Virus record (IMG/VR): IMGVR_UViG_3300008267_000285
Span: 1 to 34,876 of that record
Source of the DNA: a virus
Strand: one strand, 5' to 3'
DNA length: 34,876 nucleotides
A program made the position numbers and the translations under genes. Shown here in pieces: positions 1 through 34,876 of the stretch; the first letter of the stretch is position 1, and each line of letters opens with the position of its first letter. The notes below the pieces were generated by a model. It was not told the origin of the DNA and ran no database searches. It saw only the letters and a list, made by a program, of their open reading frames with translations.

Positions 1-2
1 AA

Positions 3-245
3 TTAACTGGTGAAGATTTAGAAAAAGAATTAGAACGTCATAAGCTATTCCAAGAATATGTTGGAGGCCATACTGATTATTATGAGGATGCCGATGAAAA
101 TTGGACCCGTGATCCTTCATTAGTAAAACCACGCGAAAGCTGTGAGATTTATTATAAAATGGAGAACAAACCATCTGTTGATTTTAAGAAGTTGACAGAG
201 GGCGAGATTTTTGGTATCCTTCGTAATCCTTTCTGGAACTGGTGA
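3..245 (+). CDS. C-terminal part of an unidentified protein (left-truncated)
   Basis: An open frame enters from the left edge and stops at TGA 243-245, leaving 80 codons. The visible part is hydrophilic and rich in acidic and aromatic residues, with a Tyr/Asp-rich stretch near codons 20-32 and an aromatic end (NPFWNW). Codon use matches the downstream genes and the next start codon follows after 3 nt, so it is very likely the tail of a real gene in the same operon. I do not recognise a family; the functional part lies outside the window. Confidence 0.7.
   Translation, partial: LTGEDLEKELERHKLFQEYVGGHTDYYEDADENWTRDPSLVKPRESCEIYYKMENKPSVDFKKLTEGEIFGILRNPFWNW
192..220 (+). promoter_or_regulatory. 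sigma70-like promoter inside the end of the first gene
   Basis: TTGACA at 192-197 is followed by a 17-nt spacer and TATCCT at 215-220. The -35 is perfect and the -10 matches 4 of 6. It would start transcription near 227, just before the gene at 249. It belongs to a series of similar sites in the window. Confidence 0.4.
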
Positions 246-248
246 AGC

Positions 249-443
249 ATGAAAAAGCTACGTTATACTGATGATATAAACGGATGGGCAACTATTCGTA
301 CAATCACTAGAGAACAAGCAATAAGACATCAGCGAGAATCTGCAACAAGGCAGGGTTTCACTAATCTTGATGAAGAAGAATTGCTATTAGATTTTATTGC
401 TATTAATTGGGCATATTGGGTAGACGAGGACGAAATAAAATGA
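249..443 (+). CDS. Small hypothetical protein, 64 aa
   Basis: A soluble, acidic 64-residue protein containing a TIRTITREQAIRHQRES segment typical of short helical phage proteins, and ending in a Trp/Asp/Glu-rich tail. No domain is recognised. Its start lies 3 nt after the previous stop, and its TGA overlaps the ATG of the next gene (ATGA at 440-443), so translation is probably coupled. The Shine-Dalgarno is weak (GGTGAAG just upstream), which fits coupling to the preceding gene. Confidence 0.65.
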   Translation: MKKLRYTDDINGWATIRTITREQAIRHQRESATRQGFTNLDEEELLLDFIAINWAYWVDEDEIK

Positions 444-1075
444 AATACGGTGGCGGAAGACCAGCAAATAACAATTGGTACGATAGACACCAGGATATCA
501 AACCCGGTGATTATATCCATGTGAGCTACTATTATTACAAAAGCTACGCTCATGAATACGAACAAGAACCTTCAGAAAAGAATTACCTTGTCATAGACAA
601 AAAAACACAATTTCTTAATGACGAAGGCGTGTATTGGGAAGTTAAAGAGATCCCATCCGATAAGGTTATTAAAGAATATCGACTAAACGTAATGACTTCT
701 GTACACAACGAATGGACAGGTGAGAAGCGTGCTCAATTACGAAAACTAACCGAACAAGAGATAGCGCAAATTAATAGCAATCCATTCTATACAATTGAAG
801 GGATTCCGCCACCAACCCATCCAGACGATATTGTATTCCATGATCCAAAAGGTAAGTATCCAAAATCCGGTAAACCTCGTAAATACGATGATCCTAAGCC
901 GGGAGAAGTGTGGCGTAATAGCGAATACGGAATGTATAACGATAAAATCACAATTAAGGATTATGAATTGTGGGGCTCATCGCTACCAATAGCTATTTCA
1001 TATACACGTGAAGGGGATGATACCGTGTATCGTAAACCGCTTGATTGGTTTAAACGATGTTTTCATAGAGGGTAA
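440..1075 (+). CDS. Hypothetical protein with two SH3/KOW-like segments, 211 aa
   Basis: I start it at ATG 440, which overlaps the preceding stop as ATGA, rather than at an in-frame ATG at 407 that would overlap 37 nt more. Residues about 14-60 read IKPGDYIHVSYYYY, then NYLVIDKK and YWEVKEI, which is the G-D-hydrophobic ... Y-L-hydrophobic ... Y pattern of the small paralog family found at 23-30.5 kb. A second segment from about residue 154 (KPGEVWRN ... ITIKDYELW ... WFKRCF) has a similar beta-rich look. It may be a two-domain relative of that family. Function unknown. Confidence 0.75.
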   Translation: MKYGGGRPANNNWYDRHQDIKPGDYIHVSYYYYKSYAHEYEQEPSEKNYLVIDKKTQFLNDEGVYWEVKEIPSDKVIKEYRLNVMTSVHNEWTGEKRAQLRKLTEQEIAQINSNPFYTIEGIPPPTHPDDIVFHDPKGKYPKSGKPRKYDDPKPGEVWRNSEYGMYNDKITIKDYELWGSSLPIAISYTREGDDTVYRKPLDWFKRCFHRG

Positions 1076-1115
1076 ATAAATATTTATTTCTATCTAATTA
1101 TGTACAGTAGATGTC

Positions 1116-1145
1116 TTGCTAAGATACACCCCAAAATGGTATAAA
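1116..1145 (+). promoter_or_regulatory. Candidate sigma70-like promoter for the metallopeptidase gene
   Basis: TTGCTA at 1116-1121, an 18-nt spacer and TATAAA at 1140-1145, in the intergenic stretch between 1075 and 1271. A second AT-rich signal (CTATTTAT) lies closer to the gene. Confidence 0.4.
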
Positions 1146-1244
1146 ATGAAGTTAAAAATAATAGAACAAAAGACCCTTAAAGAAGGCAGATCAAATAAGT
1201 CAAAAGTTATAGCATCAAATATTGCTAGAGAAGATTATGAATAA
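1146..1244 (+). CDS. Possible 32-aa mini-protein or remnant of a tagged gene
   Basis: ATG 1146 to TAA 1242-1244 encodes 32 residues starting MKLKIIEQKTLKEG, close to the start of the next gene (MKLIITERKIEEV) and to the N-terminal tag seen on other proteins here. There is no Shine-Dalgarno and the ORF overlaps a candidate -10 box, so translation is doubtful. It could be a decayed duplicate of the start of the neighbouring gene, in which only the tag-like 5' end is left. Confidence 0.25.
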   Translation: MKLKIIEQKTLKEGRSNKSKVIASNIAREDYE

Positions 1245-1260
1245 CTATTTATACTATTTA
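1245..1260 (+). promoter_or_regulatory. CTATTTAT / CTATTTA doublet upstream of metallopeptidase gene
   Basis: CTATTTAT at 1245-1252 and CTATTTA at 1254-1260 lie 10-18 nt before ATG 1271. The same octamer sits 4-6 nt before the starts at 6162, 18683 and 21006. It is AT-rich like phage late -10 boxes, but the role is inferred only from position. Confidence 0.3.
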
Positions 1261-1270
1261 AGGATTCAAT

Positions 1271-2626
1271 ATGAAATTGATTATTACAGAAAGAAAGATA
1301 GAAGAGGTATCTAGAAAAAATATTGTAGATACTCTTTCAGACAAATTAAAAAAATTTGTTAAAGATATAATTGTAGGCAATAACATTAATATTAGCCAAA
1401 AAAAAACAGATTCCTATTATACTATTGAAATAGATGTTACACCATTGATAGATAATTTAAAAAAAATTAGTCCAAAATTTTCTGTTCCTCTTAAAAAAAT
1501 TGTTATAGACCCATCTATAACTTACATGGATTTCTCAACAGAGGCACCTGGATATTTTTCAGACGGCGCTCAAATGATTTATGTGAGAATGAATCTTGGT
1601 ATAACCCCAACAGAACACGAAATTTATAAAGAAGTTACATCTGGAAAGAAAAAGGCTGACCCAGTTAAATTTCAAGAAGAACTTGAAAAGATTCTTAAAA
1701 AGAAATATGATTCTGAATCAGAGAAGTCAAAGAAGAAAGTTTTATATATGCCTTCTTTTGAGGATTTCAAAAAGAGACTAGCAATACCAGAATTTACACA
1801 ATCAAATACAGTAAATAAAGAAAACTTAAAACTACTTGAATCAGCTAGTGCAGCGCAACTAAAATCTGCGGAATTTGTAGAGAAAGCTATCAAAAAATGT
1901 ACTCCAAACAGTCCAGAGAGACACGCTATTATCAATAAAGCGTTTGAAAGAATTGGAGACAAATTTTCTACTTTAGTGCATGAAGTCGGACATGCAAAGC
2001 AATATAATAGAGATAGAGACAAAGAGACAGACCCAGAAAAAAGTCCAAGAGTTAGTCAGTTAAATTCTTTTGTTGCAAATTTTGATAGAAAAACAAAAAA
2101 ATTTATTAGTAATAAATTTGCTATGCCAATAATGCAATTGTATAGTTATACAAACAATAGATTTTTTGATGCAACGGACAAAAGAGATGATTTTGAAAGA
2201 TTTTTTTATTTTTCTAGACCTATTGAAATTGATGCAAGATTAAAAGAAGCAAGGCTAAAATACAATTTTCTAAGAAAAGAAGACAAAGAAACAGCGGCTC
2301 TCAAATTATTTGAATACATAAAAAAAACCGAGGAAGGATTTGCTAAAAGAATAAATATAAGAGCTTATTATCAAACAGATGAATTAGCGACAGAAGAACT
2401 ACAAACAAAATATTTATATAATTTTTATTATCTTATGAAAGAAGACGCAAAAGATATTTTTTCCTTAACTCCTTTATTTCAAGAAGAGCTTGACACGCTT
2501 AAAGCAAAAGTTGATGATATAGATAAAAAAATAAAAATGAATGTAAAAATTGCGACAACTGCATCTGAACATGATATCAAAAAATATAATTATTTCTTGA
2601 CAAGAGATAAAAAATATATAGATTAA
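1271..2626 (+). CDS. Putative zinc metallopeptidase (HEVGH) with N-terminal tag, 451 aa
   Basis: Residues 237-241 read HEVGH, the HExxH zinc site of zincin metallopeptidases, in the context STLVHEVGHAKQ. A Glu inside RPIEIDAR (residue 319) about 80 residues later is a candidate third ligand of the kind seen in gluzincins. The first 20 residues (MKLIITERKIEEV) resemble the N-terminal tag shared with several other proteins here, which would fit packaging into the virion. The rest is Lys/Glu-rich and helical, with a basic C-terminus. Codon use is very AT-rich, more so than in the polymerase downstream. Family not named. It could process head proteins or act after injection, but nothing in the sequence decides this. 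Confidence 0.6.
   Translation: MKLIITERKIEEVSRKNIVDTLSDKLKKFVKDIIVGNNINISQKKTDSYYTIEIDVTPLIDNLKKISPKFSVPLKKIVIDPSITYMDFSTEAPGYFSDGAQMIYVRMNLGITPTEHEIYKEVTSGKKKADPVKFQEELEKILKKKYDSESEKSKKKVLYMPSFEDFKKRLAIPEFTQSNTVNKENLKLLESASAAQLKSAEFVEKAIKKCTPNSPERHAIINKAFERIGDKFSTLVHEVGHAKQYNRDRDKETDPEKSPRVSQLNSFVANFDRKTKKFISNKFAMPIMQLYSYTNNRFFDATDKRDDFERFFYFSRPIEIDARLKEARLKYNFLRKEDKETAALKLFEYIKKTEEGFAKRINIRAYYQTDELATEELQTKYLYNFYYLMKEDAKDIFSLTPLFQEELDTLKAKVDDIDKKIKMNVKIATTASEHDIKKYNYFLTRDKKYID
2597..2624 (+). promoter_or_regulatory. Weak candidate promoter before the polymerase gene
   Basis: TTGACA at 2597-2602, a 16-nt spacer and TAGATT at 2619-2624, inside the end of the metallopeptidase gene. The -10 is poor and a hairpin follows, so this is tentative. 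Confidence 0.22.
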
Positions 2627-2658
2627 CCCAAAGAAAGCTAACAATAGCTTGACCACAT

Positions 2659-2690
2659 ACTCCCACTCTGCTAGTATGCCGAGTGGGAGT
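2659..2690 (+). terminator. Strong hairpin between metallopeptidase and polymerase genes
   Basis: A perfect 10-bp stem (ACTCCCACTC at 2659-2668 with GAGTGGGAGT at 2681-2690) and a 12-nt loop. The downstream TCTCATTT is only a weak U-tract, so it is either a terminator or a processing/stability hairpin in the polymerase leader. Confidence 0.6.
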
Positions 2691-2710
2691 TCTCATTTAG
2701 CGAGGTTAAA

Positions 2711-5700
2711 ATGTCTCAACGCAAGAAGCCAAGTATACAATTCACTTCACTGCATGCACATTCCACGGCTGGTAGTATATCTGATGCCTTAGCCTACCCA
2801 GATGAACATTTTAACTTTGCGTACAGTAACGGTTTGTCTGGGATGGCATTGACTGAGCATGGCAACCTTAACAGTCTTTCTTATTCTTTCCTGCATTCTC
2901 AAAAAATGAAGAAGGATGGTAAGACAGATTTTAGAATTTTGTATGGGATTGAAGCATATATACACCCATCAATCAAGTCTTGGGTAGAAGATCGCGAGAG
3001 ATATAATCTAGATAAAAAGCTTTCAAAAGAAGTCGAGACAGAACAGCAAGTAATCGCAGAAGATGAAACCGAGACAAAAAAAGGTATTAGAAATCCGTTA
3101 AACAAGCGCGGACATCTTGTGTTAATTGCACAAAATAATGTTGGATTAAACAATATTTATAAACTAACTAGTGAATCTTATACTGGTGATAATTTCTATC
3201 GTTATCCGCGCATGGATTTCGATATGCTCAAGAAGCACAATGAAGGAATTATAGCTCTACAAAGTTGTATTGGATCAATAGTAGCGCTTTCGTATTGGGA
3301 AAATAAAGATAATGGTAACAAAGCTGTATTGCAAGCTATGGAGCAAACTTATGGATCCCTCCTGGATATCTTTGGTGACCGCTTTTACGGAGAACTTCAG
3401 TGGGCAAATAATCCAGATCAGCATAGAATTAATTCTCTAACTATTGAATTATCAAAACAACTTGGATTCCAGGTAGTTAGCACTGTAGATTCACATTACC
3501 CATCGCCAGATAAGTGGAAAGATCGCGAAATCTATAAGATGCTAGGGTGGCTTAATAAAAAGCAAGATATTGATATTGCTGGTTTACCAAATACGCTAGA
3601 CGAAATGCAATACCAATTATATCCGAAAAATGGCGATGAACTATATGCTTCTTATAAAAGAACCGCCAAAGAACAAGGCTATGAGTACGATGATGAGTTC
3701 GTTCTAGATAGTATCGAACGTACTACTGATATTATGAATAATAGGGTTGAAAAATTTGAAATTGATACATCAATCAAATTACCTTCTTTTGTAATTCCGG
3801 CTGGTGAAACCGCTGATTCTGCATTAGTAAAAATGGCCCTACAGGGCTTTAAGCAAAAAGGGCTGCACACCGATCAAGAATATGTTGATAGATTAAAAAG
3901 AGAAATTAAATTTGTGCAGGAAAAAAAATTTAGCCAATATTTTCTTATGGTTAAAGACGTAGTAGATTTAGCTAAAGATAAAATGCTTTATGGTATTTCA
4001 AGAGGTTCTGCTTCTGGTAGTCTACTAGCTTACTGTCTTGGTATTACACAGATTGATTCACTTAAGTATAAGTTACCATTTGAAAGATTTCTAAATAATG
4101 CAGGCGGTTTCCCCGATATTGACCTAGATTTTCAGGACAACAAGGCGATGAAGAATTCCATCATCGAGCACTTCGGTAAAGAAAATACTGCACTTATTTC
4201 AAATTTTAATACATTACAACTTAAGTCTCTCATTAAGGATATTGGTAAACTTTATAAAATTCCATTTCAAGAAGTTAATCAAGTAACAACAAAAATGCTA
4301 GAGGAAGCAACACCTTTAGCTAAAAAGAAGAATGGTATTCTAGCTGGTGTATACGATCCAACTTATGAGGAGCTAAAACAGTTCTCTCCAACATTCAATA
4401 AATTTTTACACGACTATCCAGAGGTCGGAAAAAACATTACAAACATCCTAGATAATGTAAGGAATAATTCAACACATGCCGCCGGTATGATTATCTGTGA
4501 TAATCTTTCACAAAAAATGCCGTTGATGATGCGCGATGGTGTTTATCAAACACCTTGGGCTGAAGGGCAAAATGTTAGACACCTAGAGCCTATGGGTTTT
4601 ATCAAAATAGATGTTCTTGGCTTAAACACACTTGATCTTATATATAAGTGTATTTCAAAGATTTTAAAGAGACAAAACAAGAAAGAACCAACATTCGAAG
4701 AAATAAAGAAGTTTTATCAAGAAAAACTTTCGGTTGAAAATATAGATTTTAACGATCAGAAGGTTTATGAAAATGTTTTTCACAATTCCAAATGGACAGG
4801 CGGTATATTTCAATTTACTGGTACTGGTGTGCAAAAATTTTGCAATGACGTAAAACCACGCAACATCGAAGAACTATCTGCTATTACTAGTATCTACAGA
4901 CCGGGGCCACTATCCAGCAACGTAGATAAGCAATATCTAGAAGCTAAGAATAACCCAGATACGGTTGTCTATGAGCATCCAATAATCGAAGAAGTTCTAA
5001 AAGCTAATTATGGATTGTTTGTATATCAAGAAGATATTTCAACAATTACTCACATGCTTGGTAAAGACATAAGTCCAGATGAAGGACAAGAATTTCGTAA
5101 AGTATTAACTAAAAAAGGTTTGGGTGGTAAGGAAATTGAGGTCAAGGAACGCATCAAAAATAAATTTATTGTCGGCTGCACAGAAAAAGGCTTAGACGTT
5201 GAAAAAGCACATGAAATCTATAAGAAAATGGAATATTTTGCACAATATTCATTTTCCAAGAATCACTCTTTGGCCTATTGTATGACATCTTTTCATTGTG
5301 CGTATTTGTGGACTTATTATCCAAATGAATGGATGGCTGCCTATCTAGACTTTGAAAGCGAAGACGAGAAGGAAAACGCTATTGCTCTAGCTAAAAGTTA
5401 TGGATTTAAAATTAAAAAACTTGATATTAATAAATCAGGAACCGAATGGACAATTGACGAAGATGACGACAAAGTATTAATACAACCTCTCTCTTCCATC
5501 AAGGGTCTTGGCGACGTGGCTATTGCAGAAATCATGCAACACAGACCCTTCAAGGATATTGAATCGCTATTGTTCAATGATAACATCAAATATAACAAAC
5601 TAAATAAAAGATCGCTTGATGTATTATGTCGCAGTGAAGCACTAAATGGACTTGTGGATAGCAGATTTAGCGGTACAAAGCATTTCTGGAGCGTTGTTGC

Positions 5701-6145
5701 TGTTGATAGACCAAAGAACTTGAAGAAGTTTAAGGAGAATATCGAATTGTATAAGCCAGAAGGAGATTTTAGTGACGAAGAAAAGATAGAAAATATCACT
5801 GCTTTATCTGGCGTATATCCACTTAATCTTATTGTCAACGACGAAATGCTATCTAAACTACAAAGTAAGAATATCGAACCATTAGGCGCAGCTACCAATG
5901 GTACCAATTCGACATTCTGGTGGTTTATCCCACGCAAACGAGAAATTAAAACCACCAAAACAGGTAAACCATATTGGATTATCGAAGTTACAGATAATAC
6001 AAATACACTAACCGAAATTAAATGCTGGAGTATACGGGAGACAGACGTAGTTCATATGAATCGACTTTATATGGCCCAAGTATCAAGGGATTCATATGGA
6101 TATTCTATTAAAAATTGGAAGGATCATGTTCGTTTATTGAGTTAA
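2711..6145 (+). CDS. dnaE: DNA polymerase III alpha subunit (DnaE-like), phage replicative polymerase
   Basis: This 1144-aa protein is a C-family DNA polymerase of about the length of bacterial DnaE. The N-terminal PHP domain keeps its metal-site signatures: HAHS (15-18), TEHGNL, YGIEAY and DSHY, so the exonuclease-like site may be active. The palm has SRGSASGSLLAYCLGIT, the catalytic PDIDLDF (468-474, Asp471 and Asp473) and KIDVLGLNTL with the third Asp at 634. Then follow FSKNHSLAY in the fingers region, a helix-hairpin-helix (IKGLGDVAIAEI) and an OB-fold-like C-terminus (TGKPYWIIEVTD). Start ATG 2711 has GAGGT 5 nt upstream. No separate clamp, clamp loader or epsilon gene lies in the window; host or distant phage genes would supply them. 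Confidence 0.96.
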   Translation: MSQRKKPSIQFTSLHAHSTAGSISDALAYPDEHFNFAYSNGLSGMALTEHGNLNSLSYSFLHSQKMKKDGKTDFRILYGIEAYIHPSIKSWVEDRERYNLDKKLSKEVETEQQVIAEDETETKKGIRNPLNKRGHLVLIAQNNVGLNNIYKLTSESYTGDNFYRYPRMDFDMLKKHNEGIIALQSCIGSIVALSYWENKDNGNKAVLQAMEQTYGSLLDIFGDRFYGELQWANNPDQHRINSLTIELSKQLGFQVVSTVDSHYPSPDKWKDREIYKMLGWLNKKQDIDIAGLPNTLDEMQYQLYPKNGDELYASYKRTAKEQGYEYDDEFVLDSIERTTDIMNNRVEKFEIDTSIKLPSFVIPAGETADSALVKMALQGFKQKGLHTDQEYVDRLKREIKFVQEKKFSQYFLMVKDVVDLAKDKMLYGISRGSASGSLLAYCLGITQIDSLKYKLPFERFLNNAGGFPDIDLDFQDNKAMKNSIIEHFGKENTALISNFNTLQLKSLIKDIGKLYKIPFQEVNQVTTKMLEEATPLAKKKNGILAGVYDPTYEELKQFSPTFNKFLHDYPEVGKNITNILDNVRNNSTHAAGMIICDNLSQKMPLMMRDGVYQTPWAEGQNVRHLEPMGFIKIDVLGLNTLDLIYKCISKILKRQNKKEPTFEEIKKFYQEKLSVENIDFNDQKVYENVFHNSKWTGGIFQFTGTGVQKFCNDVKPRNIEELSAITSIYRPGPLSSNVDKQYLEAKNNPDTVVYEHPIIEEVLKANYGLFVYQEDISTITHMLGKDISPDEGQEFRKVLTKKGLGGKEIEVKERIKNKFIVGCTEKGLDVEKAHEIYKKMEYFAQYSFSKNHSLAYCMTSFHCAYLWTYYPNEWMAAYLDFESEDEKENAIALAKSYGFKIKKLDINKSGTEWTIDEDDDKVLIQPLSSIKGLGDVAIAEIMQHRPFKDIESLLFNDNIKYNKLNKRSLDVLCRSEALNGLVDSRFSGTKHFWSVVAVDRPKNLKKFKENIELYKPEGDFSDEEKIENITALSGVYPLNLIVNDEMLSKLQSKNIEPLGAATNGTNSTFWWFIPRKREIKTTKTGKPYWIIEVTDNTNTLTEIKCWSIRETDVVHMNRLYMAQVSRDSYGYSIKNWKDHVRLLS

Positions 6146-6149
6146 TGGA

Positions 6150-6157
6150 CTATTTAT
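6150..6157 (+). promoter_or_regulatory. CTATTTAT motif immediately before a tagged gene
   Basis: CTATTTAT ends 4 nt before ATG 6162, and no Shine-Dalgarno is visible. The spacing is the same as at 18671-18678 before ATG 18683. Confidence 0.3.
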
Positions 6158-6161
6158 GGTT

Positions 6162-6689
6162 ATGATAATAACAGAATCTAAGATAAAACAAATAATCAGA
6201 GAAGAATTAGATAAACTTATAGAAGAAAAGAAAGATCGTTGCTATAAAAAAGCAGAACGTAAGTTTAAAGTATTCCCTAGCAGATATGCCGGGACATACA
6301 TAGCTCGTTGTCGTTCCGGAGAAATCCATGAAATTGCCGATGCAACTCTTGACGACGGAACTCCTGTGTGCGAAGCGTGTCTCGTAGAAGTGATAGAACA
6401 AGATAGCGTGCTGGAAGAAGCCAAATATCATGGAAGAACTGTTACTTTAAATAAACCAACAAGAGGCGATGTTAAAAAATATCGCGTGTTTGTAAAAGAT
6501 CCTAAAAGCGGTAATATTAAGAAGGTCAATTTTGGAGATAAAAACATGGAAATAAAACGTGACAATCCAAAAAGACGAAAATCTTTCCGAGCTAGGCATA
6601 AATGCAGTCAAGCAAAAGATAAAACATCTCCAAAATATTGGTCTTGCAAACTCTGGAGTAATAAAACAGTTTCAAAAATTGTAAAATAA
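6162..6689 (+). CDS. Tagged Cys-rich phage protein with RRKSFRARHKC motif, 175 aa
   Basis: The start is taken at ATG 6162 (MIITESKIKQIIREEL), which fits the shared N-terminal tag better than ATG 6156 two codons earlier. Two known-looking phage modules follow. The first has KDRCYKKAERKFKVFPSRYA with nearby Cys residues. The second has VNFGDKNMEIKRDNP, then RRKSFRARHKC and YWSCKLW. I recall both as widespread modules of uncharacterised proteins in marine T4-like phages, often combined with this tag. The conserved Cys/His residues suggest metal binding. A virion or head-associated role is inference from the tag. Confidence 0.75.
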   Translation: MIITESKIKQIIREELDKLIEEKKDRCYKKAERKFKVFPSRYAGTYIARCRSGEIHEIADATLDDGTPVCEACLVEVIEQDSVLEEAKYHGRTVTLNKPTRGDVKKYRVFVKDPKSGNIKKVNFGDKNMEIKRDNPKRRKSFRARHKCSQAKDKTSPKYWSCKLWSNKTVSKIVK

Positions 6690-6690
6690 A

Positions 6691-7329
6691 ATGGCTATTG
6701 TATATTGTATAAAAAATATAATAACAAATAAAAATTACATAGGATATACCACAAAAACTCTTCAAGAGAGATGGAATCAACACATTAATAGATCTAGTGA
6801 TGCTGAAAATAATAACAAATTTTATAATGCAATTAGAAAATATGGCAAGGATTGCTGGGAATTGTCTATCTTGTGGGAATGTTCAACTCAAAACGAAGCA
6901 AAAATTAAAGAAATTGAATTAATAAGGGAATACGATTCCTACAATAATGGTTATAACTCTACATTTGGTGGCGATGGAAATCATGGAATAATAATGTCAG
7001 AAGAAAGTAATAAAAAAAGAAGCGAAGCTTTAAAAGGAAAACCAAAAAATTATATTACAATGCATGGTAAAAAACACAATCTAGAAACAATAGAAAAGAT
7101 GAGAAAACCTAAAGAAGATAAAACAAATTATAGAACAGAAAAATTTAAACAAATAATGAGAGAAAAGCAATTAAAAGGCGCTAAAGAAAAAAGATGTTTA
7201 ACCAAAGAACAATATGACGAAATTAAAAGAATGGTAAGCAAAGGTATAAGCAAAAAGCAAATCTCTATAGAGTTAAATATAAAATATGATATAGTAAAAA
7301 AATGGAGTTTAAAAGACTGGTCAGATTAA
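6691..7329 (+). CDS. GIY-YIG homing endonuclease (SegD-like), 212 aa
   Basis: The N-terminus has the GIY-YIG fold: VYCI (residues 4-7), YIGYT (16-20), the catalytic-type Arg27 in LQERWNQH, and a later ELIREYDSYNNGYNSTFGGDG block usual in phage Seg proteins. A Lys-rich linker with a NUMOD3-like pattern (SEESNKKRSEALKGK and a second partial copy, NLETIEKMRKPK) follows. The C-terminus (residues about 170-210) is a helix-turn-helix, GISKKQISIELNI, for DNA recognition. The gene starts 1 nt after the preceding stop without its own Shine-Dalgarno and is more AT-rich than its neighbours, as expected for a mobile free-standing endonuclease that nicks or cuts related phage genomes. Confidence 0.92.
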   Translation: MAIVYCIKNIITNKNYIGYTTKTLQERWNQHINRSSDAENNNKFYNAIRKYGKDCWELSILWECSTQNEAKIKEIELIREYDSYNNGYNSTFGGDGNHGIIMSEESNKKRSEALKGKPKNYITMHGKKHNLETIEKMRKPKEDKTNYRTEKFKQIMREKQLKGAKEKRCLTKEQYDEIKRMVSKGISKKQISIELNIKYDIVKKWSLKDWSD

Positions 7330-7376
7330 ATATTTCTTATTACATATTTAGACTGTATTTATTTAAAAGTTGCATG

Positions 7377-7382
7377 TATAAT
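7377..7382 (+). promoter_or_regulatory. Consensus -10 box before the cupin gene
   Basis: A perfect TATAAT 39 nt before GTG 7421, in the 91-nt intergenic gap after the GIY-YIG gene. The matching -35 position (TGTATT) is poor. Confidence 0.4.
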
Positions 7383-7420
7383 ATAGTAAGTGGTAATATA
7401 AAAATATAACAGGAGAAGCA

Positions 7421-7765
7421 GTGGATAATCGTTATGAAGCGCGACCTTGGGGATATTACGTAATATTATCAGACGATAAGTATGCTAAAACAAAAAGAAT
7501 CTGTGTGCATCCCGGTCATAAATTAAGCTACCAGATGCATTATAAGCGCAGTGAAGTTTGGACAGTTGTTCAGGGTAGTGGTTATGTAGTTATAAACGGT
7601 GAAACACTAAGAGTTAATACCGGATCAGTTGTACATATTCCTGCAACCTACAAACATAGAATTTGTAATGATCACGAATCGGATCAACTTCAATTCATAG
7701 AAGTTCAATATGGAGAGTATTTCGGTGAAGATGATATTGTAAGATTTAATGATGATTACGGTTAA
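7421..7765 (+). CDS. Stand-alone cupin of the mannose-6-phosphate isomerase type II C-terminal family, 114 aa
   Basis: The sequence follows the cupin half of bifunctional GDP-mannose pyrophosphorylase/mannose-6-phosphate isomerase almost throughout: RPWGYY near the start, IC-VHPGHKLSYQMHYKRSE with the metal-binding His and Glu residues, VVQGSGYVVINGE, HIPATYKHRI and a VQYGEYFGEDDI end. Only this roughly 110-aa domain is present, without a nucleotidyltransferase part. GTG 7421 is chosen because AGGAG ends 5 nt upstream. It probably isomerises or binds a phosphosugar, perhaps linked to nucleotide-sugar metabolism or surface glycans, but substrate and role are inference. Confidence 0.9.
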   Translation: MDNRYEARPWGYYVILSDDKYAKTKRICVHPGHKLSYQMHYKRSEVWTVVQGSGYVVINGETLRVNTGSVVHIPATYKHRICNDHESDQLQFIEVQYGEYFGEDDIVRFNDDYG

Positions 7766-7777
7766 TGATGATTACGG
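7746..7777 (+). repeat. 16-bp perfect tandem duplication across a stop codon
   Basis: TTAATGATGATTACGG occurs twice head to tail (7746-7761 and 7762-7777). The first copy encodes the end of the cupin; the stop codon lies at the start of the second. It looks like a recent slippage event. Confidence 0.85.
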
Positions 7778-7820
7778 TAGAATCTAACTAATTAATGTAG
7801 TTTTTTAATAAGGAGAAAAA

Positions 7821-8168
7821 ATGAAAGTAACTAAAGATTATTTAAAACAAATCATCTTGGAAGAACTGAAAGCGTCTTCCTTAGAAGAAGTTCAAAAAAA
7901 TCGTGAAATACCACAAGAAAATTATCAAACAACAATTGATAAATTAAGTGAAATTATTAGAATCTCGCAAGAAACAGTAAGAGATCATCTTGATAAAAAC
8001 AGTTATCAACAATTTCTAAAAGCTATAGGGCCAGTAATGCAGTTTAGAGACGAGCTTAAGAAAAAATTAACACCACCTAAACCAATTGATTGGGGCAAAG
8101 GCTCAATAGAGAAGAGAAGGCCGGAATTCGATCCATCAGGAGAACACGCCGGAACCGCGCCAGTCTGA
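7821..8168 (+). CDS. Tagged helical hypothetical protein, 115 aa
   Basis: The N-terminus MKVTKDYLKQIILEELKAS is one of the clearest examples of the shared tag. The remainder is helical (TIDKLSEIIRISQETVRDHL ... FLKAIGPVMQFRDELKKKL) and ends in a Pro/Gly-rich tail. AGGAG lies 7-8 nt before ATG 7821. No enzyme domain is recognised. It ends just before the hairpin at 8189-8238, which could terminate its transcript. A virion-associated role is inferred only from the tag. Confidence 0.8.
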   Translation: MKVTKDYLKQIILEELKASSLEEVQKNREIPQENYQTTIDKLSEIIRISQETVRDHLDKNSYQQFLKAIGPVMQFRDELKKKLTPPKPIDWGKGSIEKRRPEFDPSGEHAGTAPV

Positions 8169-8180
8169 AAATAAAAACGC

Positions 8181-8209
8181 TTGTCAACTGCCACTTCATG
8201 TGATACAGT
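8181..8209 (+). promoter_or_regulatory. sigma70-like promoter overlapped by a perfect inverted repeat
   Basis: TTGTCA at 8181-8186, a 17-nt spacer and TACAGT at 8204-8209. The left arm of a 15-bp inverted repeat (8189-8203) fills almost exactly the -35/-10 spacer. A start near 8216 would fall just before the Shine-Dalgarno of the gene at 8228. Confidence 0.5.
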
Positions 8210-8243
8210 CTCTATATGGAGGCTCACATGAAGTGGCATTTTT
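8189..8243 (+). terminator. 15-bp inverted repeat with T-run: terminator and possible operator
   Basis: TGCCACTTCATGTGA (8189-8203) and TCACATGAAGTGGCA (8224-8238) are perfect complements with a 20-nt loop, followed by TTTTT (8239-8243). Read-through transcripts from upstream would form a terminator-type hairpin whose loop holds the Shine-Dalgarno (GGAGG 8218-8222) and whose right arm holds ATG 8228. Transcripts from the embedded promoter would lack the left arm and stay unfolded. Confidence 0.65.
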
Positions 8244-8455
8244 CACATTCAGATCTATCGATCAACCCAACCACAAGCAAGGCACAATCATCAACAACTG
8301 TTGTCATAGAACTAGACGACAAGGAGATGGTACTGTATACTTCGGAAGTTCCAGAAGAGCACGTTGTCAGCACTAGGAAAGCTCTAGTAGACAGTGGCAA
8401 TCTTCTACGCCGTATTGGCTTAGAAATGCTTCGCAAAGCTGAAAAAATTAATTAG
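8228..8455 (+). CDS. Small hypothetical protein, 75 aa
   Basis: I start it at ATG 8228, 5 nt after GGAGG, rather than at the in-frame ATG 8216 that overlaps the Shine-Dalgarno. The protein has a basic/His N-terminus, a beta-like core (STTVVIELDDKEMVLYTSEVP) and a C-terminal helix (LLRRIGLEMLRKAEKI). I do not recognise it. Its start codon and first codons form the right arm of the inverted repeat at 8189-8238, so expression from upstream transcripts should be blocked and a private promoter used. Confidence 0.7.
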   Translation: MKWHFSHSDLSINPTTSKAQSSTTVVIELDDKEMVLYTSEVPEEHVVSTRKALVDSGNLLRRIGLEMLRKAEKIN

Positions 8456-8466
8456 GAAAGATGTAG

Positions 8467-8697
8467 ATGAGTAGCAATACAGACGAGTTATGGGAAAAAT
8501 TAACACTAGCATCAGGTGTTTATAATGTAGGGGACGAATATCCGCAACATGAATTTGATTTTTATATCAAAGATATTTCGGAGAAAAATGATTATTGTTC
8601 CAATACAGGCATAGCTCGTCAAATAGATAACTCATTGCAACAGTGTCCAGAACGCAATCGAATTGTATATTTTTATTACACCTACATAGAATGGTGA
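8467..8697 (+). CDS. Small hypothetical protein, 76 aa, paralogous to the gene at 25638
   Basis: Soluble protein with a YNVGDEYPQHEFDFYI centre, ARQIDNSLQQC and an aromatic end RIVYFYYTYIEW. The gene at 25638-25862 shares the spaced pattern YP-x-H-D/E-F ... QID ... R-x-V-x-YFYY, so they are probably paralogs of one small phage family. AGGAAAG lies just upstream of ATG 8467. Function unknown. Confidence 0.7.
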   Translation: MSSNTDELWEKLTLASGVYNVGDEYPQHEFDFYIKDISEKNDYCSNTGIARQIDNSLQQCPERNRIVYFYYTYIEW

Positions 8698-8701
8698 AAA
8701 C

Positions 8702-8920
8702 ATGGAAGTTTATTGCACACATTGTAGAACCCCAAACCACTATAGAGCTAAAGTATGCAGGGCTTGCACACGTGAGTTCTATGGGTGGGAAACTGTAAAT
8801 AATTCACAAGGTATGGATGTTAATGATCTAGCAACTATTGCAATACTTGCTGGTCCGCAGGGCTGCCTAGGTTTTGTTTTATTTATGACTTTTGTTATAT
8901 TTCTTATTTGCCAATGCTGA
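8702..8920 (+). CDS. Zinc-ribbon protein with C-terminal membrane anchor, 72 aa
   Basis: Two CxxC pairs near the N-terminus (CTHC at 5-8 and CRAC at 19-22) form a zinc-ribbon/knuckle of the zinc-ribbon-2 kind. After a short polar linker comes a hydrophobic segment (LATIAILAGP, then CLGFVLFMTFVIFLIC) ending the protein, predicted to be one membrane helix. The zinc domain would face the cytoplasm or lumen at a membrane. It starts 4 nt after the preceding stop. The target is unknown; such tail-anchored ribbons are common small phage proteins. Confidence 0.75.
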   Translation: MEVYCTHCRTPNHYRAKVCRACTREFYGWETVNNSQGMDVNDLATIAILAGPQGCLGFVLFMTFVIFLICQC

Positions 8921-8934
8921 AAAAAGGAGAAAAT

Positions 8935-9384
8935 ATGCATATGCCAGACGTAACACTACAATGGAAGAAGCTCTCACCAACATCTAAAGGTCCGCAAAAA
9001 GCCCACCATGAGGATGCAGCATGGGATTTATTCTGTGACTGTCCAGAGGGCATCCAAATGATACCTGGAGAAACAAGGGTTATCCCAACTGGATTAGCTA
9101 TCATGCCACCGGAAGGATGGTCATGTGATCTACGTGGACGTAGTGGGCTTAATAGCAAAGGTAGGTTTGTTATCCTTGGTTTAATTGATTCGTATTACAC
9201 TGGACCTTGGGGCGTTGTTGTTTTTAATGCAACAAATAACATCCTACAGTTTAATCATCATGACAAAATTGCTCAATTCACCGTGCAGAGAGTTTATGAT
9301 TCTGCACTAAAAGAAGTTGAAGAATTTGATGTAAGCGGTGATAAGCGTGGGTCTGTCGGGTTCGGCAGTTCGGGAAATAAATGA
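8935..9384 (+). CDS. dut: dUTP diphosphatase (trimeric dUTPase), 149 aa
   Basis: It hydrolyses dUTP to dUMP and PPi, keeping uracil out of phage DNA and feeding dTMP synthesis. All five trimeric dUTPase motifs are present: AAWDLF (motif 1), RGRSGLNSKG (2), GLIDSYYTGPWGVVVFN (3, with the catalytic Asp), DKIAQFTVQ (4) and RGSVGFGSSG (5, the flexible C-terminal P-loop-like motif). The length is typical. ATG 8935 is chosen for GGAG 5 nt upstream; an upstream TTG at 8908 would overlap the previous gene. The stop overlaps the next start as ATGA. Confidence 0.97.
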   Translation: MHMPDVTLQWKKLSPTSKGPQKAHHEDAAWDLFCDCPEGIQMIPGETRVIPTGLAIMPPEGWSCDLRGRSGLNSKGRFVILGLIDSYYTGPWGVVVFNATNNILQFNHHDKIAQFTVQRVYDSALKEVEEFDVSGDKRGSVGFGSSGNK

Positions 9385-9620
9385 ATCGCAAACAACGTCG
9401 AACACTAAACAAGATCGCAGGAAAGAAGGCAACTTCAACAATCGATCTGATGCTTAGTCTTCCAGATGAATGCCAAAGCTGCCATAAACCTTACGATAAA
9501 AAAGATTTACAAATGGCACAGACTTGGTTTGTTGAAGTATATAATTCTCAAAAACGGACTGTGTTAACTTGCCCGTCTTGTTACGAAGATAGAAAAAATG
9601 CCACGAACACGATACGGTAA
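9381..9620 (+). CDS. Small CxxC...CxxC zinc protein, 79 aa
   Basis: Starts by ATGA overlap with dut. The N-terminus is basic (MNRKQRRTLNKIAGKK); then come MLSLPDECQSCHKPYDKKD and, near the end, TCPSCYED, giving a four-Cys zinc ribbon. I recall closely similar short proteins in marine T4-like phages with the pattern MNRKQRR ... LPDxCxxCxKPFDKK ... CPxCW. Their function is unknown. It sits between dUTPase and the possible transcription-factor pair, so nucleic-acid or RNA-polymerase contact is possible but unproven. Confidence 0.85.
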   Translation: MNRKQRRTLNKIAGKKATSTIDLMLSLPDECQSCHKPYDKKDLQMAQTWFVEVYNSQKRTVLTCPSCYEDRKNATNTIR

Positions 9621-9924
9621 AACAAGAAAGAAATATGTTATTTTCTTGGATGATGGTTATCACGCCAAACTTATCCTAAAGCTATTACAGGATAATATAA
9701 AACAAAATAACCTATTTAGATCTTTCATAGAAGCTTATATAAACGATGACCCAACCATCCGTAAATGGATCGATGGTTTATCTGATAATCAGAAAAGTGG
9801 TTATATCCTCAAGAAACGTAAGGAACAAGAGAGATATTTAGCAGCACAAGAAAAAATGTTTAACCTTGATCAAAACGATGTTGATCAAATATTTGACATC
9901 CTTGCGGATGAATTTGGTGAATAA
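9598..9924 (+). CDS. Hypothetical 108-aa protein, possible transcription cofactor
   Basis: Basic N-terminus (MPRTRYGKTRKKYVIFLDD), helical middle (FRSFIEAYINDDPTIRKWID) and acidic C-terminal end (DVDQIFDILADEFGE). It overlaps the preceding gene by 23 nt, and its TAA shares a base with the ATG of the sigma-like gene (TAATG), so the two are probably made together. Size, acidic tail and partner suggest, by analogy only, a coactivator such as T4 gp33 working with a phage sigma factor. A ribbon-helix-helix-type DNA-binding protein is the main alternative. Confidence 0.75.
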   Translation: MPRTRYGKTRKKYVIFLDDGYHAKLILKLLQDNIKQNNLFRSFIEAYINDDPTIRKWIDGLSDNQKSGYILKKRKEQERYLAAQEKMFNLDQNDVDQIFDILADEFGE

Positions 9925-10169
9925 TGGACTATTTAGGGTGCACCGATGAGTGCAAAAATGAAAAAAAAGCATGTTCCAAAGAATCATGCAGACATTGGAT
10001 ATCTTACGAAGACGATCACAATTGCAGTATTATTGCTGCCGAAAGGGGTCCATTGACACTTGACGAAGTATCAAAAAGGATGGGTTTATCCCTTATAAGA
10101 ATAAAACAGATACAAGATAGCGCTTTGGAGAAAATTAAGAAGAGAATTCTACCAATTCTGCACGAATAA
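9924..10169 (+). CDS. Sigma70 region 4-like HTH protein with Cys cluster, 81 aa
   Basis: Residues about 42-74 (GPLTLDEVSKRMGLSLIRIKQ, then IQDSALEKIKKR) match the helix-turn-helix of sigma70 region 4, which reads -35 elements and binds the RNA polymerase beta flap. The N-terminal part has five Cys residues (positions 6, 10, 17, 22, 34) around an HWISYEDDHNC segment, probably a metal site. No region 2 is present, so this is a minimal sigma or anti/co-sigma piece. It is coupled to the 108-aa gene by a 1-nt overlap. Likely role: switching transcription to later phage promoters (inference). Confidence 0.85.
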   Translation: MDYLGCTDECKNEKKACSKESCRHWISYEDDHNCSIIAAERGPLTLDEVSKRMGLSLIRIKQIQDSALEKIKKRILPILHE

Positions 10170-10230
10170 TTTTATTCTTTTGTAATATTCACTACTACTT
10201 ATTATGTAATTTGCCAAATTTTGGATAATT

Positions 10231-10238
10231 TATAAATC
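10231..10238 (+). promoter_or_regulatory. TATAAATC, T4 late-promoter-like box
   Basis: One mismatch from the T4 late -10 consensus TATAAATA, 15 nt before the start of the acidic virion-like gene at 10254. The 84-nt gap is otherwise AT-rich and empty. Confidence 0.35.
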
Positions 10239-10253
10239 CCTAGGAGATTAATA

Positions 10254-11036
10254 ATGGCTGATAAGAAATTACTTGAAGAGTCTGTTATTGCTAGATTCCA
10301 AAGACTAGCTAATATCGCGCCTTCAGAGAAAAGTGTACTAAAAGAATCCGCTATGCAAGCGGGTGGTCGCGCACCAGTTACTAACGCCGGTCAATCAACT
10401 GCCGCTAACCCAGTTAGAGTCAATGAAAAGAAACAAAAGAAGAACTGGGAAGAAAGCCTAGAAGAAGAAGTTGATTCTATGGAAGAAAACCTTGCCGAAG
10501 CCGAAGATGAAATGGATCTAGGCGGAGATGCCGCTATGGGCGGCGATATGGAAGGGGGTGACATCAAGGCTGCTTTTGAAAAGCTCATAGGAGCGTTCAA
10601 TGAATTTGCGGAGCAAATTCCAGAACTAAGCGACCTTGAAGTTGCCACCGAAGAATCCGGCGAAGAAGATGCTGGAGAAGACATGGGCGGAGGAGAAGAA
10701 GCTCCTGAAGCTGATATGGAAGCTGGCGCTGGGGAAGAAGAAGGCGCTATGTTTGAAGCTAAAGAAGAAGATAATAAAGACAAGAAAAAAAAGATGGAAG
10801 AAAGCGAGGATCTAGAAGAATCAATTGAACTAGTTGATGACGCTCTTCTAGAAAAACTAGTACAACGCGTCTCAGCACGCCTTGTATCAGAAGCTCGCAA
10901 AACTCGCGAACTTGCCGAAGCTAAAAAGGCTAAAGCCGGCAACTGGTTAGCTAAACCAGGCCGCGCCAAACAACCAAAAGGTTATGGCGCTGGTAAAGGC
11001 AAGAAAAGCACCCCTTTCACTGGTGGAAAGAAATAA
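10254..11036 (+). CDS. Acidic low-complexity virion-type protein, 260 aa
   Basis: The N-terminus (LLEESVIARFQRLANIAPSE) fits a motif I recall on T4-like phage structural or head-core proteins, roughly LLEEs-x-x-RRFxxLAxI. The middle (about 55-185) is strongly acidic and Gly/Ala/Met-rich, with repeated DMGG, GEE and GGDM patterns; two short helices (FEKLIGAFNEFAEQIPEL and LLEKLVQRVSARLVSEA) interrupt it. The tail is basic and Gly-rich (GYGAGKGKKS). AGGAG lies 7 nt before ATG 10254. It forms its own unit with a late-type box before and a terminator after. Probably a virion or scaffold component; no enzymatic function seen. Confidence 0.8.
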   Translation: MADKKLLEESVIARFQRLANIAPSEKSVLKESAMQAGGRAPVTNAGQSTAANPVRVNEKKQKKNWEESLEEEVDSMEENLAEAEDEMDLGGDAAMGGDMEGGDIKAAFEKLIGAFNEFAEQIPELSDLEVATEESGEEDAGEDMGGGEEAPEADMEAGAGEEEGAMFEAKEEDNKDKKKKMEESEDLEESIELVDDALLEKLVQRVSARLVSEARKTRELAEAKKAKAGNWLAKPGRAKQPKGYGAGKGKKSTPFTGGKK

Positions 11037-11064
11037 TACTGGTAACATCAGATAAGTAAAAGAG

Positions 11065-11095
11065 GAGCGGCAGGGAAACTTGCCGCTCTTTTTAT
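11065..11095 (+). terminator. Intrinsic terminator after the acidic protein gene
   Basis: GAGCGGCA (11065-11072) pairs with TGCCGCTC (11081-11088) around an 8-nt loop, followed by a T-run (TCTTTTTATTT). A new promoter begins 7 nt later. Confidence 0.9.
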
Positions 11096-11101
11096 TTGTT
11101 C

Positions 11102-11130
11102 TTGCTAGATATTATGGAACAGGCTATACT
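11102..11130 (+). promoter_or_regulatory. sigma70-like promoter for the 11.1-13 kb gene run
   Basis: TTGCTA at 11102-11107, a 17-nt spacer and TATACT at 11125-11130, directly after a terminator and 21 nt before ATG 11151. GGAGG lies in between. Confidence 0.65.
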
Positions 11131-11150
11131 GCTGCTGTGGAGGTGCAAGG

Positions 11151-11516
11151 ATGTTAGAATACTTTATTATGTTTATTGCTGGCGCTATGACAATGCGCGC
11201 TCTTCAAAAGATGCTGGATGTTGCACCTAATTTTAATACCTGGAAACATACAGAATACACAATACTTCAAATATTGGCTGATATGCACGTACAGAGACTA
11301 ACTGCAAATGAAATAATTAAGTTAATGTATGAAGAGGCTGGTAGGCAAGAAGAATATGTAAAAGTTAAAAGTGCTATCGAACAAAAATACAACACACTAA
11401 TTAATAATAGCTTAAATAACTTAAAAAAGAATCTTCCATACAAAGTAGAATATAATAATCTAAAGGAAGCTGTAACAATTTATCTTAAAAAGAACAAGGA
11501 GCGTTCAGATGGCTAG
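11151..11516 (+). CDS. Membrane-anchored helical hypothetical protein, 121 aa
   Basis: The first 16 residues (MLEYFIMFIAGAMTMR) are hydrophobic and could form a short N-terminal membrane anchor; the rest is helical and charged, with EYTILQILADMHVQRL and repeated Asn/Lys-rich helices. Similar short-anchor proteins occur in T4-like marine phages, from memory. GGAGG lies 8 nt upstream. It opens an operon: the next gene overlaps its end by 8 nt. Function unknown. Confidence 0.8.
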   Translation: MLEYFIMFIAGAMTMRALQKMLDVAPNFNTWKHTEYTILQILADMHVQRLTANEIIKLMYEEAGRQEEYVKVKSAIEQKYNTLINNSLNNLKKNLPYKVEYNNLKEAVTIYLKKNKERSDG

Positions 11517-11706
11517 CAGTAAGAATGATCAGATGGTAATTGATACTATAAAGCAAATCATAAAAGAAGTTAAGAGTGAAATGAACAACAAGAAGATTTT
11601 GTCAGAAAACAAGTCTGCTGAAGTTGTTTTTAACAAACACCGTTCTGATATAAAGAAATACATAGTAGAAAACGTCATCAAAGCACTAACTGAAGCTGAA
11701 AAATAG
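11509..11706 (+). CDS. Helical hypothetical protein, 65 aa
   Basis: Entirely helical, Lys/Glu-rich, with IDTIKQIIKEVKSEM near the N-terminus; this resembles the shared N-terminal tag but is displaced about 10 residues inward. AAGGAG is 8 nt upstream, and the start overlaps the previous stop by 8 nt. No domain recognised; a small coiled-coil or partner of the preceding protein is plausible. Confidence 0.75.
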   Translation: MASSKNDQMVIDTIKQIIKEVKSEMNNKKILSENKSAEVVFNKHRSDIKKYIVENVIKALTEAEK

Positions 11707-11718
11707 TGGAATAGGTGT

Positions 11719-11997
11719 ATGGTTTTAAAGAGTCCAAAACAGATAATAAGAAATCTTTTTGAAAAGCACATAGAAAAACTTGACAATGTCATCTATGCTG
11801 ATAAGCTCTTTATAATTAATAGTATTATATCTTATATATTTAAAGATAAAGATTATAGTAAAATAGATAAAGGTAAGCTGTTAGAGTATGGCGAACTTAT
11901 TAATCAATATTTAGATGATGAGGTTGACATTTACTGGGATAGTGGTACACTGATGGTTAGAGATAGGGATGAGAATAAGCGATCTAAGGGAGGCTAA
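11719..11997 (+). CDS. Hypothetical protein, 92 aa
   Basis: Mixed helical protein (IIRNLFEKHIEKL, FIINSIISYIF) ending with an acidic then basic tail (DIYWDSGTLMVRDRDENKRSK). AGGTG precedes ATG 11719 closely. The stop TAA 11995-11997 is followed after 1 nt by the GTG start proposed for the next gene, and GGGAGG inside its end serves that gene. No family recognised. Confidence 0.75.
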   Translation: MVLKSPKQIIRNLFEKHIEKLDNVIYADKLFIINSIISYIFKDKDYSKIDKGKLLEYGELINQYLDDEVDIYWDSGTLMVRDRDENKRSKGG

Positions 11998-11998
11998 T

Positions 11999-12301
11999 GT
12001 GATTTCGACAGCTTGGAAATTTGAAGAAGTTGAGGATGGCATCTTCTACAGTATCCAGTTTGACGAGGTTCCGTGGAAATTTAAAAAAGCTCTTTATGAA
12101 GCAATGAGCGATTGGAGCAGGGTTTCACATGGTTGGCACAAGGCTAGCGGAAATCAAATCTTTGTTTTTAAGAAGAAATTCAGTAGTTTGGAAGAATGGG
12201 AGCGATGGGCTAATTCATTTCCTCTACAGATAAAAGAAAAGCGTTATTGGGGTACTAAAGAGAAGATCATTCTACATGGAAAGAAGGTTAAAAATGGCTA
12301 G
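11999..12301 (+). CDS. Hypothetical protein, 100 aa (GTG start preferred)
   Basis: GTG 11999 is preferred because GGGAGG (11988-11993) ends 5 nt upstream and it follows the previous stop directly. An in-frame ATG at 11969 would give 10 more residues (MRISDLREAN), which faintly resemble the N-terminal tag but lack a clear ribosome site. The protein is Trp-rich (STAWKFEEVEDGIFY, VPWKFKKALYEAMSDWSRV, WHKASGNQIFVFKKKF, EEWERWANSF) and looks like a compact alpha/beta fold. Its end overlaps the clpP-like start by 8 nt. Function unknown. Confidence 0.75.
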   Translation: MISTAWKFEEVEDGIFYSIQFDEVPWKFKKALYEAMSDWSRVSHGWHKASGNQIFVFKKKFSSLEEWERWANSFPLQIKEKRYWGTKEKIILHGKKVKNG

Positions 12302-12959
12302 AGCGAAAAGATCAGCACTAAACGAACAAGAAGAAGTTGTCGAGGAAGTAGCCGATAATCAAGGTAACTTTTTTATCCTCCCAGCGGCACAGGAATCAGG
12401 CGTCAAACTACGGAAGATAGCTCTTATTGGTGATGTCGATGAGGAAAAGAGCTCAGATATTATCCATGGCTTATATGCTCTAAAGGAGATGGGGCGTTTT
12501 GAAGTCCCACCAGCCACAAAGCGTAGCAAACCAAAGGTTGGTTATGAGCCGATGGATTTCTTAATCTCTACACATGGTGGTAGCGCATCAGATATGTTTG
12601 CAATTTATGATGTTATGCGCGATGTTCGTCAGGAATGTGTTATTTCAACAATGGGCGTTGGAAAAGTTATGAGTGCTGGTGTGCTGCTGCTAGCTGCTGG
12701 TACCAAAGGAACGCGTAGGATTGGTAAAAATTGTCGTGTCATGATGCACGCAGTTATTGGCGGTAACAGTGGTCCAATTTTCAATCTTGAAAATGAAATG
12801 AGTGAAATTCGTGCTACTCAGGCACGCTATATTGCTGCACTAAAAGCAGAGACAAAAATGTCTATCAAGCAAATTAATAGCTTTTTTAATCGCCACGTAG
12901 ATATTTATCTTTCAGCCGAAGAGGCTGTTAAGTTAGGAATTGCCGATATCGTTGTGTAA
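12294..12959 (+). CDS. clpP: ClpP-like serine protease, 221 aa
   Basis: The ClpP fold and catalytic triad are recognisable: an oxyanion-type STHGGSASDMFAIYD, the nucleophile Ser127 in GVGKVMSAGVLLLAAG, His152 in RVMMHAVIGG, and Asp203 in HVDIYLSAEEAVKLG. An N-terminal extension of about 40 acidic/charged residues precedes the domain, which is otherwise of normal ClpP length. ATG 12294 follows AAGAAGG by 6 nt; the ATG at 12276 is less well placed. Either it joins host Clp ATPases or, as phage S14 proteases can, it matures head proteins. No phage Clp ATPase is visible here. Confidence 0.92.
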   Translation: MARAKRSALNEQEEVVEEVADNQGNFFILPAAQESGVKLRKIALIGDVDEEKSSDIIHGLYALKEMGRFEVPPATKRSKPKVGYEPMDFLISTHGGSASDMFAIYDVMRDVRQECVISTMGVGKVMSAGVLLLAAGTKGTRRIGKNCRVMMHAVIGGNSGPIFNLENEMSEIRATQARYIAALKAETKMSIKQINSFFNRHVDIYLSAEEAVKLGIADIVV

Positions 12960-12988
12960 GATTACTAATACCAAGAAGAAATAAAAAA

Positions 12989-14986
12989 ATGAAAATTACT
13001 GAACAAGAATTAAATATTATACGTGATGCAATCTATCAGGGCAAAAAACAGCACGGCATGCTTGAGGAGGTTGATCGCGGGGTTTTATTAGAGCAATCAG
13101 ATTCTGATGAATTTGATTTCAACAAAGAATTTGATTTTATACAACTAAAACCAAAGCAGTGGGGACTAAAAGGGACTTTTGAAGCAAAAGAGATTGATGA
13201 AGTTGTCAATTCTCTTTCGGCTTCCCCCGGTGGTATCCAAAAATTTAAAGAATGTTTAATTAACTTAAATAAACATCTTGGTATAACCACAAACGAAGAA
13301 GGATTGCCGACCGGCGATGAGCTTAAGGAAGCAAGTAATTTAAATGAAATAACATCAGCAGTGTTGTTACACAACCTTCTTTATTCTATTGTACGGAATC
13401 AAGATAGCTCTGTAGCTGGAAAGATGTTTGAAGGTCTTGTCGCAAGAATGGTTGGTGGAACTTCTTCTAATGAAAATGATTCAATAGAAGATTTGTACGA
13501 TGATGCTGAAAATCAAGTAAGTCTTAAGCTAATTGACCGTTCCAGAACCGAAATAAAAGGGTCCACAAAAAATTTAGCAAAGTATCTAAAAGAAAATTCA
13601 GGTAAAGGTATAACTTATCTTGTGTGCGTAAAAGATAAACAAACAAATCCGCTGTCTTTTAAAGCGTTTAGTTTTACAATTAATAGACAAAACTTTTTTA
13701 ACTTTATGATTGGTAAAGCTGGTGTTTTAACCGCTGAAGAGGTGGATACGGCCATTGGAAAAATAATGGCTAGGCAAAAGGTTAAGGAAAAGTCCGAAAA
13801 AGAAGAAGACGACGAGACAAGTCCTAAAAAGCCACAAACCACTTCATCGCAAAGATATAGAGGTGCATTTACAAAATACGCAGTAGAAAAGCTAGGTATT
13901 AAACTAGACAGTATCAATGATTCTATGTCGGAAGGTGAAAAATCTCAAATTAACGAGTCTAACAATGAGAAGGTTAATTTTGCTCTTAGAAATCATTTAA
14001 ATAATTTGTTAAGCGGTGTTAATAAATCTATTGAATCAGAAAAAGAAAATTATATATTGAAAAAATATTTTCCCAGCATAACAGATATGGAAAAAATATC
14101 TTCCGAACTCATTAAAAGAGATACGAAAGGAAAAATAAGAACTATTGGCGCTTTTGTCTTTCCAATAGAAAAATATGAAAAGTTTGCCAAGGAACTAAAA
14201 GCTTTCTCGGGGATAGAAGATATCGATAAGGCAATTGCTTTTGAAAACGATGATAATAACATTAATATTATAAACAAAAGATCTACTAATGAAGAATCAC
14301 GAAGAGCTTATCTTGCTCTACTTGACCAAAGATGGAATTTTTATCAAAAAAGGTATTTAGAACTTTTTAATAAATTAAAAAATATATATAATTTCTTTGG
14401 CGATATCGAAAAGTTCGCTAGACAGCCAGAAGTAGCACAAAGTAAAGTAGATACAGAAGCCGGTTATCAGCTAAAACCAGATATAGCCCTAGGAAAGAAA
14501 ATTGAAGATTTCTTTGATAATCTAGATATTAATACTTTTCAAGTTGACCCAGAAAAAGAAAAAACCAAGGGTGAAACACAGTTTTATATGTCTGTTAATC
14601 AAGCAAGAACAATAGCTATGTCAACTAATTCTAATTACGACGAGAATTATGAACAGGTTGTTGTTGACAGCGGATTTCTTTTTGCTAATGCACAAAACAA
14701 TGTAACGCTTTTAAAGCAGTGGGTCGGAGCTATCTATAAACCACTATACAACCTTAGAAGAAGTCTTAAAAAATATTTTATTGCTAATGAGCCATCTGGC
14801 ATGACAGAAGCTAACGTAGAAGCACAAAATGTTAAGACCGAAGTCGATAATTACATAAAAGTCAGCGGCGGTAAGAAAGCCTCAGAAATTTCTCAAAGAA
14901 GGCCAACAGCTAAATTAGAGGAAAATAAAAAGAAGCACTTGACAAAACACTGGTCAGAGACTATATTAGAAGATCTACTAAAGTAG
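12989..14986 (+). CDS. Large tagged protein with a possible PD-(D/E)XK-like nuclease core, 665 aa
   Basis: The N-terminus MKITEQELNIIRDAIYQGKK is a variant of the shared tag. Residues about 140-205 contain AGKMFEGLVARMVGG (Glu148), then EDLYDD (Asp168) and NQVSLKLID (Ser178-Leu-Lys180), followed by IKGSTKNLAKYL and ITYLVCVKD. This spacing recalls restriction-endonuclease-like folds, in which E, D and xxK coordinate metal, though Ser replaces the usual Glu/Asp of the E-x-K. The remaining 450 residues are helical, charged and unassigned. Alternatives are a virion-packaged structural or injected protein. A promoter for groEL lies inside its last 50 bp. Confidence 0.7.
   Translation: MKITEQELNIIRDAIYQGKKQHGMLEEVDRGVLLEQSDSDEFDFNKEFDFIQLKPKQWGLKGTFEAKEIDEVVNSLSASPGGIQKFKECLINLNKHLGITTNEEGLPTGDELKEASNLNEITSAVLLHNLLYSIVRNQDSSVAGKMFEGLVARMVGGTSSNENDSIEDLYDDAENQVSLKLIDRSRTEIKGSTKNLAKYLKENSGKGITYLVCVKDKQTNPLSFKAFSFTINRQNFFNFMIGKAGVLTAEEVDTAIGKIMARQKVKEKSEKEEDDETSPKKPQTTSSQRYRGAFTKYAVEKLGIKLDSINDSMSEGEKSQINESNNEKVNFALRNHLNNLLSGVNKSIESEKENYILKKYFPSITDMEKISSELIKRDTKGKIRTIGAFVFPIEKYEKFAKELKAFSGIEDIDKAIAFENDDNNINIINKRSTNEESRRAYLALLDQRWNFYQKRYLELFNKLKNIYNFFGDIEKFARQPEVAQSKVDTEAGYQLKPDIALGKKIEDFFDNLDINTFQVDPEKEKTKGETQFYMSVNQARTIAMSTNSNYDENYEQVVVDSGFLFANAQNNVTLLKQWVGAIYKPLYNLRRSLKKYFIANEPSGMTEANVEAQNVKTEVDNYIKVSGGKKASEISQRRPTAKLEENKKKHLTKHWSETILEDLLK
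14939..14967 (+). promoter_or_regulatory. sigma70-like promoter for groEL
   Basis: TTGACA at 14939-14944, a 17-nt spacer and TATATT at 14962-14967, inside the end of the 665-aa gene, with the start codon of groEL 27 nt further on. One of the best matches in the window. Confidence 0.65.
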
Positions 14987-14994
14987 GAGGAACC

Positions 14995-16563
14995 GTGAAG
15001 GTTTATAATAAAGAGTCTGATCTTAATCAAAAAATTGTTAGTGGAGTTAAAAAGTTAGCAGAAACCGTAGGAACTACCTTGGGACCAAAAGGTAGGAACG
15101 TGCTGATCCAGAATAAAGGAAAAATGCCGTTTGCTAGCAAAGATGGTGTAACTGTTGCAGAAGCGATTCATTTTGAGGATCCTTTTGAAAATGCTGGCGC
15201 TCAAGTTATGAAGCAAGTTTCCCAAAGAACAGTTGAAGATTGTGGCGACGGCACAACAACTTCTACTATTCTCGCTGCTGCAATCCTTACCAAATCACAA
15301 AAGTATATCACAGCCGGCTCATCGCCTACCGATATACGCCGTGGTATGGAAAAAGCTGTTGATGCTGTTGTTGGCGAACTAAAGAAAATCGCTCAACCTG
15401 TATCAAGCGTAGAGGATATAGAACACATTGCAACTATATCAGCCAATGGTGATAGTCGTATCGGCAAGCTAATTGCAACCGCTGTTGATAAAGCTGGTGT
15501 TGATGGTGCAATCACTATCGAAGAGGGTCGTGCTGCCGAAACAAAACTTAACATCGTTGAGGGTTTTCAATTCGACGCCGGATATGCATCGCCACAGTTC
15601 GTCACAGATGAACGCAAAGTCTCAGTTCGTTATGAAAACGCACTTGTTCTCGTAACAGACCAAGAAATTGAAAACGTCGAGGATATGCTACCAGTTTTAG
15701 AGATTGCTGCGCGTGATAAACGACCACTTGTCATAGTTGCAGAAAGCGTTGAAGGACAGGCACTAGCTGCTCTTATTATGAATGCTATGCGTGGAACAAT
15801 GAGAGTTATGGCTATAAAAGCTCCTCGCTATGGTCAAGAACGTAAGAACCTACTTAGTGATCTAGCACTTGCTGTAGGAGCAACTTATATTTCTAAAGAG
15901 CGTGGTATGCTATTACGCGACACAAAGTTGACAGATCTTGGCGGTGTTAAGAGCATTGAATCGCTAAAGAATTGGTCAACTTTTGTTGGCGGGAAAGGTA
16001 GCTATGAACAAATTGAAAAACGCATTGAGTCTCTTAAAGCAGAGATTAGTCAGACGGATGATATTGACGAATGCAAGCGTATCCAAGATAGAATTACTAG
16101 ACTTGCCTCTGGTGTTGCTATTATATCTGTTGGCGGCGTTACGGAAATTGACATGATTGAACGCAAGCACCGCATCGAAGATGCTCTTGCCGCAGTTAAA
16201 AGCGCACAAGAAGAGGGTATACTTCCGGGTGGCGGTGTAGCACTTGTCCGCGCTATCAAAAATTTAAAAGTCAAAGGTCTTAATCAAGATGAAGATTTTG
16301 GTGTGAGAGTAGTATTAGAATCTTGTGAAGAACCTATCCGAAAGATAGCTGAGAATTCAGGTGAAAAACCAGATATCATCATTGATGCTATCAAGCGCAT
16401 GAAAAAACTATGGGGTGGCTATAATTTCGCTAACTCTAAGTATTGTGACATGAAGGAAGCCGGCGTCATAGATCCAGCAAAAGTAACGCGTTGCGCTCTT
16501 CAAAATGCTGTGTCAGCAGCATCAACTTTATTGACAACAAACTATGCAATAATTGAGATTTAG
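14995..16563 (+). CDS. groEL: GroEL-type chaperonin (60 kDa), phage-encoded, 522 aa
   Basis: A full-length group I chaperonin: N-terminal equatorial GTTLGPKGRNVLI, ATP site DCGDGTTTST (Asp85, equal to E. coli Asp87), the apical domain with EGFQFDAGYASPQFVTD and RPLVIVAESVEGQAL, the IISVGGVTEIDMIERKHR hinge, RIEDAL with the hydrolysis Asp396, and the GVIDPAKVTRCALQNA end. It is 26 residues shorter than E. coli GroEL and ends TNYAIIEI without the flexible GGM tail that fills the cavity. GTG start with AGGAGG 4 nt upstream and a strong promoter just before. No groES is in the window, so it uses host GroES, another phage protein or none. It probably folds virion proteins. Confidence 0.97.
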   Translation: MKVYNKESDLNQKIVSGVKKLAETVGTTLGPKGRNVLIQNKGKMPFASKDGVTVAEAIHFEDPFENAGAQVMKQVSQRTVEDCGDGTTTSTILAAAILTKSQKYITAGSSPTDIRRGMEKAVDAVVGELKKIAQPVSSVEDIEHIATISANGDSRIGKLIATAVDKAGVDGAITIEEGRAAETKLNIVEGFQFDAGYASPQFVTDERKVSVRYENALVLVTDQEIENVEDMLPVLEIAARDKRPLVIVAESVEGQALAALIMNAMRGTMRVMAIKAPRYGQERKNLLSDLALAVGATYISKERGMLLRDTKLTDLGGVKSIESLKNWSTFVGGKGSYEQIEKRIESLKAEISQTDDIDECKRIQDRITRLASGVAIISVGGVTEIDMIERKHRIEDALAAVKSAQEEGILPGGGVALVRAIKNLKVKGLNQDEDFGVRVVLESCEEPIRKIAENSGEKPDIIIDAIKRMKKLWGGYNFANSKYCDMKEAGVIDPAKVTRCALQNAVSAASTLLTTNYAIIEI

Positions 16564-16610
16564 AAACTAATTATTAGAGGCAATTTTTTAACCGGAAGGA
16601 GGTGGGAGAG

Positions 16611-16931
16611 ATGGATAATAATTTCGAGTTTCGTGAACTTGAAGCGGTAATGATGGAAGTGAAATTAAGCACTGAACGCATGACTGCAAAGTTAGAACAA
16701 CTTGGAGATTCTATCCATAAGTTAGAAACTTCTATTGCTAGAATTGATAACGCTCTCTCATCTCAGGAACGTAGACTTATCATAGTTGAACAATCCATAC
16801 CAAGAGATCTACTGCAAGACTTAGCATTAATTAAAAATGCACAAGCTATGCAAACAAAACTTATATGGCTTGTAGGCACCGCTGCAATAACTGGATGGTT
16901 AAAAACTCTTTTTAATTTGATTTCTAACTAG
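16611..16931 (+). CDS. Coiled-coil protein with C-terminal membrane helix, XhlA/holin-like, 106 aa
   Basis: Residues about 8-65 form heptad-rich coiled coil (LEAVMMEVKLSTERMTAKLE, IHKLETSIARIDNAL) and the C-terminus (IWLVGTAAITGWLKTLFNLI) a single membrane helix. This layout and size match the XhlA haemolysin/holin-associated family of phages. ATG 16611 is set by a near-perfect Shine-Dalgarno, AAGGAGGTG, 6 nt upstream; the GTG at 16602 lies inside it. It follows groEL and precedes a terminator. The lysis role is inferred from architecture; a tail-anchored structural protein is possible. Confidence 0.75.
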   Translation: MDNNFEFRELEAVMMEVKLSTERMTAKLEQLGDSIHKLETSIARIDNALSSQERRLIIVEQSIPRDLLQDLALIKNAQAMQTKLIWLVGTAAITGWLKTLFNLISN

Positions 16932-16947
16932 CCTTGTGTTAGTATAT

Positions 16948-16980
16948 GCGGGAGGTGGCTAGTGCTGCTTCCCGCTTTTT
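16948..16980 (+). terminator. Intrinsic terminator after the groEL unit
   Basis: GCGGGA (16948-16953) pairs with TCCCGC (16970-16975), followed by TTTTTATTT. It shows that an in-frame ATG at 16946 is not a real start. Confidence 0.8.
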
Positions 16981-16993
16981 ATTTGGAGCTAAT

Positions 16994-17296
16994 ATGCAAG
17001 TTAAGATAAGTTTTACAGTTGGGATTGAAGAAGTGCCAAGGAAAGTTGATGAACAATTGCTTTGGTGCTTAAAAGAACTTGACGCAGTACAAGATTCAAA
17101 ATATTACGAAGTCACTGACAAAAACATTGTTCAAACAATAGATTGGATTGAAAGAACAAGGAAGCTGCTGCTACAGGTTGACACAAGGATGGCTGATTGC
17201 TATTCTATCCTAACTGGCTACAATAAAGCGCAAGCCGATAGTATCGCAGCTAGAGATAGCGGAGTAGATGATGGCGACTCTGGTTCGCAATCCTGA
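16994..17296 (+). CDS. Hypothetical protein, 100 aa
   Basis: ATG 16994 is chosen because TTGGAG lies 5-9 nt upstream, while the in-frame ATG at 16946 is inside the terminator hairpin. The protein is alpha-helical (VDEQLLWCLKELDAV, VQTIDWIERTRKLLLQVDTRM) with an N-terminal strand (MQVKISFTVGIEEVP) and an Asp/Ser/Gly-rich tail. No family recognised. A promoter for the next gene lies in its last third. Confidence 0.75.
   Translation: MQVKISFTVGIEEVPRKVDEQLLWCLKELDAVQDSKYYEVTDKNIVQTIDWIERTRKLLLQVDTRMADCYSILTGYNKAQADSIAARDSGVDDGDSGSQS
17178..17206 (+). promoter_or_regulatory. sigma70-like promoter inside the 100-aa gene
   Basis: TTGACA at 17178-17183, a 17-nt spacer and TATTCT at 17201-17206, about 62 nt before the start at 17268. 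Confidence 0.45.
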
Positions 17297-17498
17297 TGTG
17301 GGCGACATAGTAAAAATACCACAAAGCACACTGCTGAGAAATAATAAAAATCCATACAGATTTCGTAGACTGGATGAACCAGAATATGGTTTTATTGTAG
17401 AAATAATCAACAATTCTTGGCCTGTTTATTATGAAATCGTACTTGATAATGATTCATGGATTCTTCAAAAAGAAGATTTTATCGTATTGGAGGAATAA
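17268..17498 (+). CDS. SH3/KOW-like small protein of the expanded family, 76 aa
   Basis: Core VRNPDVGDIVKIPQ, then EYGFIVEIINN, YYEIVLDNDSWILQKEDFIVLEE: the Gly-Asp-Ile turn, a central hydrophobic strand and an Asp-Asn-rich last hairpin are as in the array at 23-30.5 kb. It is an outlying copy. Start ATG 17268 (or 17271) overlaps the previous gene by about 29 nt; the stop TAA overlaps the next ATG (TAATG). Function unknown; possibly RNA or protein binding by a small beta barrel. Confidence 0.75.
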   Translation: MMATLVRNPDVGDIVKIPQSTLLRNNKNPYRFRRLDEPEYGFIVEIINNSWPVYYEIVLDNDSWILQKEDFIVLEE

Positions 17499-17776
17499 TG
17501 GTTAAATTTGTAGAAGTTTATGAAAAGTCTGGTAGTAACACATTTGCTATGCGAGAAATAACAATTAACCCGCAGCACGTCGTAGCGTTCAGAGAGGATG
17601 TATTGGCTAAGTCAGCACTACAAGAAAATCGTATGCCAGAAGGGCTTTCAAAGAAAGTTGGCTTTACACGCATCTATTTAAATTCAGGGCAGTTTAATCT
17701 AAATGTAGTTGTTGCTGAACCACCAGACATGGTTGAAAGCAAAATCACAAACTCTAAAAAACTGCTCAAGGGATAG
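17498..17776 (+). CDS. Hypothetical conserved-looking phage protein, 92 aa
   Basis: ATG 17498 has GGAGG 4 nt upstream and overlaps the preceding TAA; an earlier in-frame ATG (17456) lies inside the other gene. The sequence alternates strands and turns (VKFVEVYEKSG, FAMREITINPQHVVAFRED, VGFTRIYLNSG, LNVVVAEPPDMVESKI), the pattern of small 'INPxHVVxxRED ... TRIYLxxG ... VVxxxxxVE' phage proteins that remind me of FlbD-type beta proteins. No function is established. Confidence 0.8.
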   Translation: MVKFVEVYEKSGSNTFAMREITINPQHVVAFREDVLAKSALQENRMPEGLSKKVGFTRIYLNSGQFNLNVVVAEPPDMVESKITNSKKLLKG

Positions 17777-17782
17777 CAGATA

Positions 17783-18181
17783 ATGAGTCAAAATGGTGAT
17801 GGGAACGATGAATTAAAAGATTATTATGTTATAAAATTTGAAAAATACATAGAATTAGCAGAAGAGATAGAACACAAATATCGTATAGTTGCTGATTTAT
17901 TACATGATCATATTCTAGGAACGCTTCCTGAGTTCTGGGATGAAACACCCATACCAGATATTATTGAGTTCTTTGCTAATTTAAATGATATAAGAAAATT
18001 CCTAGATGAGCGCATAAATAATACTCCAGAGGAAGTGGTCAAGCTAGGACAAAAATATAACATAAAAGATGTGCTGTTAAAAGGTGAAGAGCTAAATAGG
18101 ATGAATGCTCTTCTCCTAGCTGAAGAACAACTAGAAAGCGATTTAGAGATTAATCATAAAATCTGCATCATCATCAATTGA
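17783..18181 (+). CDS. Helical hypothetical protein, 132 aa
   Basis: Acidic and almost wholly helical (EKYIELAEEIEHKYRIVADL, IIEFFANLNDIRKFLDERI, ELNRMNALLLAEEQLESDL), ending IIIN. No recognised domain. Start ATG 17783 follows the previous stop by 6 nt with a poor Shine-Dalgarno. The promoter for Hsp20 overlaps its stop codon. Confidence 0.75.
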   Translation: MSQNGDGNDELKDYYVIKFEKYIELAEEIEHKYRIVADLLHDHILGTLPEFWDETPIPDIIEFFANLNDIRKFLDERINNTPEEVVKLGQKYNIKDVLLKGEELNRMNALLLAEEQLESDLEINHKICIIIN

Positions 18182-18207
18182 CAATTCAGGAACAGTGATT
18201 ACATTAT
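18178..18207 (+). promoter_or_regulatory. Promoter for the Hsp20 gene
   Basis: A perfect TTGACA at 18178-18183, an 18-nt spacer and CATTAT at 18202-18207 (4 of 6). It overlaps the end of the upstream gene and lies 40 nt before ATG 18248. Confidence 0.5.
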
Positions 18208-18214
18208 ATGCATA

Positions 18215-18227
18215 GACGCCAAGCGTC
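18215..18227 (+). promoter_or_regulatory. Small palindrome in the Hsp20 leader
   Basis: GACGC-CAA-GCGTC lies directly after the predicted transcription start. It could be an operator, a 5' stabilising hairpin, or chance. Confidence 0.35.
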
Positions 18228-18247
18228 AATAACAAAGGAGAATATGC

Positions 18248-18601
18248 ATGTCTGTACTAGCCCGTGAACTAAACAATCTACTAAGCACCTCTTGGACTAC
18301 CGAGAGTTATAATTACGCAGCTTATCACTTCGCAAGCAACGAGAACGAATACTGGGTGGAAATTCCACTAGTAGGTGTTGCCCGCGAAAATCTATCCGTA
18401 GATGTCCAAGATGGAATTCTGACTATCGTAGCTAAGACTGAGTCGAAGTCACGCTTTACTCGTAATTTTAATCAATCATGGCACTTAACGAAAGATTGTA
18501 ACGTAGAAGCTGTGTCTGCTAAACTAGAAAATGGTCTATTAACCGTTCGTATTCCACGTTCAAAGCCACCAAAAAAGATTGTAAACGTTGAAATTGTTTA
18601 A
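18248..18601 (+). CDS. hsp20: Small heat-shock protein Hsp20 (alpha-crystallin domain), 117 aa
   Basis: The alpha-crystallin domain covers about residues 28-115: EYWVEIPLVGVARENLSVDV, DGILTIVAKTE, SRFTRNFNQSWHL and the conserved LENGLLTVRIPRSKP near the end. The N-terminal arm is short. Hsp20s are ATP-independent holdases; phage copies are common in T4-like cyanophages and may protect folding virion proteins together with GroEL. AAAGGAG ends 7 nt before ATG 18248. It has its own promoter and a strong terminator, so it is probably a monocistronic unit. Confidence 0.95.
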   Translation: MSVLARELNNLLSTSWTTESYNYAAYHFASNENEYWVEIPLVGVARENLSVDVQDGILTIVAKTESKSRFTRNFNQSWHLTKDCNVEAVSAKLENGLLTVRIPRSKPPKKIVNVEIV

Positions 18602-18616
18602 TAGCTTTTAACATTT

Positions 18617-18648
18617 AAAGCGGGTAGTTAATACTACCCGCTTTTTTA
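18617..18648 (+). terminator. Intrinsic terminator after hsp20
   Basis: AGCGGGTAGT (18619-18628), loop TAAT, ACTACCCGCT (18633-18642) and a T6 run: a 10-bp perfect stem, the clearest terminator in the window. Confidence 0.95.
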
Positions 18649-18670
18649 TTGCTTTAAACATAACAAAAAC

Positions 18671-18678
18671 CTATTTAT
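18671..18678 (+). promoter_or_regulatory. CTATTTAT motif before the DUF5661-like gene
   Basis: CTATTTAT ends 4 nt before ATG 18683, no Shine-Dalgarno is visible and a terminator lies just upstream, so a promoter must be close. If it acts as a -10 box the mRNA would be nearly leaderless. Confidence 0.35.
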
Positions 18679-18682
18679 TAGC

Positions 18683-19006
18683 ATGAGATTATTAATTCTA
18701 AATAAACACGAATTGGCTATGGGTATCGCAAAAGAGAGTAGTGAACATGGCATGTCATACGATGAAGCTAGAAAGACCGCTATAGACCACCTAAAAGAGC
18801 GACCGGATTATTATTCAGTTGCCGACAAAGCCGGTCTTGAAGAAGACGATGCGCTAGAAGAATGGCATGATTCTATTTTCACTAAGGAAAAGAGTGGTTC
18901 TGGTCGTGCCGGCAGAGTAAAAAAAGCTATTAACAAAGCAAAAAAGAGTAAACAATTCGCTCCCTCGGTACACCCAGGAGTTAACTATGCTGCGGGCCAA
19001 CATTAA
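18683..19006 (+). CDS. DUF5661-like protein, 107 aa
   Basis: HELAMGIAKESSEHGMSY, then KTAIDHLKERPDYYSVADKAG matches what I recall of the DUF5661 pattern (xMGxxxExEHG ... KxAxxHLxExPDYYxxL). The C-terminal half is different: a Lys-rich stretch (RVKKAINKAKKSKQ) and an end PSVHPGVNYAAGQH. Function of the family is unknown. A strong terminator precedes the gene, so it must have its own promoter. Confidence 0.65.
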   Translation: MRLLILNKHELAMGIAKESSEHGMSYDEARKTAIDHLKERPDYYSVADKAGLEEDDALEEWHDSIFTKEKSGSGRAGRVKKAINKAKKSKQFAPSVHPGVNYAAGQH

Positions 19007-19054
19007 TTATGGTACTATTTAGAGTTAGATATTTAATAAATAAAGGATTATAAT

Positions 19055-19501
19055 ATGAAGATTTCAAAAGAAAGACTAACACAATTAGTTCAAGAAGAGT
19101 TAGCAATCAGCCTTGGAGGCGCTGGCGATGTAGGTCCTATGATTGGAGGCGAACAACCACATATCGAATCAGATGGTGAAGGTTATATGGCTAAACAAAA
19201 CCTTTGGAAAATCGCTGAGTATGCTTCAAAACTTTATGAACTAATGGAGGACTCTGACGATCTAGAACCGTGGGTTGAGGAAAAGATTGCTGTTGCAGCA
19301 TTTATTATGGATTCAATTGGTCATTATATTGAATATACTAAACATCGTGAACATGAGGCTAGTGAAGGTGAAGCCGATCATCTAGAGGTCGGAAAAGAAG
19401 AGCCAGAAGAATATGAAGTTGGTCTTGATGATGAAGAATATGAATTTGAACCATCCGAAGAAGAATACGAAGACGAGGATGAAGAAGAGGAAGAGGCTTA
19501 G
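19055..19501 (+). CDS. Tagged acidic hypothetical protein, 148 aa
   Basis: Clear N-terminal tag (MKISKERLTQLVQEELAIS), a Gly-rich linker, then a helical domain: EGYMAKQNLWKIAEYASKLY and LEPWVEEKIAVAAFIMDSIG, a pattern I recall in uncharacterised marine T4-like phage proteins. The last 55 residues are extremely acidic (Glu/Asp/Tyr). AAAGG lies upstream of ATG 19055. Probably a virion-associated protein; the acidic tail may help encapsidation or bind basic partners. Confidence 0.8.
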   Translation: MKISKERLTQLVQEELAISLGGAGDVGPMIGGEQPHIESDGEGYMAKQNLWKIAEYASKLYELMEDSDDLEPWVEEKIAVAAFIMDSIGHYIEYTKHREHEASEGEADHLEVGKEEPEEYEVGLDDEEYEFEPSEEEYEDEDEEEEEA

Positions 19502-19523
19502 AAGTAAAACTTGAGGAAATATA

Positions 19524-20591
19524 ATGTTAACAAAAAAAGAAACAAAAAAGCTTCTTGTTGAGTGGAAAGACTTTTTAAAAGAAGCTGTCGATTACAAAAA
19601 AATAGCAGTAGTTGATCTAGACGGCACAGTTTTTGAAAAAGGAATTAGTTTAATTAATCTACCAGAAGGCACATCTGCTGGCCCTATTAAATATTTTGCC
19701 CTTTCTTCTGTTGAATCACTAACGGTTGGTGCAAAGTCTAAAAATAATATTTTTAACGGTGATGATGAAGTATTTACGCAAACAATAAATCAAATAAATA
19801 GTTTAAAAAAGGAAGGTTGTAAAGTCGTTCTACTTACAGGTAGGTCTGTGCCGAATTTTCAAGAATATAGATCTAAAAAAGATCCAAATCTTAATTTTGT
19901 AGAGTCCTCTGTTACCCTAATCGAAAACAACGGAGAATTATTAAACAAAATAGGTGAACTAGTTAGAGCTATCGGTCTACAAGTTGATGAAATTTATCCT
20001 CTCAACATGCCCGAAGAAGGCAAGAAAAACGCTAAGAAGCCTGAATCTTATAAAAAAGATGCGATAGTTAAAATCGCCAGCGGTGCATCTGAAGTAATAA
20101 TTTTTGAAGACGACAGAGAAATAAAAGTAGCTCTTCAAAACAAACTTCACAAAGAGCAGCCAGAAGTTCTTGTTAATTTTGCTGAGGTTGGACCTTCAAT
20201 AACAGACAAGGCTCGCGCAGAAGAAAAAGAAGTCGCTGAGAATATTAAAAATGAAGCAGATAAAATAATACAAGACATATTTGGTGAAGGATCTTACAAA
20301 AGAGCGTCTGGTCGACCATCCGACAGCTTAGTGAAAATGAGAGATTCGCTATATCCATCAAAGATATCTTCAGAAGAAGACGATGTATTACAATCTGTTA
20401 TAAAAGTTTATGCTGGCGCGGAGAAAAAAATTGTTTTTAAAGATTATGAAAACATAGTCTCTCTAAAAAAGAATACAAAACTTTTATCAAAAATAAAAGA
20501 AGCTTATAGTGAAGCAACAAAAGAACAAGGATTTACTCCGGAAATTCCCTTAAAAGAGAATAAATATCGTTTAATGTTAAAAAAAAGGTAA
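19524..20591 (+). CDS. Tagged HAD-like phosphatase, 355 aa
   Basis: HAD superfamily motifs: VVDLDGTVF (Asp31 nucleophile, Asp33), motif II VVLLTGRS and an acidic motif IV in VIIFEDDRE. A Lys near PESYKKDAIVKI could be motif III. The HAD part spans about residues 24-220; the last 130 residues are helical and charged, without assignment. The N-terminus (LTKKETKKLLVEWKDFLKEA) is a variant of the shared tag with a Trp. The substrate cannot be told; the family acts on phosphosugars, nucleotides or nucleic-acid ends. GAGGAAAT lies before ATG 19524. Confidence 0.8.
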   Translation: MLTKKETKKLLVEWKDFLKEAVDYKKIAVVDLDGTVFEKGISLINLPEGTSAGPIKYFALSSVESLTVGAKSKNNIFNGDDEVFTQTINQINSLKKEGCKVVLLTGRSVPNFQEYRSKKDPNLNFVESSVTLIENNGELLNKIGELVRAIGLQVDEIYPLNMPEEGKKNAKKPESYKKDAIVKIASGASEVIIFEDDREIKVALQNKLHKEQPEVLVNFAEVGPSITDKARAEEKEVAENIKNEADKIIQDIFGEGSYKRASGRPSDSLVKMRDSLYPSKISSEEDDVLQSVIKVYAGAEKKIVFKDYENIVSLKKNTKLLSKIKEAYSEATKEQGFTPEIPLKENKYRLMLKKR

Positions 20592-20667
20592 TTTAAAAAA
20601 CTAATTAATATGTAGTGAAAGGAGACAACTCATTAGACCGGCCCGATAAGCCAAGGATAAAATCTGA

Positions 20668-20940
20668 ATGTGTACTGTATGTAAAAAAATTAAAAAAGGA
20701 ACTGTTGACGTTGAGGAAGCGAAAGACTTAATGAACGAGATGATCGATTATTTAAGTGAAGAACACATCGAAGAAGTTGAACAGATGATTTTTGAAATGG
20801 AAGATACATACGATTACATGATGGAACGCCGCTTGGAGAAATTAGAATTGGACGGCGAAGAAGATGACTACGGCGATGATGATTATGCTCCCGAAGAAGA
20901 TCTTCATGAAGAAGAATATGAAGACGACGATGACGAATAA
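20668..20940 (+). CDS. Acidic hypothetical protein with CxxC start, 90 aa
   Basis: Begins MCTVCKKIKKG (CxxC), continues as a helical acidic stretch (VEEAKDLMNEMIDYLSEEHI, VEQMIFEMEDTYDYMMERRL) and ends in a run of Asp/Glu/Tyr. A strong Shine-Dalgarno-like AAAGGAGA at 20619-20626 is 42 nt upstream, too far for this ATG, so the 76-nt leader may be structured or carry an unseen signal. Closer is AAGGA at 20653-20657. Terminator directly after. No function seen. Confidence 0.75.
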   Translation: MCTVCKKIKKGTVDVEEAKDLMNEMIDYLSEEHIEEVEQMIFEMEDTYDYMMERRLEKLELDGEEDDYGDDDYAPEEDLHEEEYEDDDDE

Positions 20941-20961
20941 TATTTAACATAAAACATATGG

Positions 20962-20989
20962 ATCCACCATACAGAAATGTATGGTGGAT
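20962..20989 (+). terminator. 11-bp hairpin between 20940 and 21006
   Basis: ATCCACCATAC (20962-20972), a 6-nt loop and GTATGGTGGAT (20979-20989), followed by TTTCTATTTATT. The stem is perfect. It is likely a terminator, and it makes the in-frame ATG at 20958 an unlikely start. Confidence 0.75.
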
Positions 20990-20991
20990 TT

Positions 20992-20999
20992 CTATTTAT
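20992..20999 (+). promoter_or_regulatory. CTATTTAT motif before the GNAT-like gene
   Basis: CTATTTAT ends 6 nt before ATG 21006, following a terminator hairpin, as at 18671-18678. Confidence 0.3.
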
Positions 21000-21005
21000 T
21001 ACTAC

Positions 21006-21701
21006 ATGAAATTATACTTTAATCATGAAATGGGATTTGGTAAGATGCAGCATGAGACAATGCTGTATTATCCATTTGGCGCCACTTTTGAGCCCCATGA
21101 AAGAATAAATGCTCTTGAGACTGGTTGGTTTCCGATAAATAATGTGATGTGGTTCCAATCACGATCAACTAGGCTTGATCTAAGAAAATACGAACCATCA
21201 GGTAAAGTATTAAAGCTTTCCAAAAAAATTAAATACTACCCCGATGTCAACATGACACCCTCTAAAAAATATAGATTAGGGGAGATATATAAAAAATACA
21301 TTGAATATAAGAAATTTCGCGATCAAAGTCTAACAGTAGATGATATGATCAGTAACAGCCACGGTCATATATACTATGCACATGAAAATGAAATCATAGG
21401 CTTTTCTTTTTATAAAATATTAGGAAGCAATTATTTAAGTATAGAATTTGCTTGGGATTATAAACATCCATCATTGTCACTTGGACACGTCAGCATTTAT
21501 CTTGAAAGTCTTTTTGCAAGAAGTCACAGATGCAATTATATGTATCTATCCGCAGGATATGAGAAATGTTCTTTGTATAAAGCGGATTACAAAGGATTTC
21601 AGTGGTGGAAAGGCTATGAATGGTCAGAAGATGTTGACACTTTTAAGAAGCTATGCTATAACGATGAGAAGGTGGTTATAAACAATTTTGAAAACATATA
21701 G
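21006..21701 (+). CDS. Arginyltransferase-like GNAT protein, 231 aa
   Basis: ATG 21006 is taken after the hairpin. The last third (LGHVSIYLESLFARSHRCNY, MYLSAGYEKCSLYKADYKGF, WWKGYEW) resembles the C-terminal GNAT half of arginyl-tRNA-protein transferases (LGxxSxxxEIxxARxLGxxYxYLGYxIxxxxKMxYKAxFxP). A part upstream (TPSKKYRLGEIYKKYIEYKKF) also fits that fold. The N-terminal zinc/Cys part of true ATE enzymes is missing. It may transfer an amino acid or acyl group to a protein N-terminus, altering host protein stability; this is inference from partial similarity. Confidence 0.6.
   Translation: MKLYFNHEMGFGKMQHETMLYYPFGATFEPHERINALETGWFPINNVMWFQSRSTRLDLRKYEPSGKVLKLSKKIKYYPDVNMTPSKKYRLGEIYKKYIEYKKFRDQSLTVDDMISNSHGHIYYAHENEIIGFSFYKILGSNYLSIEFAWDYKHPSLSLGHVSIYLESLFARSHRCNYMYLSAGYEKCSLYKADYKGFQWWKGYEWSEDVDTFKKLCYNDEKVVINNFENI
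21634..21662 (+). promoter_or_regulatory. sigma70-like promoter inside the GNAT gene
   Basis: TTGACA at 21634-21639, a 17-nt spacer and TATAAC at 21657-21662 (5 of 6), 26 nt before the start at 21688. Confidence 0.6.
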
Positions 21702-21951
21702 CGAATTCAATTTCAAAGCGGGCGATCTTATATCGCATAATGGATTTCGTAAAACAATTGGTTTCTTAGTAGAAAAATTATACGTTGGTAAAAAAAAGCG
21801 TATAATGTGGGAAGTATTTTGGTTACATCATCCCCTGTTAAATGAACCAGAAGAGGATAGATGGCAAGTGTTAGACCATCAGTGGCTGCGACCCTTCAAA
21901 CCATGGCCTGGATTCTACAACAAGATGCTTGACAAGTCTGGTAGCAAGTAG
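21688..21951 (+). CDS. SH3-like small protein, 87 aa (TTG start)
   Basis: FNFKAGDLISHNGF, IGFLVEKLYVGKKK, IMWEVFWLHHP and WQVLDHQWLRPF follow the Gly-Asp-Leu ... hydrophobic strand ... pattern of the paralog family and of other phage 'xPGDLV' proteins. TTG 21688 overlaps the previous gene by 14 nt; AAGGTGG is 12 nt upstream. The start MKTYSEF looks like the T4 capsid-targeting sequence, but this is probably chance because it runs straight into the beta barrel. Function unknown. Confidence 0.65.
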   Translation: MKTYSEFNFKAGDLISHNGFRKTIGFLVEKLYVGKKKRIMWEVFWLHHPLLNEPEEDRWQVLDHQWLRPFKPWPGFYNKMLDKSGSK

Positions 21952-21957
21952 TATAGT
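21929..21957 (+). promoter_or_regulatory. Strong sigma70-like promoter of a one-gene unit
   Basis: TTGACA at 21929-21934, a 17-nt spacer and TATAGT at 21952-21957. With the terminator at 22309-22345 it frames the gene at 21994. Confidence 0.7.
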
Positions 21958-21993
21958 AAGTTCATCAAGAGCCCAATGGGCAAGGAGAAAACA

Positions 21994-22284
21994 ATGGCTA
22001 GTTCTACTCGTTCTGCTCGTAATTCCCGCACCGCTAGCACTTCACGTTCAAACCGTGGAACACGTGAAACCTCACGTCAGGAGTCAAACACCGTGGCCGA
22101 TCCAAGCAATGTAGAAAACAGAACTCACCGTATTACTAACTACACCTTTAATTATCATCGTAATCGTACTGCTCGCAAGGCCGGATCAACTGGTTTCTCC
22201 ATCGACTCTTCAGGTGGATCAGTAAATATGACTCTACAGGAAGCTCGTAGCCTTTATAACTTCCTCAATAGCGTCCTTAACTAA
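21994..22284 (+). CDS. Basic Ser/Arg-rich small protein, 96 aa
   Basis: ATG 21994 has AAGGAG 6 nt upstream (an ATG at 21976 lies before it). The first 30 residues are Ser/Arg/Thr-rich (SSTRSARNSRTASTSRSNRG) and disordered. The second half holds TNYTFNYHRNRTARKAGSTG and a C-terminal helix, MTLQEARSLYNFLNSVLN, of a kind common in small phage proteins. The basic tail suggests nucleic-acid binding. With its own promoter and terminator it may be an early, strongly expressed gene. No named family. Confidence 0.8.
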   Translation: MASSTRSARNSRTASTSRSNRGTRETSRQESNTVADPSNVENRTHRITNYTFNYHRNRTARKAGSTGFSIDSSGGSVNMTLQEARSLYNFLNSVLN

Positions 22285-22308
22285 AAAGGGATAAAGCTAA
22301 CCTATTTA

Positions 22309-22345
22309 AAACACCCTGCTATATAAAGTAGCAGGGTGTTTTTTT
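22309..22345 (+). terminator. Intrinsic terminator
   Basis: ACACCCTGCT (22311-22320) pairs with AGCAGGGTGT (22330-22339), followed by a T7 run. The next gene's Shine-Dalgarno follows at once. Confidence 0.95.
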
Positions 22346-22356
22346 AGGAGATCAAC

Positions 22357-22743
22357 ATGAGTTTTGAGGATAAGATATATAAAACTTATAGGAGACTTTT
22401 TAAAAAGTCTGTATATATAGAATGCTCATGTGGATGGAACAATCTTATTGAAGAGTTCATAAAAGAACTTTATGAAGTTTCTAAGCAATTTAAGCGAAAT
22501 GCGATCAAAGTAACCGATATAAAAGAAAAGTTCGGCGGCATGAGGTGTTATGTAGAATACAAGCTGCCAGACGAACAAATAGTTGAAATAGAACAGATAG
22601 TAGGAAAGTACGAAAAACACTCCCATTATGTCTGCTGTTCGTGTGGTTCCGAAGAACATGTCACACCAGCCAAGAGATATTGGGAGTTGCCATATTGTCA
22701 AAATTGTTTAAACACGCCAACGGATACAAAAAATGGAATCTAA
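22357..22743 (+). CDS. Zinc-ribbon phage protein with KEKFGGMRCYV motif, 128 aa
   Basis: The pattern CGW ... LIEEFIKELYEV ... VTDIKEKFGGMRCYVEYK ... HYVCCSCGSE ... PYCQNC belongs to a common uncharacterised phage family (KEKFGGLRFYV ... S-x-x-CExCG ... W-x-x-T-x-C-x-x-C). The last part is a four-Cys zinc ribbon. AGGAG lies 6 nt before ATG 22357. It opens the long run of tiny genes that ends at 30547. Its end overlaps the next gene by 11 nt. Function unknown. Confidence 0.85.
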   Translation: MSFEDKIYKTYRRLFKKSVYIECSCGWNNLIEEFIKELYEVSKQFKRNAIKVTDIKEKFGGMRCYVEYKLPDEQIVEIEQIVGKYEKHSHYVCCSCGSEEHVTPAKRYWELPYCQNCLNTPTDTKNGI

Positions 22744-22978
22744 AAACTATTTATTAGTAGCAACTGGAACAACGACTGGTGCTTTTGAGAAAGTAAACGT
22801 TCTTTGTGATATGCAACTAGCAAAGAGTATTTTACACTGCATTATGAAATCGTCCAGCCGTATTAATCTAGGAGAGATATTTGAAGGAAATAGGACTCAT
22901 ATTGGTGATTTCCGCGTGCGCCCATTTTATCGTGTACGAATCGATAAAGATGGCAATAGCAATGAAGAGATCGCGTAA
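22733..22978 (+). CDS. Hypothetical protein, 81 aa
   Basis: Starts with a strand (NYLLVATGTTTGAFEKVNVL), then an amphipathic helix (QLAKSILHCIMKSSS) and a beta C-terminus (FRVRPFYRVRIDKDGN). Overlaps the previous gene by 11 nt. No family recognised; the pattern suggests a compact alpha/beta protein. Confidence 0.7.
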   Translation: MESKNYLLVATGTTTGAFEKVNVLCDMQLAKSILHCIMKSSSRINLGEIFEGNRTHIGDFRVRPFYRVRIDKDGNSNEEIA

Positions 22979-22999
22979 CAAAAACAGATGAGGTGTGCC

Positions 23000-23182
23000 A
23001 TGAAGTATGATTGCGGAGATCTTGTTTGCTTTGCGTTCACACATCGTAAGAAGCCTACTTATCACGGAATAATCGTAAACTACTATAGTATAAGCGGAAA
23101 CCTTATTTATGAAGTCCAAAGTCTAAATCACTCCATGAATACTTATTCAATATCGGAGAGGTGTATCCTCAAGAAAATCTAA
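23000..23182 (+). CDS. SH3/KOW-like family member, 60 aa
   Basis: ATG 23000 is chosen for AGGTG 4-5 nt upstream; the in-frame ATG 22988 precedes that site. Core: YDCGDLVCFAF, TYHGIIVNYY, LIYEVQSLNHSMNTYSISER and CILKKI. The Cys-Gly-Asp-Leu turn replaces the usual Ile-Gly-Asp-Ile. It is the first of the clustered copies and is followed after 1 nt by another. Confidence 0.75.
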   Translation: MKYDCGDLVCFAFTHRKKPTYHGIIVNYYSISGNLIYEVQSLNHSMNTYSISERCILKKI

Positions 23183-23183
23183 T

Positions 23184-23447
23184 ATGAAGCAACCCAAATG
23201 GCAACCGGGAGATCTAGTAGAGTTTATACCTGGTAATTATTTACACCACGGGTATAATACTAGACACTGGTTAGAGGGTGGCGGTATCGTATTGGATAAC
23301 GAAGATGGGATATACACCGTTCATATATTTAATTTAATAAAAACCTCAGCAAAAAACCTTTCAACTTACCAAATAGGTAGTCAAGTTATAAAGATTCCAA
23401 TCAAAGAAAGCGACGAGTGCGAATGTTTTCGTTCTTTAATTGACTAA
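23184..23447 (+). CDS. SH3/KOW-like family member, 87 aa
   Basis: WQPGDLVEFIPGNYL, then a longer loop and GGGIVLDNEDGIYTVHIFN, with a C-terminal extension (IKIPIKESDECECFRSLID) not seen in the shorter copies. Follows the previous member by 1 nt without an own strong Shine-Dalgarno, so translation is probably coupled. Function unknown. Confidence 0.75.
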   Translation: MKQPKWQPGDLVEFIPGNYLHHGYNTRHWLEGGGIVLDNEDGIYTVHIFNLIKTSAKNLSTYQIGSQVIKIPIKESDECECFRSLID

Positions 23448-23468
23448 TTATGCCGGGAGGATCTATGA

Positions 23469-24059
23469 TTGCAACTTATAACAGAAAAACAATTAAAGGA
23501 AATCTATCGCAACATTAAAGATGATAAGTGTAAGGCTTATGTCGAAGCGTTTAATAAGATATTACCAAAATTTGGTATATCGTCTCCACAACGCATAGCT
23601 GCGTTTCTTGGTCAAGTGGGTGTTGAAAGTGGAGAATTGCGCTACGACAAAGAACTACCCTCAAGATATAACAAAAAGGACCCTAAAGATCCAAAAGAGC
23701 CAATCGGATCATTATATGAAGGTCGTAAGAACCTAGGAAACATCGTAGTTGGTGATGGTCCAAAGTATATAGGACGCGGAGTTCTGCAACTGACTGGTCG
23801 TGCAAACTACGCTGTTATGTCTAAAAAGATAGGCGTCGATATATTAAACAACCCAGAACTAGCCTGTACACCAGAAGTATCTACGCAAATAGCATGCCAA
23901 TATTTTAAAGATCGTGGACTGATAGAATTATCTGATTCTTGGAATATTGATGAAATAACACGTAGAGTCAATGGCAACGCTAAACTTCACCTAAAAGAAC
24001 GCATAGCTTATTCAGAAAAAGCGCTAAACGTGCTTACAAGAGATTTGCCAGTAGCATAA
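23469..24059 (+). CDS. Endolysin, glycoside hydrolase family 19 (chitinase-like), 196 aa
   Basis: It should cleave the glycan strands of peptidoglycan at lysis. The GH19 core reads RIAAFLGQVGVESGELRYDK with the catalytic Glu53 and a second acidic residue, Glu62; then YIGRGVLQLTGRANYAVMSK, NNPELACTPEVSTQIACQY and ITRRVNGN. The usual His before the first Glu is Val here. The start is TTG 23469 (MQLITEKQLKEIY), 8 nt after GGGAGG. An ATG at 23465 is better placed but out of frame and ends after 17 codons. No signal peptide is present, so a holin is needed. Confidence 0.93.
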   Translation: MQLITEKQLKEIYRNIKDDKCKAYVEAFNKILPKFGISSPQRIAAFLGQVGVESGELRYDKELPSRYNKKDPKDPKEPIGSLYEGRKNLGNIVVGDGPKYIGRGVLQLTGRANYAVMSKKIGVDILNNPELACTPEVSTQIACQYFKDRGLIELSDSWNIDEITRRVNGNAKLHLKERIAYSEKALNVLTRDLPVA

Positions 24060-24127
24060 CTAATTATTTAAGAAACATCTTTGAAAGGAATTGGTGGACT
24101 GTAGAGGCGTGTAACACACGATTGATC

Positions 24128-24349
24128 ATGAAAACAACAAAAAGAAAAGACAGAGTCAGTAGCATAGGTATTATATTAATATTATTTTTGTTGTTGTTTT
24201 CTCTATATGAATTCATAAAAGCAGATAGAGAAGCCATAATCAAACACTTGACAGAGTGTAAGAAAGTGTGTTATCCTGCTCAAGTAATCGAAAGTATGTC
24301 ATCTAGACGCTGTTTGTGCCAACAGCTACCACCATCCGTTGAAGAATAA
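24128..24349 (+). CDS. Small membrane protein with Cys-rich tail, possible lysis accessory, 73 aa
   Basis: After a basic start (MKTTKRKDRV) comes one membrane helix (SSIGIILILFLLLFSLYEFI) and a C-terminal part with four Cys residues (CKKVC and CLC). The positive N-terminus predicts N-in topology, putting the Cys part in the periplasm, where disulphides could form. Its position straight after the endolysin suggests an inner-membrane spanin, antiholin or lysis regulator, but no family signature is visible. No clear Shine-Dalgarno precedes ATG 24128. Confidence 0.65.
   Translation: MKTTKRKDRVSSIGIILILFLLLFSLYEFIKADREAIIKHLTECKKVCYPAQVIESMSSRRCLCQQLPPSVEE
24248..24277 (+). promoter_or_regulatory. 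Candidate promoter inside the small membrane protein gene
   Basis: TTGACA at 24248-24253, an 18-nt spacer and TATCCT at 24272-24277. It would serve the two related genes at 24360 and 24553. Confidence 0.35.
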
Positions 24350-24359
24350 GTGAGCAAAT

Positions 24360-24512
24360 ATGAAGCCGAAACAATTTTATGTTATAGTTGATAGGTTCGG
24401 CAATATAATAGACTTCAGAGACGGTTCTTGGAGGCCAAGTGACGTATCTCCCTATAAAGTATGGCACTGGACTGGGGCAATGATGTTGGAGTACCAAGAG
24501 TATGATTTTTAA
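24360..24512 (+). CDS. Short hypothetical protein, 50 aa, paralog of the gene at 24553
   Basis: ATG 24360 to TAA 24510-24512. Reads FYVIVDRFGNIIDFRDGSW, then YKVWHWTGAMMLEYQEYDF. The pattern Y-x-V-x-D-R-x-G-x-x-x-D ... V-x-x-W-T-G-x-x-x-L-E recurs in the next gene, so the two are tandem paralogs with different linker lengths. Function unknown. Confidence 0.65.
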   Translation: MKPKQFYVIVDRFGNIIDFRDGSWRPSDVSPYKVWHWTGAMMLEYQEYDF

Positions 24513-24552
24513 GTATTTTTTTAATGTCCACGATGAGGGACGGGAGCCACAA

Positions 24553-24744
24553 ATGATTTTGAATCCATGCTATATGGTAATTGATCGTGATGGTGACTTT
24601 GTTGACGCTTGTAGTGGCAGACTAGAGCCAAGCGCTCTAGATCACGTTATTGAAAGAGTTAACCGTCAGTTTCCACAAAATGCACCATTCCGAGTTGTTA
24701 AATGGACAGGGCGTGGATTTCTAGAACTAACGGCAGTTACATAG
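24553..24744 (+). CDS. Short hypothetical protein, 63 aa, paralog of the gene at 24360
   Basis: ATG 24553 is favoured over ATG 24502 because GGGAG lies 6 nt upstream and the protein then aligns with its paralog from the start: PCYMVIDRDGDFVDACSGRL ... FRVVKWTGRGFLELT. The insert between the two blocks (ALDHVIERVNRQFPQN) forms a helix missing in the shorter copy. No family recognised. Confidence 0.7.
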   Translation: MILNPCYMVIDRDGDFVDACSGRLEPSALDHVIERVNRQFPQNAPFRVVKWTGRGFLELTAVT

Positions 24745-24755
24745 GAAAATAAATA

Positions 24756-24980
24756 ATGTATATAATTGTACTAGTATCCGATATAAACGTACCAATTTCA
24801 GTACGCAGAACACTAAGTGGAACACCACAAAGGTTCTTAGAATGTGGTGTGGCCGAGCGTATGGCACACGAATATAATCTTTCACTAAACAAGTTCTATA
24901 AAAATGCTGGATATTCATACGTCGTTATGTTGGACGATGGCACATACGATGTAGAAATAACGGTGGAAAATGAATTATAA
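24756..24980 (+). CDS. Hypothetical protein, 74 aa
   Basis: An alpha/beta protein: MYIIVLVSDINVPISVRRTL, a helix (LECGVAERMAHEYNLSLNKF) and a C-terminal hairpin (YSYVVMLDDGTYDVEITVE). The helix with 'AERMAHEYN' resembles short phage proteins that annotate elsewhere only as hypothetical. TAGGAAA precedes ATG 24756. Overlaps the next gene by 11 nt. Confidence 0.7.
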   Translation: MYIIVLVSDINVPISVRRTLSGTPQRFLECGVAERMAHEYNLSLNKFYKNAGYSYVVMLDDGTYDVEITVENEL

Positions 24981-25164
24981 GATAATTCGTAATAGTGCTA
25001 AGTGTCTTGACTGCAACGAAGAGATTGAAAGCCGCCATCGTCATGATTTTGTGCGATGCTCTTGTGGAACTATTGCCGTTGATGGCGGAAAAGATTATTT
25101 GAAACGTAGCTATAAACCAGACGGTAAATGGCAGGATAGCTCCATTACAGTTGATGAAGAATAA
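24970..25164 (+). CDS. Zinc-ribbon protein of the CxxC...VDGGxDYxxR type, 64 aa
   Basis: AKCLDCNEEIESRHRHDFVR, then CSCGTIAVDGGKDYLKRSY matches a widespread small phage/bacterial family with the pattern KCxxCxxxIESxxxHDFxxCxCGxIxVDGGxDYxxR. The two CxxC/CxC pairs should bind one zinc. The function is unknown; the strongly conserved VDGG-x-DY motif suggests a specific partner. Start overlaps the previous gene. Confidence 0.85.
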   Translation: MNYKIIRNSAKCLDCNEEIESRHRHDFVRCSCGTIAVDGGKDYLKRSYKPDGKWQDSSITVDEE

Positions 25165-25193
25165 TCCTCTAAAACCAGAGAAAGGTTATCAGA

Positions 25194-25451
25194 ATGACAA
25201 GATATTATGACTTTACGCCCGATGGAGACTGTTACGTTAACACTTTTAATCCTGGCGCTGGTTGGCAAACAAAAGTTTATAAAGCTAATCCAACAACTGG
25301 GCGTGTCAATTTTGATAATGTTCTAGAGGAAGAACTACACAGGAACCAAGAGGAGGCGTGCGCCCGTCATGGACAAATCCTAAGAAAGTGGACAGGAACA
25401 ACTGTTTATACCGAAGAGGATGGGTTAAACATTGGCGAAGGTGGGTATTGA
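25194..25451 (+). CDS. Hypothetical protein, 85 aa
   Basis: Begins with a beta-like segment (RYYDFTPDGDCYVNTFNPG), has a central helix (VLEEELHRNQEEACARHGQI) and ends with LRKWTGTTVYTEEDG. The KWTG block recalls the end of the genes at 24360 and 24553, a possible distant relation. AGAAAGG lies upstream of ATG 25194. No function seen. Confidence 0.7.
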   Translation: MTRYYDFTPDGDCYVNTFNPGAGWQTKVYKANPTTGRVNFDNVLEEELHRNQEEACARHGQILRKWTGTTVYTEEDGLNIGEGGY

Positions 25452-25638
25452 GCCTGTTGAGGGCGATATAATTTGTAAAACCTATTTCGATGGTTTGAAA
25501 AGACATTACCTCATATTGGATTGTGTGCCAATAGTCAATAAATATATCATAAAATGTTTAGATATAGACGAAGGCGACATGCTGTGGATAGAAATAAAAG
25601 ATGAAGATCGTGATATATACAAGGTGGAGATAATATAA
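25432..25638 (+). CDS. SH3/KOW-like family member, 68 aa (TTG start uncertain)
   Basis: PVEGDIICKTYFDG, HYLILDCVPI, YIIKCLDIDEGDMLWIEIKD and IYKVEII give all strands of the family. It starts at TTG 25432 (GAAGAGG 12 nt upstream) or GTG 25441, both inside the previous gene. The stop overlaps the next ATG as TAATG. Confidence 0.7.
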   Translation: MAKVGIEPVEGDIICKTYFDGLKRHYLILDCVPIVNKYIIKCLDIDEGDMLWIEIKDEDRDIYKVEII

Positions 25639-25862
25639 TGTTTGATAATTTACCATTTAAATTAAATGTTAAGGTTGGTTACCATTATAAAAACACACCT
25701 TATCCCGCACACGATTTTTCAAAATTTAAAAATTATGAAGTACTAAACAGACCAGGTCTTATTGCCTCTAATAGCACAGACTTGAAACAGCAAATCGATT
25801 CCAAGCACAGATTGGATCCAAATGCTGAAACGGTAAGGTACTTCTATTATGAGGTAGCATAA
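25638..25862 (+). CDS. Hypothetical protein, 74 aa, paralog of the gene at 8467
   Basis: TPYPAHDFSKFKNYEVLNRP, then LKQQIDSKHRLD and ETVRYFYYEVA share spacing and key residues with the 76-aa protein at 8467-8697. Both ends are coupled to neighbours by TAATG overlaps. Probably a small family scattered in this genome. Function unknown. Confidence 0.7.
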   Translation: MFDNLPFKLNVKVGYHYKNTPYPAHDFSKFKNYEVLNRPGLIASNSTDLKQQIDSKHRLDPNAETVRYFYYEVA

Positions 25863-26092
25863 TGCGAAAGTTTAAAGTTAATGATAAAGTTATTGTTAGA
25901 GATTGTGAAGAACTGGAGATGCCATGCACAGTCGTTGGCCCCGATGAGTGGATGCCGTCTGTTACGCGTGGTGATGGCAGTGAAATGTTGCTATATAAAA
26001 TCATAGGTAAACACACAAAACGTGGCAATATGGTTTCTGTGCGTGTTGCAGAAGAACAATTGACACATGCTCCATCCAGTGATACAGTGTAG
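25862..26092 (+). CDS. SH3/KOW-like family member, 76 aa
   Basis: FKVNDKVIVRDCEEL, then CTVVGPDEW, LLYKIIGKHTKRGNMVSVRV and EEQL. This copy is the closest to the classic KOW/SH3 pattern of ribosomal and NusG-type domains (F-x-V-x-D-x-V-x-V near the start). The Asn-Asp-Lys turn replaces Ile-Gly-Asp. Coupled to the previous gene. A promoter for the next genes overlaps its end. Confidence 0.7.
   Translation: MRKFKVNDKVIVRDCEELEMPCTVVGPDEWMPSVTRGDGSEMLLYKIIGKHTKRGNMVSVRVAEEQLTHAPSSDTV
26060..26088 (+). promoter_or_regulatory. sigma70-like promoter, near twin of the one at 8181
   Basis: TTGACA at 26060-26065, a 17-nt spacer and TACAGT at 26083-26088. GTGATACAGT is shared with the promoter at 8181-8209. 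The start would be close to ATG 26095. Confidence 0.45.
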
Positions 26093-26094
26093 GT

Positions 26095-26292
26095 ATGACA
26101 GCGACTAACCAACCAGAAGTTGGCGATCTATTTTTTGATAGAGACTATCAAGAACATTTTTTGATAATCGATGAACCGCCAGAGCCCGGTAATGAATGGG
26201 TAAACAGTCGATGGCGTATATATCGCGTAGAAAGTGGCTGTTTTGATTATGAAGCAACGTATGTAATTACCACTAGAACAACAAAGGTTTGA
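26095..26292 (+). CDS. SH3/KOW-like family member, 65 aa
   Basis: PEVGDLFFDRDYQEHFLIID, WRIYRVESGCFDY and a C-terminal strand (ATYVITTRTTKV). Loop lengths differ from the later copies but the strand order is the same. No Shine-Dalgarno is visible; it starts 2 nt after the previous stop or might be read from a leaderless transcript of the promoter at 26060. Confidence 0.75.
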   Translation: MTATNQPEVGDLFFDRDYQEHFLIIDEPPEPGNEWVNSRWRIYRVESGCFDYEATYVITTRTTKV

Positions 26293-26300
26293 TTCCACAC

Positions 26301-26519
26301 ATGTATAATATCGGAGATTTAGTAGAACAAAGATATTATCCAGATTATTTGAACAATAAAAATAATTATTATGGTTGTATGTTCCTTATCTGCGACACAA
26401 AGGATTATCCAGGTGGTCGCAGATACGATTTACTGCAATTAGAAACCGGTGATATGGTAAGGAATATATACCTTCAAGATACTAAATCTATAAAAGTAGT
26501 GAATCTAATAGATGTTTGA
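26301..26519 (+). CDS. SH3/KOW-like family member, 72 aa
   Basis: YNIGDLVEQRYYPDY, YYGCMFLICDTKDY, RRYDLLQLETGDMVRNIYL and IKVVNLIDV. ATG 26301 is preferred to a TTG at 26289 that lies across the previous stop. The sequence has the -LQLETGDM- block also seen in the copies at 26512 and 27874 (LCLEDGKTY, LCLETGYIF). Overlaps the next gene by 8 nt. Confidence 0.78.
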   Translation: MYNIGDLVEQRYYPDYLNNKNNYYGCMFLICDTKDYPGGRRYDLLQLETGDMVRNIYLQDTKSIKVVNLIDV

Positions 26520-26730
26520 AGTTGGTGACTTAATAAGATTGTGTATGTCCGAGGCTTGCGTCAAAGGTCAAGAATACTACATAATAGTAGAAAAACACGA
26601 AGAAAGCCAATATGACCCTTCCGGAAGTGGTCCATACTATGATCTTTTATGTCTTGAAGACGGCAAGACATACGACAAATATCCTTTATCCTACGAAATA
26701 GGAAGTGTATTTTGGTATGAAAAGGTATAA
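26512..26730 (+). CDS. SH3/KOW-like family member, 72 aa
   Basis: MFEVGDLIRLCMS, YYIIVEKHEE, YYDLLCLEDGKTYDKYPLSY and SVFWYEKV. Starts inside the end of the previous member (8-nt overlap), so synthesis is probably coupled. It belongs with its neighbours to the sub-group with a long loop between strands two and three. Confidence 0.78.
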   Translation: MFEVGDLIRLCMSEACVKGQEYYIIVEKHEESQYDPSGSGPYYDLLCLEDGKTYDKYPLSYEIGSVFWYEKV

Positions 26731-26732
26731 AA

Positions 26733-26930
26733 ATGTCGCATAGTTATGAAATTGGCGACATACTTCGCGTAACAGCAATAAATGACCCAGAAGACACTGC
26801 CATAGTACTGGTAATAGAGAATTATAAATTCTCGGATGAATATCTTGTTCACGATCTAACAAATGATAACATCACCCCAGCCATGCTTATTCCGCATTCA
26901 AGGGCTTGGAAGATAGAAAAGCTAGCCTGA
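26733..26930 (+). CDS. SH3/KOW-like family member, 65 aa
   Basis: YEIGDILRVTAIND, TAIVLVIENYK, YLVHDLTNDNITPAMLIP and WKIEKLA. It ends in Leu-Ala, like the Val-Ala end of the terminal array copies. ATG 26733 follows the previous stop by 2 nt. Confidence 0.8.
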   Translation: MSHSYEIGDILRVTAINDPEDTAIVLVIENYKFSDEYLVHDLTNDNITPAMLIPHSRAWKIEKLA

Positions 26931-26947
26931 TACAACAGAGGCTTCAC

Positions 26948-27118
26948 TTGATAAAGCAGATTGATATTGGCGACATACTGCACAGTGATTGTATAGGTTT
27001 TTATTTGCTTATGCTTGAGCAAAATGTCGGAGAGTGGCAAACATTAGAGTTGTTGACTGGGGAAATATGTTATTTTAACGATGAAGACTTGAAATTTTAT
27101 TATACAACTATCAAATAG
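26948..27118 (+). CDS. SH3/KOW-like family member, 56 aa (TTG start)
   Basis: TTG 26948 is chosen because AGAGG ends 6 nt upstream; a TTG at 26906 would overlap the previous gene and add 14 residues that no family member has. IDIGDILHSDCIGFYLLMLE, then WQTLELLTGEICYFNDEDLK. It is the shortest copy and ends TTIK. Confidence 0.7.
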   Translation: MIKQIDIGDILHSDCIGFYLLMLEQNVGEWQTLELLTGEICYFNDEDLKFYYTTIK

Positions 27119-27135
27119 CTAGTTCTAATTAATTT

Positions 27136-27351
27136 ATGCAAGTTTATACAAAGCATAAAATAGGTGATATAATAAATGTTACTATGAATTATGATAATTC
27201 TGGGCATTACCTGATACTAGACATAAAACCAGACGGTTTTAAATTTCAAGACGACATCACTATTCCAACCTACTTGACACTCCACCTAGACAGTGGTATG
27301 CTCTTGGAGAAGTTGGCTATGGTGCTTGATAAGTATGAAAAAATACCATAA
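27136..27351 (+). CDS. SH3/KOW-like family member, 71 aa
   Basis: HKIGDIINVTMNYDNSGHYL, ILDIKPDGFKFQ, YLTLHLDSGMLLEKLAMVLD and KYEKIP. No Shine-Dalgarno is seen before ATG 27136, only AT-rich CTAATTAATTT. A promoter-like site lies in its last third. Confidence 0.75.
   Translation: MQVYTKHKIGDIINVTMNYDNSGHYLILDIKPDGFKFQDDITIPTYLTLHLDSGMLLEKLAMVLDKYEKIP
27274..27302 (+). promoter_or_regulatory. Candidate promoter for the two tiny membrane genes
   Basis: TTGACA at 27274-27279, a 17-nt spacer and TATGCT at 27297-27302, about 80 nt before ATG 27381. Confidence 0.4.
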
Positions 27352-27380
27352 TCCAAGATTATGAATAAGGCAATTAACCA

Positions 27381-27545
27381 ATGCTAACCGCCATACTGTG
27401 CTTTATATGTTTCATCGTTATTATCTTCCCGTTAACCCTATTCAAGACAGGCAAGACGAAGAATCATATATATGGCAATAGCGGTTGGCGAACATTAAGA
27501 TTGAAGAAGATGAAAAACAAAAAAGGGAGAGACTATCATGACTGA
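27381..27545 (+). CDS. Tiny membrane protein, 54 aa
   Basis: ATG 27381 to TGA 27543-27545, with AAGG about 10 nt upstream. The N-terminal half is one hydrophobic helix (LTAILCFICFIVIIFPLTLF), the rest is basic (KTGKTKNHIYG, RLKKMKNKKGR), so N-out/C-in topology is likely. It overlaps the next tiny membrane gene by 8 nt. Position inside the paralog run with a possible own promoter. Possible role in membrane disturbance or superinfection exclusion is speculation. Confidence 0.6.
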   Translation: MLTAILCFICFIVIIFPLTLFKTGKTKNHIYGNSGWRTLRLKKMKNKKGRDYHD

Positions 27546-27663
27546 GATTGCTGCTTTGTTTGTTGTTCTTCCACTGCTCACCTTCTTCATGACGTTTTCT
27601 GTATTTGCCGCACTTAACCTAGCAGAAAAGGTGTTCAAGAAGATCGGCAAGGATGATGTATAA
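27538..27663 (+). CDS. Tiny membrane protein, 41 aa
   Basis: ATG 27538 follows GGGAGA by 8 nt and ends at TAA 27661-27663. A single membrane helix (IAALFVVLPLLTFFMTFSVF) is followed by an amphipathic basic end (AEKVFKKIGKDDV). It overlaps both neighbours, the upstream one by 8 nt and the downstream one by 11 nt. Together with the 54-aa protein it may form a pair of membrane peptides of unknown role. Confidence 0.65.
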   Translation: MTEIAALFVVLPLLTFFMTFSVFAALNLAEKVFKKIGKDDV

Positions 27664-27841
27664 ATCCCCAAGATATGAAATTGGAGACATTCTCCAGATC
27701 AATGGTCGTGGTAACTGCCTCCTTATTGAGGATATACAGGATTATCGCTATCTAATACGTTATCTTTATCGCTCCGATTGCGAAAGACATTGGTATTCGT
27801 TTGGTTATATTGAAACTCAAAATCTTAAAAAGCTAACTTAG
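27653..27841 (+). CDS. SH3/KOW-like family member, 62 aa
   Basis: PRYEIGDILQINGRGNCLLI, EDIQDYRYLIRYLY and WYSFGYIETQNLKKLT. The YxIGDI...LLIEDI core is close to the terminal array copies, especially the gene at 29252 (LLIEDIDNYRYYYRNL). Start is ATG 27653 or 27656; both overlap the tiny membrane gene. Confidence 0.8.
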   Translation: MMYKSPRYEIGDILQINGRGNCLLIEDIQDYRYLIRYLYRSDCERHWYSFGYIETQNLKKLT

Positions 27842-27873
27842 AATATCTTTACTGTTGACAACAACCAAACAAG

Positions 27874-28098
27874 ATGCCACAATCGCGCAAGATGCGTAAA
27901 TATAAGGTTGGCGATATCATCAAAGAAACCCCGCGAGGCTTGATAAAGTGGTGGGAATATCACTATCTTGTGAGAGATGTTCGTTATGACCCTAGCATTT
28001 ATCAAAATACATATGAATTGTTATGCTTAGAGACGGGATATATATTTAACCTATCTGCAAATTCAACAGACGAAGATGAAAATTTTACTAGTACCTGA
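27874..28098 (+). CDS. SH3/KOW-like family member, 74 aa
   Basis: YKVGDIIKETPRGLIKWWEY, HYLVRDVRYD, YELLCLETGYIFNLSANSTD. It has a basic N-terminal extension (PQSRKMRK) and a long acidic tail. It is the last copy before the HNH endonuclease gene. Confidence 0.8.
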   Translation: MPQSRKMRKYKVGDIIKETPRGLIKWWEYHYLVRDVRYDPSIYQNTYELLCLETGYIFNLSANSTDEDENFTST

Positions 28099-28112
28099 CG
28101 AGTATTAATCCT

Positions 28113-29060
28113 ATGTCGATTCAAACTGAAGATATAGTATCTGAGGCATCAATACACAAGATCTGTAATAAGTGTTTGCTAAAAAAAGATATCGAAGAAT
28201 TTTCTAAAAACAGAAAAGTAAATGATGGTTACGAGAGATTTTGTAGAGTCTGTCTATACGAAAAACATAAAAAATACAAAACAAAACTAAAAAAGACAGA
28301 TATTTTAAATTCTATAAAAAATAAAAACAATCTACCAGGCAAAAGCTTTAGAGTCATAAAGAGTTTAGAATCTAAAGTTCGGTTAGCCAACAGAGTTACC
28401 GCAAAAACACAGAAAACAAAAGCCTATCTAATAGAATGCGACTGTGGTCGCCAGCGTGAGTGTTTTATTTATGATATAAATAAAATTACTTCTTGTGGAG
28501 ATAGAGAATGTTTGTTTCACGTAAATAAAAAAAGGGCCGAGAATAGTATATTAAAAGAAACTGACGAATCTGGCTTTTTCATTAAGAAAAAGGTTTGGAA
28601 TCTTTATGAGGCAAGCGCACGAAGAAGAAGATTACAGTTTAACATTGAGCCAAGAGATGTATTAGATTTATGGATTAAACAAAGTGGCTTATGTAATAAA
28701 ACAGGCCACCAGTTGTCGGCAGGGGGAAGAAGCTCTTCTGGTACACATACATGGTCTATTAATAGAATAGATAGTAACAAAGGTTATACAAACGATAATA
28801 TAGAATTAGTACACAAGTTCTGCAATAAAATTCAAAGCAAACACACAGATGAACAACTAGACACTTTCTGTATAGCAAGAGCTTTATGGATTAAACAAAA
28901 CATCCCAGAGACATGGATAAGAATAGAGGAAATGATTAAAAGGGATAAAGATGATAGCAAAATATTAGATAATATGTGGAAAGAAGCAATGGAACCAAAA
29001 AGCGGCTCCCATTGGAGCAAGGGAAAAAAGTTAAAAAATTCAATCAAAAACAATATTTGA
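28113..29060 (+). CDS. HNH homing endonuclease, 315 aa
   Basis: Residues about 17-50 form a CxxC...CxxC zinc motif (ICNKCLLKKDIEEF, FCRVCLYEK) common at the start of phage HNH proteins. A second Cys cluster (CDCGRQREC ... CGDRECLFH) follows. The HNH region near residues 195-245 reads SGLCNKTGHQLS, then TWSINRIDSNKGYTNDNIEL and FCNKIQSKH, the form used by phage free-standing endonucleases. It is AT-rich, Lys-rich and sits inside the small paralog run, which it splits, as expected of an inserted mobile gene that targets phages lacking it. Confidence 0.9.
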   Translation: MSIQTEDIVSEASIHKICNKCLLKKDIEEFSKNRKVNDGYERFCRVCLYEKHKKYKTKLKKTDILNSIKNKNNLPGKSFRVIKSLESKVRLANRVTAKTQKTKAYLIECDCGRQRECFIYDINKITSCGDRECLFHVNKKRAENSILKETDESGFFIKKKVWNLYEASARRRRLQFNIEPRDVLDLWIKQSGLCNKTGHQLSAGGRSSSGTHTWSINRIDSNKGYTNDNIELVHKFCNKIQSKHTDEQLDTFCIARALWIKQNIPETWIRIEEMIKRDKDDSKILDNMWKEAMEPKSGSHWSKGKKLKNSIKNNI

Positions 29061-29078
29061 CAAACAACGAGACAACAC

Positions 29079-29252
29079 ATGTTCAGTATAGGAGACATAA
29101 CAGCGGCGCATTGTTATGGTCAAATTGTTGGTTCTCACAAGCTCATTCTTGATGAGGAAGAAAGAGATTGGGTTGTGCTAGTCCTTGAATCTGGTAGGGT
29201 TGCACGCTATTGTAAGAAGATCATGTCTTCTGAGAATGTTAAGGTCGCCTAA
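29079..29252 (+). CDS. SH3/KOW-like family member, 57 aa
   Basis: ATG 29079 to TAA 29250-29252: MFSIGDITAAHCYGQIVGSH, KLILDEEERDWVVLVLESG and CKKIMSSENVKVA. It ends in Val-Lys-Val-Ala and its stop shares a base with the next ATG (TAATG), exactly the junction of the following array copies. It has no Shine-Dalgarno of its own and follows the HNH gene by 18 nt. Confidence 0.75.
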   Translation: MFSIGDITAAHCYGQIVGSHKLILDEEERDWVVLVLESGRVARYCKKIMSSENVKVA

Positions 29253-29452
29253 TGGAAATGGAAGATTTCATTAAACACTCACCAAGCTACTCTGTTGGCG
29301 ACATTTTAGAACTAGTAGATTACGATAAAGTCTTGCTTATTGAAGATATAGACAATTATCGTTATTATTATAGAAATTTACTTGACAACACCACCGGAAA
29401 TGACACTTTTTTCTATATTGATATCCACAGACTTATTGTCAAGGTGGGATAA
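29252..29452 (+). CDS. SH3/KOW-like array copy 1, 66 aa
   Basis: PSYSVGDILELVDYDKVLLI, EDIDNYRYYYRNLLDNTTGN, and a final strand pair ending IVKVG. TAATG overlaps on both sides. This is the first of six consecutive head-to-tail copies. Close to the copy at 27653 by the LLIEDI-D-YRY block. Confidence 0.85.
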   Translation: MEMEDFIKHSPSYSVGDILELVDYDKVLLIEDIDNYRYYYRNLLDNTTGNDTFFYIDIHRLIVKVG

Positions 29453-29646
29453 TGCAAACTAAATATCAAATAGGTGATATTATCCATGGTTACATTGCTT
29501 ACACAGCGCTAGACCATCATTATCTTATAGAGGATATAAAAGATGGTGAATATTATGTCGTAAATTGTTTAAATGACGGTAACATATACAAAACACAAGT
29601 TCAGTATATCGATGAAAGTATAAATGTTTACAAGAAAGTTGCCTAA
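29452..29646 (+). CDS. SH3/KOW-like array copy 2, 64 aa
   Basis: A good reference copy: TKYQIGDIIHGYIAY (strand 1), HHYLIEDIKDGEYYVVNCLN (strands 2-3), DGNIYKTQVQYIDESINVYK and the Val-Ala end. TAATG overlaps on both sides. Its first codons share a 17-nt DNA repeat with three later copies, so this is a recent duplicate. Confidence 0.88.
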   Translation: MQTKYQIGDIIHGYIAYTALDHHYLIEDIKDGEYYVVNCLNDGNIYKTQVQYIDESINVYKKVA

Positions 29647-29852
29647 TGAGCAAAGCAGACCGCCACAAACCAAGATACTCAATCGGTGATCTTACTTATC
29701 GTATTGAAAGCGATGAATATTTTCTCATTGAGGACATCACGGTTGACATGATGGGTCAAGAGTGGTACCATGTTCGTTGCTTGAAGGACAACAGGACTTA
29801 CACGCTCTCATGCTACACTTTCGACCACAACGGAATAGTGAGGGCGGCATGA
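29646..29852 (+). CDS. SH3/KOW-like array copy 3, 68 aa
   Basis: PRYSIGDLTYRIESDEYFLI, EDITVDMMGQEWYHVRCLKD, NRTYTLSCYTFDHNG and IVRAA. It is more GC-rich at wobble positions than its neighbours. TAATG overlap at its start and ATGA overlap at its end. Confidence 0.87.
   Translation: MSKADRHKPRYSIGDLTYRIESDEYFLIEDITVDMMGQEWYHVRCLKDNRTYTLSCYTFDHNGIVRAA
29743..29771 (+). promoter_or_regulatory. Candidate promoter inside array copy 3
   Basis: TTGACA at 29743-29748, a 17-nt spacer and TACCAT at 29766-29771, about 78 nt before the next start. Only moderate support, as it lies in coding sequence. Confidence 0.28.
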
Positions 29853-30049
29853 TGGTAACCAAGTATCAAATAGGTGATATCATCAAGTACAATTGGTCAG
29901 AAAATCTATATTTAATAGTAGAAATTGAACCATCCAGTCCTGAAAACGTCAACGGGGCATACCATATGCATAATCTAAGCACCGATACAATGCACAAAGA
30001 GCCCTCCGATTTTGTGGACTCACTATACGTTGTTTCAAGAGTAGCCTAA
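29849..30049 (+). CDS. SH3/KOW-like array copy 4, 66 aa
   Basis: ATG 29849 overlaps the previous stop (ATGA), although the frame is open further upstream to 29762. TKYQIGDIIKYNWSENLYLI, VEIEPSS, YHMHNLSTDTMHKEPSDFVD and VSRVA. It shares the 17-bp DNA repeat with copy 2. Ends Val-Ala directly before the next ATG. Confidence 0.87.
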   Translation: MMVTKYQIGDIIKYNWSENLYLIVEIEPSSPENVNGAYHMHNLSTDTMHKEPSDFVDSLYVVSRVA

Positions 30050-30262
30050 ATGATAACAAAATATCAAATAGGCGACATCCTAACAAACAATGAAGATTAT
30101 TACCTTGTAGAGGATATAGGAACAGATGTGTTATATGGAAACACTCTCTACACAAAAACAAAAGAGTTTTGCTATATTATGCGTAGATTAGCAGATTGGA
30201 GATCTTGCATAGCAAAAGTTGTTGACTTTGACACAAGCACTTACATCAAACCGGTAGCTTAA
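30050..30262 (+). CDS. SH3/KOW-like array copy 5, 70 aa
   Basis: TKYQIGDILTNNEDYYLVED, IGTDVLYGNTLYTKTKEFCY, IMRRLADWRSCIAKVVDFDT and YIKPVA. It abuts both neighbours with no spacer. The middle loop is longer than in copy 2; the ends are conserved. Confidence 0.87.
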   Translation: MITKYQIGDILTNNEDYYLVEDIGTDVLYGNTLYTKTKEFCYIMRRLADWRSCIAKVVDFDTSTYIKPVA

Positions 30263-30547
30263 ATGAACACCAGGTATCAAATAGGCGATATTCTAACAGA
30301 CGGCCACAACCACATCCTCATAGAAGATATAGAAATTAGTGAAATATCGTTATGGTCAGGTGCGGACAAACAGATAGGTTATTACATCCTGTTGAGGTTG
30401 GAAGATGGTGCGGTCATCCACGCAAGGACGGAAGCAGTAGACGAGAACAGGAACTTGAAACTTGTGCAGGAGGGGAAGGGGGAACAGAAGGAGCAGGGGG
30501 GGCCACACAAGGGCCGCATGATGACTATATCCAGCTATAACAAATAA
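30263..30547 (+). CDS. SH3/KOW-like array copy 6 with abnormal C-terminal extension, 94 aa
   Basis: TRYQIGDILTDGHNHILIED, IGYYILLRLEDGAVIHARTE and ENRNLKLVQ are normal. Where other copies stop after about 65-70 residues, this one runs on through a Gly/Lys/Glu/Gln stretch (EGKGEQKEQGGPHKGRMMTI) encoded by a purine-rich low-complexity DNA tract. The tail looks like a read-through of damaged or expanded DNA at the array edge rather than a folded addition. Confidence 0.75.
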   Translation: MNTRYQIGDILTDGHNHILIEDIEISEISLWSGADKQIGYYILLRLEDGAVIHARTEAVDENRNLKLVQEGKGEQKEQGGPHKGRMMTISSYNK

Positions 30548-30745
30548 TAAATATAAGTAACAGAACTAATAGAACCAATAGTAATAATAATAACAATACC
30601 AACAACAACACCAGAAGAAGAAGTAGAAGGAGGGGAGGGTCTAGTACCACCAGGATTGGTAGAAGGAATAGGATAACCCCCAATAGCCCCAGCACCACTA
30701 GCACATCCAGTAGAGGATGGAGATGTATAGATATACATTCACAGC
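30462..30745. repeat. Low-complexity, trinucleotide-rich tract
   Basis: A G-rich tract (GGAGGGG, GGGGG, GGGGGGG) at about 30466-30502 is followed by runs of AAT/AAC/AGA/ACC triplets. No gene with a ribosome site lies in it beyond 30547. It may come from slippage, an ancient gene tail, or a structural element; I see no conserved coding pattern. Confidence 0.7.
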
Positions 30746-30772
30746 AGTAGCAGCAGCAGGGGGAGGGGGATC

Positions 30773-30801
30773 GGTAACATGTTGTTGTTGTTATTGTTAC
30801 C
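30773..30801. other. 7-bp hairpin in the intergenic block
   Basis: GGTAACA (30773-30779) and TGTTACC (30795-30801) around a GTT-rich loop. Confidence 0.5.
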
Positions 30802-30846
30802 ACTAATAACAGTGCTAGCAATAGTGCAAGATTGATAGAATAGTGG

Positions 30847-30877
30847 AGTGGATCCCCTGATAGAAAGGGGATCCATT
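30847..30877. terminator. Hairpin, possible bidirectional terminator
   Basis: GGATCCCC (30850-30857) pairs with GGGGATCC (30867-30874); three further pairs including one G-T wobble extend the stem to 11. No T-run follows. It lies after the + strand array and before the convergent operon. Confidence 0.5.
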
Positions 30878-30912
30878 ATAGGGGAGATGTTATAGAATAG
30901 ATAAAAAAGATG

Positions 30913-30946
30913 AATACCTTCCCTATAAGCTATAAAGGAAGGTGTT
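30913..30946. other. Hairpin in the intergenic block
   Basis: ACCTTCC (30916-30922) pairs with GGAAGGT (30937-30943), extendable to 10 bp with A-T pairs and a wobble. The loop holds CTATAAGCTATAAA. Confidence 0.5.
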
Positions 30947-31058
30947 TCCCCTATTTCAGCCGGCTATAGTTTAAGATATAGTATATCTACATGTTTGCCA
31001 TTATAAAAAGGTATATAGAGGGTAACAAAATATGAGGGTAGTGGGGGAGGGTAAAAAA

Positions 31059-31167
31059 CCCCTATAAAAATAGATGTTTTCGCATCATCACCCCTACGAA
31101 ACCCTATAGAAATAGGTATATCCCGATTTTCAAAAAAATAATATTTTATATCCCCTATAAAAATAGG
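31059..31167. repeat. Three iteron-like CCTATAAAAATAGG elements
   Basis: CCCCTATAAAAATAG (31059-31073), CCCTATAGAAATAGG (31102-31116) and CCCCTATAAAAATAGG (31152-31167) share a CCTAT-N4-ATAGG dyad and are 43 and 50 bp apart. Partial copies occur at about 30949 and 31012. They may bind a protein (replication initiator, repressor, or phage sigma) in this otherwise gene-free 960-bp block. Confidence 0.65.
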
Positions 31168-31183
31168 CAATACGTGAACACAC

Positions 31184-31201
31184 ATAGACATTACTGTCTA
31201 T
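31184..31201. other. Short perfect hairpin
   Basis: ATAGACA-TTAC-TGTCTAT, followed by AAAAAAGGTG and a seven-codon ORF. Confidence 0.5.
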
Positions 31202-31217
31202 AAAAAAGGTGATAAAA

Positions 31218-31241
31218 ATGTCTAAAAAACGAATTTGCTAA
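31218..31241 (+). CDS. Possible 7-codon leader peptide (MSKKRIC)
   Basis: ATG 31218 with AAAGGTG 6-7 nt upstream and stop TAA at 31239-31241. No gene follows on this strand, so a leader role has no obvious target. It is listed because the ribosome site is good and sits right after a hairpin. Confidence 0.15.
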   Translation: MSKKRIC

Positions 31242-31367
31242 TTAGTGAACTTTTTAATAATTACATATATTATTTCGCACAATGTCACATATCGTACAAT
31301 AGCATCGGCTGCGCCCATTGTCAAGAGTCGAACAAATGCCTATTTTCAACAATAAGTAAAATTTATT

Positions 31368-31429
31368 GAGTAGAAAAAGGTGCGGGATGGGGGGCTAGTC
31401 TGGTGAAAAAGCACTTTTTTCCTCTACTC
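31368..31429. repeat. Imperfect inverted repeat in the gap before the leftward operon's end
   Basis: GAGTAGAAAAAGGTGC (31368-31383) and GCACTTTTTTCCTCTACTC (31411-31429) are near complements. The loop holds GGGGGGCTAG, part of the GC-rich dyad seen at 32762 and 34735. Confidence 0.5.
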
Positions 31430-31447
31430 AGAAAAAGACGAAAAAGG

Positions 31448-31478
31448 GTGGGCGAGCCCCCCAAACCCCCACTTTTTC
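31448..31478 (-). terminator. Terminator of the leftward operon
   Basis: GTGGG (31448-31452) pairs with CCCAC (31468-31472). On the minus strand the hairpin is followed by CCTTTTTCGTCTTTTT; on the plus strand by TTTTT, so it may act in both directions. It lies 34 nt past the stop of the MoxR gene. Confidence 0.6.
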
Positions 31479-31505
31479 AGCAGGGGCCGGGGGAATCCGA
31501 TGTGG

Positions 31506-32582
31506 CTAGGACTTGACAGCCTTCCGACTGAGCATGGTCTTCATATGGTCGCGGATACTGACACCATCCACCGTCAACTTGTGAAGGGTAAGAATAAACG
31601 GCAGAAGATCCTTGTCGCTTGACACAGAAGTATAGAACTTCATGGCAGCCTCGCTGGGTAGGGTCAGGTAGTAGCGACCGATGTTGCTGATCTGACTCTC
31701 GGTCAACTCACCCTTCAGCTTGCCAGAAGAAATAAACTTGTCAACCATAGCAACGTGTTCATTCAGCTTGAAACCCTTCGTCTTCCCAACACCATCGCGG
31801 AGGATATCGTCAGGGGTCACAAGGTTTTCATACTTGTCGGCATGGTCGCGGAGAGCGATGGCCGCCTCAAAGCCAACGAAACCATTTGCAAGATTATAGA
31901 CAGTGTTTAGATTGGCCTTGAACTCACCCGTCAGGAGCTTGGCGGAATCCACAGTGTGGCTCAGACGCTCCCATGAACGGCGGGAGGGGTAGACCTTGCC
32001 CGGCTCAAACTCCTTGCGATGCTCAAGGTGGGCGGGATTGTGACGGATGAAATCAAGGATCACCTCATTGAGGCGACCAACACCATAAGTCAACCAATCC
32101 TCGACAGACGGCTCAACGTCAAAAACAGTCCAGCGGTCAAGCTCGGCAGGGTCCATGTCGTTCACCTGATAATTTGCAGCATGGACGCCACCGTTAACAG
32201 CGGCAAAAAGGAGGGTGTCAGGGTGCAGCCTGTGACCATTGAGGGTGCGGCTATCCGCAAGCTGGAAGAAGCCCTGACGGACCTCAGTTGTTGCACGGTC
32301 AATCTCGTCCATGAAAAGAACAACAGCCTCACGGCAAGCCTGCTTGTACCAGTCAGGGGGATTCCAAGCGGTCGAGTCACCGTCAATAACAGGGAGGCCA
32401 ACAAGGTCACCCTCAGTCATCTGCGATGCACGACGCTCGACAACAGGCAAGCCCTTGCCCTTGGCAAACTGGTAAACAAGCTCGCTCTTGCCAACGCCGT
32501 GTGCGCCACGGATCATCACGGGGTAACGGCTATCCGCGACAAGGTGGATGAAAGAGTTAAAAGTCTTGAAGTCAATCGCCAT
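31506..32582 (-). CDS. MoxR-type AAA+ ATPase, 358 aa
   Basis: Walker A GAHGVGKS (26-33), Walker B VVLFMDEIDRA (87-97), sensor-1 Asn130 in LLFAAVN, and QVNDMDPAELDRW with the arginine-finger region following, as in MoxR/RavA-type ATPases. These ATPases use ATP to remodel proteins, usually paired with a VWA-domain protein, and such a gene lies directly upstream in the same direction. The C-terminal half is helical. A minus-strand promoter lies at 32655-32627. Its DNA is richer in G+C than all genes to the left. Role in the phage unknown; assembly or a host-takeover chaperone is possible. Confidence 0.93.
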   Translation of the reverse strand: MAIDFKTFNSFIHLVADSRYPVMIRGAHGVGKSELVYQFAKGKGLPVVERRASQMTEGDLVGLPVIDGDSTAWNPPDWYKQACREAVVLFMDEIDRATTEVRQGFFQLADSRTLNGHRLHPDTLLFAAVNGGVHAANYQVNDMDPAELDRWTVFDVEPSVEDWLTYGVGRLNEVILDFIRHNPAHLEHRKEFEPGKVYPSRRSWERLSHTVDSAKLLTGEFKANLNTVYNLANGFVGFEAAIALRDHADKYENLVTPDDILRDGVGKTKGFKLNEHVAMVDKFISSGKLKGELTESQISNIGRYYLTLPSEAAMKFYTSVSSDKDLLPFILTLHKLTVDGVSIRDHMKTMLSRKAVKS

Positions 32583-32626
32583 GTGCTGCCTCGCTTGTTG
32601 ACGGCGGGATGCCGTCGATGGGGTGG

Positions 32627-32655
32627 AATGTACTGCCTGCCTACCTATCTGTCAA
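32627..32655 (-). promoter_or_regulatory. sigma70-like promoter for the MoxR gene
   Basis: On the minus strand TTGACA (32655-32650), a 17-nt spacer and TACATT (32632-32627). It lies 45 nt before the start codon and follows GC-rich hairpins in the 232-bp gap. Confidence 0.55.
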
Positions 32656-32761
32656 GTGTCTGCGGAACTTTTTCTTTTCTCTAGTGCGTCGGAACAAGTG
32701 AACATTACAGGGGATGGGGCTGCCGGTCAAGGGTTTGCACGATGGAAAAGGGCAGTATTTA

Positions 32762-32799
32762 GGGGGCTAGCCCCCCTTGTGACCACCTTTTTCGGGTGG
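32762..32799. repeat. GC-rich palindrome and hairpin between the VWA and MoxR genes
   Basis: GGGGGCTAGCCCCC (32762-32775) is a perfect 14-bp palindrome; CCACC (32783-32787) and GGTGG (32795-32799) form a second hairpin around TTTTTCG. A close relative of the first dyad is at 34735-34750. It may act as a terminator or processing site for the VWA transcript. Confidence 0.65.
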
Positions 32800-32814
32800 C
32801 CGGGGGTTGACAGC

Positions 32815-33996
32815 CTAGCGCCGCTTCCGCTTTATCTCAATGACAAGCTCGTTTGACTTGAAGTATGGGCTGTTCTTGCCATCCTCGTCAGTCAGCCACA
32901 ATCGGCGGGTGCGACAGGGGACAGGCGCAGGGGCTTGCATATCAGTTAAAACAATCATTCCATCAATGTGTGGATTCGCATTCACCCACTTCGTCGGGGC
33001 ATCAAAATCAGTGCCACCGCACATAACCCGCTCGACCTTGTGGGCCTTGCCCTTCTGCCACTCGTAGACAAGAGATTCACCCACCTCAGTATCAAACGGA
33101 ACAACGGTGAATGTGGCAAGTTTAGAAAGATTGTTCAATTCGGCAAAGAACAATCCAAGCAATTCATCACTGACGCTGCCGCTCTGGTCAATAGCAATTG
33201 CAAGGTGGGCGGTGCGGTTCGTCTTCCGCCCGGCATGGATATAAGGGAAACGCTTGTTGATCCGCTTGATCGTGTTGGAGCGGTTGGATCGCTGGCTCTG
33301 ACCAATGAAGTTTCGGAGGACGGCCCGCCAATCAATGCCACCATTGACGAAACGCATGATCGCCTGCTTCACGCTTTCATGCATATTGCCGAAACCGTTG
33401 CTTGCCTTTGCTGCTTGTTCCACACCTTGACGCATCGCCTCGCGGAGCCGTTCCTTGGCGATTGCACGGGTTTCAGCATCAATAGGGTTTAGGCCACCGT
33501 CTTCACCCCATCCCTCGTGGGAGTCAAGGGTTTCACCGTTTCCATCCTCTCCACCCTCACCGTCAGCTTCCATCTTGTCCGAAAGCAAATCAAAATATTG
33601 TTCAGCGGAGAGGTAATCCTCAAACCCATACTTGCTGGGAAAAACACCCATCTCAGGAATCTCGTCCTTGATGTGGCAATTGATCGCCATATCAGTTGCC
33701 ATGTTCCACTGGCGGGATATCTTCTTCCCATCGGGCGAGCGACCAAAACAATGCTCAAAAATGAGGTGATAAAACTCATGTTTGAGGACACCTGTCCGCT
33801 GCTTCTCAGGGAGCTTGCCCATCCACTCTGGGTTGTATGCAAGATCAAAGTTGCCATCATCGGTGATGCGGACACCGGCAGTTGGCACAATCTTTGACGC
33901 CTGCTTGCTCACCTGACGGCTGATTGCCGCAAAGAAAGGCTCATCACGCAGGAGGCGATAGCAGTCGTTCTCAAGGTCGTATTCAGCGTCGCTCAT
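32815..33996 (-). CDS. VWA-domain protein with HEFYH peptidase-like N-terminus, 393 aa
   Basis: ATG at 33996 (MSDAEYDLEND) has GAGGT upstream and follows the previous stop by 34 nt; an upstream in-frame ATG (34074) overlaps the other gene. The N-terminal half resembles the DUF2201 predicted metallopeptidase domain: LKHEFYHLIFEH (H73-E-x-x-H77) and QWNMATDMAIN. After an acidic linker and a basic region, a VWA-like domain has the MIDAS residues AIDQSGSVSD (Asp270), GGTDFD and VLTDM. These proteins form a pair with MoxR ATPases (COG3864-like). It is probably the substrate-recognition part of a remodelling machine. Confidence 0.92.
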   Translation of the reverse strand: MSDAEYDLENDCYRLLRDEPFFAAISRQVSKQASKIVPTAGVRITDDGNFDLAYNPEWMGKLPEKQRTGVLKHEFYHLIFEHCFGRSPDGKKISRQWNMATDMAINCHIKDEIPEMGVFPSKYGFEDYLSAEQYFDLLSDKMEADGEGGEDGNGETLDSHEGWGEDGGLNPIDAETRAIAKERLREAMRQGVEQAAKASNGFGNMHESVKQAIMRFVNGGIDWRAVLRNFIGQSQRSNRSNTIKRINKRFPYIHAGRKTNRTAHLAIAIDQSGSVSDELLGLFFAELNNLSKLATFTVVPFDTEVGESLVYEWQKGKAHKVERVMCGGTDFDAPTKWVNANPHIDGMIVLTDMQAPAPVPCRTRRLWLTDEDGKNSPYFKSNELVIEIKRKRR

Positions 33997-34030
33997 GGAA
34001 ACCTCAGTGGGTGGAGAGGAGGGGGACCTG

Positions 34031-34654
34031 TTAGGACTCGTCGGGGAGGATGGGGGCGACCTGTGTTTCGCCACGGGTCAGTCTTTCGGAGATGTGGAAA
34101 GGCTTGAGCAACAGTTGACGGTCAATCTCATCTCCACCAGATGGTGACAGGATCTTTGCGGGCTGATTGAAACCGTAATAGTGGGGACCTATATTCTTCT
34201 TGAAGGCAGGCAGATCCGCCATGTTGAAATAGGCGATGCTCTTGTTTCCAGTGCCGTCAAGGCTTCTCACATACAGTCTAAGCATAGATCCAAAAGGTCG
34301 AGCATGAATCCTTAGATCAGTGTTTGCAAACGAATCGCCATCAAAAGCACTCTGTAGATAGGTTGCAACTGCCTTGGATCGCCGCACATTGTAAAACTCA
34401 GCAAAGTTATAGTATGTGTCCGCAAAGGCTTCGTTGATATCATGAACCATGTGCGGCACAGGATTCTCACCATACATATCAGGAACACTGATGATTGCAC
34501 CCGTGCCAACCCCGCTTTCGATCAGCTTGCGTAGGGTCCAGTAACGCTGGTATCCTACATGGCGACGCGCAGCATCAATTGTTTTTGCTACAGCCTCGCA
34601 CTTGGAAAAGTTGTGCATCGAACTACGGCAGTACCCGCAACGTCGCGTCGTCAT
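34031..34654 (-). CDS. Zinc-knuckle protein, 207 aa
   Basis: The N-terminus RRCGYCRSSMHNFSKC is an exact CX2CX4HX4C zinc knuckle (Cys6, Cys9, His14, Cys19), the nucleic-acid-binding module of retroviral nucleocapsids and RNA-binding proteins. The remaining 185 residues are an unassigned alpha/beta domain (GAIISVPDMYG, NEAFADTYYNFAEFYNVRRS, MLRLYVRSLDG, SIAYFNMADLPAF). The start has AGGAGG 7 nt upstream and a promoter just before it. First gene of the leftward unit that includes the VWA protein; perhaps a nucleic-acid or ribosome-directed partner. Confidence 0.8.
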   Translation of the reverse strand: MTTRRCGYCRSSMHNFSKCEAVAKTIDAARRHVGYQRYWTLRKLIESGVGTGAIISVPDMYGENPVPHMVHDINEAFADTYYNFAEFYNVRRSKAVATYLQSAFDGDSFANTDLRIHARPFGSMLRLYVRSLDGTGNKSIAYFNMADLPAFKKNIGPHYYGFNQPAKILSPSGGDEIDRQLLLKPFHISERLTRGETQVAPILPDES

Positions 34655-34673
34655 CCTTGCCTCCTGTCCATCC

Positions 34674-34702
34674 TATGTATCGCAGGGATCGGCTGGTGTC
34701 AA
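34674..34702 (-). promoter_or_regulatory. sigma70-like promoter for the zinc-knuckle/VWA unit
   Basis: Minus strand TTGACA (34702-34697), a 17-nt spacer and TACATA (34679-34674), 19 nt before the start codon. Confidence 0.5.
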
Positions 34703-34734
34703 GCGGGCCGGTGCAGAAAGAAAAGGCGATAGTT

Positions 34735-34750
34735 GGGGGGCTGGCCCCCC
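34735..34750. repeat. GC-rich palindrome after the right-edge gene
   Basis: GGGGGGC-TG-GCCCCCC, followed by TTATCCCTACTTTT. It matches the dyad at 32762 in sequence and in position after a leftward stop codon. Confidence 0.65.
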
Positions 34751-34772
34751 TTATCCCTACTTTTATGTGGAC

Positions 34773-34876
34773 CTAGGCTACCTTCTTGAATGGGCCACTA
34801 TTGGCAAGTTCACCACCAAACGGCGATGTGTAGTGATCTGTGAGCCCCTTCTCAAGGTTGAGGATACGGAAACGAT
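34773..34876 (-). CDS. C-terminal end of a leftward protein cut by the window edge
   Basis: Reading from the right edge on the minus strand, 33 codons end at TAG (34775-34773): RFRILNLEKGLTDHYTSPFG, then GELANSGPFKKVA. One other frame is also open to its own stop, but this one ends directly before the palindrome that follows other leftward genes. Too short to identify. Confidence 0.5.
   Translation of the reverse strand, partial: RFRILNLEKGLTDHYTSPFGGELANSGPFKKVA

Follow-up and report, generated by a model that had tools for sequence, protein, structure and literature searches.

The window analysed here is a 34.9-kb virus record from IMG/VR (34,876 bases in full) whose genes lie almost all on the + strand. 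Searches against Pfam identified dnaE, a clpP-like gene and a cupin gene, and reading of the translations added dUTPase, groEL-like and hsp20-like genes. The cupin gene and a gene for a 115-aa protein lie upstream of the element described here, which occupies positions 8181-8243 between the end of the 115-aa gene (8168) and the gene for a 75-aa protein (ATG at 8228). The 3′ end of the cupin gene contains a 16-bp tandem duplication (7745-7780; TTAATGATGATTACGG x2), and the cupin protein of the window ends with DDYG, in relatives with DDYGRV or similar.

The 75-aa protein belongs to no Pfam family, and nothing convincing was found for it in PHROGs. Its structure model (pLDDT 73) is a low-confidence fold, for which no significant structural match was obtained.

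Anatomy and folding of the element

The features of the locus and of the related sites discussed below are given in Table 1. The initial annotation had described a perfect 15-bp inverted repeat with a T-run, a TTGTCA-N17-TACAGT promoter with its spacer in the left arm, and a right arm covering the ATG at 8228 with the Shine-Dalgarno (SD) sequence in the loop. All of these coordinates hold on the sequence. The arms pair at 15 of 15 positions across 20 intervening nucleotides, seven of the 15 pairs are G-C, and TTTTT comes next. The loop is itself folded: GTCTCT and GGAGGC form a second helix, absent from the earlier description, that buries the SD. Both the left arm and the anti-SD strand stop 5′ of the predicted transcription start at ~8216. 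The in-frame ATG at 8216 is a less likely start codon than 8228, and every homologue aligns from 8228.

Table 1. Positions of the element, of the gene behind it and of related promoter-hairpin sites (window numbering)
Feature	Position	Strand	Basis or remark
-35 hexamer TTGTCA	8181..8186	+	sequence; L003 and L019 have TAGACA in this position
-35/-10 spacer, 17 nt	8187-8203	+	sequence
Left arm TGCCACTTCATGTGA, within the -35/-10 spacer; anti-start-codon strand	8189..8203	+	conserved, both-side change
Extended -10, TG-A-TACAGT	8201..8209	+	TG 8201-8202; TACAGT 8204-8209; TGTGATATAGT in L003 and L019
Anti-SD strand GTCTCT, inner helix	8208..8213	+	fold; covaries in L003 and L019
Start site predicted for the inner promoter, ~8216	8215..8217	+	predicted from the -10 position
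SD GGAGG (8218-8222) and the following C, forming the 3′ strand of the inner helix	8218..8223	+	sequence, fold
Right arm TCACATGAAGTGGCA, with ATG (8228-8230) and next codons	8224..8238	+	repeat search
T5 run after the stem, within the earliest codons of the gene; may serve as the tail of an intrinsic terminator	8239..8243	+	
75-aa protein gene	8228..8455	+	predicted beta-beta-beta-alpha
dnaE promoter TTGACC-N17-TAGTAT, TG-extended; repeat ACTCCCACTC (2659-2668) / GAGTGGGAGT (2681-2690)	2649..2690	+	-10 in the loop, no T-run
Layout A site: -10 TAGTAT adjoins terminator hairpin 16948-16975, T5	16917..16980	+	before the gene at 16994
Layout B example in G011: CTTTACATTCT[AGACACCCTATGG]tatgtttt[CCGTAGGGTGTCT]TTTTTGTGGAG			

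Among perfect repeats with a loop of at most 40, the arm pair is the longest in the 34,876 bases. Dinucleotide shuffling of the entire window, done eight times, gave longest repeats of 9-14, with one arm pair of at least 12 in all. The RNA of positions 8170-8250 folds with -32 kcal/mol (z -6.6), a value equalled by none of 200 shuffles. A tRNA search at the element found none, and Rfam covariance models applied to it in L001, L003 and L019 gave no match even at E 5.

The predicted inner promoter agrees with the sigma70-type consensus at five of six positions in the -35 and four of six in the -10, plus the TG. Such matches have no local significance, as a simple scan of the window found 12 of them with 16.5 expected. 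The match gains weight because it is conserved in relatives and because promoters of this kind are biased in strand, with 81 sigma70-type matches on the coding strand vs 28 antisense in three genomes.

Regarding termination, a simple terminator scan misses the element, and the hairpin script used for the phage group finds the stem together with TTTTT. As in intrinsic terminators, a G+C-containing stem is followed directly by a U-run, but in place of their short loop (3-8 nt) the element has 20 nt closed by a 6-bp inner helix.

The predicted probability of being unpaired was 0.026 for the SD and 0.001 for the AUG in read-through RNA vs 0.448 and 0.513 in RNA beginning at ~8216. The predicted hairpin energy changes from -31.3 to -4.4 kcal/mol once the RNA begins at the nested promoter. 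Polymerase arriving from the cupin and 115-aa genes would make RNA with both arms, and this read-through RNA would fold such that both start codon and SD are buried in the 15-bp stem and the 6-bp inner stem. Many read-through transcripts of the window would also stop at the T5 that follows the stem. A polymerase starting at ~8216 would produce RNA lacking the left arm and the anti-SD strand, so that termination would not occur and the start would be exposed. Since the inner RNA would be open and the read-through RNA blocked, the gene at 8228 would follow its own promoter only. The expectation that RNA from the inner promoter lacks the left arm and can be translated agrees with the predicted accessibilities (SD and AUG free at 0.45 and 0.51).

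We consider it likely that the element is an insulated sigma70-type promoter nested in a hairpin and that only RNA begun at this promoter is used. Sequence and statistics establish the anatomy of the element, its conservation, its persistence where the gene has been lost, its absence from homologues of the gene without the promoter, and the enrichment of such sites across the group. Use of the promoter, its start site, termination and the translational block are all parts that we infer, as is the purpose, which would be the insulation of the gene in time or in dosage. Alternatively, the ~21 bp of stacked helix in the read-through RNA could be a processing site for RNase III, an enzyme that can cut a helix of about 21 bp, or could be an mRNA stability element. 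We regard this as quite improbable: it leaves the place of the promoter in the left strand unexplained, and likewise the T-runs of the other cases described below.

Relatives with and without the element

Homologues of the 75-aa protein were found in L003, L016, L024 and L005 (76, 43, 35 and 31% identity, respectively). L003 (76% protein identity) is the one close homologue in IMG/VR, and a further genomic homologue lies on one MAG contig, without the element. In L003, a TG-extended promoter TAGACA-N17-TATAGT is combined with the arms AAGCGCCACTTCGTG / CATGAAGTGGCGCTT and an SD helix GTTTCT/AGGAGC, while one extra small hairpin in the loop increases the distance between the arms to ~44 nt. This loop hairpin (L003:4969-4990, TTAGCCTAATGGATAGGCAACAG) resembles a tRNA D-arm, as does the loop (GCCTAATGGATAGGC); tRNA and Rfam searches gave nothing.

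A third case, L019/L027, was obtained from a scan for the promoter together with the left arm. L019 has the same promoter as L003, a perfect stem, the SD helix GTTCCC/AGGAAC and the small hairpin with pair changes. Its 75-aa gene is deleted down to MKWRFYHF* and the element is whole (remnant at L019:2262-2400); a nucleotidyltransferase-like gene, judged by reading of its translation, follows directly after the remnant. The element is thus carried by three sequences only, two of which come from one sample. The exact left-arm pattern gave no carriers in viral contigs beyond the known relatives, and the other matches to looser arm patterns were chance occurrences inside coding sequence.

In six remoter homologues of the 75-aa gene (about 28-43%) both the promoter and the hairpin are absent, and two of these genes stand directly behind another gene. 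Hence, promoter and hairpin come and go together. Predicted accessibilities of SD and AUG were 0.24-0.74 in homologues without the element, much like those in the inner RNA of the window; for L003 they were 0.012/0.019 in the read-through RNA vs 0.283/0.347 in the inner RNA. The element region folds with -35.8 kcal/mol in L003 and -40 kcal/mol in L019.

Among the window, L003 and L019, three pairs are changed on both sides: two belong to the SD helix, and at codon 4 a U-A pair has become C-G. In these three sequences 90% of the cells are paired in the given register vs 38-53% when the strands are slid; the corresponding shuffle control was not significant (83/500). We take the pairing kept through both-side changes as support, not proof, of a conserved RNA structure. 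From the -35 to the right arm, L003 and L019 are 89% identical, compared with 64% for the upstream gene and 71-79% for the downstream genes.

These comparisons bear on the suggestion that the repeat is an operator, on which a dimeric repressor bound to both arms would control the promoter. An inverted repeat does overlap the promoter, and its arms are almost identical between relatives. The fixed half-site spacing of an operator is absent, however: the arm distance differs by 24 nt among relatives (20 vs ~44), while the RNA pairing including the inner helix is kept. Moreover, changes in the arms preserve pairs, the separate inner helix covaries too, no second copy with at most two mismatches occurs in the window, and the group's other nested hairpins are unrelated to the element in sequence. 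We therefore judge an operator, which the initial annotation had raised as a possibility, very unlikely.

It could also be argued that coding sequence and promoter coincide and that the pairing has no function, since the codons MKW partly fix the right arm and the conservation is partly coding. The promoter spacer would not be expected to match codons, however, the element is kept in three genomes, and the repeat, fold and group statistics all speak against chance. A coincidence appears least probable of all the explanations considered here.

The tail behind the stem is TTTTT in the window, TTTTA in L019 (GCTTTTATC; intermediate) and TTTAA in L003 (GCTTTAATC; weaker), a series of three sequences. 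It matters for the view that the element is only the terminator of the upstream unit abutting the next promoter, with the hiding of the start codon as a by-product. The T5 and the strong stem in the window are consistent with this view, nested terminators are frequent in the phage group, and L019, with the tail TTTTA, keeps the element where there is no gene start to hide. Yet L003 has a poor U-run (TTTAATC) and has kept the start-codon pairing and the covarying SD helix, and a loop of 20-44 nt is unusual, the nested terminators of the group having mostly 3-13 nt. We hold such a terminator-only function to be rather unlikely.

The converse, a pure translational lock of the T4 gene e type without termination, would fit the finding that the AUG and SD helices are conserved with both-side changes and the U-run weakens in the relatives. 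The hairpin was kept in L019 despite the gene loss, however, the window has the T5, and nested terminators are used elsewhere in the group, and so we consider this explanation equally doubtful. The persistence of the element in L019 argues that hiding the start codon is not its sole function, or else points to a recent loss of the gene.

With a U-run that is good in the window, fair in L019 and poor in L003, we regard the translational lock as the conserved part of the proposed insulated promoter and termination as a second layer that is likely in the window, although it may be weak at this site. The initial annotation had stated that transcripts entering from upstream would terminate or hide the start codon. 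Hiding is supported by predicted accessibility and conserved pairing; termination is plausible from the stem and the T5 of the window, with U-runs of TTTAA in L003 and TTTTA in L019. Its further claim, isolation of the downstream gene from read-through, is largely supported, as a read-through lock, by comparison and computation; its termination part is plausible, with a U-run that weakens in the relatives.

Predicted promoters nested in terminator-like hairpins across the phage group

Several of the sigma70-type matches in the three-genome scan fell inside terminator-like hairpins. A first count, in which the folding around promoters was examined, was too permissive, because 12 of 28 antisense promoters passed too. 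It was replaced by a count in which hairpins with a U-run were listed first and a promoter with its predicted start inside was then sought. The survey covered 11 related records (~0.9 Mb); the element of the window was excluded by the filter and its L019 homologue was included.

A promoter with its predicted +1 inside the hairpin was found for 25 of the 98 coding-strand terminator-like hairpins of the 11 related contigs. The frequency was 4.1% in random windows (p 1.6e-13), 0/30 for hairpins on the antisense strand and 2/98 when the same hairpins were read on the opposite strand. Permutation of the upstream 45 nt and of the loop, with the arms kept, gave 3.2 expected cases and a maximum of 13 in 20,000 simulations. 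The predicted starts peak in the final 20 nt of the right arm, with sixteen there and nine in the preceding 20 nt; bins further upstream contain 0-4 each, and the 20 nt after the hairpin contain none.

Two layouts were distinguished. Layout B (15 cases, including the G011 example of Table 1) is that of 8181-8243: the spacer contains the left arm, the loop contains the -10, and the start falls within or close to the right arm. In layout A (10 cases), the -10 adjoins the left arm and the start falls 4-9 nt into it. RNA begun at the nested promoter loses the hairpin in layout B (mean energy from -21.3 to -0.6 kcal/mol) and mostly loses it in layout A (-18.6 to -6.6 kcal/mol). At 16917-16980, a layout A site of the window, the predicted start lies inside the left arm. 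The order promoter, hairpin, T-run and SD is found in front of the orthologue of gene 16994 in six other phages as well (seven in total), with unrelated stems. The dnaE promoter is fused to a hairpin in three of 11 relatives (the window, G001 and G004), so conservation is partial; G001 and G004 have terminator-promoter fusions of different sequence at the same place, and the inverted repeat of the window measures 10 bp.

The element at 8181-8243 is therefore not isolated, and it is the most compact example found. Elsewhere in the group the same principle would apply, with intrinsic termination as the main role of the hairpin. Whether terminator-embedded promoters are the regular gene punctuation of this uncultured phage group is, in our estimate, an even question: a single hairpin of ~30 bp would both terminate one RNA and launch the following one, which would insulate each unit from read-through, and polymerase released there would already be at the next promoter and could restart. 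The element at 8181-8243 would be the extreme form, in which the hairpin encloses the start codon too. Neighbouring genes are close and on the same strand, and a terminator with an inner promoter could give each its own level and timing for ~30-60 bp and would also block read-through. Restart at a promoter inside the terminator may be of benefit as the shortest possible distance for the polymerase.

Among eight isolate phages, five of 69 hairpins were nested, three of them in Felix O1. Nesting is accordingly not unique to the group and, at this sensitivity, rare in T4, T5, N4, SPO1, KVP40, P-SSM2 and phiEco32. In Felix O1 (NC_005282; L127, L130), promoter-like sequences were nested in three of the six terminator-like hairpins tested, and reading of NC_005282 showed one of these matches to be the annotated terminator t13 (7947-7994).

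Known systems and further features of the window

In the insertion sequences IS10 and IS50, the outer end sequence of read-through RNA pairs with the ribosome binding site (RBS), and RNA from the inner promoter lacks this pairing. These are mobile elements with terminal repeats, whereas the element described here has neither a transposase nor a terminal repeat.

The nearest parallels are found in phages. For T4 gene e (lysozyme), the block on the long early RNA is about 100-fold, and promoters lying in the 5′ strand of the helix yield RNA that is translated (PMC3014915). As in T4 e, soc and 49, where a helix of the upstream-initiated RNA hides the SD and/or AUG (PMC3014915), the element is predicted to hold its SD and AUG in a stable helix of such RNA. 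In the T4 e leader, the promoters lie just 5′ of the RBS, in the DNA of the 5′ strand, and give RNA without the block (PMC3014915); RNA from the promoter of the element, with its predicted +1 at ~8216, would likewise lack the 5′ strand of the helix. The T4 promoters are of the phage late class (TATAAATA, gp55), whereas the element has a host-type promoter (TTGACA/TATAAT); moreover, the T4 e case has no terminator tail and concerns a different gene. For I-TevI, I-TevII, I-TevIII, segB and Aeh1 mobE, too, RNA from the promoter is without the left strand of the RBS-hiding hairpin (PMC2988022). Hairpins of the I-TevI type lock mobile endonucleases, whereas the gene behind the element encodes a small phage protein for which no domain is known. 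The hairpin of the element is also one of many in its genome, most of them with terminator tails, unlike the I-TevI type. The preferred reading is hence a read-through lock of the T4 e and I-TevI kind plus a probable terminator.

According to the genome paper on Felix O1, it is not known by what means transcription passes the numerous terminators of this phage (PMC3185647). Felix O1 resembles the group in having promoter-like sequences inside or next to an intrinsic terminator; this nesting is not described in the genome paper (PMC3185647), and, in contrast to the element, no start codon lies in the hairpin. No description of a promoter inside a terminator in phages was found in the open-access papers searched. 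While the lock mechanism is a known T4 device, the systematic nesting of predicted promoters in terminators looks undescribed in that literature.

What appears new is the fusion of predicted promoter and terminator at about one quarter of the terminator-like hairpins in 11 contigs, with unrelated hairpin sequences, which would allow units to be insulated one by one within a compact phage genome. Nesting could also explain how transcription in Felix O1 proceeds beyond its numerous terminators (PMC3185647). In vitro, RNA polymerase that is retained on the DNA once intrinsic termination has occurred can initiate again from a promoter close by (PMC6978380, PMC11347151), and the nested sites offer a natural setting for testing re-initiation by post-termination polymerase (PMC6978380).

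We noticed several further features of the window. Positions 9924-10169 encode a protein of 81 aa that contains several Cys residues and a sigma-70 region 4 domain (Pfam 1.6e-8); it is present in nearly all relatives and is possibly a transcription regulator of the phage group. The region 31500-34700 contains, on the - strand, an AAA ATPase and VWA-like metallopeptidase (DUF2201) pair. Its G+C content reaches 52-55% vs about 29-43% in most of the remaining sequence, which we read as either an acquired segment or a composition island. The protein encoded at 21006-21701 matches the C-terminal domain of arginine-tRNA-protein transferase (Pfam 5e-6), and a similar ORF is present in L019. A longer ORF is listed for this gene, but its start overlaps a terminator-like hairpin at 20962-20989, so that the gene probably begins at 21006.
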